Below, in pieces: positions 1 to 64,000 of a stretch of DNA of 64,000 nt. The position numbers were made by a program, and so were the translations under genes. The DNA comes from Bacteroidota bacterium (lineage in GTDB: Bacteria; Bacteroidota; Bacteroidia; UBA8524): the NCBI GenBank assembly GCA_016124735.1, contig WGMZ01000007.1, forward strand, positions 62,001-126,000, read 5' to 3'. Each line of letters starts with the position of its first letter. Positions within the stretch are counted from its first letter, which is position 1. The notes below the pieces were generated by a model that was not told the origin of the DNA, searched no databases, and saw only the letters and a program-made list of their open reading frames with translations.

Positions 1-2
1 CC

Positions 3-116
3 AGTCCCAACCCGATCATCTATTTATCACAATATCAACCCGCCATTTTGTATTTGCATTATTTGAACAAAGCATATCAAGTGGATATACCCAAATTTGA
101 ACGAATCAGCGATTGA
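3..116 (+). CDS. 3' end of an upstream gene (partial, unidentified)
   Basis: One frame is open from the window edge for 37 codons and ends in TGA just 5 bases before the next ATG. The residues are rich in Tyr, Leu, Ile and Lys and end in PKFERISD, which reads like an ordinary protein tail. The other two forward frames also lack early stops (they close at 66 and 101), so this is only weak evidence. The tight spacing to the next gene fits an operon. No family can be named from so short a tail. Confidence 0.4.
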   Translation, partial: SPNPIIYLSQYQPAILYLHYLNKAYQVDIPKFERISD

Positions 117-121
117 AACCT

Positions 122-3100
122 ATGAAGAAAATTTACCTGGTTGGAATAACATTAATGGTCGTTGCAGGAATCGCAACAATGATCTATCACTCAAAGGAAA
201 ACCGTCCGCTTTCGGATAAAGAGGCTTATCGTAAACTCCTGAATGAGCATCCTTATAGTCACAGGCCTCGTTATGAACCAAATGAACGAGAAAATGAAGA
301 AGAAGGCGAGGCCGCAACTCCTGATTTAGCATGGGAGCAAGACTTCCTGCGAACCATGAATCCCGCATTGGGGCGTCCTACACCTGAAGTACTGATTGGT
401 ATTATGGAGGAGATGAAAAAAAGGGCAGGGTCGGGATTTCAATTGGCGCCAGGGGCTTCACAGGCGCCATGGACAGAACGCGGTCCGGATAACGTGGGTG
501 GTCGAACCCGCGCCTTGGCCTGGGATCCGAATAGTCAGAGCGGCAATAAGGTGTGGGCCGGGGGAGTGAATGGCGGACTTTGGTACAATAACGACATCAC
601 CTCGGCTACATCAAGCTGGAATAAAATCAATGATTTCTGGAGCAATATTGCCATTACATGCATCGCTTTTGATCCGGTCAATACCAATACTATGTACGTT
701 GGTACCGGCGAAGGTTATACCGCAGGAGGAACCTCCGGAGCTCGTGGAGGTGGAATTTTTAAATCAACAGATGGAGGCTCAACCTGGTCGAGTGTAGGCA
801 GTAGTTCCGGGTTTTACTGGGTATTGGATATTGTAGTACGTGATGAAGGCGGAACCAGTGGGACTATCTATGCAGCAGTTGATGGACGCTACTATGCCGG
901 AAAATACCATGGCATGGCGTCGGCGGGAATACAGCGTTCAACCAATGGTGGTGGGTCTTTTACCAATGTTTCGCCGAATGTGCCCGGTCAAACGATCAAA
1001 TTTGTTCCTTCGGATCTCGAAATTGCTTCCAATAACCGGATTTGGTGCGGAACAAAGGCCAATTCATACAGCGCAACCGACAGAGGTGGGGGCTATGTCC
1101 TTTATTCTGATAATGGCACCAGTTGGTCGGTTTCCAAAAGTGTAAGTGTAAGCAATGGTCACGGTCGTGTAGCTATCGGTTGCGCTCCTTCCGATTCGAA
1201 TACAGTTTATGCATTGGTTGAAAGCGCCAATCAACTGGAGACGGTTATTCAAACGACAGATTATGGCAGTAACTGGAGCACTAAAAGCGAACCTGTCGAT
1301 GCAGACAATGGTATTCCAAATACCGATTTTAGTCGCGGCCAGGCCTGGTATGATTTGGTAATTGCAGTGGATCCAAATAATGCAAATACTATCCTTGCCG
1401 GAGGAGTGGATATGTTTAGATCGACCAATGGCGGGACTGCCTGGTCGCAAATCAGCAAATGGTCGAATAATAATAGTTTAGGAAATCTAAATTGTTCCTA
1501 TATGCATGCGGATCAGCATGTTATTCGATTCAAGCCGGGCAGCTCTTCTACCGTGGTTTTCGGTAACGACGGGGGTGTTTTTTATACTTCTTCACTTTCT
1601 TCCGCTTCAAGTTCTAATGTAATTGGCGAACGAAACAAAGGGTACAATATTACCCAGTTTTATTCCTGTGCAATTCATCCGGGCACAGGCTCGAATGTGT
1701 ATCTGGCAGGGGCTCAGGACAATGGGACTCAGCGTTACTTTAGCTCAGGAGTAAATTCTACCAATCAGGTATATGGTGGAGATGGAGGATTTTGTTTTAT
1801 TGATCAGGACAATGCGAGTTATGCAATTGCATCCTACGTATACAACAATTTCTTCCTGTCTGATAATTCCGGCATTACATTCTCTACTAACCTCATGCAG
1901 GACAACAACACCGGAAAGTTTATCAACCCTGCCGACTATCATGACGCGGATGATGCTTTGTATACCGGGAAAGGCGCGGGATCTGTTTGGATTATAAAAA
2001 ACATCACCAGTTCCCCGAGCACACCGTCTGCAATCACCATTTCCGGAATGAATGATCCGGCCAGCCATATTCGTTGTTCTCCATACAGCAGCACCGTGTT
2101 TGTTGGGAGCGATGTAGGAGATTTGTTTAAGGTAAGTAACGCAAATGCTTCTTATTCATCTACAAATATTACCGGCAGCACTATGCCGGCCGGGGCAATT
2201 TCTTGTGTTGAAATTGGTGCGAATGACAACGAATTGTTGGTGACCTTTTTTAACTATGGGGTTACTTCCGTTTGGTACACCAGTGATGGAGGTTCGAATT
2301 GGGTTAGCAAAGAAGGTAATTTACCCGATATGCCAGTGCGTTGGGCATTATTCAACCCAAATAACCGGAATGAGGTGATTCTCGCCACGGATTTGGGTGT
2401 TTGGTCCTGTGCGGACATATCCGTGACTTCTCCAACCTGGGTGAGCAGTAATTCCGGACTTGCCAATACGCGTGTCGATATGTTCCAATTGAGGGCTTCA
2501 GATCAAATGGTCATCGCCGCAACCCATGGAAGAGGCCTGTTTTCCAGCAACGCGTTTGCGGCAAAAGCGCCGGTGGCTGACTTTACTTCGAACAAGGCAT
2601 CAACCTGTGCTGCCAACAAAATCACCTTCAATGATTTGTCCATCTACGACCCGACTGAATGGAAATGGACCTTCAATCCCAATAACGTATCATTTCAAGA
2701 CGGTACCGGAGATACTTCACAGAATCCTGTGGTGCGCTTTACTGCTGCGGGAACTTATGAGGTGAGCCTTACAGCTACCAATGCTTTGGGCTCGGATATT
2801 AAGACCAAAACCGGATTTATTACCATATCTGCGGCATCACTGCCTGCTATCTCTATCAATATTAGCTCTTCCAGTATTTGTAAAGGCACCACTATCGACT
2901 TTAGCTCTACAGTTAATAATGAAGGAGCTTCTCCGGTATACCAATGGAAGGTGAATGGAGTGGATGCTGGAAATAATTCATCCGGTTTTAGTTCTGGAAA
3001 CCTTAAAAATTGGGATACAGTCACCTGTGAATTGTCAAGCAGCGACACCTGCGCATATCCGGCCATTGTAGTGTCGAATCAGGTGATCATGCAAATGAAT

Positions 3101-3820
3101 AGTGCGCCTGCCGTAACGCTGGCCTTAACCAGACCAAATGTGTGCATCAATGATGATCCCTACCTCTTGGATGGAGGATTGCCTGCCGGTGGAATATATT
3201 CCGGTCCGAATGTACAGAACAATAAGTTCGACCCATTGTTGGCCGGACTGGGTGCCCATACGCTAACTTATACTTTTACAGACACAAATGGTTGTACAGC
3301 CTCGGCAAGTGATGATGTCTATGTTGGAACCCTGCCGCAAAAGCCAGTAATACAGAGAACCAACGGAACCAATACTTTACAGAGTTCGGTGACCAGTGCT
3401 TATTATGAGTGGTCTGTCAACGGTGTGGTGAATCCATCGGCTATTTTCCGCAGCATTACCATGACAAAAAGCGGAACCTATACCGTAAAAGTTACCAATG
3501 GATATAATTGTTCGAATACATCGGATGCCTTTGATGCCTTTATGCTGGGAGATGAACCCTTGATGGTTTCTAAAGGAGTGAGTATTTACCCGAATCCGAA
3601 TACCGGTAATTTCAAATTGGGATTTAATCTGAATCAATCCACTCGTTTGCATTTACAGGTTTTCGACCTGGAAGGTAGAGTAGTCCATGAGGATGACTTA
3701 AATATTCAGGCGGGTCAAAGCGAAAAACAGGTAGTGCTTAACCTTGCGTCAGGAACTTATTATTTACGCCTGAGCAACGAATCCATCGAATGGAAAAAAG
3801 CCATGGTTATTCAACGTTAA
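122..3820 (+). CDS. T9SS-exported Asp-box beta-propeller/PKD protein
   Basis: Large secreted protein of 1232 residues. It opens with a Lys pair and a hydrophobic stretch (about residues 3-20) that serves as signal peptide or anchor. Residues about 110-790 hold repeated Asp-box-like motifs (STDGGSTW, STNGGTAW, TSDGGSNW), typical of sortilin/BNR-type beta-propellers. Residues about 815-900 are a PKD domain, followed by Ig-like segments with paired cysteines. The last ~80 residues (start IYPNPNTGNF) form a type A sorting domain of the type IX secretion system, so the protein is predicted to be cleaved and secreted or surface-attached. A TTG lies three codons upstream, but ATG at 122 is preferred. 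No catalytic motif is visible; an adhesin or binding role is possible but inferred. Confidence 0.9.
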   Translation: MKKIYLVGITLMVVAGIATMIYHSKENRPLSDKEAYRKLLNEHPYSHRPRYEPNERENEEEGEAATPDLAWEQDFLRTMNPALGRPTPEVLIGIMEEMKKRAGSGFQLAPGASQAPWTERGPDNVGGRTRALAWDPNSQSGNKVWAGGVNGGLWYNNDITSATSSWNKINDFWSNIAITCIAFDPVNTNTMYVGTGEGYTAGGTSGARGGGIFKSTDGGSTWSSVGSSSGFYWVLDIVVRDEGGTSGTIYAAVDGRYYAGKYHGMASAGIQRSTNGGGSFTNVSPNVPGQTIKFVPSDLEIASNNRIWCGTKANSYSATDRGGGYVLYSDNGTSWSVSKSVSVSNGHGRVAIGCAPSDSNTVYALVESANQLETVIQTTDYGSNWSTKSEPVDADNGIPNTDFSRGQAWYDLVIAVDPNNANTILAGGVDMFRSTNGGTAWSQISKWSNNNSLGNLNCSYMHADQHVIRFKPGSSSTVVFGNDGGVFYTSSLSSASSSNVIGERNKGYNITQFYSCAIHPGTGSNVYLAGAQDNGTQRYFSSGVNSTNQVYGGDGGFCFIDQDNASYAIASYVYNNFFLSDNSGITFSTNLMQDNNTGKFINPADYHDADDALYTGKGAGSVWIIKNITSSPSTPSAITISGMNDPASHIRCSPYSSTVFVGSDVGDLFKVSNANASYSSTNITGSTMPAGAISCVEIGANDNELLVTFFNYGVTSVWYTSDGGSNWVSKEGNLPDMPVRWALFNPNNRNEVILATDLGVWSCADISVTSPTWVSSNSGLANTRVDMFQLRASDQMVIAATHGRGLFSSNAFAAKAPVADFTSNKASTCAANKITFNDLSIYDPTEWKWTFNPNNVSFQDGTGDTSQNPVVRFTAAGTYEVSLTATNALGSDIKTKTGFITISAASLPAISINISSSSICKGTTIDFSSTVNNEGASPVYQWKVNGVDAGNNSSGFSSGNLKNWDTVTCELSSSDTCAYPAIVVSNQVIMQMNSAPAVTLALTRPNVCINDDPYLLDGGLPAGGIYSGPNVQNNKFDPLLAGLGAHTLTYTFTDTNGCTASASDDVYVGTLPQKPVIQRTNGTNTLQSSVTSAYYEWSVNGVVNPSAIFRSITMTKSGTYTVKVTNGYNCSNTSDAFDAFMLGDEPLMVSKGVSIYPNPNTGNFKLGFNLNQSTRLHLQVFDLEGRVVHEDDLNIQAGQSEKQVVLNLASGTYYLRLSNESIEWKKAMVIQR

Positions 3821-3843
3821 TCAATCACCAAAAAAATCTGTTC

Positions 3844-3876
3844 AATCCGGGGTCGTTTCGATTCCGGATTTTTTTT
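3844..3876 (+). terminator. Rho-independent terminator after the propeller gene
   Basis: A 7-bp stem AATCCGG / CCGGATT (3844-3850 with 3864-3870) encloses a 13-base loop and is followed by six T. It lies 24 bases after the stop of the T9SS protein and separates it from the AsmA-type gene. Confidence 0.7.
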
Positions 3877-3896
3877 CGTCAGTTTTTGGCAAGATG

Positions 3897-3927
3897 TCTG
3901 AGTACTATTCCGAATCCGCTAACTTTA
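3897..3927 (+). promoter_or_regulatory. candidate Bacteroidota promoter for the AsmA-type gene
   Basis: TCTG (3897-3900) is followed after exactly 19 bases by TAACTTTA (3920-3927). This is close to the Bacteroidota consensus TTTG-N19-TAnnTTTG with one mismatch in each box. The predicted transcription start would be about 10 bases before the ATG at 3944. Confidence 0.4.
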
Positions 3928-3943
3928 CGACAAATCATCGACC

Positions 3944-6814
3944 ATGAAAAAATTACTCGTCATTTTTCTGATTCTTGTTGGGCTTTTGCTGGGAATTATA
4001 CTTGCTGTTCCTGTTTTCTTTAAATCGAAAATTATTCAATCCATTCGAGGAGCGGTCAACGAACAATTGACGGCTACAGTGAATTTTGATGACGATATTC
4101 AATTGAGTCTCATTCGGCATTTCCCAAACCTAAGCATTGGAATTAAACAAGTGGAAGTGATTAATCATGGAGATTTTGATGGAGATACATTGTTGATTTT
4201 GAATAAGTTTAGCGCGACAATAGACATCATGAGCCTTGTTAAAGGAGATGAAATCAGGATCCGTTCCATTGCCTTAGACAAACCCAGAATTCATGCACAT
4301 ATTTTGAAAGATGGTCGGGCAAATTGGGATATTACTCAAAGCAGTTCAGATAGTGGACAAATGGATACATCATCTTCTGATGCCGGAGATTTTGAAATTA
4401 GCCTGAAAAGCTATGAAATAAGCGATGGTCAATTAGTATATGCAGATGAACAGGGTAATATGAGTGCGCTGTTATTGGGAATCAATCATAAAGGCAAAGG
4501 CGATTTTTCCAAAGATGATTTTATTCTGGATACAAGAACGGAAATAGCAAGTTTAAGCTACGAGATGGATGGATTAAATTACCTGGATAATGTGAATCTG
4601 GAATGGAACATGAAATTGGGAATGAATATGCCCGGGATGCGTTTTGATTTTCAGAAAAATGAGCTCCGGATGAATGCCTTAAAGGTGGGTTTTGAAGGTT
4701 TTGTGGCTATGCCCGATGACAATACCAATATGGAAATTCGCCTCAAGAGTGAACAGGTGAGTCTGAAGGAAATATTATCACTTATTCCATCCATGTATAC
4801 CGAGGATTTTGATGCAGTGAAGGCAGATGGAGTCACTCAATTGGACTTAAACCTGAAAGGAACCTATAATGGAGACCTCGAACTTTATCCTGCCTACGAA
4901 CTGAAACTACTTGTAGATAATGGTCAGGTTATCTATCCCGGACTTCCTGAGTCAATAAATGATATTCAAATCAATCTGAGAGTCAATAATGCGGATGGAG
5001 CTCCTGACCACACAGTGGTAAACCTGGATCGTCTTCACCTGTTATTTGGTAAGGAACCTCTGGATGCTAAACTTTTATTTACCCAGCCCATTTCTGCCCC
5101 TTACATCGATATGAAGGCAAAGGGTCAGGTTAATTTAGACAATCTGAGCAAAATGATACCATTGGATGATGGAACCCGGCTCAAAGGTTTGCTTATGACA
5201 GATATTCAGGCGAAGGGTCATGTGAGTGATTTTACGGGAGATGACTACGAAGCCATGAGTGCTTCAGGTAAATTGCAGCTGTCGGATTTTGTCTATGCAG
5301 ACAAAGAATCCTTGCCTTATGAGTTTCGAAAGTTAGATATGGACCTCAACCCGAAAAAGGTGATTCTTAATGAGCTCAGTGGGAAATACGGTCATACTGA
5401 TTTTCAGGCCAAAGGTGAACTGGAAAATTTTCTGGCTTATGCCTTTAAAGAAGGCGAAATTTTGAAAGGCGCGCTGGATTTACAATCGTCTTTATTTGAC
5501 TGCAATAGTTTTCTAACGGATGAAGGAGAACAAAACGAGCAGCCAGAGCCTTTTGATTCCATGGAGCTTCAGGCGTATGCTGTTCCGGCAAATATTGACT
5601 TCAATCTGAATCTTCATCTAAACAAGGTTCTTTACGACAACCTTGTCATTGAACCGCTGAGTGGACAGGCATTATTAAAAGACCAGACCTTATATTTCCA
5701 GGGGGTGCAAATGGGCCTGTTTGAGGGTCAGGTTAAAATGGATGGTTACTACCGTTCCCAAAATCCGGATCAGCCTGAAACCAAAGTGAAATTGGCCCTT
5801 GAAAATATCAATATCAAGCAGAGCTTTGAATACGTTAATACCATCAAAATACTGGCTCCCATTGCGGAATATCTGGATGGGAAAATCAATTTATCAATGG
5901 ATATGAACAGTCTCCTGAATAAAGATTTGTCGCCGGTACTCTCATCTATTAACAGCGACGGTTTTCTGCAAACGATGGATGCGGTGTTGAGCGGATTTAA
6001 GCCTACGAATGCTTTGGCAGACAAACTGAATCTGCAACAATTTCGTTCCATACCCCTGGGAAAAACGAATCTGTTTTATGCCATACAGGATGGAAAAGTT
6101 CGGTTAAAGGAGGCGGTGAAATTGAAATTGGATCAATTGCTCTTAGACATAGAAAAAGATGGATATACCACTTTTGATCAGTTGATTCAATACAAGATGA
6201 AAATCACACTTCCCAAAGCAGTATTGGGAGATGCGGGAAATTCGGCGATACAGGGTTTAATTGGCGAAGCATCGAAGGCGGGAATTCAGCTCAATAATCC
6301 AGATAAATTGATTATCAATGCCCTGATATCCGGCACCTTGAAAAACCCTAAAATTACCACCAGCTTCAATGAAATTAAAACTGATCTGACCAATCAGGTA
6401 AAGAATGAGGTGAAAAAAGTAATTGAAGATCAAAAAGAGCAGGTGAAAAAGAAGGTAGACGATGAATTGGAGAAACGACTGGCGCAAGCTGCTGCGAAAG
6501 GCGACCAACTGATTGCTAAGGCAAAAGAAGAAGCAGAAAAACTAAAGGCAGAGGCCCAAAAAACAGGCGACCAACTGATTGCTGAAGCGCAGAAGCAATC
6601 GGATGATTTGGTGAAACAGGCAGGCGCCAATCCGCTAAAAAAGGTTGCAGCCGAAAAAACGGGGCAAGCTATGGTTCAGGAAGCCCGGAAAAAAGCAGAT
6701 GCACTCAATGCGGAAGCGGCAAAAAAAGCGGATGCATTGATTCAAAAGGCAGAAGATGAAAAAGCCCGACTGATTCAGGAAGCTCGAAGCGAAAAGAGTG
6801 GGCTCATGCCTTAA
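3944..6814 (+). CDS. AsmA family protein with long Lys/Ala/Glu-rich tail
   Basis: 956 residues. The N-terminal membrane segment (about 3-27) and the following long beta-rich repeat region match the AsmA family, inner-membrane-anchored periplasmic proteins related to bridge-like lipid-transfer proteins and linked to outer-membrane lipid homeostasis. From about residue 820 the protein changes to a highly charged helical tail with repeats such as GDQLIAKAKEEAEKLKAEAQ, resembling LEA-like 11-residue repeats or a coiled coil. The tail is unlike the rest of the protein and is encoded partly by duplicated DNA (6500-6583). The gene has its own candidate promoter and follows a terminator, so it is probably transcribed alone. 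Family assignment is firm; the role of the tail is unknown. Confidence 0.85.
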   Translation: MKKLLVIFLILVGLLLGIILAVPVFFKSKIIQSIRGAVNEQLTATVNFDDDIQLSLIRHFPNLSIGIKQVEVINHGDFDGDTLLILNKFSATIDIMSLVKGDEIRIRSIALDKPRIHAHILKDGRANWDITQSSSDSGQMDTSSSDAGDFEISLKSYEISDGQLVYADEQGNMSALLLGINHKGKGDFSKDDFILDTRTEIASLSYEMDGLNYLDNVNLEWNMKLGMNMPGMRFDFQKNELRMNALKVGFEGFVAMPDDNTNMEIRLKSEQVSLKEILSLIPSMYTEDFDAVKADGVTQLDLNLKGTYNGDLELYPAYELKLLVDNGQVIYPGLPESINDIQINLRVNNADGAPDHTVVNLDRLHLLFGKEPLDAKLLFTQPISAPYIDMKAKGQVNLDNLSKMIPLDDGTRLKGLLMTDIQAKGHVSDFTGDDYEAMSASGKLQLSDFVYADKESLPYEFRKLDMDLNPKKVILNELSGKYGHTDFQAKGELENFLAYAFKEGEILKGALDLQSSLFDCNSFLTDEGEQNEQPEPFDSMELQAYAVPANIDFNLNLHLNKVLYDNLVIEPLSGQALLKDQTLYFQGVQMGLFEGQVKMDGYYRSQNPDQPETKVKLALENINIKQSFEYVNTIKILAPIAEYLDGKINLSMDMNSLLNKDLSPVLSSINSDGFLQTMDAVLSGFKPTNALADKLNLQQFRSIPLGKTNLFYAIQDGKVRLKEAVKLKLDQLLLDIEKDGYTTFDQLIQYKMKITLPKAVLGDAGNSAIQGLIGEASKAGIQLNNPDKLIINALISGTLKNPKITTSFNEIKTDLTNQVKNEVKKVIEDQKEQVKKKVDDELEKRLAQAAAKGDQLIAKAKEEAEKLKAEAQKTGDQLIAEAQKQSDDLVKQAGANPLKKVAAEKTGQAMVQEARKKADALNAEAAKKADALIQKAEDEKARLIQEARSEKSGLMP
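6500..6583 (+). repeat. direct repeat inside the AsmA-type tail
   Basis: The 18-mer GGCGACCAACTGATTGCT occurs exactly at 6500-6517 and 6566-6583. The offset is 66 bases, i.e. 22 codons or two 11-residue units, so the tail probably grew by in-frame duplication. Confidence 0.85.
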
Positions 6815-6857
6815 AGGTACTTCTTAATCGAATTAGCTGGAAAGCACTATGTGATTT

Positions 6858-6876
6858 AGGGAAAAATCCCTTTCTT
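6858..6876 (+). terminator. possible weak terminator after the AsmA-type gene
   Basis: AGGGA / TCCCT (6858-6862 with 6867-6871) closes an AAAA loop and is followed by a T-rich stretch. The stem is short, so the call is tentative. Confidence 0.35.
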
Positions 6877-6896
6877 TCCCTTGTAAACAAAAGCAA

Positions 6897-7763
6897 GTGA
6901 TAAAAAAGGAAACGCTCGCCCGGTTCAGGCTTCCCTTTTCTTTCTTTTTATTGCCGGTATTCATGTTCGCCTGGAGCCAAAATCCTGGCATCAGTGAGGG
7001 TCGTATTATTCTGATGTTTCTTTTGCTTCATCTACTTATATATCCTGCCGGAAATGGATACATTCAATTGCAGGAACAAGGGGACGAAGTCGGAGCTAAG
7101 ACCAAGAATATAGCCCAACTTTCCAGGCAGCTAAAGGCATGGGTTATGGCAATAGATGCCATTTCCATTTTAATCGCTACCTGGGTTTCTCTTTCTCTGG
7201 CCTTACAAGTATTGGTTTTTATTCTTGCAATCCGCGTAAACGCCATGAAATCACTTCGTAATTGGAGCGTACCAATCTTATCATGGCTCTGGGTTTCTTT
7301 CTTTTATGGATCCTATATATATTGGATTGTTCAATGCACATTTCATCCGGATATGAATCCAGCCGACCTTGTTTTAGAGCAAGTTTGGGCCAAGCTATCT
7401 TCCTCTTTTTTTCTGGGCGCTTTTTTGCCTTTTTCAAGGATTTACCGGCACTCATCCGATAAGGCAAATGGAGTTAAAAGCCTGAGCATGCTTTTTGGGT
7501 ACAAAATGATCTTCGTGTTTTCATTTGGAATTTTTGCATTGGCCGAATTTTGTGCAGCTAATTATTTCTTTTCCATTCAGCTGTCCAAAGATTTCTGGGT
7601 TCTGCAACTATTCTTGTTGCCGATTGAGTTCCATATGCTGTATTGGTTCAGGTGTATTTGGAAAGATGAAAGTGCAGTAAATTTCGATTGGGCCATTCGA
7701 ACCAATTTTATCACTTCTTCTTGTCTGAATTTATACTTTTTCTGCCTCATTCTGACACAATAG
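6897..7763 (+). CDS. UbiA-prenyltransferase-like membrane protein, degenerate active site
   Basis: 288 residues with about eight hydrophobic segments. Residues 43-58 (LLIYPAGNGYIQLQEQ) align by eye with the first catalytic loop of Bacteroidota UbiA relatives, where NGYN is followed by an Asp-rich motif (DxxxD) that binds Mg-diphosphate. Here the aspartates are replaced (QLQEQGDEVG), although the basic QLSRQL that usually follows is kept. The second Asp-rich motif is not obvious either. The protein may therefore be a non-catalytic or altered-substrate paralogue. The start is GTG at 6897; no better ATG is available upstream of the first helix. No enzyme partner lies nearby, so function is not assigned. 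Confidence 0.6.
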   Translation: MIKKETLARFRLPFSFFLLPVFMFAWSQNPGISEGRIILMFLLLHLLIYPAGNGYIQLQEQGDEVGAKTKNIAQLSRQLKAWVMAIDAISILIATWVSLSLALQVLVFILAIRVNAMKSLRNWSVPILSWLWVSFFYGSYIYWIVQCTFHPDMNPADLVLEQVWAKLSSSFFLGAFLPFSRIYRHSSDKANGVKSLSMLFGYKMIFVFSFGIFALAEFCAANYFFSIQLSKDFWVLQLFLLPIEFHMLYWFRCIWKDESAVNFDWAIRTNFITSSCLNLYFFCLILTQ

Positions 7764-7905
7764 CGGCGAGGATCAGAAAATACAGTCACTTCAATGGAAT
7801 ATCCTGACATTTTAAAAAAGGCGGAAAGTAGCCCTGCTTCGATAAAAAACTTTAAGAAATGTGGCGTTTATTTGGTAGTATTGAGAAGCGTAAGTTATAG
7901 AAAGT

Positions 7906-8835
7906 ATGCAAGAACAAAACTCGCAACAAACTCCTTCGACCCCAAATGAGTCGAACAATATGGGTAGAATATTACTCATAGCATTGCTGCTTATTTCTTT
8001 GATCCTCAATCTTTACCAATGGTATGATAGAGGAAAGGAGGCATCAGATCATGAAGAAGTGGTCGATAGTTTAGTGGTTGACATGGCAGAAGTGGATCGC
8101 CAGCTATCTTTGACTAAGGCAGAATTGGAACAGTACCGCGGACGTTCGGAACAATTGGACAGCTTACTTGATGCTGCCAATGGAAAGATCAGTGATCAGG
8201 AATCGAAAATCCGTGCTCTGATGCTTCAGGGTAATAAAAATGCAGAAATCAATGCAGAATTGAGACGTCAGTTGGAAGAACTGCATTCGATGAAGGATAA
8301 ATACATGGAAGAAGTGGATCGGCTTATTCTGGAAAATCAACGACTTCAAAATGAAAACGATTCGCTTTCAGTCGAATTGAACAACAATGTTTCTCAGAGA
8401 AACAGACTTCAGGCCCGTCTTCAGGTAGCGGCACAACTGCGCGTGGACCGGGTTGGAGTAAAATCCATGAAAAAACGGATGATTGGAGGCAAGATGTCCG
8501 AGACTTCATTGGCTAAACGAACCGAAAAAATTGAAGTTTGTTTTGTAGTCCTTGAAAATACCGTGGCTACGCGTGGTAATAAATTGATTAGCATGCGGCT
8601 TGTGGCACCAAATGGAAAAGCCCTTCAGGGAACCAGCAGTGGAAGCTTTGTGAACGCAGATACAGGTGGTGAGCTCACTGCTACAGCAAACCATCAGTTG
8701 AGCTATGATGGAAGCTCCATGGATTTGTGTATGGATTGGGAAGATGAAAATGCCGAATTGGATGCTGGATCCTACGGTGTTGAAATTTATATTGACGGAG
8801 CATTGGTATTTACCTCCTCCTTTACGCTGGAATAA
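7906..8835 (+). CDS. membrane-anchored coiled-coil protein, unknown function
   Basis: 309 residues. A polar, Gln/Ser/Asn-rich N terminus is followed by one membrane segment (about 20-38), then a long charged helical region (about 45-170) with heptad-like Leu spacing, typical of a coiled coil. The last ~125 residues are beta-rich, with a conserved-looking GGKMSETSLAKRTEKIEVCF segment. I recognise no named family. It ends only 6 bases before a beta-CASP metallo-hydrolase gene, suggesting co-transcription. The topology fits a single-pass protein with the coiled coil and beta domain outside the cytoplasm; that orientation is inferred. Confidence 0.75.
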   Translation: MQEQNSQQTPSTPNESNNMGRILLIALLLISLILNLYQWYDRGKEASDHEEVVDSLVVDMAEVDRQLSLTKAELEQYRGRSEQLDSLLDAANGKISDQESKIRALMLQGNKNAEINAELRRQLEELHSMKDKYMEEVDRLILENQRLQNENDSLSVELNNNVSQRNRLQARLQVAAQLRVDRVGVKSMKKRMIGGKMSETSLAKRTEKIEVCFVVLENTVATRGNKLISMRLVAPNGKALQGTSSGSFVNADTGGELTATANHQLSYDGSSMDLCMDWEDENAELDAGSYGVEIYIDGALVFTSSFTLE

Positions 8836-8841
8836 GCAAGA

Positions 8842-10245
8842 ATGTTATTAAGATTCTATGGAGCTGCACGGATGGTTACGGGCAGCAAGCATTTAATAGA
8901 GACAGAAAGCGGACTGAAAGTGCTTTTAGACTGCGGAATGTTTCAGGGAGGTGGTCCTGATTACAGAGAACTGAATAGTCACTTTGGTTTTGATCCCAGG
9001 GAGATTGATCATGTGATTCTATCGCATGCACATATCGACCATTCGGGTTTGTTGCCCCTTTTGGTGGCCGAAGGTTTTGGGGGAAAAATTTGGGCGACTC
9101 CTGCCAGTATTGATTTATGTGAAATTATGCTGCTTGACTCAGCGCATATTCAGGAAAGTGACCTGAAATATGTAAATCAACGAAGGCGAAAAAGGGGAGA
9201 AGAAGAAATAAAACCCCTGTACGATGAGGATGATGTGAATCGCACTTTGTTAAAAATGCGTTCGGTGCCTTATCATACTCGTCATGAGTTAAACGATGAG
9301 TTGGCTTTTACCTTTTACGACAGTGGTCATATCATTGGAAGTGCAGGTGTTTATCTTGAAATCAATGAATCCAATGAGTCATCTACCCTGTTTTTTACCG
9401 GCGATATTGGAAGACCAGGCGATATAATTCTTCGGAGTCCGGAACCATTCCCTCAGGCAGATTTCATACTTTGTGAGTCTACATATGGCGACAGACTGCA
9501 TGATGATGCAAGTCTGTCAATGGACCGTTTGCAAAAAGTGGTTCAGGAAACCTGTGTGATGAAAAAGGGAAAAGTAATCATCCCGGCCTTCAGTGTTGAT
9601 CGTACCCAGGAACTTATTTACATGCTCGATCAACTTGCCCGATCAGGTAAGCTTCCACATATTGAGGTATTTGTTGATAGTCCACTTTCGGTTAAAGCCA
9701 CCGAGGTGATGGCAGCCCATGAGTCCGACTTCAATCCGAAAATTCTGGACTATATTAAAAAAGATGGAAATGCTTTTGAGTTTCCTGGACTTCACTACAT
9801 CACGGATGTGGTCGATTCTAAAAAACTAAACTCCAGAAAAGAGCCCTGTATCATTATCTCTGCTTCGGGAATGGCAGAGGCAGGTCGCATCAAACATCAT
9901 ATTGCCAATAATATTGAAAACGAAAAGAATTGTATTCTGATTGTCGGATATGCCACTCCATCGAGTTTAGGCGGTGCATTGCGCAGAGGAGAGGAAACGG
10001 TGACTATTTTTGGACGTGAATTCGAAGTGAAGGCCCAGGTAGAAGTGATGGATGCTTTCAGTGCCCATGCAGATTACAAAGAGATAATTGCATACCTGAA
10101 ATGTCAGGATCCAATCAAAGTGAAGAAGTTGTTTTTGGTGCATGGGGAATACGATACACAACAAATATTTAAAACAAAATTGCAGGAAATAGGTTTCCAT
10201 TCTATTGACATACCAGAACTTGGAGACACTTATGAACATCCATGA
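8842..10245 (+). CDS. MBL-fold/beta-CASP RNA-specific metallo-hydrolase (Ysh1/CPSF73-like)
   Basis: 467 residues, the usual length for bacterial single-chain beta-CASP proteins. The metallo-beta-lactamase motif HAHIDHSG (zinc ligands, about residues 60-67) is followed by GHIIGSAGV, FTGDIGR, the beta-CASP segments ESTYGDRLH, VDRTQEL and SASGMAEAGRIKHH, and the C-terminal FSAHADY histidine motif. All expected metal ligands appear present, so an active RNase is likely. The family processes or degrades RNA in the cytoplasm. It follows the membrane coiled-coil gene by 6 bases and overlaps the next gene by ATGA, so the three probably form one transcript. Confidence 0.92.
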   Translation: MLLRFYGAARMVTGSKHLIETESGLKVLLDCGMFQGGGPDYRELNSHFGFDPREIDHVILSHAHIDHSGLLPLLVAEGFGGKIWATPASIDLCEIMLLDSAHIQESDLKYVNQRRRKRGEEEIKPLYDEDDVNRTLLKMRSVPYHTRHELNDELAFTFYDSGHIIGSAGVYLEINESNESSTLFFTGDIGRPGDIILRSPEPFPQADFILCESTYGDRLHDDASLSMDRLQKVVQETCVMKKGKVIIPAFSVDRTQELIYMLDQLARSGKLPHIEVFVDSPLSVKATEVMAAHESDFNPKILDYIKKDGNAFEFPGLHYITDVVDSKKLNSRKEPCIIISASGMAEAGRIKHHIANNIENEKNCILIVGYATPSSLGGALRRGEETVTIFGREFEVKAQVEVMDAFSAHADYKEIIAYLKCQDPIKVKKLFLVHGEYDTQQIFKTKLQEIGFHSIDIPELGDTYEHP

Positions 10246-11021
10246 AGACTGACGAACAAAGAAGGCGCAACCTCTTTCTGTTTATGGGTGCATTTTTTTT
10301 GTGTAATGCGCTCATCGCCGAATTTATTGGCGTCAAAATTTTTTCTGCTGAAGCCAGTATTGGTATTGAACCGATGAATTTTAAAATACTAGGTCAGGAA
10401 TTGAACTTCAACATGACCGCAGGTGTTTTGCTTTGGCCGGTTGTATTTGTGATGACCGACCTTATTAACGAGTATTTCGGTCAAAAAGGGGTCCGTTATT
10501 TTTCATTTATGACGGCTGGATTGATCGCCTATGCATTTCTAATGGTGAGCCTCGCAATATGGACTTCTCCGGCAGATTTTTGGAAAATCAAGCAATTGGA
10601 AAACGGCACTCTTGATATGAATGCTGCATACAATTCAGTGTTTGGACAGGGCCTCTGGATTATCATTGGGTCCTTGGTGGCTTTCCTAATCGGTCAGGTG
10701 GTGGATGTCATGGTTTTTCACGCTTTGAAACGTAAAACTGGCGAGAAAAGTATTTGGTTAAGGGCAACTGGCTCTACATTGGTATCACAGATTATCGACA
10801 GTTTTGTGGTGCTCTATATTGCCTTTTATATTGGCAAATTGAACACGCCCGACCAGTGGCCAATTAGTCTGGTGCTGGGGGTATGTGTGGTGAATTATAT
10901 CTACAAAGGAGCAATGGCTATTCTGTTAACTCCTGCTCTTTACATTGCACATTATTTCATCGACCGTTATCTGGGAATCGAATTATCAGAAAAGATGCGT
11001 GCCGAAGCAATGGAAAACTAG
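10242..11021 (+). CDS. yhhQ: queuosine precursor transporter (VUT/YhhQ family)
   Basis: 259 residues with about six membrane segments. The family signature around WPVVFVMTDLINEYFGQ (residues 66-82) is clear, as is the later VSQIIDSFVVLYIAF segment with its conserved Asp. YhhQ family members import queuosine precursors such as preQ0/preQ1. The ATG overlaps the stop of the beta-CASP gene (ATGA). The gene converges on queA, which uses preQ1-modified tRNA, with the two stop codons sharing the palindrome CTAG at 11018-11021. This neighbourhood strongly supports the queuosine role. Confidence 0.88.
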   Translation: MKTDEQRRRNLFLFMGAFFLCNALIAEFIGVKIFSAEASIGIEPMNFKILGQELNFNMTAGVLLWPVVFVMTDLINEYFGQKGVRYFSFMTAGLIAYAFLMVSLAIWTSPADFWKIKQLENGTLDMNAAYNSVFGQGLWIIIGSLVAFLIGQVVDVMVFHALKRKTGEKSIWLRATGSTLVSQIIDSFVVLYIAFYIGKLNTPDQWPISLVLGVCVVNYIYKGAMAILLTPALYIAHYFIDRYLGIELSEKMRAEAMEN

Positions 11022-12196
11022 GGGAGAAGCAAACTGCTGTCGCCAAAGCTGAGAAATCGGTATTTGTGCAGCAGGGCTGTTTCGTATACTCTTTTCCAGT
11101 CCTCGCCAATAAATGCGGCTACCAGCATAATCAGAGTCGTTTCCGGAAGATGAAAATTTGTGATAAGTCCGTCGCACATTGAAAAGGTATAAGATGGATA
11201 AATTAATATCTCGGTGCTACCTTTTATAACTTCTATCTGGTGGCGTTCCATGTATTTGAGCACAGCATTTAATGCCTTTTTTCGCTCTTTTTTTTTCGCT
11301 GTATAGGGCTGGAGTTTGCGTACAAAAAAAGGACAATCGGGATCATCTAATAATGCACAGCCCCACCAGTACAGAGATTCCATGCTGCGCATACTCGTAG
11401 TGCCAACCGCGATCAATGGACCTTCACTGGCAATCAGGGACTCGATTGCTGCAAAAGGAATTTCCATTCGCTCCAAATGCATTTCATGGTCTCTCGGGTC
11501 TTCGGCTTTTACCGGTTTAAAAGTTCCGGCTCCCACGTGAAGCGTCAAATCAATGCGCTGGATATGGTTTTTTTTTAGATGGTCGAGTACCTCATCTGTG
11601 AAATGCAGTCCGGCAGTGGGTGCTGCTACGGCTCCTTCATTTTCGGCATAGACGGTTTGGTAGCGGTTTTTATCGCTCTCTTTTGTTTCTCTTTTTAAGT
11701 AGGGCGGAAGAGGCAATTGTCCTGCCAGTTCTAAAATTTCACTCATGCTTTGGGGCCCGTTCCAATGCAAGTTGACTTCTGCTTTTTCCCTGTTTTTAAT
11801 ACGGGCTTCCAATACCGTGGCGCCTAAATCTAATTGAAGCACTTCATCATCTTTCCATTTTTTCAAGCCTCCAATCATAGTTTTCCAAACAACATCCTCC
11901 GAAGATTGAAGACTTTGATGGATATCCTGTCCTTCGACCGGTTCCAGGAGCAAGACTTCAATTTTAGCTCCTGTGATTCGATGGAAGAATAGGCGGGCGG
12001 GAATAACCCGGGTCGTGTTAAAGATGAGACTAGACTTAGGAGGAATCAATTCACTCAGTTCGCGGAATATATGATGACTGATATTTCCCTTCTGATACAT
12101 GAGCAAGCGGGCACTGTCTCTTTGTTCCAGTGGGAAAGCAGGAATTTGCGATTCAGGCAATGTATAGGAGAAGTCTTTTAGGGAAAGCGAATTCAT
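11018..12196 (-). CDS. queA: S-adenosylmethionine:tRNA ribosyltransferase-isomerase QueA
   Basis: 392 residues. QueA transfers and isomerises the ribosyl part of SAM onto preQ1 at tRNA position 34, giving epoxyqueuosine. Recognisable segments are the N-terminal LPESQIPAFPLEQRDSARLL, PTAGLHFT, LHVGAGTFKPV and TNFHLPETTLIMLVAAF near the end. ATG at 12196 is chosen because a TTG three codons upstream adds nothing conserved, and the N terminus then matches the family. It lies downstream of the Spy-like gene but behind a strong terminator, so it likely has its own start of transcription. It faces the queuosine precursor transporter, tail to tail. Confidence 0.95.
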   Translation of the reverse strand: MNSLSLKDFSYTLPESQIPAFPLEQRDSARLLMYQKGNISHHIFRELSELIPPKSSLIFNTTRVIPARLFFHRITGAKIEVLLLEPVEGQDIHQSLQSSEDVVWKTMIGGLKKWKDDEVLQLDLGATVLEARIKNREKAEVNLHWNGPQSMSEILELAGQLPLPPYLKRETKESDKNRYQTVYAENEGAVAAPTAGLHFTDEVLDHLKKNHIQRIDLTLHVGAGTFKPVKAEDPRDHEMHLERMEIPFAAIESLIASEGPLIAVGTTSMRSMESLYWWGCALLDDPDCPFFVRKLQPYTAKKKERKKALNAVLKYMERHQIEVIKGSTEILIYPSYTFSMCDGLITNFHLPETTLIMLVAAFIGEDWKRVYETALLHKYRFLSFGDSSLLLP

Positions 12197-12212
12197 GGCC
12201 CGCAAATATCAT

Positions 12213-12237
12213 AAAAAAAGATGCCCGAAGGCATCTT
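12213..12237 (-). terminator. Rho-independent terminator of the Spy-like gene
   Basis: On the minus strand AAGATGCC-TTCG-GGCATCTT forms a perfect 8-bp stem with a stable TTCG tetraloop, followed by a T run (the A run at 12213-12219 on the plus strand). It lies 10 bases past the stop of the Spy-like gene. Confidence 0.9.
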
Positions 12238-12246
12238 ACTAACAAG

Positions 12247-12636
12247 CTATTCTTCCTCTTCTGGCTGGGGCTTTCTTTTTTGTCTTTCTTGCATTTTTTG
12301 TTTTTGCATTTCGACCATTTTCAAGTATTCGGTATACTGGTCATGAGTCAATACGGTCTGCATCTTGGCATTGGTATCAGATTCGAGGGCACTTAGTTGT
12401 GCCTTTTTCTGTGTTCGATCGCTAACGTTTTTCCGAATTGAATCGGCAGCCTGCGCAAATGCCAGGTTGATGGCCTCCACTTTCGGAATTTGAGTTTCCG
12501 TTAGCTTAAGTTTATTGGTCATCATTTTTGTTCTCATCTGCGCTCTTTCAGCAGGTGACCTCCTTCCATGTTGTTCTTGAGCAAAGAGTCCCAGACTCAA
12601 ACTCAGAACGGTAATTAAAATTCCAAACCTTTTCAT
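12247..12636 (-). CDS. Spy/CpxP-like periplasmic LTxxQ-type protein
   Basis: 129 residues. A clear signal peptide (MKRFGILITVLSLSLGLFAQ) is followed by a helical, charged protein. LKLTETQIPKVEAI (about residues 44-57) and LTHDQYTEYLKM (about 97-108) match the paired LTxxQ motifs of Spy/CpxP-like proteins, including those common in Bacteroidota. Spy is a periplasmic chaperone in enterobacteria; the exact role here is unknown. The C terminus is Lys/Gln/Arg-rich and ends in four Glu. A strong terminator follows, so the gene is probably monocistronic. Confidence 0.75.
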   Translation of the reverse strand: MKRFGILITVLSLSLGLFAQEQHGRRSPAERAQMRTKMMTNKLKLTETQIPKVEAINLAFAQAADSIRKNVSDRTQKKAQLSALESDTNAKMQTVLTHDQYTEYLKMVEMQKQKMQERQKRKPQPEEEE

Positions 12637-12730
12637 ATCGTGTTTTTATTATTGGAGGTCTGTGTGGCATAAAGGTTTAATATCATTCCGGCTTTGTCGA
12701 AAATAAATACGAGTAAAAAAAAAGATTATC

Positions 12731-12738
12731 TATCTTTA
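12731..12738 (+). promoter_or_regulatory. candidate -7 box for the CxxCH/T9SS gene
   Basis: TATCTTTA resembles the Bacteroidota -7 box TAnnTTTG with one mismatch and sits 20 bases before the ATG at 12759. No well-placed TTTG -33 box is visible, so this is tentative. Confidence 0.3.
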
Positions 12739-12758
12739 GATTACCAAACCAGAGCAAT

Positions 12759-15299
12759 ATGCGGAAACATCTTCAAGCCAGAGTGTTGCTGCGGATATTA
12801 GGGGTGGCAGGAGCAGGCTATATTGCCTTGGCTTCTGCATTGTATTTGAGTAATCCGCCAGCAGGCTATACCAACGCCAGTGGAGAGAATAACTGTACAT
12901 CCTGCCATTCAGGCACTTTAAATCCGACGCAATCAAACCTGTCAAACATGACCATTAGTGGGAATTTTACCGGAGGGGGTTACATTCCAGACAGTACCTA
13001 CAGTATCACTTTATCATACAGTCAATCAGGCATCAATCGTTTTGGATTTCAGATTACGTCGCTGCGTACATCCAATCACACGCCTGCCGGTGACCTGACC
13101 GCCGGCACAGGCTGTACCAAATCTACCAAGACAATCAATGGCTCAACCAGACAGTATGTTTCACATACAAGTTCGGCCATTAGTGGTTCGGGTGGCAGAT
13201 CATGGACCTTTACCTGGAAGGCTCCTTCCTCGAATATTGATACCATTTCCTTCAATGCTATTGTGAATGCGGCGAATGGCGATAACAATGAAACAGGGGA
13301 CCAGATATATGCTAAGGAATTTAAAATTACCCCTTCTTCTTTGCTCCCAACTGCAAGCGTTACACGAAGTAAAACCCAGGTTTGTCAAGGTGAATCCATT
13401 ACCTTTTTCGGCTCGGGCTCAAACAATCCAACAAGCTATAAATGGAAATTTCAGTCGGGAAGTCCGCAAATCGTCACCACTCAAAATGTAGTGCGGACTT
13501 ACCCGAACCTCGGTATTTTCAGCGATACCTTGTGGGTGACCAATAGCAAAGGAATTTCGAAGCCACTGCGAATATTGACTCAGGTCGTTACGAAACCTAA
13601 TGCCACAATTACCAGCAGCAATGCCTCAGGAATAGCTTGCACCGGGGATACAATTTTCCTTACCGCGAACGGGGGAACAGGCTATCGTTTTGTATGGCAT
13701 ACAGTGAATTTAGGCGATACTTTTCAGACCCTTGCCGTGCTGAATAGTGGTTCATACAAAGTAGATGTCATTAACAATGCCGGATGTGTGAAAACCAGTG
13801 CTCCCGTAAATCTGACATTCCAAAATCCAAAAGTAGTAGGCTTGAGTTGCACCGCCCCGACAGATACCATTTGTTTTGGCGACAGCCTGATGTTTGATGC
13901 GGATACCGGATATCTGAACTATGCCTTTTACAGCGATACCACCTTGTTGCAAAGCGGTGTATCACGCCAGCTGAAAATTGGCGCGGCAGGAGATTATTCA
14001 GTCCATGTTGAAGCTTTTGATGGCGTCTGCCTGAATAAATCTTCGGGAACAATTAATAAAGTGATTCATACTCCTTTGCCGGCTCCTGTTCTGCAATGCG
14101 GACAAGCCAGCACGGATGCGGTGAATTTGCATTGGAATCCGGTACCTAGAGCTATTGGCTACGAGTATAGTGTGAACAATGCGGGTTTTATTGGAATAAC
14201 CGACACTTTTGTGCATATCGGAAACCTGACTTATAACACCTCAGTTGGGGTTCGTGTCCGAGCGAAAGAAGCAAACAATTGTTCCAATGGTTTGCCTGGT
14301 GCATTGACTTGCAAAAGTCTTCCATGCTCAATATTTAACTTTAATCTAATTCGCTCGGATTCACTTGCATGCGAGGGAGATACGGTTCAACTCTCTATAC
14401 AGGACCTGACATTGAATCATTTCTCCACTTCTTTTAATGGAATGTTTCGATCCGTCGATACACTATTTGACTTTATCCCTACCATATCAAATCCCTATTT
14501 TGACATTTCAATTTACGATTCTTTGAGTCCGGGTTGTCCGCCGTATTCCATCCATGATTCCCTGGCAGTTGCTTCCCGCCCTTCGCTCTTGGTGTATTAC
14601 AGTAAAACGCGTCTATGTGAAGGAGACACATTATCTATTCATTGTAGTGCCAATTTTGATCGTTATCTGATCTTTCGTTCAATTGGTGCAGATGAGGTCC
14701 AAAACACTCCTGACTTCGTATTGAAAGATGCCGCTGATGGAGAACAAATTTATGTACAGGGTCAGACTGCTGCCTGCAGCGTAAATGATAGCGCCGTTCA
14801 GATAGTGGTGAATCGTGCGAGGCCAGCTGGATTTACTGCAAATGGACAGAACAGGGATTGGGCATTTGTGGATACAACTTCCCACACGGTAAAACGAATA
14901 TGGTGGCTGGGCGATTCGATAAATACGGACACAATTCAAACGGTACAATACCATTTTAGTGGAAATGGCATCTATGCAGTCACTTTATTTACCACCGACG
15001 AAAACGCTTGTGCCGACTCCGTCCGACAGGATATTTCTTCCGAAAATGTGGGCTTGAAGGAACATTTTGAAGAAAATATTCGTTTATACCCCAATCCTAG
15101 TCACGGATTATTTGTTATTGAATCTCAAAATGCCATCTTGCGGGTTCAAATTTTTAGCCTGAATGGAAAACGAGTTTTAGAGGATAATCCGACCAGCGAA
15201 AAAGTCACCTACAGAAGTGATTCGATGCCGCCCGGAACATACCTCGTTAAAGTATCCACCTATGCCAGAGATACCGTCTTCATGATGGTGGTGGAATAA
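12759..15299 (+). CDS. T9SS-exported protein with choice-of-anchor-V/Reeler-like domain
   Basis: 846 residues. After an N-terminal hydrophobic segment, GYTNASGENNCTSCH (about residues 36-50) gives one CxxCH motif of the kind found in choice-of-anchor V proteins, and residues about 55-190 look like the associated Reeler-type beta domain. A PKD-like domain follows (about 200-280), then Ig-like and fibronectin-like segments rich in paired cysteines. The last ~75 residues (start LYPNPSHGLF) are a type A T9SS sorting domain. CxxCH could bind heme c, but a single motif without other cytochrome features may only be structural. Surface or secreted location is predicted. No enzyme motif was seen. Confidence 0.85.
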   Translation: MRKHLQARVLLRILGVAGAGYIALASALYLSNPPAGYTNASGENNCTSCHSGTLNPTQSNLSNMTISGNFTGGGYIPDSTYSITLSYSQSGINRFGFQITSLRTSNHTPAGDLTAGTGCTKSTKTINGSTRQYVSHTSSAISGSGGRSWTFTWKAPSSNIDTISFNAIVNAANGDNNETGDQIYAKEFKITPSSLLPTASVTRSKTQVCQGESITFFGSGSNNPTSYKWKFQSGSPQIVTTQNVVRTYPNLGIFSDTLWVTNSKGISKPLRILTQVVTKPNATITSSNASGIACTGDTIFLTANGGTGYRFVWHTVNLGDTFQTLAVLNSGSYKVDVINNAGCVKTSAPVNLTFQNPKVVGLSCTAPTDTICFGDSLMFDADTGYLNYAFYSDTTLLQSGVSRQLKIGAAGDYSVHVEAFDGVCLNKSSGTINKVIHTPLPAPVLQCGQASTDAVNLHWNPVPRAIGYEYSVNNAGFIGITDTFVHIGNLTYNTSVGVRVRAKEANNCSNGLPGALTCKSLPCSIFNFNLIRSDSLACEGDTVQLSIQDLTLNHFSTSFNGMFRSVDTLFDFIPTISNPYFDISIYDSLSPGCPPYSIHDSLAVASRPSLLVYYSKTRLCEGDTLSIHCSANFDRYLIFRSIGADEVQNTPDFVLKDAADGEQIYVQGQTAACSVNDSAVQIVVNRARPAGFTANGQNRDWAFVDTTSHTVKRIWWLGDSINTDTIQTVQYHFSGNGIYAVTLFTTDENACADSVRQDISSENVGLKEHFEENIRLYPNPSHGLFVIESQNAILRVQIFSLNGKRVLEDNPTSEKVTYRSDSMPPGTYLVKVSTYARDTVFMMVVE

Positions 15300-15319
15300 G
15301 CAGCACGTGGAGTGCTGGG

Positions 15320-15344
15320 AACCGGGGGAAACCCCGGTTTTTTT
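15320..15344 (+). terminator. Rho-independent terminator after the choice-of-anchor-V gene
   Basis: AACCGGGG-GAAA-CCCCGGTT is a perfect 8-bp stem with a GAAA tetraloop followed by T-rich DNA. A second small hairpin, CAGCAC/GTGCTG, precedes it at 15301-15317. It separates this gene from convergent dnaE, which has no T run on its own side. Confidence 0.92.
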
Positions 15345-18300
15345 ATTTATTCACTTCCAGATGATAGGTAATTTGTTCCCGATTGAAATATTCCAGCACT
15401 TCTTTACGCACGTCGACACGCAATTGACTGGAGCGCATCGGAAGATGAATCTTACTTTCCGTATCCACTAATTTTAATTTCAATTGAGTGTCGCCGGGGT
15501 ATTCCTTTAAAAAGCGCTGGAGTTTGCCTCCGAGTTCATGGTTGGCCTTTTGGATTGGAAGAACGAGGGTAAGGTAATTCAGTAGTTGTGATCTCATTTC
15601 ACGTAGTGTTCCGATTTGCTGAATTACAAATTCCAATTCGGTGCTGTCTTTTGGCCAGGATCTCTTGCTTACAGTTCCTTTGATGTAAAGGTATTTTTCC
15701 ATTTTAAGTGAGGATCGGAAATTTGGATAAATGCCTTTGTGTAAACGGAATTCAAAACGACCTGTATAATCCTCAATTCCAAAAATGCCCATCAATCCGC
15801 CGTTATAGGTTTCACGTTCCAACAGATCAGTAAGCAAGCCTCCGATGATGATATTTTTACCCATCAATTCATCCAAATTCTGGAGATCTCTTAGCTGGTG
15901 ACTGCATAACTCGTGCATTTCCACGCTGTATTTATCCAGAGGATGGCCTGATAAGTACATTCCGACTACGGTTTTCTCTTTCTCGAGTTTTTCTTCCAAT
16001 TCCCATGGATCCGAAGGAGGGACCACCGGTTCGGGCAATTCAGCGTCGGTACCTCCGCCAAACAAGGATACTTGAGAAGCAGCTTCGTTATTTTGAAATG
16101 TTGCCCCATACTTGATCGACTTTTCAATGATATTGGATTCATCTGCCTGAATGCGATGAAAGTATTGAGCCCGGTGTATGCCCTCGAAGCAATCAAACGC
16201 TCCGGAAACAGCCAGTGCTTCCATCACACGCTTGTTAACTGCTTTCAGATTGACGCGCTTGGTCAAATCGAAAACACTGGTATACGGACCTGCTTCTGAT
16301 CTTTGTTCAATGATTTCGGCTGCAGCACCTTCACCCACACCTTTTATCGCAGACAAGCCAAAGCGAATGGCGTTTTCTTTGTTAACGGAAAATCCGAGTT
16401 GTGATTCGTTTACATCCGGTCCTAACACTTCAACACCCATCCTTCGGCATTCTGACATGTAGAAAGTCAGATTCTCAATGCTTTTTTCCGCATTCAGCAC
16501 GGCAGACATGAATTCCTGTGGATAATGTGCTTTCAGGTATCCTGTTTGGAATGCCAGCACAGCATAACAGGTAGAATGCGATTTGTTAAAAGCGTATTGT
16601 GCAAAAGCCTCCCAATCGGTCCATATTTTATTAAGCTTATCTTCCGGATGCCCTTTAGCCTTTGCGCCATCAACGAAGCGGGCCTTCATTTTATCCAGCA
16701 CCGCTTTCTGCTTTTTACCCATGGCCTTGCGGAGGGTATCCGCTTCACCTTTGGTAAAGTCTGCCAACTTTTGAGACAGCCGCATTACCTGTTCCTGGTA
16801 AACGGTAATACCGTATGTTTCAGACAGGTACTCTTCCATGTCCGGGAGGTCATAGGTTACTGGTTCCTGGCCATGTTTACGGGCAATGTAGTTGGGAATG
16901 TATTCCATTGGTCCCGGACGATACAGGGCGTTCATGGCAATCAAATCCTCAAACTTATCCGGTTTTAACTCTTTCAGGTTCTTTTGCATCCCGATGGATT
17001 CGAACTGAAAGATGCCATTGGTTTCTCCTCTTTGAAAGAGCTCGTAGGTTAGTGTATCATCTAATGGAAAATCATCGGCCACCAACGCTATTCCATGCCG
17101 GCGTCGCACTTCATCTATTGCATCATTGATAATGGTCAGGGTGCGAAGGCCTAAAAAGTCCATTTTTAATAGCCCTGCCGATTCAGCGACACTGTTGTCG
17201 AATTGGGTACATAGCAGGGATGAGTCTTTCGACATGGCTACCGGAACAAATTTGGAAATATCATCCGGAGTGATGATAACGCCACAGGCATGAATTCCGG
17301 TATTTCGAACGGAACCTTCCAGTTCTTTGGCTTGCTGGATAACGGAGGAACGGGTGTCTCCGGCATCAGCCATTTCACGGAATTTATAAGCCTTTTCTTT
17401 GTCCTGAGGATTTAATTTATCGAGTAATTTCGGACTGATACCGCCGGGTTCGAGTAGCTTTTTTAAACTGGTAGAGGGGTTAGCTGGGAAGGACTTGGCC
17501 AAAACGTCTGCTTCTGCCAAAGGATATTCCAATACACGGGAGGCGTCTCGAAGCGCTGATTTTCCGCCCAGCGTTCCATAGGTGATTATTTGTGCCACCT
17601 GTTTTTGACCGTATTTCTCAATGACATAATTGATCACTTTCTCACGACCCCGGTCGTCGAAGTCAATATCGATATCGGGCATGGAGATACGGTCCGGATT
17701 CAAAAATCTCTCAAAAAGGAGGTCGTATTTAATTGGGTCGACATTGGTGATTCCAATGCAATAAGCTACTGCTGAACCAGCAGCCGAACCCCTTCCGGGG
17801 CCCACGCTTACACCCATCTTTCGGGCTTCTGTGGTGAAATCCTGAACAATCAGAAAATAGCCTGGATAGCCGGTCCGTTTGATGGTGGCCAACTCAAAAT
17901 CAAGTCGTTCTGCAATTTCCGGAGTTACTTCGCCATATCTTTTCTTCGCGCCTTCATAAGTTAGATGACGGAGATAGTCATCCTGGTCATCAAATTCTTC
18001 AGGAATTTCGAATTTGGGCAAAAGCACATCACGACCTAATTTAAAACTTTCGATTTTCTCGGCAATGGCAATGGTTTCGCTCAATGCTTCCGGCATATCA
18101 GAGAACAAATTGGCCATCTCCTCAGCGCTCATGAAATAGAAAAGGTCGTTCGGTAATCCGTAGCGGAAACCGCGTCCTTTTCCAATCGGAGTGCTTAGCT
18201 TTTCGTTATCCTTAATGCAAAGGAGAATCTCGTGCGCCTTTGCATGCTCTTTTTTGAGGTAATAATTGGTATTGGCGGCAAAGTACTTTACATCGTACTT

Positions 18301-19659
18301 TTTGCAGAACTCAAGCAGCACCTTATTGACATGTTCCTCTTCCGGTAAACCATGACGGTTAAGTTCCACATAAAAATCATCTCCAAATTGCTCTTTCCAC
18401 CATACGAAGGCATCTTCTGCCTGTTTTTCGCCGACATTCAGGATGAGATTCGGAACTTCGCCATTAATCCATCCGGTGGTGGCAATAACGCCTTCTTTGT
18501 ATTCGAGCAATACATTCCTGTCGACCCTCGGCACATAGTAAAAACCTTCGGTATGACCCAGTGAGCTGATTTTCGCCAGGTTGTGGTATCCCGCTTCGTT
18601 TTTGGCAATCAAGACTGTTTGGTAACCATTGTTTTGGCGTGACCGATCGTTCATGTCCTCGGTCAGGTTGACCTCACAACCCAATATGCACTTGAGCTCG
18701 GGCTGTGCCTCTTCGCCGTCTGCGAGGGCTTCGTTCTTTTCGCGAATGCCCGCATTCACTTTTTCTGTATGGTTCCAAAAGGTAAAAGCTCCATACATGT
18801 TGGCGTGATCGGTAAGTGCCACCCCGGGCATTTTAAGTTCGGCAGCACGCGCTACAATATCTCCTACGTCAGAAGTAGATTGAAGCACCGAGTACTGTGA
18901 ATGGGTATGCAGATGAACAAAAGGCTGTTTGGGCGCAGATGAGGGAGCCGCGGTATTCACCTTCTTGGTGAATTTCAGGTTGGGCCCTTCGACAACTTCT
19001 TTGGTCTGAACCGTGTCAAGAATGGATTTGGCCACCTCAGCCAGTTTTTCCATCACGTCATCCGCCAGAGAAATATCTTCCCGACTTACGACTCCTGCTT
19101 TGATTAATGCAAAGAAACAACGGGCAGTTGCTTCTACGTCGGCAGCGGCATTGTGTGCATCGGAAAAAGGACGGCCAAACAGTTTGTTGTGTAATTCGCT
19201 CAGGGTTGGCCATTTGAATTTTCCGCCTTTTCCTCCGGGAATCGCGCAGAAATCAGTGGATTCATCTTTGGTATCAATCCAGGCTTTTCCTTCCAGAACA
19301 TTGGGCTGTTGACTTCGGAAATATTCAGCCCCCATAATGTTCAGGTCGAATTCGATATTGTGACCGGCGATATAGTTTGTCTTTTCTACAACTTTGGCAA
19401 AAGTATCCAGCACCTCTTGAAGCGGATGTCCTTCAGCCAGGGCGCGTTCTGTCGTGATGCCGTGTACCTGAACCGAGTTGAAGGGAATATCAAAGCCTTC
19501 CGGTTTAATGATGAGGTTTTGCGCCTCAACCAGGTATCCCTTTTCATCATGCAACTGCCAGGCAATTTGCACACAACGCGGCCAATTTTCGCTGTCGCTG
19601 ATTGGGGCATTGTAATTCTTAGGTAAGCCAGTGGTCTCGGTGTCAAATATCAGGTACAT
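15343..19659 (-). CDS. dnaE: DNA polymerase III alpha subunit with N-terminal DEDDh exonuclease
   Basis: 1438 residues. The N terminus is a DEDDh 3'-5' exonuclease domain: FDTETTGLP (D6, E8), GHNIEFD and HNAAADVEA. Next is the PHP domain (VHLHTHSQYSVL, ALTDHANMYG) and the C-family polymerase core with GPGRGSAAGSAVAYC and the catalytic PDIDIDFDDRGRE. Helix-hairpin-helix and OB segments complete the C terminus. The polymerase replicates the chromosome; the fused exonuclease could proofread in place of a separate epsilon subunit. Exonuclease-DnaE fusions are known in Bacteroidota. ATG at 19659 is chosen because it begins MYLIFDTETTG; a TTG 93 bases upstream adds a non-conserved, Cys/His-containing extension. 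It is divergent from the CPBP gene. Confidence 0.97.
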   Translation of the reverse strand: MYLIFDTETTGLPKNYNAPISDSENWPRCVQIAWQLHDEKGYLVEAQNLIIKPEGFDIPFNSVQVHGITTERALAEGHPLQEVLDTFAKVVEKTNYIAGHNIEFDLNIMGAEYFRSQQPNVLEGKAWIDTKDESTDFCAIPGGKGGKFKWPTLSELHNKLFGRPFSDAHNAAADVEATARCFFALIKAGVVSREDISLADDVMEKLAEVAKSILDTVQTKEVVEGPNLKFTKKVNTAAPSSAPKQPFVHLHTHSQYSVLQSTSDVGDIVARAAELKMPGVALTDHANMYGAFTFWNHTEKVNAGIREKNEALADGEEAQPELKCILGCEVNLTEDMNDRSRQNNGYQTVLIAKNEAGYHNLAKISSLGHTEGFYYVPRVDRNVLLEYKEGVIATTGWINGEVPNLILNVGEKQAEDAFVWWKEQFGDDFYVELNRHGLPEEEHVNKVLLEFCKKYDVKYFAANTNYYLKKEHAKAHEILLCIKDNEKLSTPIGKGRGFRYGLPNDLFYFMSAEEMANLFSDMPEALSETIAIAEKIESFKLGRDVLLPKFEIPEEFDDQDDYLRHLTYEGAKKRYGEVTPEIAERLDFELATIKRTGYPGYFLIVQDFTTEARKMGVSVGPGRGSAAGSAVAYCIGITNVDPIKYDLLFERFLNPDRISMPDIDIDFDDRGREKVINYVIEKYGQKQVAQIITYGTLGGKSALRDASRVLEYPLAEADVLAKSFPANPSTSLKKLLEPGGISPKLLDKLNPQDKEKAYKFREMADAGDTRSSVIQQAKELEGSVRNTGIHACGVIITPDDISKFVPVAMSKDSSLLCTQFDNSVAESAGLLKMDFLGLRTLTIINDAIDEVRRRHGIALVADDFPLDDTLTYELFQRGETNGIFQFESIGMQKNLKELKPDKFEDLIAMNALYRPGPMEYIPNYIARKHGQEPVTYDLPDMEEYLSETYGITVYQEQVMRLSQKLADFTKGEADTLRKAMGKKQKAVLDKMKARFVDGAKAKGHPEDKLNKIWTDWEAFAQYAFNKSHSTCYAVLAFQTGYLKAHYPQEFMSAVLNAEKSIENLTFYMSECRRMGVEVLGPDVNESQLGFSVNKENAIRFGLSAIKGVGEGAAAEIIEQRSEAGPYTSVFDLTKRVNLKAVNKRVMEALAVSGAFDCFEGIHRAQYFHRIQADESNIIEKSIKYGATFQNNEAASQVSLFGGGTDAELPEPVVPPSDPWELEEKLEKEKTVVGMYLSGHPLDKYSVEMHELCSHQLRDLQNLDELMGKNIIIGGLLTDLLERETYNGGLMGIFGIEDYTGRFEFRLHKGIYPNFRSSLKMEKYLYIKGTVSKRSWPKDSTELEFVIQQIGTLREMRSQLLNYLTLVLPIQKANHELGGKLQRFLKEYPGDTQLKLKLVDTESKIHLPMRSSQLRVDVRKEVLEYFNREQITYHLEVNK

Positions 19660-19768
19660 GTATTCGGGAAATCTGTTTTCGAATTTACGCCAAAAGGAGG
19701 GGGAATAAGTCGATGACGATAAGTTGTGGATTTTTTGACAATGCGCACACAATCTGTATTTTGCCGCA

Positions 19769-20731
19769 TTGAAAAAGATTGTCTCAATTCTTCGCCACTA
19801 CCTCGTTGAAAGGATCCCTTTGAAGGCAATTGTCTTGTCTTTTCTCCTGGCAGCATTGGCTACCTTTTTCGAATACTGCTTTCATCTGAAAAGGAACTGG
19901 CTCGAAGCCGAAGGACTCTTTTATCTGAAGGCTTTGTTGTTTTATGGACTTCCTGTATTGACATTCCTGGGAGTATATTTTTTGGCATTGGACCGACAGC
20001 CCAAAGGCGATAGTGCATTTGATAACCTTCCACATACTACCAACTACCTACTACTCCTTTCGTTGCTGCTGCTGGCTCTGGTCGCTTTTTCTCTTCGTAG
20101 TGGTTTTCAGGAGCATGCAACTTGGGTCTACCATCATTTTGAAAATTGGGACTATGGCATTCGCCTGACCAATATGATGATACTCGGACCGCTGATGTCG
20201 CTGTTTGCAGTGGCCTGGTGGTTTATGGTCGACAGGAAAAGAGTGCCCCGTTTGTATGGCTGTACCTTCAAAGGAGTGGATTGGTCGGCTTACCTGCTTC
20301 TTTTATTGATGATGATGCCGTTGATTGCCCTGGCCTCAACACAGAAAGATTTTATTCAGTACTATCCGAAAGCTGCGCGCTTATTCACCGATGAGTTTCC
20401 GCCAGACAAGGCGCAAATTGCTTTGTATGAGCTATTCTATGGCATGGACTTCATCTACATCGAATTCTTCTTTCGGGGCTTTCTGGTGATTGCCTTTAGC
20501 CGTTTTCTGGGTCCGGCAAGTATTCCCTTTGCTGCGTTGATGTATTGTACCATTCACTTTGGAAAACCACTGGGAGAAACGATCAGTTCCTGGTTTGGTG
20601 GTATGATTTTGGGAATTCTGGTTTACGAGACGCGCAGCATCGTTGGGGGAATCATGGTTCACATGGGCATTGCCTGGATGATGGAGCTGGGAGGGTTTAT
20701 TGGCAGATGGACTTTGGAAAATGGAAATTAG
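19769..20731 (+). CDS. CPBP family (CAAX-protease-like) membrane protein, altered motifs
   Basis: 320 residues with about eight membrane segments. The C-terminal half matches CPBP/Rce1-like proteins: IEFFFRGF corresponds to the EExxxR motif, YCTIHFGKP to FxxxH, and VHMGIAWMMEL to the last His motif. However the first Glu of EExxxR is Ile, and the residue four after the last His is not the usual Asn/Asp, so protease activity is doubtful. Homologues without activity exist in this superfamily. The start is uncertain: TTG at 19769 gives a Lys-containing N terminus, but no ATG lies before the first helix. A TTTG-N19-TATTTTG-like sequence (19734-19763) sits directly upstream and would leave almost no leader. 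Confidence 0.75.
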   Translation: MKKIVSILRHYLVERIPLKAIVLSFLLAALATFFEYCFHLKRNWLEAEGLFYLKALLFYGLPVLTFLGVYFLALDRQPKGDSAFDNLPHTTNYLLLLSLLLLALVAFSLRSGFQEHATWVYHHFENWDYGIRLTNMMILGPLMSLFAVAWWFMVDRKRVPRLYGCTFKGVDWSAYLLLLLMMMPLIALASTQKDFIQYYPKAARLFTDEFPPDKAQIALYELFYGMDFIYIEFFFRGFLVIAFSRFLGPASIPFAALMYCTIHFGKPLGETISSWFGGMILGILVYETRSIVGGIMVHMGIAWMMELGGFIGRWTLENGN

Positions 20732-20736
20732 AGAAA

Positions 20737-20808
20737 TCCCACTTTCTCACTATCTCAACATCTCACCGTCTCAAAATCTCAATGTCTCAAAATCGCAAAG
20801 TCTTTCAA
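20737..20808 (+). repeat. tandem array with exact 8-bp period (TCTCAnnn)
   Basis: Nine consecutive octamers begin at 20737, 20745, 20753, 20761, 20769, 20777, 20785, 20793 and 20801. Six in a row (20745-20792) start with TCTCA; the flanking units TCCCACTT, TCGCAAAG and TCTTTCAA are degenerate. The last three positions of each unit vary and are A-rich. It fills the gap between the convergent CPBP and miaB genes and its last unit overlaps the miaB stop codon. Confidence 0.9.
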
Positions 20809-22166
20809 ACAATCCGCCCAATCAATGACGTAGTGGTCGTCCTCTCAATCTCAACATTTACATAATCTCCCGGACGATGTACGCCGTCTTTCGGAAAGAT
20901 GCACATAATATTCTGGTCATTGCGGCCCTTGAAGTCGGTGGTGGATTTTTTGGAATCCCCTTCGATCAATACCTGAAAAACTTTACCGACCAGTTTCGCA
21001 TTCTTATCTCTGGAAATTTGATTCTGAAGATCGATAATTTCCTGCAGGCGCCGTTTCTTCACTTCCTCCGGTATGTCATCGGGATAGCGACGCGCAGCCA
21101 AAGTACCCGGGCGTTCGCTGTAATAGTACATATAAGAAAAATCAAACTGGCATAGCTCCATCAAACTAAGGGTGTCCTTATGTTCTTCTTCTGTTTCAGA
21201 ACAGAAGCCAGCAATGATGTCGCAGGAAATTCCACAGTCGGGGATGATTTCGCGAATACGACTCATGCGCTCCAAGTACCATTCGCGGTCGTAGGTGCGG
21301 TTCATCAATTTGAGCACCCGGCTGTTTCCGCTTTGGGCTGGAAGATGAATATAGTTGCAAACGTTTTCGTACTTCGCAATGGTATGCAGCACTTCGTCCG
21401 TAATGTCTTTGGGGTGCGAGGTAGAAAAACGAACGCGCAAATTCGGGTTTACCTGAGCGGTCATTTCAAGAAGCCGTGCGAAATTCACAGATTCGCTGCC
21501 ATCTTCTGAGGTCCATTTATAGGAGTCAACGTTTTGTCCCAATAAGGTTACTTCCTTGTATCCATCTGCCACCAGCTGTTCTGCTTCGCGAACAATGGAG
21601 TAGGGGTCTCGGCTGCGTTCGCGGCCGCGGGTAAAGGGCACCACGCAGAAGGAACACATATTGTCGCAACCCCGCATGATGGAGATAAAGGCATTGATAC
21701 CGTTGCTATTCAAACGAATCGGAGCGATCTCTGCATAGGTCTCTTCGCGACTTAATAATACATTCACGGCTTTTTGTCCGTCGTCTACTTTAGCCAATAA
21801 ACCTGGTAAGTCTCTGTATGCATCCGGGCCAACTACTAAGTCCACCAATTGATTCTGGTCGAGAAGTTTGGCTTTAAGGCGTTCGGCCATGCAGCCCAGC
21901 ACACCAACGATTAGATCCGGTTTATGTTTTTTTGCTGCTTTCAGCATCTGCAAGCGGTTCCAGATTTTGTCTTCCGCATTCTCGCGGATAGCGCAGGTAT
22001 TCAGAAACACGATATCGGCATTGTCTTCCTCTTCCTGGGTTTTGTATCCATTCTCTTGAAGGATCGAGGCAATCACTTCCGAGTCGGCCAAATTCATGGC
22101 ACAACCGTAGGATTCGATGTATAGATTTTTGCCAGTAGTGACGGGGCTTGCACTCAGTTTTTCCAT
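20805..22166 (-). CDS. miaB: tRNA-2-methylthio-N6-dimethylallyladenosine synthase MiaB
   Basis: 453 residues, typical length. MiaB is a radical-SAM methylthiotransferase that adds a methylthio group to i6A37 of tRNAs. The N-terminal UPF0004 domain has [23 protein letters not shown] and GCMAERL, whose cysteines bind the auxiliary cluster. The radical-SAM motif is [13 protein letters not shown] (CxxxCxxC), followed by [17 protein letters not shown]-terminal TRAM domain ends the protein. The start ATG at 22166 begins [10 protein letters not shown] and is preceded by a good Bacteroidota promoter. The 3' end abuts the octamer repeat. Confidence 0.97.
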
Positions 22167-22176
22167 ATTGAATCTG

Positions 22177-22207
22177 CAAAGATAGGGAAATGCAGAGGAT
22201 TGCCGAA
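22177..22207 (-). promoter_or_regulatory. Bacteroidota-type promoter of miaB
   Basis: Reading the minus strand, TTCG (22207-22204) is followed after exactly 19 bases by TATCTTTG (22184-22177), a perfect TAnnTTTG -7 box. The predicted start of transcription lies a few bases before the ATG at 22166, so the leader would be very short. Confidence 0.6.
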
Positions 22208-22246
22208 TTACAGCTGGAATGGTTCTGGAAAAGTATCCGGAGGAAG

Positions 22247-22930
22247 CTACTCAGATTTCTTTTTTACCGGGATAAAGCCAATTCCAAGCAAGTAACTGAC
22301 TTGAGACTTTATACCGTTGTCAAGACTGGCGGTAAAATCGGCTCCAAGCTTTCCTCTTAATACACCAAAGCTGAAGCATGGCATATTGTGGGAGAGACCC
22401 AAAAACAAATGAGTATAAACAAAGGGTTGTTTTAATGCATAGATGTCCACTACAGGTCGATTCCCGATGTCATCTTTAATTTCATCCGCCCGCATAGTCA
22501 TGCAGCCCACAGAACTTTCGGCCAGCAGATATGTGCCATTTAATGTGTTTGAAGATCCGGTGGAAGTATTTAACCTATGTTCTACTGAATAACCAATTCC
22601 GCCACCCATTCCATGCACGACTCGATTCACATTGTAATTTACAAAGCCTGAAGGAATCCACTCACTGAACGCATAGTGATTGGTATAGCGATAAAAGCCA
22701 ACTTCACCATGAATACCATAATTCCATGATCCTTTGTGACGCATCCTTGTGTATTGTAGCGTATAAAAAACCGGACAGTTTTGTTGAATGTTTTGTCTTT
22801 CAGATTGATATTTCCATACAGAAGCATATGGAACCCGGCTATTACCAACCAGTTCAAATTGATGACTCACTTGCGCTTGGAGCAAACCAACAAAAAAAAT
22901 ATAAGCCAAAGCTAAGAAAAAATTCCTCAT
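22247..22930 (-). CDS. exported protein, possibly small outer-membrane beta-barrel
   Basis: 227 residues. The start ATG at 22930 gives a clean signal peptide ([20 protein letters not shown]). The mature protein has alternating hydrophobic/aromatic stretches rich in Tyr, Phe and Gly and ends with a strand-like segment followed by KKKSE, consistent with an outer-membrane barrel, although the last residue is not the usual aromatic. I recognise no family. It is divergent, with a 39-base gap, from a lipoprotein gene, so the two may share a control region. A TTG three codons upstream is an alternative start. Confidence 0.6.
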
Positions 22931-22969
22931 TGATTGCAAATAAGTAAAAATTATTGGATTTTCACGGGT

Positions 22970-24100
22970 ATGATTCGACTGACATTTCCATTGGTATTAA
23001 TTTTTGTCCTGTTATCCTGTAGGAAGCAAAATAGCAGTGTTGAAAAGGACTTGAGTGAAATTTCATTAGATGTTACTCTCCACGAGACTGACTTGATCAA
23101 TAATGAAATATCGAGCATTATTAACACCGATAATGGCTGGGTTCTCTGTTCCAAAAAGAATACGCCGTATTTCCATCTTATTGATACGCAAGGGAATTTA
23201 GTCAAAGAAGTTTCTACCGGTTTTATTCCCGATGATCCTACACGAGAATTCCTGGTACAGGATAATGCAAATCAACTTTTTCGCTGCACATTAAATTCTC
23301 AAAACAAAAAACAGGTCTTGTTGTCAAGTTTAGATAACCAATTAAATACAATAAAAACCTGGCTTGTTTACGAAGCTCCTAGAGACGTCAGTATAACAGG
23401 ATTTGCATTCGACCAACCGAATCAATTCATCATTTCTATAGTTAACAATAATCATGATCAAGAATTACCCAGTGTATTTCGTTTTAATACTTTTAATAAT
23501 TCAACAGATACGCTGATTAAATGCATCAATGGAACAGCACTTAGAGGATATTATCGCTCGACTAGCGGAATGAACTCCATGTTTCTGCAATATTTAAAGG
23601 AAGGAACAGCTGCGAATGTGTTGACATATGACGATAAAGGGAACCAATTATCCAATATTGGAGTACCAAGTTTAGATATTTTTTCTGCAAACTCAGTATT
23701 GTATCAACCATTCCATAATGTGGGTCTTTTTTGTTCTGTAGTGTGCTCTGCTGAAAGTGGACTTAGTTTTTGGAATATTAATGAAAGGGGTTTTTTGCGG
23801 AGCAATCCTGTTAAATGGTCTCAAAGTGGTAATATGAGGATTGAGGATCTGGTTTTGGATCGACAAAATAGCAGTTGGGTATTGTTTAGGGAAGAGATGG
23901 GTGCTCCGACTAGAAATTTATTTATCGCCAAATTACATCCACTTGATGGCCAATTAGTGTATTGTAAAATGCTAAATAACACCAATTACAATTGGTCTGG
24001 TCCAATTTCTTTGCGCTTTAATGAATTTGGTGACTGGTCAATTATCGGAACTATTAAGGAAGCTCAATCCTTTAAGACTGTTATTCTGAAACAGAAATGA
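22970..24100 (+). CDS. lipoprotein of unknown function
   Basis: 376 residues. ATG at 22970 yields a signal peptide ending in a lipobox-like VLLSC, so the mature protein would be lipidated at Cys17. The rest is Asn/Ser-rich with recurring short patterns (NGWVLCS, WVLFREEM, GDWSIIG) that resemble blades of a beta-propeller, but no named family is evident. A TTG start 36 bases upstream is open but would place a polar stretch before the signal. Codon use is slightly more AT-rich than in neighbours. A terminator follows directly. Confidence 0.7.
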   Translation: MIRLTFPLVLIFVLLSCRKQNSSVEKDLSEISLDVTLHETDLINNEISSIINTDNGWVLCSKKNTPYFHLIDTQGNLVKEVSTGFIPDDPTREFLVQDNANQLFRCTLNSQNKKQVLLSSLDNQLNTIKTWLVYEAPRDVSITGFAFDQPNQFIISIVNNNHDQELPSVFRFNTFNNSTDTLIKCINGTALRGYYRSTSGMNSMFLQYLKEGTAANVLTYDDKGNQLSNIGVPSLDIFSANSVLYQPFHNVGLFCSVVCSAESGLSFWNINERGFLRSNPVKWSQSGNMRIEDLVLDRQNSSWVLFREEMGAPTRNLFIAKLHPLDGQLVYCKMLNNTNYNWSGPISLRFNEFGDWSIIGTIKEAQSFKTVILKQK

Positions 24101-24110
24101 TTTCTTAATA

Positions 24111-24136
24111 AGCCGACTTCTGTCGGTTTTATTTTG
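24111..24136 (+). terminator. Rho-independent terminator after the lipoprotein gene
   Basis: CCGAC-TTCT-GTCGG (24113-24126), extendable by an A-T and a G-T pair, is followed by TTTTATTTT. It starts 10 bases after the stop codon. Confidence 0.85.
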
Positions 24137-24160
24137 GCACGAAAAATGTCAATACAATAG

Positions 24161-24181
24161 ATGTAAATACATTTAATGTAA
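24161..24181 (+). promoter_or_regulatory. candidate operator upstream of the pirin gene
   Basis: ATGTA-AA-TACAT (24161-24172) is a perfect short inverted repeat, and a further ATGTA follows at 24176-24180, immediately before the annotated start. The spacing and AT content resemble binding sites of dimeric winged-helix repressors such as MarR types, but no regulator gene is in the window. Confidence 0.35.
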
Positions 24182-24182
24182 A

Positions 24183-25028
24183 ATGAAACGTGCTCAATTC
24201 CTCAAATCCATCCTTACAGCTGCATCAGCGCTGGGTGTGCCTGCCGCATTTGCAGGGGAGAAGAAGACTTTAGCACAAGTGGGATTTGAACATTTACCTA
24301 CCAAGGAGGATAAAACCATGAATACCCTTATTCACCGGGCAGATACCCGCGGACACGCCAACCACGGATGGTTGGATTCCCATCACACCTTTTCATTCGC
24401 CAGTTACATGAATCCCGAGCGGATTCATTTCGGAGCACTTCGTGTGTTGAACGACGACATTATCCAGGGCGGAACCGGATTTGGTACCCATCCACATGAG
24501 AACATGGAAATCGTGTCCATTCCTTTAAAAGGAGCACTGGAACATAAAGACAGTACTGGCCGCCATAAAGTTATTGAAACTGGTGATGTGCAAATCATGA
24601 GTGCCGGAACAGGCATCTTTCATTCGGAATACAATCATCTCAAAGACAGTGAAACAAATTTCCTTCAGATTTGGATTTTTCCGAAAAAAGCCAATATTAC
24701 TCCCCGTTATGAGCAATTGAGCTTTTCGTCAGAAGATCGAAAAAATACCTGGCAAACCGTTGTTTCTCCAAAAGAAGGAGAGGCACTTTGGATCAATCAG
24801 GATGCCTGGTTTAGTCTGAGCAACCTCGAAGCCGGAAATAGCACTTCTTACATCAAGCATAAAGACGAATCCATTCTTTATCTATTTGTCATTAGTGGTC
24901 AAGTCGAAGTGGCCGGTGAAACTCTCAAACGTCGGGATGGCATGGGAATCAGTCAGGGAAACATCGAACAACTAAAAGCATTAGAAAACAGTGAGCTCCT
25001 CTTAATGGAACTCCCTGCCCAACCATAA
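24183..25028 (+). CDS. pirin family protein with N-terminal extension resembling a signal peptide
   Basis: 281 residues. From residue 46 the protein is a typical YhaK-type pirin, a bicupin-like metal-binding family with quercetin dioxygenase or regulatory roles. The metal-site motifs THPHENMEIVS and GTGIFHSEYNH are present. Residues 1-24 (basic MKRAQFLK, then an Ala/Leu-rich stretch ending AFA) resemble a signal peptide, which is unusual for pirins. An internal ATG at 24318 matches the normal pirin start and is preceded by a perfect AAGGAGG at 24303-24309. Either a cytoplasmic form starts there or both forms are made. It heads a group with YceI, YciI-like and DoxX genes, a common oxidative-stress-type association. 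Confidence 0.88.
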   Translation: MKRAQFLKSILTAASALGVPAAFAGEKKTLAQVGFEHLPTKEDKTMNTLIHRADTRGHANHGWLDSHHTFSFASYMNPERIHFGALRVLNDDIIQGGTGFGTHPHENMEIVSIPLKGALEHKDSTGRHKVIETGDVQIMSAGTGIFHSEYNHLKDSETNFLQIWIFPKKANITPRYEQLSFSSEDRKNTWQTVVSPKEGEALWINQDAWFSLSNLEAGNSTSYIKHKDESILYLFVISGQVEVAGETLKRRDGMGISQGNIEQLKALENSELLLMELPAQP

Positions 25029-25071
25029 TATTAATCTCAACCTCATTACTCAATCCTTAAATCTTAAAATC

Positions 25072-25620
25072 ATGACAACACAAACATTAACATCAACCGC
25101 CTGGGCTATCGACCCAGCCCATTCTGAAGTTCAATTCAAAGTAAAACACCTGGTGATCTCCACTGTTACCGGTTATTTCCGCTCATTTCGCGGAGAACTG
25201 ATTGAAAGTGAAAACGGTTTCGAAGGTGCCAAAGTGGCCTTTGCAGCCGAAACTGCCAGTGTCGATACCAATAACGAGCAACGCGACGGGCACCTGAAGT
25301 CTGAAGATTTCTTTGCCTCCGAACGTTTCCCTGAATTGAGTTTTGAATCCACTTCTTTCCAGAAACTGGATGCAGACCGTTTCGAACTCAAAGGCAATAT
25401 CACCATCAAAGGTGTTACGAAAGAAATTACACTGGATGCTGAATTGGGAGGAAAGGCCACCGATCCTTATGGCAATGAAAAAGCCGGATTTGAAGTGATT
25501 GGCAAAATCAACCGGAAAGAATTTGGTTTGAATTGGGATGCCGTTACGGAAGCAGGTGGAGTAGTAGTAAGCGATGAAGTTCGCCTGCACATGAATATTC
25601 AATTGAACAAACAAGCCTAA
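25072..25620 (+). CDS. YceI family protein
   Basis: 182 residues. YceI proteins are lipocalin-like barrels that bind polyisoprenoids or other amphiphiles. Diagnostic segments are WAIDPAHSEVQFKVKHLVIS near the start, DTNNEQRDGHLKSEDFF, FPELSFEST, and the C-terminal RKEFGLNW...VSDEVRL. No signal peptide is seen, so this is a cytoplasmic form. It lies 43 bases after the pirin gene and ends before a strong terminator, so pirin-yceI probably form a two-gene unit. Confidence 0.93.
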   Translation: MTTQTLTSTAWAIDPAHSEVQFKVKHLVISTVTGYFRSFRGELIESENGFEGAKVAFAAETASVDTNNEQRDGHLKSEDFFASERFPELSFESTSFQKLDADRFELKGNITIKGVTKEITLDAELGGKATDPYGNEKAGFEVIGKINRKEFGLNWDAVTEAGGVVVSDEVRLHMNIQLNKQA

Positions 25621-25639
25621 GTAGTTTTTTGTGGTTTTA

Positions 25640-25669
25640 GGTCGGCATGGTATGTGCCGGCCTTTTTTT
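25640..25669 (+). terminator. Rho-independent terminator after yceI
   Basis: GGTCGGCA / TGCCGGCC (25640-25647 with 25655-25662; one G-T pair) encloses TGGTATG and is followed by seven T. It separates yceI from the downstream YciI-like gene. Confidence 0.9.
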
Positions 25670-25685
25670 GTAATCTTGTAATGAC

Positions 25686-25976
25686 ATGCAATATTTTCAA
25701 GTATTCAGTAAACTTCCCGCATTCACCGAAGAAATGGTATCTCGTATTCCGGAGCACCGCCAGAAAATCGACAAACTACTGTCATTAGGTCGCATTGCAG
25801 GCTATTCGGTTGCAATGGATCGAAGTAGTTTGTGGATGATTGTCTTTGCAGCAGATGAACTGGCTGTTATGGATTTACTGTCAGAATTGCCGCTGAACGA
25901 ATACCTGAATCCGGAAATTACTCCATTAATGTTTCACCTGACTCCGGATTTAATCAGCACTCCCTCCTGGAATTAA
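25686..25976 (+). CDS. small YciI/muconolactone-isomerase-like protein
   Basis: 96 residues. Segments such as YFQVFSKLPAFTEEM, IPEHRQKIDKLLSLGRIAGYS and MDLLSELPLNEYL give the ferredoxin-like alpha-beta pattern of the dimeric YciI/muconolactone isomerase-like families. The His-Arg pair in PEHRQK may correspond to the YciI site. It starts 24 bases after the yceI terminator and ends 4 bases before doxX, with which it is probably translated. The substrate is unknown. Confidence 0.65.
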   Translation: MQYFQVFSKLPAFTEEMVSRIPEHRQKIDKLLSLGRIAGYSVAMDRSSLWMIVFAADELAVMDLLSELPLNEYLNPEITPLMFHLTPDLISTPSWN

Positions 25977-25980
25977 AGTC

Positions 25981-26391
25981 ATGAATAAGCGCATACCTTC
26001 CTCATCCTCTACCGATTTCTTTCTTTTATTTTTACGTCTTTTTGCCTCTGCCGGGATGCTGCTGAACCATGGAATTCCAAAGCTCGAACGGCTATTTTCA
26101 GGAGAAGAAATCAAGTTCTATTCTTTCCTTGGCATGGGACCGGTTGTTTCACTTGTTCTGGCGGTATTTGCGGAAGCAATTTGTTCTGCATTGGTGGCGG
26201 TGGGGCTTTGGTCGCGTTATGCTGCCATACCCGTGATGTTCACCATGCTTGTGGCTGCATTTGGCGCGGGCTGGGACCGGGGTTTTAAGGGAATGGAAAT
26301 GGCCTTATTGTATTTCTTCCTGTTTACGGTGGTTTTTGTCTTTGGCCCGGGAAAATACAGCCTTGACAAGAACATACATCCAAGAAAATAA
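25981..26391 (+). CDS. DoxX family membrane protein
   Basis: 136 residues with four membrane segments. FLRLFASAGMLLNHGIPKLER (about 18-38) and the following GMGPVVSLVLAVFAEAICSALVAVGLWSR match the DoxX family. These are often genetically linked to redox defence or pirin/YceI genes, as here. The protein ends with the charged tail DKNIHPRK. A TACATTTG -7-like box starts 6 bases after its stop. Confidence 0.87.
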   Translation: MNKRIPSSSSTDFFLLFLRLFASAGMLLNHGIPKLERLFSGEEIKFYSFLGMGPVVSLVLAVFAEAICSALVAVGLWSRYAAIPVMFTMLVAAFGAGWDRGFKGMEMALLYFFLFTVVFVFGPGKYSLDKNIHPRK

Positions 26392-26408
26392 TCCAATACA
26401 TTTGTCGG

Positions 26409-27635
26409 GTGAATCTAACCAGGGCCCGACATATTCTCTTTTACTTACTCGCATTCATCTTATTTGAAGAAAGCCTACGTGATTCCTGGTTGGAAGGAGA
26501 TTTGGTCGGGTATGTTATTGCCGGTGATTATGCCTGGCATGCAAAAGACATTTACAGTCATTGGCTCAATACCTGGCCTCCCTTGTTTTCCCTGTTTGGA
26601 ATCGTCGTCTACGCAATTGATTCCATTTCACCCCTTGGACTCCGCATTCTATGGCAATTAGGCTCTCTGTGGGCGGTTTGGCATATTTTTAAACGACTCA
26701 GTTTGCTTGTTTACCAAAAACCATTGGTGCTGAATCGCGCGGTAAAACAAGAGGAGATGTCCTTTCTCGATATTCGTTTCCAGGTTCCTTTTTTCCTTGC
26801 ATTCAAATATATCCTAGACAATACGGCCAATCTTCAGATCAATATCTACATGTTGGCTCTATGCATAGAGGGAATTTATCTATGGAAAATAGCAAACAAA
26901 CCTGTACCTGCAGCTTTGCTTTTTGGAATCACGCTGGCATTGAAAGTATATACTTTGTTTTTCGTGGTATGGTTCCTTTTTACGCGTCAGTGGAAAGTAT
27001 TCTTCGCGACAATTGCCTGGGTGCTGTTGCTCAATATTCCGGTATTTCTCTTTTTCGGGGTGGATCTTACCTTGCATTATTACCAGTATTGGTGGAAAGA
27101 AATTGCGCAGGGATTTCCAATGATCCTTCATAAAAACCAAAGCTTGTTTGCAGCCATTTGGCGGTTAACGGTGGAAGAGGACGCCGGACTGGGAATCAGC
27201 ACCAACCTGATTTCACTATCCATGGATGAGGCGAAAAGATTCACCTACGTTTTGGTGTTGCTCATTGGGTCCTGGCCTGCAATGCAGCTTTTCAGATTAA
27301 GCCAAAACAAGGAAAAGAGCTTGAAAGGAATGGCTTTATTTTTAGCATTGATACCACTTTTATCGCCGCTGGCCTGGAAGGCTTATTTTATTTTTCTGCT
27401 CCCTGCTCAATTTATTTTGGTCAAAGCCTGGTTCGACAAGAAACTTAGTAAATGGGAGAAATGGGTCTTTGTTGTCTCGCATATCTTGCTGATTATTAGC
27501 TCCGACATCTTTGTAGGTCCCTATGTCTCAGATTTGGCGGAATTGTATTCTCTCATTACGTTCGGAGCCATTTTGCTTGTGTCTCTGCTTCTGTTTCCTT
27601 TCTTTCGTTTATCATCCAACAAAACATCAAAATGA
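26409..27635 (+). CDS. GT87-type (DUF2029) membrane glycosyltransferase-like protein
   Basis: 408 residues with about ten membrane segments. The layout, an early acidic loop after the first helix (GDYAWHAKDIY), WPPLFSLF, and helices containing KVYTLFFVVWFLF, is that of GT-C glycosyltransferases of family GT87, which use polyprenyl-phosphate sugar donors on the outer side of the membrane. The start is GTG at 26409; a perfect TACATTTG at 26397-26404 would leave almost no leader, so the true start or promoter may differ. The stop overlaps the ATG of an RmlD-like reductase (ATGA), suggesting both act in making a surface glycan. Confidence 0.75.
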   Translation: MNLTRARHILFYLLAFILFEESLRDSWLEGDLVGYVIAGDYAWHAKDIYSHWLNTWPPLFSLFGIVVYAIDSISPLGLRILWQLGSLWAVWHIFKRLSLLVYQKPLVLNRAVKQEEMSFLDIRFQVPFFLAFKYILDNTANLQINIYMLALCIEGIYLWKIANKPVPAALLFGITLALKVYTLFFVVWFLFTRQWKVFFATIAWVLLLNIPVFLFFGVDLTLHYYQYWWKEIAQGFPMILHKNQSLFAAIWRLTVEEDAGLGISTNLISLSMDEAKRFTYVLVLLIGSWPAMQLFRLSQNKEKSLKGMALFLALIPLLSPLAWKAYFIFLLPAQFILVKAWFDKKLSKWEKWVFVVSHILLIISSDIFVGPYVSDLAELYSLITFGAILLVSLLLFPFFRLSSNKTSK

Positions 27636-28528
27636 AAAGAGTTCTCGTTACCGGCAGCAATGGTCTATTAGGACAAAAACTAAGTGACCTTTACACGAAG
27701 ATTGAAGGGGTAGACTTTTTGGCTACCGGTGCCGGCGCGAACAGACATCCCATGGGCGAGAAGCTGGCTTACCGAAGCATGGACATTCGCAACAAAGACG
27801 AGATTGATGCCTTGTTTGCAGATTTTCGTCCGGATACGGTCATTCATGCAGCCGCGATGACGAATGTGGATCAGTGTGAATTGGAAAAAGATGCCTGTAC
27901 TGCACTCAATGTGACGGCAGTAAATTATTTAATCGACGCCTGCAATCAGTACGATGGCCACCTGATCCATCTATCCACGGATTTTATTTTTGATGGGAAA
28001 GGGGGACCTTACAAGGAAGAGGATAGGCCCAATCCCATCAGCTTTTATGGCGAGTCAAAATTAGTGGGCGAAAAGATGATTCAGGAGAAAGCCAAGAAAT
28101 GGGCCATCGTCAGAACTGTCTTGGTTTATGGAATTGTGAAAGACATGAGCCGAAGTAATATTGTTCTCTGGGCAAAAAACGCTCTGGAATCAGGCAAGGA
28201 AATCAATGTAGTAACCGACCAATACCGATCGCCAACCCTTGCGGAAGATCTTGCCTTGGGTTGCAGATTGATAGAACAACAGGAAGCCCAGGGAATATTC
28301 CATATTTCGGGAAAAGATTTCATGTCAGTTTATGAGTTGGTTCAACGGGTAGCCGCCTACTGGAACTTACCTATTAATCATATGCATCCGAGCACTTCAG
28401 AAGGAATAAAACAAGCGGCAAAAAGACCACCTGTTACCGGATTTATTCTGGATAAAGCTATCAGGGAATTAGGTTATGCCCCGCGCAGTTTTGAGGAAGG
28501 CCTGGCCGTAATAAATGCGGAACTCTAA
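27632..28528 (+). CDS. RmlD-like NAD(P)-dependent sugar reductase
   Basis: 298 residues of the extended short-chain dehydrogenase type. The cofactor motif TGSNGLLGQ is at the N terminus, HAAAMTNVDQCE follows, and the catalytic YGESK sits near residue 148. The family includes dTDP-4-dehydrorhamnose reductase RmlD and methionine adenosyltransferase beta-like proteins; without rmlA-C nearby the exact substrate is open. It overlaps the GT87-like gene by four bases and ends at a hairpin. Confidence 0.85.
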   Translation: MKRVLVTGSNGLLGQKLSDLYTKIEGVDFLATGAGANRHPMGEKLAYRSMDIRNKDEIDALFADFRPDTVIHAAAMTNVDQCELEKDACTALNVTAVNYLIDACNQYDGHLIHLSTDFIFDGKGGPYKEEDRPNPISFYGESKLVGEKMIQEKAKKWAIVRTVLVYGIVKDMSRSNIVLWAKNALESGKEINVVTDQYRSPTLAEDLALGCRLIEQQEAQGIFHISGKDFMSVYELVQRVAAYWNLPINHMHPSTSEGIKQAAKRPPVTGFILDKAIRELGYAPRSFEEGLAVINAEL

Positions 28529-28529
28529 T

Positions 28530-28560
28530 TTTAAAAGGGCATTTCGTGCACCTTTTTAAA
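28530..28560 (+). terminator. probable terminator after the RmlD-like gene
   Basis: TTTAAAAGG-GCA / TGC-A-CCTTTTTAAA forms a long stem with one bulge around a TTTCG loop. The downstream arm itself carries five T. It isolates the following duplicated module from the sugar genes. Confidence 0.6.
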
Positions 28561-28621
28561 GATTTTCTTCATTAGATAAAAACATTTAAGGGGTTCAAGG
28601 CCTAAATTCCGGCATTGAATC

Positions 28622-30721
28622 ATGCCAAAATTTAAGACCCTTCTGGTCCTGGTATTTATTGTCCTTACCGCATCCTGTTCTTCTTCGAGGAAAGAACGTG
28701 AGTACTTTGATCGCTACCATACGGATAGACCCTTTGTAGACGATGTAAATACAGACATAGCCCTGCGGCTTAGGAAAGAATACCCAAAAGAGTCGTTCGC
28801 TGACGTTGGGAGCGAAATACTCATTGAGTATTATTTGGATGACAACCATGACTTCCATGGATCAGACTCACTAATGACGACTCATCTTAAAGCCAGAGTC
28901 ACCTATTACTACACAATCTTGTCATTGCATGAAGCTGCCCGCTTTCAATTTGCTGTATTCTATAATAAGCACATGACGACCAGCAAAATTATGGCAAGCT
29001 ATGCTCCCAAAGAACTTGGAGAAAACTGGTTTCAACCGAATACCACAGACATGAGCTATGAGGTGGATGGGTATTTTTACAGTGACGCCCGGCTAAATTC
29101 ATTTAGTGCGTATATGCCTACCGTTGGAACACAGCTGCGTTTCACCTATTCCCAGGACTATGAAAATGTGAACTACCTCACCAACGTTTATTTTTCTGAA
29201 TCTTTTCCGGTAAAAAGGAGAAAAATAATTGTACGTGCTCCGGAATGGCTGGATTTGAATACTGTCGTGAAAAATGGCAAATGGGTGAAGACAGAAAAAG
29301 GAATGCCCAATTTTAGCCACATTGCCGACTACCGTCGCATTCATCAACGAAAAGAAGGGTTGGATTACAATTGGTATGATTCCTACCGGGGTGAAAAAGA
29401 GAAGGAACGCGTGTATCAGTATAGAACCTATTCATTGACAAATGTGAAGCCAAGAGATGCCTATGCTGCAGAGGAAGGTCCGACTTATTATCTCCCTCAT
29501 CTTTTGATCCGGGTCGATAAATACAAAGACAAGAATGGGGAGGTGCACCATGTAATGGGTAATTTGGATGATTTGTATTCCTGGTACCGTCGGTTGGTGC
29601 AGAGCATTGGTAATAAGCCAGAAGCAGTAAAAGAGCAAGCGGCAAAACTGACAGCAGGATTGCATTCGGATGAAGAAAAGGTGAAAGCTATTTTTTACTG
29701 GGTGCAAGACAATGTTCGCTACCTCGCTTTTGAAGATGGACTGGCTGGGTTTAAGCCGGAACCCTGTCAGATGGTCTATGCAAATCGCTACGGCGATTGC
29801 AAGGGGATGGCGAATCTCTTAACCGAAATGCTGAAATCGCAAGGGTACGACGCCAGACTGACATGGATTGGAACCCGCAGGATTGCTTACAACTATTCTG
29901 AACCCAGTATGGCGGTGGATAACCACATGATTTGCACACTCAATCTGAATGGTAAAAGATATTTTCTCGACGCAACCGAAGACCTCATTGGCTTTGGAGA
30001 TTATGCACACAGGATTCAGGGAAGGGAAGTGCTGATTGAAGATGGAGCAAGCTACATTCTTGACAGTGTTCCGGATTTACCCGCAGAGAGGAATGCCGTA
30101 AATATCTACGCGGATATGCATTTAGATGGAGCGGTTCTAAAGGGGAAGGTAAAAGAATCGCATAAAGGAGAAAGTCATACGCGCATCATGCGGTATTTTG
30201 AATCAAAGAAAAGCGACCGGAGAAAAACGGCTCTTGAGCGATATCTGAACCGGCAGGGACTGGAAAACACCCTTTCCAATATTCAACAGGATTCCATCTT
30301 CTATCGTTTAGGGTCGACCCATTTCTCGTATGATATTGCATGCAATGACCTGAGTCTGACGACAGATTCCAGTGTCTATCTTAAAGTAAATTTTGTCGAG
30401 TTGCCCTATTATTCATTGCAATGGGATAAGTCTCGGCAATGTGGCTTGAGTTTTAGCTATAAGGTGAAGGAAAACCATGAGATTCATGTACAAATTCCAG
30501 ATGGATGGCAGGTAGCTAACTTACCAGATACTGTTTCAGTTCAATCCAAATCCTTTAGCAGTCTGCTTTATTATTCACAAGCCGGGATTGATTTGGTGAT
30601 GCATGCTTCTTTCGAAATTCCAGACGGTACCGTTGGATGGGAAGAGAGAAGAGATTGGGAAAACAACAGAAAGCTCATTCACGAATTCTATTCTAAGTAT
30701 GTGGTGTTCATTAAAAAATAG
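28622..30721 (+). CDS. transglutaminase-core lipoprotein, module copy 1 (gene A1)
   Basis: 699 residues. A signal peptide ends in a lipobox (LTASCSSS), so the protein is probably anchored by Cys20. Residues about 50-240 look like a DUF3857-type beta domain. A transglutaminase-like core follows with the intact triad: Cys393 in RYGDCKGMANLL, His435 in VDNHMIC and Asp450 in YFLDATED. The last ~200 residues are a beta-rich domain. Proteins of this type are probable periplasmic or surface cysteine peptidases or transferases; the substrate is unknown. It is the first of three close-set genes repeated as a block downstream; its partner copy at 33640 is interrupted. Confidence 0.85.
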   Translation: MPKFKTLLVLVFIVLTASCSSSRKEREYFDRYHTDRPFVDDVNTDIALRLRKEYPKESFADVGSEILIEYYLDDNHDFHGSDSLMTTHLKARVTYYYTILSLHEAARFQFAVFYNKHMTTSKIMASYAPKELGENWFQPNTTDMSYEVDGYFYSDARLNSFSAYMPTVGTQLRFTYSQDYENVNYLTNVYFSESFPVKRRKIIVRAPEWLDLNTVVKNGKWVKTEKGMPNFSHIADYRRIHQRKEGLDYNWYDSYRGEKEKERVYQYRTYSLTNVKPRDAYAAEEGPTYYLPHLLIRVDKYKDKNGEVHHVMGNLDDLYSWYRRLVQSIGNKPEAVKEQAAKLTAGLHSDEEKVKAIFYWVQDNVRYLAFEDGLAGFKPEPCQMVYANRYGDCKGMANLLTEMLKSQGYDARLTWIGTRRIAYNYSEPSMAVDNHMICTLNLNGKRYFLDATEDLIGFGDYAHRIQGREVLIEDGASYILDSVPDLPAERNAVNIYADMHLDGAVLKGKVKESHKGESHTRIMRYFESKKSDRRKTALERYLNRQGLENTLSNIQQDSIFYRLGSTHFSYDIACNDLSLTTDSSVYLKVNFVELPYYSLQWDKSRQCGLSFSYKVKENHEIHVQIPDGWQVANLPDTVSVQSKSFSSLLYYSQAGIDLVMHASFEIPDGTVGWEERRDWENNRKLIHEFYSKYVVFIKK

Positions 30722-30728
30722 GTCAGGA

Positions 30729-32966
30729 ATGAAAAAGTTAGTTCTAACACTTATTCTCTTGAGTCCTGCATTCGTAAAGGCTCAATCGCGGCTCGACACC
30801 TTAAAACGGGAATGGTTTCAGCAAGCCAAAGAATCCTGTGTACAAAAAATTGCTTCGGAAGACCTGGTATTTAAACGTCAGGAAATACCCGCTGAATGGT
30901 CCAAAAGTTCAGCAATCATCTTATCATCCTATGCAAAGTATTTTGCTTATTCATCGAAAGAAGGCTACCGCATCGGGCAGTATTCTCTGGATCGCATTTT
31001 ACTGCGTGATGAATATGCTTTGGAAGATTTTTCATCATTTGCTTTGGATGATGAAAGCTATTTAAATGTAAGGGTTATTAAAAGTGATGGCTCTGTAATC
31101 GAATTGGATCATAGCAGAGAAGTCTATGGAGAATACATATATACCAATGGAAATACGGGAAAATCGTGGCATTATTTAGATAATCGAAAAATACCGGTTC
31201 CGGGATTGGAGTTTGGGGATATAATTGAAATTGAGCGTTACGGAGAGAATATTAAATTTAACTCCAAGGGAAAAGTCATTTACCCAACTTCGGAGGAAGG
31301 CTTTTTCATTATGCGGATGCATGAGTCTTTTCCGATTTTGCAACGTACCGTCGACTTTGAAATAGGAAGTCCATTTGAATTGAAATGGAAAGCCATGAAC
31401 CAGGCTCCGGTTTTAAAGGAAGTAAGCAGAAACGAAAACCGGATCACTTACCGTCTCACTGATGGAAAAAGAAAAAACCTGAAGCCTGAATACTGGAGCA
31501 CTAAAAGCAGCGAAGAACCCTATGTCAAGGTAGCTTTTTCTAAAGCCAGAGAAGAACTTAAAGGGGAAATACTTTCTGAAAACAAAGAGTACGACCCTTC
31601 CTGGTTATTGCCTTATATCAATGAGATCCGAAAGGATAGAGAATTGAGTCAGTCTGGTGTTGCCCTCGATTTTGCGAAAGATAATTTTATGGGCACTTTT
31701 AAGTTCAGCGGTTCTGTTGCAAGAAAGTTCTATTCCTACTACCGAAGTGAATGTTTCCTTAACCAACACAGCATTTCTTACGAAATGAGTGATGCACATT
31801 TCCTTGCTATACTGAGCAGGGTACTGGATAAGTTTAAGGTTAAATACGAATGGATGGCAGCAGTTCCGAAGGAATTGGGTACCTGGAAGGATGTTGTTTC
31901 TGCGGATGAAGTCTATTTGGGAATCCGGGTCAAACAGGAGAATGAAATATACACGGAATTCGATCCATATTCCACTTACAATGAACTGGATCCGTCTATT
32001 CAGGGAACCAATGCTGTCTTTATTGATTTCCAGCGCTCGGAAAAACATCCGGGTCTGCGATTTGAAGAGTTACCAGAATCTGGTCCAAAAGATAACCTGC
32101 TTACAACGACCTGGACACTATCAATTGATGGAACCCGGGTGAATGCAGAAAGGAAAAACGCATTCACAGGCCAAAGTCGGTTTTCACCGATGGAATATTT
32201 ACCGCATACCCTCTTGTTCGACGACGATTACAAGCGCTTGTACGGGAAAAATTATGCGCTGGGGATTGTTTCAAGCCATCCTTTTATTGAAAGAAGGGAT
32301 TTGTGGGATCGCATGGAGGAAGTTGCTGACAGGTACTGGCACGACGACCTGAAATATGCAGAGAAGCAATTGACTTATTATTTCAGGAACCGTAATTATG
32401 GTTTTGAAGATTACAGCTTCGTTAGGTTGAATGATCCGGCAAGAGAATTGGGAAGTCCGGAACTGGTATTCACCGATAAGATGACACTAAACAGCCTGCT
32501 GGGTGAATCGGACACGATTAAAATATTTCATATCGGACGACTGCTTGGTGAAACGATTTATCATCTGGATGCGGAAGATAGTATTCGGCAAACCGGGATA
32601 ATGATGCGAACACCTCAGACCGTTAAAACGGTTATTATACTGAAGGATGCCGCAAAATATTCGTATTCCGGATTACGCTATTTGGACACCACCGTGGAAA
32701 ATGAAGCGGGCTCCTTTTCTGTTTCCCACACAATTCATGATGAACAGGTTGAAATTATTGCCATTCAAACATTTACTGGCCAACGATTGGGGGCCAACAA
32801 GTGGAACGATGTATTGGACCTTGTTCAATGCGTGGCAGAAACCAACAGGAAAAAGCTCCTTGTGACAAAGAAAGCAGAACAGGAGAAAGAAGAAATTAAA
32901 ACGACGGATGACGGCCAATCCAAAGGAGATAAAGTGGAGGAAATGGAGGGATCCAATGATGAATAA
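30729..32966 (+). CDS. secreted DUF3857-type protein, module copy 1 (gene B1)
   Basis: 745 residues. ATG at 30729 gives a signal peptide (MKKLVLTLILLSPAFVKAQ); the longer open frame starting 126 bases earlier overlaps gene A1 and is rejected. Residues about 55-200 contain IPVPGLEFGDIIEIERYGEN, typical of DUF3857. A helical region about residues 320-420 resembles a transglutaminase core by its layout, but the position of the catalytic Cys is occupied by SDAHFLAILSRVL, so it is probably inactive. The C terminus is very acidic and low complexity. It begins 7 bases after A1, so the two are likely co-translated and may work as an active/inactive pair. Confidence 0.8.
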   Translation: MKKLVLTLILLSPAFVKAQSRLDTLKREWFQQAKESCVQKIASEDLVFKRQEIPAEWSKSSAIILSSYAKYFAYSSKEGYRIGQYSLDRILLRDEYALEDFSSFALDDESYLNVRVIKSDGSVIELDHSREVYGEYIYTNGNTGKSWHYLDNRKIPVPGLEFGDIIEIERYGENIKFNSKGKVIYPTSEEGFFIMRMHESFPILQRTVDFEIGSPFELKWKAMNQAPVLKEVSRNENRITYRLTDGKRKNLKPEYWSTKSSEEPYVKVAFSKAREELKGEILSENKEYDPSWLLPYINEIRKDRELSQSGVALDFAKDNFMGTFKFSGSVARKFYSYYRSECFLNQHSISYEMSDAHFLAILSRVLDKFKVKYEWMAAVPKELGTWKDVVSADEVYLGIRVKQENEIYTEFDPYSTYNELDPSIQGTNAVFIDFQRSEKHPGLRFEELPESGPKDNLLTTTWTLSIDGTRVNAERKNAFTGQSRFSPMEYLPHTLLFDDDYKRLYGKNYALGIVSSHPFIERRDLWDRMEEVADRYWHDDLKYAEKQLTYYFRNRNYGFEDYSFVRLNDPARELGSPELVFTDKMTLNSLLGESDTIKIFHIGRLLGETIYHLDAEDSIRQTGIMMRTPQTVKTVIILKDAAKYSYSGLRYLDTTVENEAGSFSVSHTIHDEQVEIIAIQTFTGQRLGANKWNDVLDLVQCVAETNRKKLLVTKKAEQEKEEIKTTDDGQSKGDKVEEMEGSNDE

Positions 32967-32982
32967 GATAAAATTGGGTACG

Positions 32983-33591
32983 ATGAAGAAGCTGATTAAG
33001 TTGGGCCTTTTCGCCGTTTTAATTCTGGGCTTTCACGCCCATGCTCAGGTAAATACGGGTATAGAATTGATATCACCAAGTATTTCCTTAAACCCCTTTC
33101 TTCCGAATGGACCAAAGCTTGACAATTACAATGGATTGGGAGGAATTGGTTGGTTTAGGCAACATTGGAAAAAGGATCGTTTTTACCGTACCTGGGACTG
33201 TCGATTCGAATACGGAACGGGTATATACACCCATTCAGATGCGACTTATATGCCTTATAACGGAATAAAAGGAGATTACCATCAAATAGGCGTTAGTGTG
33301 AATTGGGCTTGGGGAAAGCCCTTATTTAACAAAGAATTTGACGACCGTTTCTTTTGGTTTGCGACGGGCGGTTTTGGGTTCAATTACCAACTCACCAAAG
33401 GAAAAGCATTTATTTCAAGTAATTCTTATGTCGATTTTGAAAGGGAAACTTATACGCCAAATCTCAATGGAACCTTTGGGTTTCAAGCCAGAATGGGGAT
33501 GAGTTGGTATTACCACCTTTGTGCAGAAGCCAGCTTATCGAACGTAAGTAAATTCAATATTAAAATTCGTTTCCTGCGGAGAAATGGATGA
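32983..33591 (+). CDS. small exported protein of unknown family, module copy 1 (gene C1)
   Basis: 202 residues from ATG 32983, which opens a good signal peptide (MKKLIKLGLFAVLILGFHAHAQ); ATGs at 32956 and 32959 overlap gene B1. The mature part is rich in Trp, Tyr, Phe and Gly. Segments QHWKKDRFYR, WGKPLFNKEFDDRFFW and a C-terminal strand NIKIRFLRRNG recur in the copy at 37981. An outer-membrane barrel or soluble beta-sandwich are both possible. I recognise no family. It follows B1 by 16 bases. Confidence 0.7.
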   Translation: MKKLIKLGLFAVLILGFHAHAQVNTGIELISPSISLNPFLPNGPKLDNYNGLGGIGWFRQHWKKDRFYRTWDCRFEYGTGIYTHSDATYMPYNGIKGDYHQIGVSVNWAWGKPLFNKEFDDRFFWFATGGFGFNYQLTKGKAFISSNSYVDFERETYTPNLNGTFGFQARMGMSWYYHLCAEASLSNVSKFNIKIRFLRRNG

Positions 33592-33639
33592 TTTCATTCA
33601 TGCCAATAAACATAGAAACTTTAAACCGAACCAAAACAA

Positions 33640-35760
33640 ATGGGATATAATCGAATAAAAGCAGTAGGATTGGGAGCGGGCCTCCTGGCTCTAAGCGCCT
33701 GCAACAGCGTGCCTCAGGAACTGCTTAAGTACAAAACAACCCAGCCATTTATTACGCTTGAAAACAGAGAATTGGCGTCGTCTTTAGCGAAAAAATATCC
33801 GGATGATCCTTTTTATACCAATCAGAGCGAAGTATTGGTTGAGTTTTATCTGGAGGATAAGAAAGGTTCCAGAAAATCAAAGCGAGAGGACCAGGAAGAT
33901 GAGAAGATGGATGATATGGTCACCGAGCTAAAAGCAAAGGTGACTTATTACCAATCCGTATTGGCATTGAATGATTTTACTGATTACCGGGATCAGGTTT
34001 ATTACAATGACTTAATGACCGTTTCTCCGATTTATTATTCTTATGAAGCTTTTCGCGAAAAACATAAATGGTATTACAAAACCACCTTCTCGAGTTCTTA
34101 TGAAGTGGATGGAATGTTTTATACCGATGCGCGGCTAAAGTATTTTAGTGCGAAAATACCTGCTCAGGGAACCCAATTGGATTATGTATACTCCGTGGTT
34201 TACGACAATGTGACCTACCTGACGAATCTTTATTTTCTGGATTATATGCCAATGGGCAAAAAGAGTGTCACCTTTAAAATACCTGACTGGCTGGACGCAG
34301 AGATAATTGAAAAGAATCTGAGTGGCTTTAATATTTCGAGAAGTACACGAAATCCAAGAGGGAGCAAGATTGAGACATTTCGGGAACAAATGGGGTGGGA
34401 TGCAGACTCAGAATCGGATACCAAGTCTAAAAAGAGAGGACAGAAGCGAACCAAATACAATTACATCCATTTTGAAGCTTCGAATATGCAGCCTTTAAAA
34501 AGGGAAAAATATGCTACCGGGCCTACACACCAAATGCCACATGTTTTGGTTTCCTTGAAAAAATATGAGGATAAATCAGGAAAGGAAAAGAATATTCTGG
34601 GCTCTGTTTCCGATTTATATGCCTGGTACCACAAGTTGGTGAGCAATGTTGAAAACGACACAAGCAAAGTGGCTGAAAAAGCGAGGGAACTGACACAAGG
34701 CAAGACATCAGACCTGGAAAAGGTTAAGGCGGTATATTACTGGATTCAGGACAATGTTCGCTACATCGCTTATGAGGATGGAATAGCGGGTTTTCAGCCG
34801 GAAGCATGTCAAAATGTTTTCGAAGATCGATACGGGGATTGCAAAGGGATGGCCAATCTACTTACACAAATGCTTCGTTGTTTGGGTTACGATGCACATG
34901 TTACCTGGATAGGAACACGCAGGATAGCGTATGATTATTCCATTCCAAGTTTGGCAGTAGACAATCACATGATCTGTACCCTGAATCTGGATGGAAAACG
35001 CTATTTCCTGGACCCTACAGAGGATTATATCGAATTGGGCGATTATGCACACCGCATTCAGGGCAGGCAAGTCCTGATTGAAAATGGGGATACGTTTTTA
35101 CTCGATAGGGTTCCTAACCTCGGTTACGAAAGGAATCAATGCGAAAAAACAGAATCCTTCACTTTAAGTGACGATGGAGACTTGATAGGCCAGGCGAAGG
35201 AGGTTTATCGCGGAGAAAGTAAAACGAATATTTTACGCTTTTATAATGAACTTAAATCCGATCGCAGAGCAACGGCATTGGAGCGTTACCTCAATGATCA
35301 AAATACAAGTTTACAGGTAAATAATATTCACTTCTCGGATCTTACAGACCGGGTGCAGCCAGTAACATTTGATTACGATTTGCGGGTTAAGAACCATGCT
35401 TTGAAAGCTGACAATAAATTATTCTTAAAGTTGGACTGGGTCGGCGAATAGAATGCCCTTGAATTGGATACAAGCCGGATATCCGATGTGGATGTTGGAT
35501 ATAAAGTGTTCAATCAGGTGAGTCGATCCGTGTTCATCCCAAAAGGATATAAGCTCGAGTTTTCACCCAAAAAAATTGATGTAAAGAATGAGGATTACCG
35601 AATACTAATGGAGTATCATCTGGAAGGTGATAAGCTTCTTTTTAACAAGGAAATCATCTTTTACAATGGGATTATTCCGGTGGACAGAGTAAAGGAATGG
35701 AATGCTCTTCAACTCGAAATGTCCAGATTTTACAGTGATTTTGTACTCTTAACGCGATAA
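33640..35760 (+). pseudogene. transglutaminase-core lipoprotein, module copy 2, interrupted by amber stop (gene A2)
   Basis: This is the paralogue of gene A1. A lipobox-like LALSACNS follows the N-terminal hydrophobic segment. The core triad is intact: Cys401 in RYGDCKGMANLL, His443 in VDNHMIC, Asp458 in YFLDPTED. The frame is broken by TAG at 35449-35451 (codon 604) and then continues in the same frame for 102 more codons to 35760. The continuation aligns with the A1 C-terminal domain, so only one codon separates two parts of one gene. The possibilities are a nonsense mutation, a sequencing error, or a shortened functional protein that keeps the whole catalytic core. The second fragment has no good start of its own. 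It lies 48 bases after gene C1 and 4 bases before B2. Confidence 0.85.
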
Positions 35761-35764
35761 GAAA

Positions 35765-37975
35765 ATGAGAATAACTTATCTGATAGTACTGAGTTTAGCG
35801 CTTTCCTTTACTCATCCAATATTTGCCCAGAAGGATAAAAGTCCAAAGAAAACGGAGCTTGAAAAGACTCTTGAAAAAGGCCGTGATCAATTAAAGTCAG
35901 AGATTCATTTAGATGATTCAATCTTGAAATTTCAGGCAGTTCCTGACAAATGGAAGAATGAGTCAGCTGTAATCTTATTAAATTATATAGCCGTTCAGCA
36001 TGTGAATGCCAAAAAGCAACCGGTCGGAGAAGCGTCCCGCGAATACCATTTTAAACGTATTCTTCTTCAGGATCATTTTGCAATTAATGATTTTTCGGAA
36101 TTTGAATTGGAAGAGAATCAAATTTTGGAAGTCAAGGTTATCAAACCGAATGGCGACACTATTTTACTGGACAAGTCCAAAGCTGTTTCAGATGAGATTC
36201 GCATAGAAGACCGAATTGGATATTATGGGTTTTATTTACCGGATTTTACCAACGGCACGAAAATTCCGGTTCCAGGTCTTGAGCCTGGCGATATCATCGA
36301 AATCGAGCAGTATTATGAAAATGTATTTTCGAGCTACACCTCAGGAGTTGTGCGCACATTCTGGAGGGATTATTACAATTTGCGTCGCCTTAATTTAAAC
36401 TATCCGGTATGCTACCATGTGATGGATTTCAAGCTGAGCAAGAACATTCAATTCAATTGGAAATCCATGAATGGTGCGCCTGAGATTCAAAAAAGTAAAG
36501 GGGATAAGAATAACTTCGCTTACAGGTTTGTCGATTCAATGCGCGACCGAAATAAGGCTGAATTCTGGAGTCCGGGCACGGTTACTTTCCCCTTTGTCAA
36601 ATATTCCATCTCGCGATTTAAATCAGGTAAATCACTCAGTGAGTTCGGCAATACCAGCAAAGGAAAGGCCTTGCAAAAAGTGAGAAAGAGCCAGATAAAA
36701 GACTTGATTTATTCTCTGGAATACAAAAATGAAGAGCTCACTCACTCCCATGTGATGCGGGACTTTACCCTTAAGTATGCGCATGAAAACATGGATCCGG
36801 AAACCTATGTCAATAAGTTCTATGAATACTACAGGGCCTATTATCATTTTGAAGTAGCGGACGATCCGGAGGATGTTTTGAATAATTTCCGTTTCGTATT
36901 GATTATGAAGCGGATTCTTCAGAAGAAAAACCTTGAATACGATTATGTTGTCGGCATTCCAAGGCAATTTGGCGCTTTGGATGATATCATCTCAGTCAAT
37001 GAGATTACGATAGGGTTACGTATTCATGAAACGGGTCAAATTCTGCAAGTCTTTAATGTGTATTCACTGATGGGAGAGGTATCGAACTCTTTGAAGGGCA
37101 CCGAAGTATTTATTGTTAAACCTGCGAAGTCTTCAAAGAAGATTCACGTTTCACGGGATACTTTGCCCCAGGCTCCATCTGAGGAAAATACCTACCTGTA
37201 TGAGGTAAACGCAAAACTCTTGCCTGGCTACCAGAAAATTGAAGTGGAAAATAAGGTGACCTTAAAAGGATATGCACGCTATGGCTATGTAAGAGACATG
37301 CCTTATACCATATTTCAATGGGATTTAAACACCATGTTTGGTGAGGATTACCTGCAGGTAGGAACCAATAGAGTTTGGTATGAAGACATGGACCGGGAGG
37401 AATACCAATCGGAAAAGCAACGAAGAGATACGACCTTAACATACGAATTGAATAAAGCCTCATTAAAAAAGCTAAAGAACAGTCACCGGAATAAATATTA
37501 CGAAATTAAGGATTACAACAAATTTGAATTGATCGAAAATGGTCGCTTGACAGATGCGCCGCAGCTTCGATACAAAGAGGAATATGTGGTCGAAGGTTTA
37601 TGCGGACAAGCAGGAGCATATTACGTGCTGGACCTGGGGCGTTTGTTGGGTCAGCAATTGGAAATTATAGACAGCGAAGACAGTATACGCAACCAGGATA
37701 TTTATTTCGGTTATCCGCGTGTAATATCTTACAAGCTTCGCTTTGAGCTACCCATTGGAATGAAAGTAAGTGGACTGGAGGCATTTAATATAGATGTCGA
37801 CAATGAATCAGGTTCTTATACCATGGTGGCTCGACAGGAGGGTAATATGATTATTATCGAAGCCAGCAAAACCTACAAGCAAGTGTTATTGAATAAGTCG
37901 GAATGGACTAGTGTGAAATCATTTATTGATGCTGCGGTCGACTTGAACAGCAAACGAATTGTATTAACAAGATAA
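35765..37975 (+). CDS. secreted DUF3857-type protein, module copy 2 (gene B2)
   Basis: 736 residues with a signal peptide (MRITYLIVLSLALSFTHPIFAQ). It is clearly paralogous to B1: IPVPGLEPGDIIEIEQYYEN, the middle FRFVLIMKRIL...VVGIPRQFG stretch, and the LGRLLGQ...DSEDSIRNQ stretch near the end (LGRLLGE...DAEDSIRQT in B1). As in B1 the transglutaminase-like region lacks a Cys in the expected place. It lacks B1's acidic tail. It starts 4 bases after the A2 frame and ends 5 bases before C2, so transcription and translation appear coupled. Confidence 0.82.
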   Translation: MRITYLIVLSLALSFTHPIFAQKDKSPKKTELEKTLEKGRDQLKSEIHLDDSILKFQAVPDKWKNESAVILLNYIAVQHVNAKKQPVGEASREYHFKRILLQDHFAINDFSEFELEENQILEVKVIKPNGDTILLDKSKAVSDEIRIEDRIGYYGFYLPDFTNGTKIPVPGLEPGDIIEIEQYYENVFSSYTSGVVRTFWRDYYNLRRLNLNYPVCYHVMDFKLSKNIQFNWKSMNGAPEIQKSKGDKNNFAYRFVDSMRDRNKAEFWSPGTVTFPFVKYSISRFKSGKSLSEFGNTSKGKALQKVRKSQIKDLIYSLEYKNEELTHSHVMRDFTLKYAHENMDPETYVNKFYEYYRAYYHFEVADDPEDVLNNFRFVLIMKRILQKKNLEYDYVVGIPRQFGALDDIISVNEITIGLRIHETGQILQVFNVYSLMGEVSNSLKGTEVFIVKPAKSSKKIHVSRDTLPQAPSEENTYLYEVNAKLLPGYQKIEVENKVTLKGYARYGYVRDMPYTIFQWDLNTMFGEDYLQVGTNRVWYEDMDREEYQSEKQRRDTTLTYELNKASLKKLKNSHRNKYYEIKDYNKFELIENGRLTDAPQLRYKEEYVVEGLCGQAGAYYVLDLGRLLGQQLEIIDSEDSIRNQDIYFGYPRVISYKLRFELPIGMKVSGLEAFNIDVDNESGSYTMVARQEGNMIIIEASKTYKQVLLNKSEWTSVKSFIDAAVDLNSKRIVLTR

Positions 37976-37980
37976 TCAGG

Positions 37981-38598
37981 ATGAGAGGAAGACATATTTT
38001 AACAGCAATAATTGGCGTATTTATTATAAACACTGCCAATGGACAGCACCGGGATGGGATTGAAATCAGTCAGGCACCAGTCGGATTCTTTCTGAAGAAG
38101 ACCTATAACGCTTTGGGATCGGGTACGCAATTAAGTCAATTGGTTCAATTCCCAAGTCTGGGTTATTACCATCAACACTGGATTGATGATCGGTATTGCC
38201 GCTACCAGAGCCTTACATATCAGGGAATGCATGGAACGCTTCTCAATCCGCTCGGCCGCTTAGATTCAAAAGCACAGGTTAATCTGTTCAATTTCACGTG
38301 GGGAAAATTGGGCTATTTTAAGCACCGGGAATTTGATGATGATCATGCGTGGTTTATGTCGTACGCACTCAGCATCGGCTATGGCCATTTACGCTACCAA
38401 ACTTACAAGCAGGATGGAAGTGGGGCAATTAAAGATTCTCAAAAGGTTCCTTTTGGACAGTTTACTCTTTACCAACTAGGGTTTGGCTATGAAAAGAAAC
38501 TAAGCGAGGATTATCAGATGAATGCATCTGCCGAAATTTCCATCGGAACATTACCGAATCTTTCGCTTCACTTCCGAATCATGAAAAACCGCTTTTAA
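37981..38598 (+). CDS. small exported protein of unknown family, module copy 2 (gene C2)
   Basis: 205 residues. It is the paralogue of C1: HQHWIDDRYCR matches QHWKKDRFYR, the WGK...EFDD...WF block is kept, and the C terminus is again a strand ending in basic residues (LHFRIMKNRF). An N-terminal signal peptide ends about ANG-Q. The overall identity looks modest, so the duplication is not recent. It ends tail to tail with an alpha/beta hydrolase gene with no gap. Confidence 0.7.
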   Translation: MRGRHILTAIIGVFIINTANGQHRDGIEISQAPVGFFLKKTYNALGSGTQLSQLVQFPSLGYYHQHWIDDRYCRYQSLTYQGMHGTLLNPLGRLDSKAQVNLFNFTWGKLGYFKHREFDDDHAWFMSYALSIGYGHLRYQTYKQDGSGAIKDSQKVPFGQFTLYQLGFGYEKKLSEDYQMNASAEISIGTLPNLSLHFRIMKNRF

Positions 38599-38605
38599 TC
38601 AGCGG
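38589..38605. terminator. short hairpin at a convergent gene junction
   Basis: CCGCT / AGCGG (38589-38593 with 38601-38605) with a 7-base loop spans the two stop codons of gene C2 and the convergent hydrolase gene. There is no long T run, so a terminator role is uncertain. Confidence 0.35.
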
Positions 38606-39894
38606 ATGAATGCGATCACGTCCTGAATAAAAAGAGGATCCACGGATCCTGCTACTTGCAGTTGTGCTGGCCCAATGGCATTGCCTATAGGGATAAAACC
38701 ATGTCCGCAACCCGGAATCACTTTTGTCTGCACCTTCTTGTCGATAAAGGGCTTCCATTTCTGCAATTCATTCATTTCGACCTGATAGTCCTTTTCTGCA
38801 AAAAGCATCAACACTTTTCCCTTGTATTGCGACAATGCTTCTTCCGGATGGTAGTTTAGAATATCTTGCCAGTAATAGGCATTGAGCCCAAGGGGAAGCC
38901 AGGAAGCGTCGGCAGTAGTATCAAAATCGTCGGATCGAAGAAAAGCCACCTCTTCTTCCACTTCCTTTAAGGGACGGTAATAGGTACCACTACTATCCAA
39001 ATCATTCAAATAATTCAACTGCCGAAGTAACACACTGTCCATCGGTGTGACGGGTGCTGCCGCCATTATGATTCCTTTCAGTTTTCCGGATCGTAAAGCA
39101 ACTCTGGGAGCCAGAATTCCTCCTTCACTATGTCCAAGAAGATAGAGTTGTTTCGAATCAATTCCCGGATACTCACTAAAGGTGTCAATGGCTGCCAGTA
39201 AATCTTCGATGTATTCATCTTCCACAGTCAGCTTATTCATATCAGGAGCAGACTGAAGCCCATAGACAAAAGTTCTTTTCGGAAATCGAAATACAGCAAT
39301 GCCTGAACTGGCCAATCCATACGCGATGTCTTTGAACATCCGGTTAGGACCTATATGTACATCCATATTTTGGGGTCCGGATCCATGAGATAAAATAACC
39401 AGAGGCGATTTTTTCGCTCCCCGGGGCTTACAAAGTTTTCCTTTGAGTAGGTAAGGACCACTGTGCAGTTCAAAATCTTCTTCAACAAAGAGACTGGTAT
39501 CCGCATAAGCCGGAATCTGGTAGCGCGTTTTATTAACGGGAGGAGCAAAGAACATCCCGGTAAATTGTCCTTCGGAATTAAAGGGGAATTTGATATCAAG
39601 TGTTCCTTTTTCAAACTGCAATCCGATATACAGCATATGGCCTTCAATCATCCATCCAGAGGTATCCTTAAAGGAACCATAGGTTTTAATGGCTATTTGA
39701 GTCCATCCAATATTAAGCTGGGAAGCGCTAATATGCTTCTGAGCCATGCTGTCAAAGTATTGAGGATTTACTTCTGCTTTTTGAGCATCAAGCAAGTGAA
39801 CCATTTGCACACCTTTTTCAAGAAGTGCTTTTTGATTTTGGGCAGAGACGAAGCAGGAGAGGCTTAGTGCTGCGCCGAGTAAGAAACGTTTCAT
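38599..39894 (-). CDS. secreted alpha/beta hydrolase with N-terminal DUF3887-like domain
   Basis: 431 residues. A signal peptide ends about VSAQ. Residues about 25-120 resemble DUF3887, a small NTF2-like domain often placed before exported hydrolases. The hydrolase core has the oxyanion segment LSHGSGPQ, the nucleophile elbow GHSEGG and a late His in GCGHGF. It is a probable periplasmic esterase or acyl-transfer enzyme of unknown substrate. Its ATG overlaps the stop of the upstream phosphoribosyltransferase (4 bases), giving a two-gene unit. Confidence 0.87.
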   Translation of the reverse strand: MKRFLLGAALSLSCFVSAQNQKALLEKGVQMVHLLDAQKAEVNPQYFDSMAQKHISASQLNIGWTQIAIKTYGSFKDTSGWMIEGHMLYIGLQFEKGTLDIKFPFNSEGQFTGMFFAPPVNKTRYQIPAYADTSLFVEEDFELHSGPYLLKGKLCKPRGAKKSPLVILSHGSGPQNMDVHIGPNRMFKDIAYGLASSGIAVFRFPKRTFVYGLQSAPDMNKLTVEDEYIEDLLAAIDTFSEYPGIDSKQLYLLGHSEGGILAPRVALRSGKLKGIIMAAAPVTPMDSVLLRQLNYLNDLDSSGTYYRPLKEVEEEVAFLRSDDFDTTADASWLPLGLNAYYWQDILNYHPEEALSQYKGKVLMLFAEKDYQVEMNELQKWKPFIDKKVQTKVIPGCGHGFIPIGNAIGPAQLQVAGSVDPLFIQDVIAFIR

Positions 39895-40382
39895 TCTAAT
39901 TCGAGGGAATATTTATGTTGGTCAATTTTAAAATTGAGATGTTCCTGTAAGGTGGTGGCCATGGATATTCCGACATAATCTGCGGCTACCGGAAAGCTAC
40001 GGTGATTCCGGTTAGCAAGAACCAGTGTGCGAATGGGCTGGCATCCTTCGCGAATAAAGGCAGAAATTGCATAGACCATTGTTCTGCCAGTATTCAAAAC
40101 ATCATCGATAATTAAAACCGGCAAATGATTCAGATCGTCCATCTCACCCACTAAGGTAGTAGAAGAAGCTGTGGGGTGATGTTTATCAATCTTAATTTCG
40201 ATTAAACGGCAATTTATCGGACTAATCGCTCTAACTTCTTCACACAGGATGCGGGCCAATTCAAATCCATTTCCGTTAATTCCCGCAATTACCAGTTCTT
40301 TTTCTTCCAAAAAACCCTCGTAGACCTGAAAAGCAAGACGGTGAATCTTTTTTGTGATTTGATCGTGATTGAGTACCTCCAT
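39891..40382 (-). CDS. phosphoribosyltransferase family protein (PyrR-like)
   Basis: 163 residues from ATG 40382 (MEVLNHDQITKK). The PRPP-binding motif is VLIIDDVLNTGRT near residue 95, and AGINGNGFELA corresponds to the earlier loop of type I phosphoribosyltransferases. The pattern suits PyrR or related small enzymes; uracil phosphoribosyltransferase or regulatory activity cannot be decided by eye. The longer open frame upstream overlaps the divergent transporter gene and is rejected. It is translationally coupled to the downstream hydrolase gene. Confidence 0.8.
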   Translation of the reverse strand: MEVLNHDQITKKIHRLAFQVYEGFLEEKELVIAGINGNGFELARILCEEVRAISPINCRLIEIKIDKHHPTASSTTLVGEMDDLNHLPVLIIDDVLNTGRTMVYAISAFIREGCQPIRTLVLANRNHRSFPVAADYVGISMATTLQEHLNFKIDQHKYSLELE

Positions 40383-40463
40383 AGCTGAAATTCCTTTCAA
40401 TAATAATAAAGAAGCGGCGTAGGATTTGATTTTTGAAAATATAATTGCATTTTCCGTCGCGAT

Positions 40464-42152
40464 ATGACGACCAAACAAGATTCCTGGGGTACCCGGGTAG
40501 GCCTCATTCTTGCAATGGCTGGTAATGCAGTTGGCTTGGGTAATTTCCTGCGCTTTCCGGTTCAGGCAGTTCAAAATGGAGGAGGAGCCTTTATCATCCC
40601 TTATTTAGTGTGCTTTTTACTGATGGGCATTCCACTTCTCTGGATTGAATGGTCCATGGGGCGATTCGGGGGAAGCCGGGGACATCACAGTACGCCATTT
40701 ATTCTCGACTCTTTTGACAAGAGACGGTTCTGGAAATATTTGGGTGTGTTTGGAATATTTACCAATATCGTAGTAGCGGCTTATTACTGCTACATCGAAT
40801 CCTGGACAATGTCCTGGGTATACCATACCGTAGCGGGCACATTTGATGGTAAAACTCAAACAGAGGTAGCTGCATTTTTTGGAAAATACGTAGACCTCGA
40901 TAAGTCCTTTACGGGCATACCCTACGAACCCATAGTATTTTATATCCTTTGCTTGGCATTAAATACCTATATACTGAGCAGAGGACTTTCAGGAGGAATT
41001 GAGCGGGTAGCTAAATTGGTGATGCCCATGCTGGTTGCATTTGGAATATTCCTGGCATTTAAGGGTATTACTTTACAGGCAGGACAGGAGGGTGCCTTGT
41101 TTAGCGGAACCTTGGGATTGAATTTCTTGTGGGAGCCTCAATTCGATAGCCTCGGAAACCTGAATGTCTGGTTGGCTGCAGCGGGTCAAATATTCTTCAC
41201 ACTATCGGTCGGAATGGGGACTGTACATTGTTATGCAGCCTATGTCAAAAAGAAAGATGATATCGCATTGAATGCCATGACCGCTGGTTGGACAAACGAA
41301 TTCGTGGAAGTGCTATTGGGTGCTTCTATTCTTATTCCAATATCGGTGGGCTATTTGGGAATTGATAAAGTGATTGAATTAACAAAATCCGGCGGTCTCG
41401 GTCTCGGGTTTAAAACCATGCCTTATCTTTTTGAGCAGTGGGGAGATGTGATTGGTACCATGGCCGGAGTTGCATTTTTCGGACTTCTGTTTTTTGCGGG
41501 AATTACCTCTTCACTGGCAATGGGCTCTCCATGGATTGCCTTTATGAAAGATGAGTTCAGGTTCTCTGAGAAATCGGCCAGCTGGACTTTTGGATTGGTA
41601 GTTTTGGCTTTGGGCTTACCTACGGTTTTCCTTTTTAATTACGGAGTGTTTGATGAATACGATTATTGGGTAGGAACGGTAGCATTGGTGGTTTTTGCCT
41701 TGACCGAAATTATCCTGTTCTCCTGGGTATTCGGATTGAACAAGGGGTGGAAAGAAATAACGAGTGGAGCCGATATTAAAGTCCCGCTCATTTATCGACC
41801 AATTATTCAATGGGTAACGCCTATTATGCTGATTATTGTATTCGTAGGTTCTTTAATTACCCCCGAAGGTGGAGACTGGACTGCTTCATTTCAATCTATG
41901 ATGCATGGAGACGGATGGATTCTAAGCGATGGATCTATACTGGCAAAATTACAGAATCAGGATATTTATCACAGCCTGCAAGCGGCCATTGCAGCAGGAG
42001 ACGAAGAGAAAATAAGTTTCCTGAATGACAAGAAACTTTATGTGAACGGGAGTCGTATTTTTCTTACAATAGTCTATGGTTTGATTTGTCTGATGGTATA
42101 TAAGGCATATAAGAATAGAAAAAATAAAAAAACAGAGGAGGTAGAAGCATGA
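40464..42152 (+). CDS. sodium-dependent NSS-family amino-acid transporter (MetP-like)
   Basis: 562 residues with about twelve membrane segments. The N terminus carries the neurotransmitter:sodium symporter signature (LAMAGNAVGLGNFLRFP, then the unwound first helix region with GGGAFIIPYL). Later helices have the conserved WTNEFVE and ITSSLAMGSPW blocks. The family imports amino acids with sodium. The neighbouring small-subunit gene matches the MetPS arrangement, where a tiny partner is needed for transport. The C-terminal tail is very basic then acidic. The gene overlaps the small-subunit gene by ATGA. Confidence 0.93.
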   Translation: MTTKQDSWGTRVGLILAMAGNAVGLGNFLRFPVQAVQNGGGAFIIPYLVCFLLMGIPLLWIEWSMGRFGGSRGHHSTPFILDSFDKRRFWKYLGVFGIFTNIVVAAYYCYIESWTMSWVYHTVAGTFDGKTQTEVAAFFGKYVDLDKSFTGIPYEPIVFYILCLALNTYILSRGLSGGIERVAKLVMPMLVAFGIFLAFKGITLQAGQEGALFSGTLGLNFLWEPQFDSLGNLNVWLAAAGQIFFTLSVGMGTVHCYAAYVKKKDDIALNAMTAGWTNEFVEVLLGASILIPISVGYLGIDKVIELTKSGGLGLGFKTMPYLFEQWGDVIGTMAGVAFFGLLFFAGITSSLAMGSPWIAFMKDEFRFSEKSASWTFGLVVLALGLPTVFLFNYGVFDEYDYWVGTVALVVFALTEIILFSWVFGLNKGWKEITSGADIKVPLIYRPIIQWVTPIMLIIVFVGSLITPEGGDWTASFQSMMHGDGWILSDGSILAKLQNQDIYHSLQAAIAAGDEEKISFLNDKKLYVNGSRIFLTIVYGLICLMVYKAYKNRKNKKTEEVEA

Positions 42153-42286
42153 GTACTTCAGCACTGATTATGATGGTAGCAGCTCAGGTTGTGATTCTTT
42201 CATTGACTATTTACTTTTACAGTAAGGTACTACGTTCCCCAAAAAGAGAAGAACCAGACAGCTATTCTGAAAATGACGATGATTAA
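42149..42286 (+). CDS. MetS-type small subunit of the NSS transporter
   Basis: 45 residues. ATG at 42149 overlaps the transporter stop (ATGA). It has one membrane helix (about residues 5-25) followed by a short charged tail (KRE, then DDD at the end). The size, place and sequence type match the MetS family of NSS-transporter small subunits (the MetPS methionine/alanine system of Corynebacterium is the known example). The assignment rests on context and helix pattern. Confidence 0.75.
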   Translation: MSTSALIMMVAAQVVILSLTIYFYSKVLRSPKREEPDSYSENDDD

Positions 42287-42294
42287 TATGTAAT

Positions 42295-42325
42295 AATTTG
42301 ACTTTTAAGAAAAAAAGGTCAAATT
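42295..42325. promoter_or_regulatory. inverted repeat after the small-subunit gene
   Basis: AATTTGAC (42295-42302) pairs perfectly with GTCAAATT (42318-42325), with A/T-rich DNA between that can extend the stem. It has no T run after it. It may be an mRNA hairpin protecting the transporter message or an operator for the next small gene. Confidence 0.4.
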
Positions 42326-42349
42326 CGTAAGCCGGGAGAGCAAAACCAA

Positions 42350-42499
42350 ATGACCAAAACAACCACCTCAAAAGGAAAGAAACGTCTTTCCGCCTATGAC
42401 AAGCATCAGAAACGACAGCGAAACATTAAAATTGCCTTTTATTCATTTTTAGGCTTGATACTTTTAATTCTTATCGTTTTAATGCTGTTGAGCGAATAA
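42350..42499 (+). CDS. 49-residue single-pass membrane protein
   Basis: A short frame with ATG at 42350 and TAA at 42499. The first 27 residues are strongly basic (two Lys/Arg clusters) and residues 28-47 form one hydrophobic helix ending in SE. By the positive-inside pattern the N terminus is cytoplasmic. Its family is unknown. It lies downstream of the NSS transporter and is convergent, 12 bases apart, with another tiny membrane protein. Confidence 0.5.
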   Translation: MTKTTTSKGKKRLSAYDKHQKRQRNIKIAFYSFLGLILLILIVLMLLSE

Positions 42500-42511
42500 A
42501 TTCTGTTTGAT

Positions 42512-42676
42512 TTAACTGTTTGATACATATTCAGTAAGAGCTTGCGAATAGGCTCTGCCTTGTTTGAATATTTTTTTCATATCCAGAGTACTTAGCCAAA
42601 TCACCAGGGAAATGCCTGCAGTGATAATGGCAAAAATTATTAATTTTCCAATCTGACTTTTGAAGGACTTTTCCAT
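42512..42676 (-). CDS. 54-residue single-pass membrane protein
   Basis: ATG at 42676, TAA at 42512 on the minus strand. It has a short polar N terminus, a helix at about residues 9-31, and a polar tail (LDMKKIFKQGRAYSQALTEY). It is convergent with the 49-residue frame. The frame and clear membrane profile make it a plausible gene, but I recognise no family. Confidence 0.45.
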   Translation of the reverse strand: MEKSFKSQIGKLIIFAIITAGISLVIWLSTLDMKKIFKQGRAYSQALTEYVSNS

Positions 42677-42797
42677 GAATACTGGATTCTTAGAAACAAA
42701 CCTTGTACCTTAGTCCGGGCTATTTGTTAATACGTTGATTTTTAAATAAATAAGAAAATCTAAGAAGAGTAGATATTCCCAAAATTGGAAAATAATC

Positions 42798-42814
42798 TAG
42801 GATAAATAATCCTA
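42798..42814 (-). terminator. possible weak terminator of the lspA operon
   Basis: TAGGAT / ATCCTA (42798-42803 with 42809-42814) with a 5-base loop overlaps the lspA stop codon and is followed on the minus strand by an AT-rich stretch with a short T run. Confidence 0.3.
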
Positions 42815-43522
42815 TTCCTGATCGGGGATCAGCTGTTTTTCTGAGCTGTTTTCATCCAAAGTCTCTTTGACTTCATTCTCTTCCTCTTCTTTTGTATTCT
42901 TTTTAAGAGAAGGAAAATACCTGCGTTGAAATAACAGAATGAAAAATACCCCCAAAGAGATTGATGCGTCGGCAATATTGAATATAGGCCGGAAGAAGAT
43001 GAAATATTCACCGCCCAGAGATTCGGGCAGATAACCTTTAAAAATGGGCATGTAGAGCATGTCTACTACTTTTCCATGAAACCAGGAAGCATATCCGCCT
43101 CCATCTGGAAACAGAGTGGCCAATTCATAGTGATTGGATTCACTGAAAAGCACTCCATAAAAAATACTGTCGATGATATTGCCTGCGGCACCAGCGGTAA
43201 TCATCGCAAGGCAAATAATAAATCCGATTCTTGCCCCATGTTTAATTTGAGAAAACAAATAGTACGATAACCCGCCAACTGCTATAATCCGAAAAAGGGT
43301 AAGCATTAATTTGCCGTATTCACCGCCGAACTCCATTCCGAATGCCATTCCTGGATTTTCTGTAAAATGCAGGATGAACCAATCGCCGAAAATGTGAATT
43401 TCTTCGTCCAGGGTCAAATGAGTCTTGATCCATATTTTCAATGACTGATCCAAAAGAATCACACTGAAAATTACAATCAATGCCGTACGAATGCCGGATT
43501 TCAATGAAGGGCTGGAATGCAT
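42812..43522 (-). CDS. lspA: lipoprotein signal peptidase
   Basis: 236 residues, longer than the ~165 of proteobacterial LspA because of a loop between the last two helices and a charged C-terminal tail, a common Bacteroidota form. LspA is an inner-membrane aspartic protease that removes signal peptides of prolipoproteins. The catalytic aspartates are in GNIIDS and FNIADAS; TENPGMAFG is the family NxGxAFG-like segment. It follows dksA by 9 bases and is last of the probable RND-ileS-dksA-lspA operon. Several lipobox proteins in this window are its likely clients. Confidence 0.95.
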   Translation of the reverse strand: MHSSPSLKSGIRTALIVIFSVILLDQSLKIWIKTHLTLDEEIHIFGDWFILHFTENPGMAFGMEFGGEYGKLMLTLFRIIAVGGLSYYLFSQIKHGARIGFIICLAMITAGAAGNIIDSIFYGVLFSESNHYELATLFPDGGGYASWFHGKVVDMLYMPIFKGYLPESLGGEYFIFFRPIFNIADASISLGVFFILLFQRRYFPSLKKNTKEEEENEVKETLDENSSEKQLIPDQE

Positions 43523-43531
43523 CGGTACTAT

Positions 43532-43918
43532 TTAACGGTACTGATTTAGCTTCGCTTCAATACTCATTGTAGTGTGCGGTACCGCACGAAGTCGTTCTTT
43601 CGGAATCAATTTGCCCGTCACGCGGCACAGTCCGTATGTTTTATTCTCAATACGAACCAAAGCGGCTTCAAGATTTTCAATAAATTTTCTCTGACGGGAA
43701 GCCAATTGACTTACATTTTCTTTGGAATGGGTAGCTGATCCATCATCCAATGTTTTATAGCTCCCTATTGTGTCTTCTGTTCCGTTTGCGTTAGCATTGG
43801 AAAGATAATCTTGCAGTTCGGCAAGTTCATGACGCGCTGCCTCCAGTTTTTTAATAATGAGGTCTTTGAACTCCTGCAATTCAGCGTCGCTGTATCTTGT
43901 TTTTTCTTTCTCAGACAT
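43532..43918 (-). CDS. DksA/TraR family protein lacking the zinc cysteines
   Basis: 128 residues. The N-terminal coiled coil and the C-terminal YGLCRVTGKLIPKERLRAVP stretch match DksA/TraR proteins, which bind RNA polymerase with ppGpp. Only one Cys remains where four normally bind zinc; the rest became Thr, Pro and other residues. This zinc-free form is common in Bacteroidota. The spacing of 3 bases to ileS and 9 to lspA shows operon membership. Confidence 0.88.
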   Translation of the reverse strand: MSEKEKTRYSDAELQEFKDLIIKKLEAARHELAELQDYLSNANANGTEDTIGSYKTLDDGSATHSKENVSQLASRQRKFIENLEAALVRIENKTYGLCRVTGKLIPKERLRAVPHTTMSIEAKLNQYR

Positions 43919-43921
43919 ATC

Positions 43922-46900
43922 TTACTGCACTTTAATAATATCAATAAACAAAGGGGTACCGTCTATCTCGGTAGACCAATACCCGGAATTAATTGGTTCA
44001 CTGGAATATCGCAGATTATCTGCCAATATTTCCGCGCAAATATAATTTTTAAACGATTCGAAGGAAGGGATAAATTGTTCACCACCTGAAATATTTACAT
44101 GAATTCGATCGGTAACTTCTAAATCTCTGTCTTTACGCAAGTTCTGTACACGATTGACCAATTCACGTGCCACACCTTCTGCCTTAAGGCGATCGTCGAT
44201 GTGAATATCTAATGCGACGAGCAAATCTCCGTCACTGGCTACCTGCCATCCGGAAATATCTGCGTAATTGATTTCAATGTCCTCTTTCTCGAATTCGACT
44301 TCAACATGGTCAATTACTGCCAGGAGTTTTCCTTTGGTTTCAAATGTTTTTAGTGCTTCTTCCGGCATGTTGGCCACCCAGGAAGCAACAGCTTTCATGT
44401 GTTTACCTACCTTTTTGCCAAGAGTTTTGAAATTTGGCTTTATGCGCTTTTCGAGATGCAAGACATCTTCGGTCAGGTACTCCAGGTTTTTAACATTGAC
44501 TTCAGAAAGGATTAATTCTTTCACTTTATCAAGCTGGTCATTGAAGTCAGCTCCCTGAGATGGAATCAGGATGTGGGAAAGTGGCTGACGAACCCGAATA
44601 TTCATCTTCTTGCGAAGCGATAGGACCAGAGAAGAAATATCCTGTGCCATCTGCATGCGCTCTTCCAATGATTTGTCAATGCATGAAACGTCGGCAACAG
44701 GGAAGGTCGAGTGATGAACAGAAATTGCATCATTCCGCATGCTTGCGGCATTCAGGTCCTGAAAAAGTTTCTCTGAATAGAACGGAGCGAATGGAGCCAT
44801 CAATTGAGAAAGTACCTCCATACAACGATACAAAGTCTGGTAGGCTGAAAGTTTGTCTTCCGTCATGCTTCCTTTCCAGAAACGTCTGCGACAAAGACGC
44901 ACATACCAATTGGACAAGTGATCATTGATGAATTCTCCGATAGCACGCGTGGCACGCATCGGCTCATATACTTCCATCGCCGCTTCTACCGTTTCTATCA
45001 GGCTATTTAGCAGGGAAAGAATCCAGCGATCGATCTCCGGACGATTTTCCAGGGCTATCTCATCTTCCTGGTATTTAAAACCATCTATATTCGCATACAG
45101 GGAAAAGAAAGAGTAAACATTGTAAAGGGTTGCGAATAGCTTTCTCTGAGTTTCCTGTACACCATCCAGATCAAATTTTAAATTGTCCCAGGGGGCAGCA
45201 TTGCTCAGCATATACCAACGCACTGCATCTGCACCGTATTTTCCAATTGTTTCAAATGGATCAACTGCATTTCCAAGACGCTTGGACATTTTATTGCCAT
45301 TTTTGTCAAGTACTAATCCGTTGGCCACTACATTTTTGTATGCAACTGAATCAAAAAGCATAACAGCCAGTGCGTGCAGGGTAAAGAACCATCCGCGGGT
45401 TTGGTCGACTCCTTCTGCAATGAAATCAGCAGGGAATACCTTTTCCAGACCTTCCATCCCTTCTCCATAGGGTTCCGGCTTCTCAAATGGCCAATGCCAT
45501 TGAGCATACGGCATAGCACCCGAATCAAACCATACATCAATCAGGTCGCTTTCGCGGTACATCTTATTGCCTGCGTCGTCAATTAATACAACCTGATCCA
45601 CATAGGGTTTATGCAATTCAATGGTTAATCGATCGCCGCTCCACTCAAGGGATCTGTTCTCTTCAACGCCTGCGTCTAAAGCCTTTTTAACTTCGTTGGA
45701 TAGTTCTTCAATGGAGCCAATGCATTTTTCACTGCTTCCATCTTTGCTTCTCCAAATTGGGAGTGGGGTACCCCAATATCGGGAACGACTCAAATTCCAG
45801 TCAACCAGATTTTCCAGCCAGTTTCCAAATCGTCCGGTTCCGGTTGAAGCCGGCTTCCAGTTGATGGTTTTATTTAATTCGACCAGACGATCTTTTACGG
45901 CAGTGGTTTTCACAAACCAGGACTCCAGAGGATAATAGAGAATAGGCTTATCTGTTCTCCAGCAATGGGGGTAGCTGTGTTCGTATTTTTCTACTTTAAA
46001 TGCCTTGTTCTCCTGTTTTAACTTAATTGCAATGCGTTCATCAACAGAAAGGTATTTGTCGCGGCCCTGTTTTTTTCTTTCTTCTTCCTTCTCTTCCTCG
46101 CTGAGGTATTGCTCTTTGACGAACTCATTGGCGAAATCGCTTACGGCCTCTACAAAACGTCCTCTTTTGTCAACCAGTGTAAGCGAACCAATACCATTTT
46201 GCTTTGCAACCCGGAAGTCATCCCCACCAAAACTTGGCGCCAGATGAACAATACCAGTTCCATCCTCGGTGGTTACAAAATCGCCGGCAATCACGCGAAA
46301 TGCATCGCCGTCTTCGGGCTGAGCATAGGGAAGGAGTTGTTCGTATCGCAATCCTACCAGTTCTTCACCACTGAATTCTTTCAGAATACGGTATGGTAGC
46401 TTTTTATCGCCCACATGGTATTCATCCATCTTTGCCTCTTCCGAAAAGAAATTGGTAAGCAGCTCTTTAGCTAAAACAGCACGAATGGCATCTCCTGTAT
46501 ATTGGTTGAATGTCTCAACCCATACATATTTAATCTTCTTACCTACTGCCAGGGCAGTATTTGAAGGCAAAGTCCAGGGAGTGGTAGTCCATGCAAGGAA
46601 ATAAGTATTGATATTTTCTTCACCGAAAAGTGCCTTCGTTTGGGCATCATTCACCAAATGGAATTGAGCCACGGCTGTGGTATCTTTTATATCCCTGTAT
46701 GTTCCGGGCTGGTTCAGCTCATGTGAACTCAAACCAGTTCCGGCAGCAGGCGAATAAGGCTGAATGGTATAGCCTTTATACAAGAATCCTTTGGTATGCA
46801 GTCTTTTTAACAACTGCCAAAGGGTCTCGATGTACTTGTTTTCATAAGTGATATAAGGATTATCCAGGTCAACCCAATATCCCATTTGTTCGGTCAGGTC

Positions 46901-47299
46901 ATCCCAAACATTCTTGAACTTCATCACATCCTCCCTACAGATGCGGTTGTATTCTTCCACCGGGATTTTTACTCCAATATCATCTTTGGTTATGCCCAGT
47001 TTTTTCTCTACCTGCAATTCTACCGGTAATCCATGAGTATCCCAGCCGCCTTTGCGGTCTACCCGGAAACCTTTTTGTGTCTTGTAGCGACAGAAAATAT
47101 CCTTAATGGTTCGGGCCAAAACGTGGTGAATACCGGGCATTCCGTTTGCGGAAGGCGGACCTTCATAAAACACAAATGCAGGCGAACCATTCCGGATTTC
47201 AAGACTTTTTTCAAAGACCTTTTCTTCCTTCCACCATGCCAGTACTTCCTTTTCAAATTCGGGGAAATTCAGTTTCCCGTATTCGCGATACAGACCCAT
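43922..47299 (-). CDS. ileS: isoleucyl-tRNA synthetase
   Basis: 1125 residues, class Ia. The ATP-binding signature lies in GPPSANGMPGIHHVLAR (HIGH-equivalent GIHH), and KMSKRLGNAVDPF carries the KMSKS motif. The CP1 editing domain is in between (ATTTPWTLPSNTALAVG). The C-terminal half fits the longer, eukaryote-like IleRS type seen in some bacteria; this subtype call is made by eye. It charges tRNA-Ile and hydrolyses mischarged Val. It starts 1 base after the RND gene and is followed 3 bases on by the dksA-like gene. Confidence 0.97.
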   Translation of the reverse strand: MGLYREYGKLNFPEFEKEVLAWWKEEKVFEKSLEIRNGSPAFVFYEGPPSANGMPGIHHVLARTIKDIFCRYKTQKGFRVDRKGGWDTHGLPVELQVEKKLGITKDDIGVKIPVEEYNRICREDVMKFKNVWDDLTEQMGYWVDLDNPYITYENKYIETLWQLLKRLHTKGFLYKGYTIQPYSPAAGTGLSSHELNQPGTYRDIKDTTAVAQFHLVNDAQTKALFGEENINTYFLAWTTTPWTLPSNTALAVGKKIKYVWVETFNQYTGDAIRAVLAKELLTNFFSEEAKMDEYHVGDKKLPYRILKEFSGEELVGLRYEQLLPYAQPEDGDAFRVIAGDFVTTEDGTGIVHLAPSFGGDDFRVAKQNGIGSLTLVDKRGRFVEAVSDFANEFVKEQYLSEEEKEEERKKQGRDKYLSVDERIAIKLKQENKAFKVEKYEHSYPHCWRTDKPILYYPLESWFVKTTAVKDRLVELNKTINWKPASTGTGRFGNWLENLVDWNLSRSRYWGTPLPIWRSKDGSSEKCIGSIEELSNEVKKALDAGVEENRSLEWSGDRLTIELHKPYVDQVVLIDDAGNKMYRESDLIDVWFDSGAMPYAQWHWPFEKPEPYGEGMEGLEKVFPADFIAEGVDQTRGWFFTLHALAVMLFDSVAYKNVVANGLVLDKNGNKMSKRLGNAVDPFETIGKYGADAVRWYMLSNAAPWDNLKFDLDGVQETQRKLFATLYNVYSFFSLYANIDGFKYQEDEIALENRPEIDRWILSLLNSLIETVEAAMEVYEPMRATRAIGEFINDHLSNWYVRLCRRRFWKGSMTEDKLSAYQTLYRCMEVLSQLMAPFAPFYSEKLFQDLNAASMRNDAISVHHSTFPVADVSCIDKSLEERMQMAQDISSLVLSLRKKMNIRVRQPLSHILIPSQGADFNDQLDKVKELILSEVNVKNLEYLTEDVLHLEKRIKPNFKTLGKKVGKHMKAVASWVANMPEEALKTFETKGKLLAVIDHVEVEFEKEDIEINYADISGWQVASDGDLLVALDIHIDDRLKAEGVARELVNRVQNLRKDRDLEVTDRIHVNISGGEQFIPSFESFKNYICAEILADNLRYSSEPINSGYWSTEIDGTPLFIDIIKVQ

Positions 47300-47300
47300 A

Positions 47301-49658
47301 TTAAAGTTCTTCTTCTTCCTCCAGATTGATTAAGCTATCCGACATTGCCTTCTTTGTATTTATGCGTTTTTCCATGCCCAACAGAAGGCTTGGTAATAAA
47401 AACAGGTTGCTCAAGAGTCCGAAGGCCAGACACATTGAAGTCAGGATACCCAGATAAATTGTGCCTTCGAAAGAGGAGAAGGCAAAGATGATAAATCCAA
47501 AAAACAGGATGACCGTCGAATAGATCATGCTGAATCCTGAATGTTCAATCGAGGCATTGACTGCCTTGGAAATGTTCCGATTAAATCGTTTTAGTTCCAG
47601 ACGGTACTTGGCCAGGTAATGAATGGTAAGATCCACCACGATACCAAATGCTACCGAAAAGATTAAAATGGTTGATTCTTTTAGCGATATACCTGTAAAG
47701 CCCATGATGCCCAAGGTCATGAAAAGCGGAATCAGATTAGGCAGTAAGGCAATACTTATCATCTTATAGGATGAGAAAAGGAGTCCCATCAATACACAAA
47801 TGATGATAAAAGCATAACCCAAACTGGTTAGGGCGTTGTGAATAAGGTAGCCATTTCCTTTAACAGTAATTACACTTTTACCCGTAACATGCACATCGTA
47901 TTGGTCTTTGGGAAAGATAGAATCAATCTTGTCTTCCACCGCTTTGGTAATTTGTTCGTTTCGAATGGTACCTACATCGGAAATCTTCATGCTTACGCGG
48001 GTAATTTGATAATTGCTGTCAATCATCGAGCTAATCAATTCCGCATTTCGCTTATCTGTTTCCTGGGGAAGATAGGAAAGTATTCGGCCCATATCCAATG
48101 GATTGGGGAGAAGGTACCTCCTTGGATTACCATTATAATAGGCCTGATTCATGAATTTAAGCATCTCGGTCACGGCCAGGGGCTTGCTCAATTCATCGTA
48201 TTGACGCAGTTGTTTGCATAAAGTCTCAATCTTTGTCAATGTGGCCAGATCCTTTACATTTCCCGGTTCCTTGGTGTCTATCCAAATTTCAAATGGAAAT
48301 AATCCGTCGAAATGTTTTTCGAAGAATTTAAGGTCTTTGTAGAGTTTATCCTTTGGACTTATGCCATCGAGAATGTAGCCAAATGTTCTTACTTGTAAAG
48401 CTCCGACAAGTGAAATGCCAACTATTACTAATGTAACGCCATACACCCACTTTCGGTGGTTAAAGACGATGCGTTTTACAAAATCCAAAACACCGGAAAG
48501 ACTTCTTCTGTCCAGATGGCGCAGTTGTTTGCTGCTCGGTCCGGGAAGAAAGCTGTAGATGATAGGTATCAGAATGATACACAATACGTATACCACCATA
48601 ATATTCAATGATGCTAGACGACCAAACTCATCCAACAAACTACTCCCTGTAAAACTGAATACACCAAATCCGATTGCTGTGGTAGCATTGGTCAGGAAAG
48701 AAGCCAAACCTATTTTTGAAATGGTTCGGCTTAAAGCCAGCATTTTATTGCCATGAGCCTTATACTCGAAATGATATACATTGAGAAGATAGACACAATT
48801 CTGGATAGCAATTACTACAATCAGGGGAGGAATCAGAGCGGTAAGGATACCAATCTTGAATCCGAGCAAATACATGGAGCCAATCGTATAAATCAGCGAC
48901 ACAATTACCAGAATCAGGGAAGTTAGTACAATTTGAAGGGACCGGAAGAATATCAGCAGAAACAAACCGGTAATCACTACAGATAAAAAGGTGAATAAGG
49001 CCAGTTCTTTCGATATTTTGCGGGTATTGACAGTCCGTATATAAGGAACCCCGCTGTAATGAAGATCTACATGGTGTTTGGCACTCAATGCCGCACCATA
49101 TTTTTCAATGGTTTCTACGATTTCTACCCTCCGGTGTGAGTTTACACCGTAATCGTCCATTGTTACTGCTATGAAGGTGGCATTGGTTTCTTCGTTGTAC
49201 AGATAGCCCTTGTAGAAGGGAAGCTGATCGATTTTTTCCTTGATTGAATCAACCTCGGCTTGGGTAGTCGGGATATGAGTAACCAAAGGAACAACCTGAA
49301 ATTTGTATAGCGAATCGTTTTTTCGCAAATCGTAAAGCTTGGTAATCGAAATAAGCTTTTCTACGTTTTGAATGGAATCGATCTGCTCGGTAAAGATGTA
49401 CCAGTCGCGGAAGAAGTCGAGTTTGAATAAATCATCTGATTGAACCCCTACAACCATAACGCTTCCGTCTTCACCGAAGGTTTCTTTAAATTTTTCGTAG
49501 ACTATATTGGCTGGATCATCATCAGGAATAACCTTCGTTAATTCATAGGCCATTTCGGTTTTGGTTGCCAAAAAACCCATTAATCCGGTAACCACTACCA
49601 GAATAATACCGATGATTACCCGGTACCGTAGAATGATGGAGGATATTTTAACCCACAT
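47301..49658 (-). CDS. RND superfamily (MMPL/SSD-type) transporter
   Basis: 785 residues from ATG 49658 (MWVKISSIILRYR). It shows the RND pattern of one helix, a large extracytoplasmic loop (about 40-215), a bundle of five to six helices, then a second loop and bundle. DYGVNSHRRVEIVE and the SFTGSSLLDEFGRLA helix region fit MMPL/hydrophobe exporter types. It could export or transfer lipids or hopanoid-like molecules; no adaptor or outer-membrane genes are adjacent. It heads the transcript that continues into ileS (1-base gap). Confidence 0.88.
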   Translation of the reverse strand: MWVKISSIILRYRVIIGIILVVVTGLMGFLATKTEMAYELTKVIPDDDPANIVYEKFKETFGEDGSVMVVGVQSDDLFKLDFFRDWYIFTEQIDSIQNVEKLISITKLYDLRKNDSLYKFQVVPLVTHIPTTQAEVDSIKEKIDQLPFYKGYLYNEETNATFIAVTMDDYGVNSHRRVEIVETIEKYGAALSAKHHVDLHYSGVPYIRTVNTRKISKELALFTFLSVVITGLFLLIFFRSLQIVLTSLILVIVSLIYTIGSMYLLGFKIGILTALIPPLIVVIAIQNCVYLLNVYHFEYKAHGNKMLALSRTISKIGLASFLTNATTAIGFGVFSFTGSSLLDEFGRLASLNIMVVYVLCIILIPIIYSFLPGPSSKQLRHLDRRSLSGVLDFVKRIVFNHRKWVYGVTLVIVGISLVGALQVRTFGYILDGISPKDKLYKDLKFFEKHFDGLFPFEIWIDTKEPGNVKDLATLTKIETLCKQLRQYDELSKPLAVTEMLKFMNQAYYNGNPRRYLLPNPLDMGRILSYLPQETDKRNAELISSMIDSNYQITRVSMKISDVGTIRNEQITKAVEDKIDSIFPKDQYDVHVTGKSVITVKGNGYLIHNALTSLGYAFIIICVLMGLLFSSYKMISIALLPNLIPLFMTLGIMGFTGISLKESTILIFSVAFGIVVDLTIHYLAKYRLELKRFNRNISKAVNASIEHSGFSMIYSTVILFFGFIIFAFSSFEGTIYLGILTSMCLAFGLLSNLFLLPSLLLGMEKRINTKKAMSDSLINLEEEEEL

Positions 49659-49674
49659 GTTCGTTAATGGGGGG

Positions 49675-49682
49675 CAAAAGTA
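49675..49682 (-). promoter_or_regulatory. candidate -7 box of the RND-ileS-dksA-lspA operon
   Basis: TACTTTTG on the minus strand is a perfect TAnnTTTG box, 16 bases before the RND start codon. A TTTG lies upstream but only 12 bases away, so the -33 box is not clear. Confidence 0.45.
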
Positions 49683-49796
49683 AGCATTTAGAAACAAAAT
49701 TGAGGGTTCGATACAAGGCTTAAATTGCCTTGCTCAGAGATAATCATTCGGAAGCTTTATCGTTAGATGGAAGAATCCTTTTATTATTGTATCAGC

Positions 49797-52046
49797 ATGG
49801 TGAAAAGAATCCTGATTTTATCCTTGATTTTATCGAGTTGTTTAAAGACTCAGGCTCAGAATATTGGCGTGGGCCAATGGAAAGCTCATTTGCCACAAAA
49901 TGATCCCCTTGATTTATTTTTTGCAGGAGACAGGGTGTATGCCTACACACAGTATGGTTTTTGTCGCTTCGACCTGAATACTAATGAAACCCGGGCTCTT
50001 TCGAAAGTGGATGGATACACGGAGGTGGGGGTTCAATATGCTGATTATTCAAAGGATCACAAGACTATTGTAATCGGCTACCAGAATTCCAATATCGATC
50101 TGCAATTACCGGATGGAAGTATATACAATGTTCCCGATTTGCTCAATGCATCGGTCAATGGCTCCAAGCAAATCAACAAGTTGAATTTTTTTGGTGATTA
50201 TGCATTTATTTCCTGTGGATTCGGAATTTTGGTATACAACATTGAAAAGAAGGAGTCATCTGCTGATTATAAAAGTGCGGATATTCATGATGTGGTGAGT
50301 ACTGTTGTTTTTCAAAATAATATTTATGCGGCCACTTCCTCCGGATTGTTCCGGGCACCGTACCCGGTGGGAGGTATTTCGGTGGATGCCTCGGAATGGG
50401 TAAAAATTACAGGAAATGGCTACCATGACATGGTTCAGGCAGGTGGAAACCTTTATCTCTGGCAGGATTCTTTGATTCTCCGCTACGACGGAAGCTCATT
50501 CAGTCAAATGCTTATGAGCAATACGATTAGAAAATTAAAAACCTATGAGGAGCAAGTGTTCCTGACCACCGATTCCGGGGTGTATATCCTCACTCAATCT
50601 CCGGTAGATTTCTTTCGTCTTGAAGGAAGTCGTTCGAGCATTAAAAGAGGAAACGACTGGTATTACGCTTCTCAGGGATTTGGTATGATCCGGAAACGAA
50701 ATGGAAGTACCGATTTCATATCGCCGGGAGGTCCCTATGCAGAGGGAACCGGACAAATGGCATCGGTGGGTAATACCATTTATATCGCTGGAGGAAGTAT
50801 GTTATTTAAAGGGGGTGTGACATACTCTTATAACGGTTTTTACACCTACACGGAAGGAGAGTGGCGCAGTTCCCTGATCGATAAAATACCTTATCTCGAT
50901 ACCATGTATGACCTCTATGCCACCACCATTGATCCGGTTAGTGGAGATCTATGGATAGCAGCCTTGGAACAAGGAATAGCAAGGGTTCGTGGCAAAAGCA
51001 TACTGGAATTTTATGACGACAAAAACAGTCCGATTCAATTAAGGATTACCCGTTCCATTACGGGCCTTGCCGTCGATTCAAAACGAAATTTATGGGTGGC
51101 AAATTTTGCCTCAAGCAGTCCGCTGTATGTAAAATCCAATGCAGGCCAATGGGACAGTTTTCCAAACATTTCTCAGAACGCTGGAAAAGTTTTGGATCTG
51201 TTGATTGATAAAAGCGGACAAAAATGGATGCGTTTTGCCGGAGCGCTGTCGAACAGTCCCGGAATCCTGGTATACAATGATAACAATACGCCTTTTGACA
51301 AAAGCGATGACCCAATGCCGGCAGGAAAAATTCTTTCCACGGCAGGTGGTTCGGGGAAATTACCGGATAACCAGGTGAACTGCATGACAATGGATCGGAA
51401 TGGACAAATATGGGTCGGCACGGATAAAGGCTTAACCGTGTTCTATTCGCCTTCGAATATCATGACGAATAATCCCAGCGATTCCCGACAAATAGTGGTG
51501 GGCTCGGGAAATGATATTGGTTACCTGCTGGGAGATGAACGAATTACAGCCATTTTGGTCGATGGAGGAAATAGAAAATGGATTGCTTCACGATCCGGAC
51601 TCTGGTTGGTAAGTCCGGACGGACAAGAAGTACTGGCACATTACGATGCGTCGAGTTCGCCATTGTTTTCTAATGAAATCACACAGCTTGGAATGGTTGA
51701 GGGAACAGGGGAGTTGTTTATTGCTACAGATAAAGGTTTGATGTCTCTGGGCACCGGGTCAAGTTTGGGAGGTAACGTACATCAAAATGTCAAGGTTTAC
51801 CCGAATCCAGTTCGCCCGGGATATTCCGGAGTTATTTCTATCAGCGGATTGCCCACAGATGCGCGGGTTAAAATTACAGATATTGCCGGAAACCTCATTT
51901 ACGAAACCCAGGCAAATGGGGGAACCGCCACCTGGAACGGACAAAGCTTTGATGGAAGAAAGGCCTCGAGTGGGGTCTATATGATTTTTACTGGAAGTAC
52001 TGATGGCAGTGATACCTTTGTTAGCAAGGTATTGATTGTAAACTAA
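49797..52046 (+). CDS. porZ: PorZ-like T9SS beta-propeller protein
   Basis: 749 residues from ATG 49797, which gives a signal peptide (MVKRILILSLILSSCLKTQAQ); an ATG 30 bases upstream adds ten non-signal residues. GVGQWKAHLPQNDPLDLF after the signal and blades such as GQIWVGTDKGLTVF, RNLWVANF and NRKWIASRSGLWLV match PorZ, a component of the T9SS surface machinery that binds A-LPS in Porphyromonas. The end is a type A sorting domain (VYPNPVRPGY). The stop shares a base with the recO start, a pairing often seen in Bacteroidota. It is the only T9SS machine component in this window. Confidence 0.9.
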   Translation: MVKRILILSLILSSCLKTQAQNIGVGQWKAHLPQNDPLDLFFAGDRVYAYTQYGFCRFDLNTNETRALSKVDGYTEVGVQYADYSKDHKTIVIGYQNSNIDLQLPDGSIYNVPDLLNASVNGSKQINKLNFFGDYAFISCGFGILVYNIEKKESSADYKSADIHDVVSTVVFQNNIYAATSSGLFRAPYPVGGISVDASEWVKITGNGYHDMVQAGGNLYLWQDSLILRYDGSSFSQMLMSNTIRKLKTYEEQVFLTTDSGVYILTQSPVDFFRLEGSRSSIKRGNDWYYASQGFGMIRKRNGSTDFISPGGPYAEGTGQMASVGNTIYIAGGSMLFKGGVTYSYNGFYTYTEGEWRSSLIDKIPYLDTMYDLYATTIDPVSGDLWIAALEQGIARVRGKSILEFYDDKNSPIQLRITRSITGLAVDSKRNLWVANFASSSPLYVKSNAGQWDSFPNISQNAGKVLDLLIDKSGQKWMRFAGALSNSPGILVYNDNNTPFDKSDDPMPAGKILSTAGGSGKLPDNQVNCMTMDRNGQIWVGTDKGLTVFYSPSNIMTNNPSDSRQIVVGSGNDIGYLLGDERITAILVDGGNRKWIASRSGLWLVSPDGQEVLAHYDASSSPLFSNEITQLGMVEGTGELFIATDKGLMSLGTGSSLGGNVHQNVKVYPNPVRPGYSGVISISGLPTDARVKITDIAGNLIYETQANGGTATWNGQSFDGRKASSGVYMIFTGSTDGSDTFVSKVLIVN

Positions 52047-52771
52047 TGCAAATCAGGTCAAGAGGAATTGTTATTCATTCACTGAAATACGGTGAAACCA
52101 GCCTGATTGTCAGGATATTCACCCGGGAAGCCGGTTTGCAGAGTTTTCTGGTAAAGGGCGTCAGGAGCCAGAAGGGAGCCATTCGTCCGTCTCATCTGAT
52201 GCCACTCAATCTTCTTGAAATGGAATTCTCCATACGTCAGAATAAACAGCTTCAAACGCTCAAAGAAATTAAATGCGACCCGGTATTATTCGAGCTACAT
52301 CATCATCCTGCAAAACGAAGCATCGCCTTATTTGTCACGGAGCTACTTAATCGCTCTTTGCGGGAGGAAGGGAAAAATGAAGAACTCTTTGATTTTATTG
52401 ATGGAACCCTACAGATTCTTGATTTGCAGCGCGATGGACTTAGCTTATTCCCTCATTATTTTAGTCTGAAATTAACCCGGTACCTCGGATTTGTCCCGGA
52501 TTCAGATTTTGAAGAAGGTCGATGCCTTGATTTATTAGAGGGATGTTATCTACCGGTTGCTAAAGCGGGGCCTCACTTCATGAATGAAGTCAATAGCAGT
52601 CTGAGTAATCGTTTGCTCAAAAATACTTTTGATGAATGCGCTACATGGTCTGTCCGTCCTGAAGTTAGAAGGGCTTTATTGGAGGACATCCTGCGTTACT
52701 ATCGCTTGCATCTGGATCACTTTAAAGACTTGCAAAGCCATGATATTTTAAGAGAAGTTTTATCGGCATAA
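52046..52771 (+). CDS. recO: DNA repair protein RecO
   Basis: 241 residues. RecO mediates RecA loading with RecR and anneals ssDNA. The N-terminal OB-fold has [20 protein letters not shown]; the helical C-terminal domain has [10 protein letters not shown]. No zinc-finger cysteines are obvious, as in other Bacteroidota RecO. ATG at 52046 overlaps porZ by one base (TAATG), so translation is coupled. Confidence 0.93.
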
Positions 52772-52834
52772 TCCAATCCCAACAGCAAAGTGAACAGTGG
52801 CCCGGAGAGAAAAAAATCGAAATATGAAAATCCA

Positions 52835-52865
52835 TTTGGATTGAGAATTGAAAACACTAATTTTG
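52835..52865 (+). promoter_or_regulatory. perfect Bacteroidota promoter of tRNA-Leu
   Basis: TTTG (52835-52838) and TAATTTTG (52858-52865) match the TTTG-N19-TAnnTTTG consensus exactly, with 19 bases between. Transcription should begin a few bases before the tRNA at 52875. Confidence 0.9.
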
Positions 52866-52874
52866 CTGCCCCTT

Positions 52875-52961
52875 GCTGAAGTGGCGGAATTGGTAGACGC
52901 GCTACATTCAGGGTGTAGTGTCCGAAAGGGTGTAGGGGTTCGAGTCCCCTCTTCAGCACCA
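52875..52961 (+). tRNA. tRNA-Leu, anticodon CAG
   Basis: An 87-base cloverleaf including an encoded CCA. The acceptor stem GCTGAAG pairs with CTTCAGC, the discriminator is A, the anticodon arm is CTACA-TTCAGGG-TGTAG (anticodon CAG), and the T arm is AGGGG-TTCGAGT-CCCCT. The long variable arm (TGTCCGAAAGGGTG region) is typical of class II tRNA-Leu. It reads CUG codons. Confidence 0.97.
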
Positions 52962-52962
52962 G

Positions 52963-52987
52963 AAGCCTCCGTCCGGAGGCTTTTTTA
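52963..52987 (+). terminator. Rho-independent terminator of tRNA-Leu
   Basis: AAGCCTCC-GTCC-GGAGGCTT (52963-52970 with 52975-52982) is a perfect 8-bp stem that runs into a T tract. It starts 2 bases after the CCA end. Confidence 0.95.
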
Positions 52988-53002
52988 TTTTAAGGCGAAC
53001 CT

Positions 53003-53362
53003 TTAATACTGACCGGAAGATAACAATACTAAAGTGCAAGCGTATTCAGTTTCGATCCCTGCTTCTTCGGCTAAGTCCCTCAATTCGTCATTTTCGGTCC
53101 CCGGATTGAAGATAATTCGTTTAGGATGAAGCTCTAATATTTGTTGATAATATTGCTCTTGAAGTCGGGGGTTGATATAGAGCGTTATAGTATCTATATC
53201 TGCATCTTTAGGAAATGCATTGAGTATTTTTTGTCCAGCTACTTCCCCGCGTTTTACGCCAAATGGAATAATGGGATGTCCGGTATTTTTAAGCATATGT
53301 GCAGCCCGGTAGGCATAACGATCCGGATTATTGCTGGCCCCGATGATTAAGGTGTTTTTCAT
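53003..53362 (-). CDS. CoA-binding domain protein (YccU-like)
   Basis: 119 residues, one Rossmann-type CoA_binding_2 domain: TLIIGASNNPDRYAYRAAHM at the start, ITLYINP in the middle and FNPGTENDELRDLAEEAGIE near the end. Such stand-alone domains bind CoA or a related nucleotide; the biological role is poorly known. The ATG overlaps the ferritin stop by four bases, so they form a coupled pair. Confidence 0.88.
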   Translation of the reverse strand: MKNTLIIGASNNPDRYAYRAAHMLKNTGHPIIPFGVKRGEVAGQKILNAFPKDADIDTITLYINPRLQEQYYQQILELHPKRIIFNPGTENDELRDLAEEAGIETEYACTLVLLSSGQY

Positions 53363-53886
53363 GGTTTCATATCAGAATTCAATGGACGATTAGGAGTAGC
53401 AGCCATATTGGCCAAGTCTTTATCCAATAAATAAAGTCCGTCCGTATTTTCACCAACCATTTTTATTTTATCAACGATGGTTCGAAACAAATTCTCTTCT
53501 TCCAGTTGTTCGGATACATACCATTGAAGGAAATTGAAGCTGGTAAAGTCTTTTTCTGCCAAAGCCAGATTCACCAATTCATGAATCGAAGAAGAAATAT
53601 TCTTTTCATGCTCCAAAATGGTATTGAATAAACTTTGAAACCTCGGGAAATCATGACTTGTTTCTGTAACGGAAGGCGCCATGGCAAATCCACCGGCATC
53701 ATTGATGTAGAAGAAGAGCTTCATCATATGCATTTTCTCTTCTTCTGCCTGATTGTATATGAACTTAGAGGCTCCTTCAAACCCGTTATTATCGAGCCAT
53801 GAGGCCATGGCTAAATACTGAAAATAAGAATATGCTTCCAACGCCACCTGATTGTTCAGGGCAATTTCTACCTTTTTTGATAACAT
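53359..53886 (-). CDS. ferritin-like iron-storage protein
   Basis: 175 residues with the four-helix pattern of bacterial non-heme ferritins. Likely iron ligands are Glu18 (ALEAYSYFQYL), Glu51 and His54 (QAEEEKMHMM) and Glu95 (LEHEK); later QLEEENLF contributes the third helix site. It stores iron as ferric mineral in the cytoplasm. It is first in a unit with the CoA-binding gene and has a perfect -7 box just upstream. Confidence 0.93.
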   Translation of the reverse strand: MLSKKVEIALNNQVALEAYSYFQYLAMASWLDNNGFEGASKFIYNQAEEEKMHMMKLFFYINDAGGFAMAPSVTETSHDFPRFQSLFNTILEHEKNISSSIHELVNLALAEKDFTSFNFLQWYVSEQLEEENLFRTIVDKIKMVGENTDGLYLLDKDLANMAATPNRPLNSDMKP

Positions 53887-53890
53887 AAAG

Positions 53891-53898
53891 CAAAGATA
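53891..53898 (-). promoter_or_regulatory. -7 box of the ferritin gene
   Basis: TATCTTTG on the minus strand is a perfect TAnnTTTG, the same octamer as in front of miaB. It lies 4 bases from the ferritin start codon, so the message would be nearly leaderless. No TTTG is seen at the expected -33 distance. Confidence 0.4.
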
Positions 53899-53971
53899 GA
53901 TATCCGATTTAGAAAGGCCGGTTTAAGATGTTTTTTAATCGGACAAAAAGGGTAGAAAACCTTTAATTAAG

Positions 53972-53979
53972 TAGCTTTG
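53972..53979 (+). promoter_or_regulatory. -7 box of the DUF3109 gene
   Basis: TAGCTTTG matches TAnnTTTG exactly. It supports the start at 54031 rather than the TTG at 53977, which lies within this box. The -33 box is unclear. Confidence 0.45.
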
Positions 53980-54030
53980 TATCCTGGATGCTTTATCCCG
54001 ACCAAATTCTATAAATCAGAATTGACTATC

Positions 54031-54609
54031 ATGATTGCCATTGGAGACACTCTCATTTCAGAAGATTTATTAGAATCATACTTTGCCTGCAATTTATCCG
54101 CATGCAAAGGTGCTTGCTGTATAGAAGGGGATCAGGGAGCTCCTTTATTGGAAGATGAACTCAGTCAAATTGAAAAAAATCTTCCAGCAATTCTTCCATA
54201 CCTGCCTGAAGAACAACAAGAAAAGATACGCAGAGATGGATTTTATACCTATTACCCGGATGGCGATTTAGGCACTTCCATGATGAACAACGGTGCCTGC
54301 GTTTTCGTTACCTCAGAAAATGGAATTTTAGGCTGTGGAATGGAAAAGGCTTTTTTCGAAAAGAAATCGGATTTTCATAAACCGATTTCTTGCCATTTGT
54401 ACCCGGTGAGAGTCAAAACGTATAAAGAATTCACATCGGTGAATTACAATCGTTGGGATATTTGCAATCCCGCCTGTCATCTTGGAAAAGAGCAGGAAAC
54501 TCCTTTGTACCTTTTTGTGGAAAATGCATTGGTGCGGCGATTTGGCCAGGAATGGATGGATGCATTAAAATCTACAGCAGAGCATTTGAAGGAGGAAAAG
54601 AATTCCTAA
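54031..54609 (+). CDS. DUF3109 family cysteine-rich protein
   Basis: 192 residues from ATG 54031. It has a conserved set of cysteines, CNLSACKGACC near residue 20, GCGMEKAF, ISCHLYPVR and CNPACHLGK, typical of DUF3109 and able to bind a metal or Fe-S cluster. Function is not established. A TTG start 54 bases upstream would add a poorly conserved leader and overlap the -7 box. It ends convergently with pbpC, overlapping it by four bases (CTAA). Confidence 0.88.
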   Translation: MIAIGDTLISEDLLESYFACNLSACKGACCIEGDQGAPLLEDELSQIEKNLPAILPYLPEEQQEKIRRDGFYTYYPDGDLGTSMMNNGACVFVTSENGILGCGMEKAFFEKKSDFHKPISCHLYPVRVKTYKEFTSVNYNRWDICNPACHLGKEQETPLYLFVENALVRRFGQEWMDALKSTAEHLKEEKNS

Positions 54610-56915
54610 AACCGTTTTATTTTAATGCGGATATGACTGGTTCGTCCCTGGTCATCGGTGCAGCTGATTTTCACCTCCCCATTGGGCACTTTAACAATAA
54701 AATCTTCCCCGTTTTTGGCACTTCCCATATACCGGTCGTTCAGGTACCAGTAGATTTCTCGGACCCTCGATTCAGTTTCGGCCACCAGACTCAATTGAGC
54801 CGTTTCTTCTTTTTCTATTAAATATTCTGCCTGATCGGTCGGGCTAATTATTCGAGGTCCTTCTTCCTGGAAGATTCGAGGACAATCCGGATTATGAGGA
54901 GGAATTCTGACGTACGAGTAATGATTGTCTTCAAAATAGCGAATCAGGCCGGGATCATAAATTCGGTAAACGACTTCCTTGGTGCTATTGCCCGGGCTGC
55001 ATCTGCGGCAATAACTCATGGTTGCATTTTTATTGACTTCGATGGATTTCCGGCATTGACAGGGAATGTGCAAACTGATTCCAGGAATAAAGTAGTCGTG
55101 ACCGAGATTTATACAATACTTACCCGGTATTTGTCCACTTTCGGTACAAATTTCCCTCAGAGAAAGATGTTCAGGAATGGCAAGCCAATTGGCCTTGCTT
55201 CTCGGCTGAATGCTTTGAAACAAATAAAAAAGCAGTGGAGTTGCCATTTCTGCTCCGCTAAGTCCCGGCACACCCTGATTATCAAAATTTCCGACCCAGA
55301 CTCCAATGGTATATTCATCATTGAAACCAATGCTCCAGGCATCTCTTCGGCCATAGCTGGTACCTGTTTTCCAGGCAATATGAGGCAGCGTTTTTCCCAA
55401 TTGCCAATCGCTCGGCAAATCCGGACGTTCAATTTTGCTCATGATTTCACTGACCAAATAACTGGCTTCGGGTTTAATCCATTGATAATGCAGATGACCA
55501 CTGTCTTCTTTTACATACCGAAGGTTTCTGTATTCCCCTTGATTAGCAAGACAAGCATAGGCATTGCTTAGTTCTTCTAATCTAACCCCACAGCCACCGA
55601 GAATCATGGACAAGCCGAGATTTTTCTCATCTGAATCAATCTGTCTCATATTTAATCCTTTGAGTTTCTGAACAAACTCTTTCACCCCGTATTGTTGCAA
55701 TGTACGGACCGCAGGAATATTCAGAGAACGTGTCAGTGCACCTTCCACAGTGATAGCCCCATGGTAACCAAGGTCGTAGTTTTCAGGCGAATATCCAGAG
55801 AAATAACTGGGCACATCATACACTATGGTCTTGGGAGTTATCAGTCCTTTTTCCATGGATAATGCGTACAACAGCGGTTTTAAAGTCGACCCGGGAGAGC
55901 GGATTCCACGTATTCCATCTACCTCTCCCTGATTAAGCTTGTCTTCAAAATCCGCTGAACCTATATAGGTAATAACCTGTCTTGTTTTGTTGTCGATGAT
56001 GAGGACCGAAGCGTTGGTAATTTGAACCGATTTAAGCCGGTCGATATACTGATGCACGAGTGCCTCACTTTTTCGTTGAAAATCATAGCGAATACAACTT
56101 CTGATGATGGGTTGATTTCTTTCCGAATACAATCGTCTGCAAAGATGCGGTGCCACACTTTTCCATGATTTGCGTTCAATATTCAGTTCTTCATTTTTGG
56201 CACTTTCCCAGGAGTTTTGTGAAAGCCAGTTGTTATCATAAAAATAATCCAACCAGGTATTGCGTGCCGAAAGCAGAGCTTGATTTCCTGGCTTGAGTTG
56301 CCAGGTCCCCGGGCGGTTCGGAACAATGGCCAGCGTGGCAATTTGAGCGGGACTAAGTTGATTTGGAAGACATTGAAAGTATAGAAAGGAGGCCGATTTG
56401 ATGCCTTCTATATTCCCCCCATAAGGAACCAGATTGAGGTACATGCGAAGTATTTCATCTTTGGAATAATGCCATTCCAATTGCAAGGCGCGAAACAATT
56501 CAATGAGTTTGTTGGTATAAGTTCGTTTTCGCGGTTCCAACAGTCGAACGACCTGCATTGTAATGGTAGAAGCCCCTGAGACACGCTTACCACCGCGAAT
56601 ATTCTTCACAAATGCCCTCAGAATAGCAATTGGATTGAATCCGGGATGAAAGTAAAACCAACGGTCTTCTTTCAATAAAAATGCATCACTTATGGTGCTG
56701 CTTATGTCCTCTGGTTCAAGATACAAACGCCACTTGTCATCTGAACTGAGAAAAGCAGCCAAAGGTCTGTCTTCTGCGGAATATACCATGGAACTATACG
56801 AAATTTCCGGATGAATGGGATGAATCCAGTCGGCCATGAGAAAAACCATGAAAAAGAGGAGAAACACATAGCGAAGGAATCTTAGAGTCGACTTAAGCCA
56901 TTTATTCGTGCGCAT
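54606..56915 (-). CDS. pbpC: penicillin-binding protein 1C
   Basis: 769 residues. After an N-terminal membrane helix, the GT51 glycosyltransferase domain has KEDRWFYFHPGFNP and GASTITMQVVRLL. The transpeptidase domain carries SxxK in GSTLKPLLY, SLN, and KTGTS. The last ~120 residues, with a cluster of cysteines before them and a beta domain, fit the BiPBP_C region of PBP1C. It polymerises and perhaps cross-links peptidoglycan in the inner membrane. Unlike in enterobacteria, no alpha-2-macroglobulin gene is beside it. The 277-base gap to lysA holds no further gene that I can see. Confidence 0.95.
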   Translation of the reverse strand: MRTNKWLKSTLRFLRYVFLLFFMVFLMADWIHPIHPEISYSSMVYSAEDRPLAAFLSSDDKWRLYLEPEDISSTISDAFLLKEDRWFYFHPGFNPIAILRAFVKNIRGGKRVSGASTITMQVVRLLEPRKRTYTNKLIELFRALQLEWHYSKDEILRMYLNLVPYGGNIEGIKSASFLYFQCLPNQLSPAQIATLAIVPNRPGTWQLKPGNQALLSARNTWLDYFYDNNWLSQNSWESAKNEELNIERKSWKSVAPHLCRRLYSERNQPIIRSCIRYDFQRKSEALVHQYIDRLKSVQITNASVLIIDNKTRQVITYIGSADFEDKLNQGEVDGIRGIRSPGSTLKPLLYALSMEKGLITPKTIVYDVPSYFSGYSPENYDLGYHGAITVEGALTRSLNIPAVRTLQQYGVKEFVQKLKGLNMRQIDSDEKNLGLSMILGGCGVRLEELSNAYACLANQGEYRNLRYVKEDSGHLHYQWIKPEASYLVSEIMSKIERPDLPSDWQLGKTLPHIAWKTGTSYGRRDAWSIGFNDEYTIGVWVGNFDNQGVPGLSGAEMATPLLFYLFQSIQPRSKANWLAIPEHLSLREICTESGQIPGKYCINLGHDYFIPGISLHIPCQCRKSIEVNKNATMSYCRRCSPGNSTKEVVYRIYDPGLIRYFEDNHYSYVRIPPHNPDCPRIFQEEGPRIISPTDQAEYLIEKEETAQLSLVAETESRVREIYWYLNDRYMGSAKNGEDFIVKVPNGEVKISCTDDQGRTSHIRIKIKRF

Positions 56916-57192
56916 GCATGCTGGATTATAATTCTTGGTGTATGGTTTAACGTGAGGAATTTCCGATTAGTTCTGTCATGGACTAAATTCTCCAAAATTT
57001 CTGACTTCTCCTCAATTCTTCATTCTAATCCTTCAGAACATACTTGCGAGTCTGGAATAAATTGCTTGAAAAAAGGGTTTAGCATTCTCTCACAATTCAA
57101 GTGACTCCTGCGAATACAGCGTAATCAGTTCTCTCACAAAAAATACACGATCCATCGCACAGGGTCCATTGACGAATCATTATTTTCGCGCC

Positions 57193-58431
57193 ATGAAATT
57201 TGAAAACAATGCCTGGTCGATTCAGGGTGTTTCCCTGCTCGACATCGCCCGCGATTTCGATACACCGGTTTATGTGTACGACGCGGATCACATCATCTCA
57301 CAGTACCAGCGCCTTACCAAAGCGTTCAAGGGATCCAGGCTGAAGGTGAAATATGCGATGAAGGCATTAAGCAATCTGCATATTTTAAAACTCCTTAAAA
57401 AACAGGGGAGTGGGCTGGATTGTGTTTCGGTTCAAGAGGTGAAACTGGGCTTGAAAGCGGGTTTTGCTCCGGAAGAAATCCTCTTCACACCCAACTGCGT
57501 TTCTTTGGAGGAAATCAAAGAAGCTGTGGATATGGGAGTTATGATTAACATCGACAACATTTCCATTCTTGAGCAATTTGGAAGTTTATATGGGAGCTCT
57601 GTTCCGGTTTGCATCCGAATTAATCCGCATATTATGGCTGGAGGAAATGCACATATCAGTGTTGGTCACATCGATAGCAAATTTGGGATTTCGTTTTACC
57701 AGATGCGCCATGTGAATCGGGTGGTAAAAACGCATAATATGAAGGTGATTGGCTTGCATATGCATACTGGATCGGATATTTTGGATGCGGGAGTGTTCCT
57801 TCAGGGCGCTGAGCTTCTCTTTGAGGCTTCCACCGAATTTCCAGACCTTGAATTCATGGATTTTGGTAGTGGGTTTAAAGTACCCTATAAGGAAAGCGAT
57901 GTCTATACGGATGTGGAAGAAATCGGACAGCGCATTGTAAAACGCTTCAAAGAATTCTGCAAAAATTATGGCCGGGAACTGGAACTCTGGTTCGAACCGG
58001 GCAAGTTCCTGGTAAGTCAATGCGGCTATTTCCTGGTAAAGACAAATGTGATCAAACAAACCACTTCGACGGTTTTTGTGGGTGTTGATTCCGGACAAAA
58101 CCATCTGATTCGTCCGATGATGTATGACGCTTACCATCATATCACCAATATTTCAAATCCAAATGGAACAAAACGCATATATTCGGTGGTAGGATATATC
58201 TGTGAGACTGACACCTTTGGTTGGGACCGCCAATTGAATGAAGTGAGGGAAGGAGATATTCTGGCTTTCCACAATGCGGGAGCGTATGGTTTTTCTATGA
58301 GTTCCAATTATAATTCCCGCTTGCGACCCGCAGAAGTGCTGGTCTATAATGGAAAGGCGCACCTTATTCGGAAAAGAGAAAATCTCGACCAATTGTTGGA
58401 AAATGTGGTCGGGGAAGACATTATTATCTAA
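57193..58431 (+). CDS. lysA: diaminopimelate decarboxylase
   Basis: 412 residues from ATG 57193; a TTG 24 bases upstream adds little. This PLP enzyme converts meso-diaminopimelate to lysine. The PLP-lysine is in KYAMKALSN, followed by HMHTGSD, DFGSGFKVPY and EPGKFLVSQCG. A Cys-Glu pair in YICETDTFG belongs to the dimer-interface active site. Its stop overlaps the next ATG (TAATG). Confidence 0.95.
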   Translation: MKFENNAWSIQGVSLLDIARDFDTPVYVYDADHIISQYQRLTKAFKGSRLKVKYAMKALSNLHILKLLKKQGSGLDCVSVQEVKLGLKAGFAPEEILFTPNCVSLEEIKEAVDMGVMINIDNISILEQFGSLYGSSVPVCIRINPHIMAGGNAHISVGHIDSKFGISFYQMRHVNRVVKTHNMKVIGLHMHTGSDILDAGVFLQGAELLFEASTEFPDLEFMDFGSGFKVPYKESDVYTDVEEIGQRIVKRFKEFCKNYGRELELWFEPGKFLVSQCGYFLVKTNVIKQTTSTVFVGVDSGQNHLIRPMMYDAYHHITNISNPNGTKRIYSVVGYICETDTFGWDRQLNEVREGDILAFHNAGAYGFSMSSNYNSRLRPAEVLVYNGKAHLIRKRENLDQLLENVVGEDIII

Positions 58432-59807
58432 TGGAAAACAGGCGCTATGCAATAGTAGACATTGAGACAACCGGCGGGTACGCTGCCGAGAATCAGATGA
58501 TCGAGATTGCTGTGGCGATTCACGATGGAGTTCAGGTAGTGGAACAGTATGAAACACTCCTGAACCCCAATCGCAAAATACCCCCTTATATTGCTGGTTT
58601 TACCGGCATCAGCGACGCCATGGTGGCCGATGCACCCCAATTCAAAGAAATCGCTCTTGATTTGTATCGTCTTCTGGATGGAAAAATATTTGTCGCGCAT
58701 AATGTCAACTTCGACTATTCCTTTGTTCAGAAAGCATTTGCTGATGTGGGTATCCGGTTTCAGGCGAAACGTCTCTGCACAGTTCGGCTTTCACGCAAGA
58801 TTATTCCGGGTTTAAAATCTTATAGTCTAGGGAATTTATGCCAGCAATTGGGAATTGATTTAACGAAGGCGCATCGTGCCGGAGGCGACTGTGACGCGAC
58901 AGCAGTGTTATTCAGTTTACTTCTTAAACGGGATGAGGAAAACCATATAGAAACGAGCCTCAAACAAAACAATGGTGAGCTCAATCTTCCTCCGAATCTT
59001 GCTAAAAAGCAATTCGACAAACTACCCCTCTACCCCGGAGTATATTATTTTCACGACGAGAAAGGGAAAGTCATCTATGTTGGGAAAGCCAAGAGCATAA
59101 AAAAACGCGTTGCTTCCCACTTCAGTGGAAAGAATGAATCTGAGAAAAAACAACATTTTATGAGGGAGATTTATTCGGTTTCTTTTGAATTATGCGGCAA
59201 TGAGCTGGTTGCGCTACTTCTGGAAGCGCAGGAAATCAAAAAGCTTTGGCCCAAGTATAACCGAGCCATGAAACGGGTGGATTTCCGTTTCGGCCTGTAC
59301 GAATTTGAAGATAGAAATGGCATACTCAATCTGATAATTGATAAATCCAGAAAGTACTTCAAGCCACTGGTTTCTTTTTCCAGTATGTATGAGGCACGGG
59401 AGTTCATGAATCAGATAATCAAGGCCTATTCGCTGGATCGAATGTATTGTGGTTTTGAAAAGCTGGAGTGGGTTGGAGGTCAGGTGGTGCAAAAAAGGCG
59501 ACTGGAAGACAAGACAGAAATCAAAGAGTACAATAAAAGGGTCAGAACAGCCATTGCAGACCTGCAACAGAATCAGGAGTCATTTGCGCTTATAGGACAT
59601 GGCCGGGATCAGGGAGAGCAGAGCGTGGTTCTAGTCGAAGAAGGTCGCTTTAAAGGGTATGGTTTTGTGAACAAGGACTTTCCAATTCAAAATGCGGCAG
59701 AATTGGAGAACCATATTCGGCCTGTTCCGGATTTTTCTGAGTCGTACTGGCTGATTCGAAGCTACATGCAACGTAATGTCGCTGACAAAGTAATAAGATT
59801 CAATTAG
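58431..59807 (+). CDS. DEDDh exonuclease fused to a GIY-YIG nuclease domain
   Basis: 458 residues. Residues 1-170 are a DnaQ-like 3'-5' exonuclease: IVDIETTGG (D10, E12), AHNVNFDYSF and HRAGGDCDA. Residues about 200-280 are a UvrC/Cho-type GIY-YIG domain (YPGVYYFHD, KVIYVGKAKSIKKRV). The remainder has no named domain. Such fusions occur in several bacteria (for example actinobacterial DnaQ/UvrC-like proteins) and may act in DNA repair. It is coupled to lysA by one base and followed 5 bases on by the deaminase gene. Confidence 0.9.
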   Translation: MENRRYAIVDIETTGGYAAENQMIEIAVAIHDGVQVVEQYETLLNPNRKIPPYIAGFTGISDAMVADAPQFKEIALDLYRLLDGKIFVAHNVNFDYSFVQKAFADVGIRFQAKRLCTVRLSRKIIPGLKSYSLGNLCQQLGIDLTKAHRAGGDCDATAVLFSLLLKRDEENHIETSLKQNNGELNLPPNLAKKQFDKLPLYPGVYYFHDEKGKVIYVGKAKSIKKRVASHFSGKNESEKKQHFMREIYSVSFELCGNELVALLLEAQEIKKLWPKYNRAMKRVDFRFGLYEFEDRNGILNLIIDKSRKYFKPLVSFSSMYEAREFMNQIIKAYSLDRMYCGFEKLEWVGGQVVQKRRLEDKTEIKEYNKRVRTAIADLQQNQESFALIGHGRDQGEQSVVLVEEGRFKGYGFVNKDFPIQNAAELENHIRPVPDFSESYWLIRSYMQRNVADKVIRFN

Positions 59808-59812
59808 TTAAG

Positions 59813-60259
59813 ATGGATAAATTTATGGAAGCGGCCTACGAAGAGGCGCTGAAAGGATGGCAGGAAGGAGGGATTCCTATTGGTTCTGTTTTGGTATATC
59901 AGGACAAAATAATCGGTCGCGGACATAACCGCAGAGTTCAAAAGGGAAGTGCCATTTTGCACGGAGAGATGGATGCGCTGGAAAATGCCGGTAGACAGCC
60001 TGCTTCTGTGTATCGGAACAGCGTTTTATACACGACCCTTTCGCCTTGTCCGATGTGCAGTGGTGCGATAGTGCTTTACGGGATTCCAAAAGTGGTCATT
60101 GGTGAAAACGAAACATTCATGGGCGACGAAATCCATCTCAAAGAAAAAGGAGTGGAATTGGTACATGCGCATCATGCGGGCTGTGTCGATCTTATGAATA
60201 AGATGATTTCCGAAAAACCAGAACTCTGGAATGAGGATATTGGTGAAATATTCAATTAG
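59813..60259 (+). CDS. cytosine deaminase-like enzyme resembling yeast Fcy1
   Basis: 148 residues of the zinc-dependent cytidine deaminase fold. Zinc ligands are in LHGEMDALENAGR (His-x-Glu) and LSPCPMCSGA (PCxxC). The stretches EGGIPIGSVLV, GRGHNRRVQKGSA, YGIPKVVIGEN and the final ELWNEDIGE are strikingly like the yeast cytosine deaminase Fcy1 rather than tRNA adenosine deaminase TadA. It would convert cytosine to uracil for pyrimidine salvage. It is the last of a likely three-gene unit with lysA and the nuclease. Confidence 0.87.
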   Translation: MDKFMEAAYEEALKGWQEGGIPIGSVLVYQDKIIGRGHNRRVQKGSAILHGEMDALENAGRQPASVYRNSVLYTTLSPCPMCSGAIVLYGIPKVVIGENETFMGDEIHLKEKGVELVHAHHAGCVDLMNKMISEKPELWNEDIGEIFN

Positions 60260-60400
60260 CAGCCGGGTGATCTTTCATTATCAAAATGGAGCCATACAGC
60301 AGTGAGTTAAACAAATAGTATTAAACACAACAACACATCAACAATAGATGTTATCGCCCTTTAGATATCGATGATACGGCAACCAATTTGGTAGACAAAC

Positions 60401-60592
60401 CTATTTCCTATTTTTTCTTCTCTTCCAATCCAAAAGCAAATAAATAAGGATGGACAACAAAACCAGACCAAGGGCAATTCCATTGGCCAGTGCTCCGGCA
60501 TGAGAAGTTAATTCTGTATGCGCATCTGCAGGAAATGCAGAACATAAAAGAATATAAAAAAGACTCAAGAATTTAATTGGATTTCTTTTCAT
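60401..60592 (-). CDS. 63-residue exported or membrane protein
   Basis: ATG at 60592. An N-terminal signal-like segment ends in FPADA-H, then a second hydrophobic helix (about 36-54) ends in a strongly basic tail (KRRKNRK). This resembles small type I membrane proteins. It overlaps the 3' end of the HXXEE gene by 20 bases, so it is likely in the same transcript. Family unknown. Confidence 0.55.
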   Translation of the reverse strand: MKRNPIKFLSLFYILLCSAFPADAHTELTSHAGALANGIALGLVLLSILIYLLLDWKRRKNRK

Positions 60593-61142
60593 CCCGAATC
60601 CTTTTCGTTTCTTTCAGGGTAACAATTAAACCGTACCAGGCCGGGATAAGGGGAAGCGCCGCTGTTGTCACACCAGCCGTATAGCGCCACCCTCCATACA
60701 AGATGAATGGAAAAATAAAATGGGTTAGTTCTGCTACGGTCATGGCTACAAAAAAGAAAGCCAGGAAATAATAGCCCAGAGCCCATTGCTTAATGATCAG
60801 AATGGCACCGGTAATCCACATGACCGGACCGAAGAATGCGGCAATGGTCAATAGACTTTTCTGAGAGACTTCTTCGCCGCTCAATTGAGAAGCGATATGT
60901 TCAAAGCCGAATATGTATTCTTCATACACATGAATAATAAAGAAGATGACAGTCAGCAGGTAGGCAACAATTACTTTGGAAGTGTCAAAACGGTATTTGT
61001 AGCCAGTTTTCAAATAGAGGAGGAATCCTCCGGCACTCGCTCCTCCAATGACAATAGGACCCACTTTTCCCGCTAAGGCATAGGTGAAGAAACACAAAAA
61101 AAGGATGAAAATTCCGGGACCGATGATTGCAAGGTGTTTCAT
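60573..61142 (-). CDS. HXXEE-domain-like membrane protein
   Basis: 189 residues with about five to six membrane segments. The HVYEEY motif near residue 70 followed by a second membrane His/Glu (AELTHFIFP) matches the HXXEE family, proposed to be enzymes on the basis of these polar membrane residues. The C terminus is basic. It starts 6 bases from the stop of a 64-residue membrane protein gene and precedes another small membrane gene. Confidence 0.72.
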   Translation of the reverse strand: MKHLAIIGPGIFILFLCFFTYALAGKVGPIVIGGASAGGFLLYLKTGYKYRFDTSKVIVAYLLTVIFFIIHVYEEYIFGFEHIASQLSGEEVSQKSLLTIAAFFGPVMWITGAILIIKQWALGYYFLAFFFVAMTVAELTHFIFPFILYGGWRYTAGVTTAALPLIPAWYGLIVTLKETKRIRDEKKSN

Positions 61143-61148
61143 ACGATT

Positions 61149-61343
61149 TTAGGATGCGTTTTTCTCAAGGAGCTTCTCCAGCAGTTCTTTATTCTCCTTT
61201 TTGGCAGCGTCGAGTTCTTTTCGAAGTCCATTCATTTTAACAAAAAATAAAATGGCCAGTAATGGCATAATCAGGAGGATGATCAGAATAAACAGAACAA
61301 TGACCCATTCGGCACCGCCCGGCATAGATACAAGAAATGTCAT
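61149..61343 (-). CDS. 64-residue membrane protein with coiled-coil tail
   Basis: ATG at 61343 is chosen; the longer open frame runs into the RibD-like fragment in another frame and has no support. After MTFLVSMPGG comes a strong helix (about 12-36), then KKENKELLEKLLEK, a short coiled coil. It is followed 6 bases later by the HXXEE gene, likely the same transcript. Function unknown. Confidence 0.6.
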   Translation of the reverse strand: MTFLVSMPGGAEWVIVLFILIILLIMPLLAILFFVKMNGLRKELDAAKKENKELLEKLLEKNAS

Positions 61344-61435
61344 AGTAGTAGTTTGCTGAAGAGTTAAAACTGAATGCAGCTCCAAATTAGGTAAAAGAAT
61401 GCAATGACCCAAAGAAGGATGATGCCCTACACGAT

Positions 61436-61831
61436 TTAAGTTCGGTTCACACTGTAATTCAATTCGGTTACACCATTGCTGAATTGCCGTGTAATGGGTG
61501 AAAGATTCAGATTGATTTTCTTTTGGATGCCGGTAAACAAAGGGATGCCTTCTCCCAAAACAACTGGATTCAGGAACAACCAATAGCCGTCTATCAAATC
61601 TTGACGGATTAATGAATGGGTTGCACCGGGACTTCCGAAAACTAAAATTTCCGGACCATCAATTTGTTTGATTTCATGCATTCTCCGCGTGATATCGCCG
61701 CTAATTATTTCCGTATTCGGAAAACTCTGCCCCTTCAAACTATTCGACAACACCAATTTATGAACTCCACTGTACCATTGGGAATGCTCAATATCGTGCT
61801 TCGAGGCATTTGGCTGGTCTGCGGCGATCAT
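61436..61831 (-). pseudogene. truncated RibD C-terminal/dihydrofolate-reductase-like gene
   Basis: 131 residues that match only the C-terminal two thirds of the family: HKLVLSNSL, ISGDITRRMHEIK, EILVFGSPGATHSLI, LFLNPVVLGEGIPLF and SNGVTELNY. The usual N terminus with its beta strand, NADPH-binding and GRKTYE-type segments is missing. An in-frame TAA stands two codons before the ATG, and no other frame upstream restores the start. It is therefore read as a decayed gene, though a small functional remnant cannot be excluded. Confidence 0.75.
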
Positions 61832-61882
61832 CAGAGGTTATCGGTAAAAACAATGTAAGACAGCCAACACGTTGAAATTGCG

Positions 61883-61916
61883 TTCTAATATCACCTTTAT
61901 ATCTTTCATATTAGAA
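61883..61916. repeat. 9-bp inverted repeat upstream of the RibD-like fragment
   Basis: TTCTAATAT (61883-61891) and ATATTAGAA (61908-61916) are perfect complements with a 16-base spacer. It lies in the gene-free stretch 61832-61999 that otherwise shows nothing. It could be an operator, or a scar end of the event that removed the start of the RibD-like gene. Confidence 0.6.
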
Positions 61917-61999
61917 TCAATAGCCACGACAAACAACCGTTTTTAGATCACTTTACCCTGAATGGTCTTTCTGGTAAATTGCAAAGAATAACTCAAACA

Positions 62000-63913
62000 T
62001 CAATCCTCTTGAACAGGTTTTTTGGTCGAGGAGATGGCATGCCGGTATGCTTCAGCTCCACCAACAAGAGGAAGAGTGAGCTGGCAACCAGAAAGGTCAA
62101 TTATAAGTTGTGTTCCTGGCTCTGGTCTTAAGGTAAACTCATTGTCGCTGGAGAAAATCATCAATCCAATGCGCTGTCCCTTCCTGATAACCTGATCATC
62201 CGGCATTAGATTGAAAGTTACATCATAAAACTTGCCTGGAACCAAAGGCTCGCCCTGGTTTATAGATAGATGATTTTGCGGATCTGCCCAGGCTCTGGTG
62301 ATGAGATTGTCGTAAATACGACTACCTTTTTCATCTTCCCAGGGAAGTGAAACTAGCCATACCGATAAATTCGCTGCGGGTTTACTGGAAGACAGGCGGA
62401 TTCTTACCTGAGCAGTTCCGGATAGATGCAGGTCCTGTTTCAAAATAGGGGTGGTATACAAAAGCCGGTATGCCGAATTTTCCTTCTCCGGCATGTTTTT
62501 GCCTTTCACACGGAAATCATCTTCAAGTGTATCCAAACTAATTCCATGTTCAGTCGAAAAATCAAGGGTGCCCTGGTTATTGGCCTCCGGAAGCAGGTAC
62601 AGGTTCACATTAGCAGCATCGGGGTTTGGATAGGCCAGGTAAGGAGTTGAGACCCACTCCCGTTCTCTAACAATCCGCACAGGGGGGTCTTTCTCTACTC
62701 CATTTTCTATTCCATGAAGGTAGCGGGTAAACCAACGGTTTGCCATAGATAAGGGTGGATTTCCTCCATGCGCACCCTGATGCATGTAAAGCTGAACAGG
62801 CAATCCTTTTTCTTTGGCTGCCTGATAAAAACGAATGCTCTGGTCGGTCATTACATTCCAGTCGTTAAATGCATATGCCATCAACATGGCTGCCTTCATC
62901 GTGTCAATACGCCTGAGATAATCCCTGGAGGACCAAAAATCATTGTAGTCTCCTGTGATACGGTCTTCATTTTTCACCAGGATACTGTCTCGAACCAGCC
63001 GATTGATTAGTTTTCTTTTGGATTTATCGCCCGTATTGATAAAGTCATAGAGCACATCCACATCTTCTCCAAGGTAGCCACCCGGAGAGCGAACCAATCC
63101 ATTGGAACGGTAATAATGATAGAAGGAACTCACCGGAGCAACCGGAATGATTGCTTCCAGACCTTGTACGCCAGTGGTGGCCGCTGCCAGGCATAATGTA
63201 CCATCGTAGGATGTGCCGGTCATTCCTACCTTTCCGCTGCTCCAAAAGGCTTTAACCTCTTCAGAACCTTTTCGTGTTTTGTACGCTTTTGCTCTGCCAC
63301 ATAACCAATCAATAACTGCCTTCGGAGCCAATGATTCATTTTCCCCTCCAATAGTTGGTGCCCCATCGGATAAACCTGTGCCAGGAGAAGAAGAATAAAC
63401 TGTAATGTAGCCACGGCGAACCCATGTATTGTCTGTTTCATTTGCAATGAAAGGTCGCTTGGTACGTGTATTAAAATGAGAATGCTTGTGAGGTTTTGGT
63501 GTATCTCCTAATTCCTGCCTCACATCCCAGTTCATGTTTTTCCCTGTCAAACCTAGCATTGGCCATATTTTGAGACCATAATACGGACTGCTGGTATAGA
63601 TAACAGGCAATTTCAAATTGCCTGAATCCGTTTGATACGGCCGGGTAATGAATACGTGCATGCGGTCTGGCTTCCCATCATAATCAGAATCGAACGTTGT
63701 TTCAACCCAAACCTCTTCTTTGATCCACTCAGAAGGATTATTGAATTCAGGAACGGGTTGCGCTTCACCGTTTTTGAAGATCAGGCTCGGAGGTATAGAT
63801 GTTTGCGCTTCCGATTTGGTGCTGCTAAGTAAAAGCAGTAAAGAAAGGCAACTCAACACCAGATTCATGTTGTTAAATAAGTTCAAATCATTCTGGATCT
63901 TCAGTTTTTTCAT
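62000..63913 (-). CDS. secreted S15-type CocE/NonD or Xaa-Pro dipeptidyl-peptidase-like hydrolase
   Basis: 637 residues. A basic start (MKKLKIQN) and hydrophobic core (about 17-33) end at SEAQ, giving a signal peptide; an internal ATG 45 bases later lacks the basic region, so the longer start is kept. The nucleophile lies in GMTGTSYDGTL (Ser near residue 235), and PVIYTSSPYYG and the C-terminal jelly-roll (LSGTAQVRIRLSSS, GQRIGLMIFSSD) fit S15/CocE enzymes, which cleave X-Pro dipeptides or esters. The substrate is unknown. No partner gene is adjacent in the window. Confidence 0.88.
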   Translation of the reverse strand: MKKLKIQNDLNLFNNMNLVLSCLSLLLLLSSTKSEAQTSIPPSLIFKNGEAQPVPEFNNPSEWIKEEVWVETTFDSDYDGKPDRMHVFITRPYQTDSGNLKLPVIYTSSPYYGLKIWPMLGLTGKNMNWDVRQELGDTPKPHKHSHFNTRTKRPFIANETDNTWVRRGYITVYSSSPGTGLSDGAPTIGGENESLAPKAVIDWLCGRAKAYKTRKGSEEVKAFWSSGKVGMTGTSYDGTLCLAAATTGVQGLEAIIPVAPVSSFYHYYRSNGLVRSPGGYLGEDVDVLYDFINTGDKSKRKLINRLVRDSILVKNEDRITGDYNDFWSSRDYLRRIDTMKAAMLMAYAFNDWNVMTDQSIRFYQAAKEKGLPVQLYMHQGAHGGNPPLSMANRWFTRYLHGIENGVEKDPPVRIVREREWVSTPYLAYPNPDAANVNLYLLPEANNQGTLDFSTEHGISLDTLEDDFRVKGKNMPEKENSAYRLLYTTPILKQDLHLSGTAQVRIRLSSSKPAANLSVWLVSLPWEDEKGSRIYDNLITRAWADPQNHLSINQGEPLVPGKFYDVTFNLMPDDQVIRKGQRIGLMIFSSDNEFTLRPEPGTQLIIDLSGCQLTLPLVGGAEAYRHAISSTKKPVQED

Positions 63914-64000
63914 AGTTCACTGGAATAGATAAAATGATAGTTCGAATTTAATCAGTCTGAATTGATAAAGTTGGTTTATTAAGAGGAGACACATGAAGGA

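Follow-up and report, generated by a model that had tools for sequence, protein, structure and literature searches.

Lineage-specific tandem duplication of a candidate envelope module encoding a transglutaminase-fold lipoprotein, a predicted pseudoenzyme relative and a putative small barrel in Bacteroidota

At the locus described here a trio of genes occurs twice in a row, which raises the questions of whether one trio is a copy of the other, how intact each copy is, and what the encoded proteins could do together. The window, the whole 64,000-nucleotide stretch of DNA that was analysed, comes from a 3.1-Mb draft genome in an order of Bacteroidota that is sparsely sampled, with 5 genomes, and six of its plus-strand genes lie in the order A1-B1-C1-A2-B2-C2 (Table 1). 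The reading that we put forward, and to which we give about even credence, is that of a lineage-specific tandem copy of an envelope module made up of a lipid-anchored enzyme (A), a pseudoenzyme partner (B) and a docking barrel (C). DUF3857-type genes are common in Bacteroidota and hardly mentioned in the literature that we searched, from which most subscription literature fell outside: DUF3857 appeared there only as a lolA neighbour in Xanthomonas, and a functional study of DUF3858, of BDI_1141 or of a periplasmic transglutaminase pseudoenzyme was not found. The domains and their architecture have been described before. What appears to be undescribed is that the pair is found across the phylum, that in one clade A is a lipoprotein and a putative barrel gene follows, and that the module is duplicated in tandem.

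Layout and duplication of the module

Table 1. Genes of the duplicated module and its borders (positions in the window)
Feature	Coordinates	Strand	Description
RmlD-like reductase	27632..28528	+	Left border of module; adjoins the hydrolase in genus-mates without the module
A1	28622..30721	+	Lipoprotein (SPII, Cys19); DUF3857-like / transglutaminase core, Cys393-His435-Asp450 / DUF3858-like
B1	30729..32966	+	Secreted (SPI), predicted catalytically dead A homologue; fast-evolving copy
C1	about 32983..33591	+	Secreted, ~200 aa, probable 8-stranded outer-membrane barrel
A2 as read	33640..35451	+	Lipoprotein, triad intact; ends at in-frame TAG 35449-35451
A2 3′ remainder	35452..35760	+	A2 frame onward to TAA; still codes DUF3858-like C-terminal tail
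B2	35765..37975	+	Secreted, predicted catalytically dead homologue; AlphaFold2 model pLDDT 82, matches 3kd4
C2	37981..38598	+	Secreted, ~205 aa, probable 8-stranded outer-membrane barrel
Alpha/beta hydrolase	38599..39894	-	Right border of module

The first-pass annotation of this DNA had described A-B-C twice in tandem with gaps of 4 to 48 bases. Gene order, duplication and coordinates stand, and the four-base gap between A2 and B2 holds only if the in-frame TAG of A2 is ignored. The exact start of C1 is uncertain, with candidate ATG codons at 32908, 32956 and 32983. We found no Bacteroidota-type -7 motif (TAnnTTTG) upstream of A1 or A2. None of the six proteins matches a PADLOC anti-phage model at E 0.01, and a role in anti-phage defence was therefore rejected. 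Elsewhere in the window, a penicillin-binding protein 1C-like gene with transglycosylase, transpeptidase and BiPBP_C domains lies at 54606-56915.

The three-gene module is a true tandem duplication. A1 and A2 are 44% identical over 604 aa (E 1e-175) and B1 and B2 are 27% identical over 743 aa (E 5e-84), while the short C1 and C2 reach 24% identity with an E value, for that one comparison alone, of 3e-9. The C1-C2 alignment scores 45.4 bits against 29.3 for the best of 2000 shuffles of C2, so that the two align beyond chance. The earlier annotation had made the module idea hinge on this alignment and had called all three pairs paralogous; both points are borne out.

One of the six genes is interrupted. 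The in-frame TAG stops A2 as read 313 bases before the start of B2, and the frame then stays open to a TAA at 35758-35760. An alignment with A1 as query runs without interruption across the stop, and the other A genes of the clade of C-bearing genomes (described below) have no interruption at this position. Among the 38 main reading frames on the list for the window, 10 terminate in TAG (A2 is one of the 10); TAG is thus an ordinary stop here, which led us to reject stop-codon reassignment. It follows that A2 as read is without its C-terminal DUF3858 domain, or that the base is an assembly error; a genuine TAG without readthrough would deprive the product of this tail.

Phylogenies of both proteins place the two window copies as sisters (support 99/98 for A and 95/93 for B), and the alternative that groups copy 2 with the single-copy relative G001 is only marginally rejected by the AU test (p 0.053 for A, 0.047 for B). 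In both proteins copy 1 has evolved at about twice the pace of copy 2 (1.12 versus 0.50 for A, 2.0 versus 1.1 for B), and this parallel acceleration of A1 and B1 is as expected of partners. The duplication is lineage-specific. G001 carries a single module in the same neighbourhood as the window, just before rmlD. The genus-mate G003 has a gene order identical to that of the window (pirin-like, YceI-like, DoxX, GT87, rmlD, hydrolase, phosphoribosyltransferase, transporter), except that nothing separates rmlD from the hydrolase, and a second genus-mate, G004, has the same junction; this empty site implies that the module was lost there, or that it moved or was gained in the lineage of the window.

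These observations bear on whether the second copy matters to the cell at all. The tandem copy could be non-functional baggage, left by a neutral duplication and with copy 2 already reduced to a pseudogene: the premature stop means that at least one copy may be decaying, and the genus-mates without the module indicate that it is dispensable. However, A1 and A2 are only 44% identical and have nonetheless kept all catalytic residues, and the frames of B1, B2, C1 and C2 are intact, which argues that both copies have long been under selection. The interrupted A2 is moreover the less diverged copy, and its single stop could have arisen very recently or be an error of the assembly. We consider baggage distinctly unlikely.

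Local duplications were also seen outside the window. An unrelated Bacteroidota MAG has the tandem array A-B-C-A-B (L029, 4774-14336), which lacks C in its second copy and arose separately. In the same neighbourhood of the genus-mate G003, two alternating pairs of exported proteins of ~230 aa and ~380 aa (L208, 1719-5487) are apparently another local tandem duplication.

An enzyme-like A and its cysteine-less relative B

A and B share the architecture of a DUF3857 region, a transglutaminase fold and a DUF3858 region. The transglutaminase core of A is recognized by Pfam Transglut_core (42.4 bits for A1 and 47.1 bits for A2 against a cut-off of 23; E 9e-11), and its motifs YGDC, NH and D supply the Cys-His-Asp triad, which is invariant in 42 of 42 relatives. 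Together with a lipobox in both A1 and A2, this confirms the earlier description of A as a lipoprotein with such a triad. The flanking domains fall below the Pfam thresholds in A1, with 16.3 bits for DUF3858 (cut-off 27) and no DUF3857 match reported, although the genome search gave a sub-threshold DUF3857 match of 22.2 bits. We assign A to the DUF3857-transglutaminase-DUF3858 proteins because it is similar over its full length to proteins in which DUF3857 is recognized, such as L014 with 27.9 bits.

B was aligned to A by profile-profile comparison (hhalign) at 98.8% over 612 columns, and the 58 B sequences compared have no conserved cysteine at any column. B2 lies close to the DUF3857 cut-off of 24.6 bits (23.5 as a protein, 25.5 in the genome search) and B1 scores 17.7. 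The top fold match of the B2 model (mean pLDDT 82) is the DUF3857-transglutaminase structure 3kd4 (E 2e-22), which is BDI_1141 of Parabacteroides distasonis and resembles the model over its whole length; yeast oligosaccharyltransferase and M1 aminopeptidases are further fold matches. PDB searches by sequence, with A1, B2 and the A and B profiles as queries, yielded no useful match, and 3kd4 was reached in this way only by the ordinary paralogue (E 0.012). Judged by its alignment to A, its modelled fold and its missing cysteine, B is a full-length pseudoenzyme relative of A throughout the phylum, which extends an earlier suggestion, made from two sequences, that B is transglutaminase-like without the cysteine.

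Among prokaryotes, most proteins of the transglutaminase superfamily have been predicted to be hydrolases or shown to be so. This weighs on the chemistry of A, since an alternative is that A is a transamidase that cross-links envelope proteins through glutamine and lysine or amine groups, B serving as its substrate or as a scaffold. The Transglut_core match fits such an activity and the superfamily triad is compatible with both chemistries; the only solved relative, 3kd4, was on the other hand deposited as a putative protease, which makes hydrolysis the more likely chemistry. A transamidase seems to us unlikely.

The A-B pair reaches far beyond the window. A scan of genome contigs found relatives of A coded at no fewer than 561 loci, that is, at least 561, and in the best 80 of these, picked by similarity and mostly from Flavobacteriaceae, B lies directly downstream of A on the common strand at 79. 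To reduce the bias of similarity-based picking, we drew 395 genomes class-wide, and 111 of these have an A match at E 1e-20; 40 loci were sampled and 39 had room for a neighbour, and B or its ordinary relative adjoins A at 38 of these, the exception being L177. The pairs elsewhere in Bacteroidota share gene order, strand and near-zero spacing with A-B of the window. Apart from A and B, even the commonest family is present in no more than 16 of the 80 neighbourhoods, and a conserved wider operon was rejected on this count. The genome of the window has, elsewhere, an ordinary A-B pair without C (L005, 5450-9415; 664 and 655 aa), and the genus-mate G003 likewise carries one (L095).

The earlier annotation knew of no described system with the A-B-C composition and proposed a search for this gene order across Bacteroidota. 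It had also staked the module idea on homologues not usually lying far apart, and A and B, which adjoin at nearly every locus, bear this out. The composition proves not to be rare in its A-B core, which occurs in hundreds of genomes phylum-wide, and C follows B in one clade only.

The separate proteins A and B are coded together in nearly all cases, which suggests that they form a heteromer. A and B could instead be functionally separate old duplicates that are co-regulated in one operon, B being a lone binding protein and C an unrelated porin-like gene, and it is true that C is missing from most A-B loci and hard to align between lineages. We regard this as improbable: the two genes stay adjacent almost without exception across very large divergence while nothing else is conserved next to them, A1 and B1 accelerate in parallel, the A and B trees are congruent, and the position of C is constant and tied to the change of A into a lipoprotein. 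A predicted active and a predicted dead protein that are almost always found together, with no other conserved neighbour, leave the function of the pair open to a simple test.

The C genes and the lipid anchor

C was found in five genomes: that of the window, two relatives in its family (G001 and G002) and two unrelated MAGs (L029 and L046). In all five it begins 5-16 bases after B, twice in the window. These lineages form one clade in both trees (95/93 for A, 100/99.9 for B), and only four genomes in the class-wide draw, all of this clade, gave a strong match to the C profile. C1, C2 and the C gene of G001 are clearly one family. The C genes of G002, L029 and L046 rank 2-13 among about 900 background proteins in profile-profile comparison, with E values of 0.01-0.7 that are short of significance, and are likely homologous to C1 and C2 by position and size.

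The C family has no match in Pfam or NCBIfam. C2 starts with a signal-like N-terminus, and its model, of low confidence (pLDDT 57, pTM 0.48), consists of eight or nine long strands; OmpA, Ail and OmpX, at ~10% identity, come closest in fold. C1 and C2 are therefore only probably 8-stranded outer-membrane barrels: the model shares its roughly eight long strands with the small barrels of the OmpA/OmpX/Ail/OmpW fold, but C differs from these in its ~10% identity, its low-confidence model and its lack of a Pfam or NCBIfam family.

The presence of C goes with a change in A. A is a lipoprotein in 7 of 7 cases in the C-bearing clade (G001 being counted via an internal start), whereas only 4 of the other 78 A proteins have a lipobox-like stretch, at least 3 of which look spurious; in other Bacteroidota the pair has no C after B, and its A carries an ordinary signal peptide. 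The module of the window resembles the DUF3857/Transglut_core/DUF3858 proteins of Bacteroidota (PF12969, PF01841, PF12970) in the domain architecture of A and B and departs from them in that A, as in the whole clade, is a lipoprotein with a DUF3857 part too diverged for the Pfam model, a probable barrel gene follows, and the module is duplicated.

Surface lipoproteins of Bacteroidetes carry an acidic export signal at positions +2 to +6 (PMC5080379). Asp and Glu are both missing from these positions in the A lipoproteins of the C-bearing clade, and A is for this reason more likely to face the periplasm, insofar as a signal defined in other lineages applies here. C had first been described as a surface partner, which the missing signal in A makes less likely than a periplasm-facing arrangement. 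The same evidence bears on a digestive complex exposed on the cell surface after the manner of SusCD-type systems, which would likewise combine a lipoprotein, a secreted protein and a barrel, here next to glycan-related genes (GT87, RmlD). Besides the missing acidic signal, a barrel of 205 aa is far below the size of a SusC-type transporter, and the flanking glycan genes keep their order in G003 without the module. We consider such a complex highly unlikely.

In the envelope module that we propose, A would be a lipid-anchored cysteine enzyme with a transglutaminase fold, most probably oriented towards the periplasm, that most likely hydrolyses, and possibly transfers, amide bonds of envelope proteins or peptides. 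B, its secreted pseudoenzyme paralogue, would most likely bind A and aid in holding or selecting the substrate. In the C-bearing clade, A would have acquired its lipid anchor and the pair would have acquired C, whose small outer-membrane barrel most likely serves to dock A-B at the membrane; after the duplication the copies would have diverged, A2 being shortened later by its stop codon. A stronger version, that A-B is an undescribed, obligate enzyme-pseudoenzyme machine of the envelope which one clade anchored by lipid and a dedicated barrel before it was duplicated and specialised, is one that we hold only tentatively. The lipoprotein-plus-barrel clade points to a place in the envelope to look.

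Other small genes also follow B. Those of Aequorivita (L038, L044, L059) and Flavobacterium (L022, L027, L048) were rejected as C, since they belong to families of their own. The Aequorivita family, secreted proteins of ~210 aa encoded 1-8 bases after B in three genomes, is perhaps a separate accessory gene, and at L032 an ORF related to it lies further downstream.
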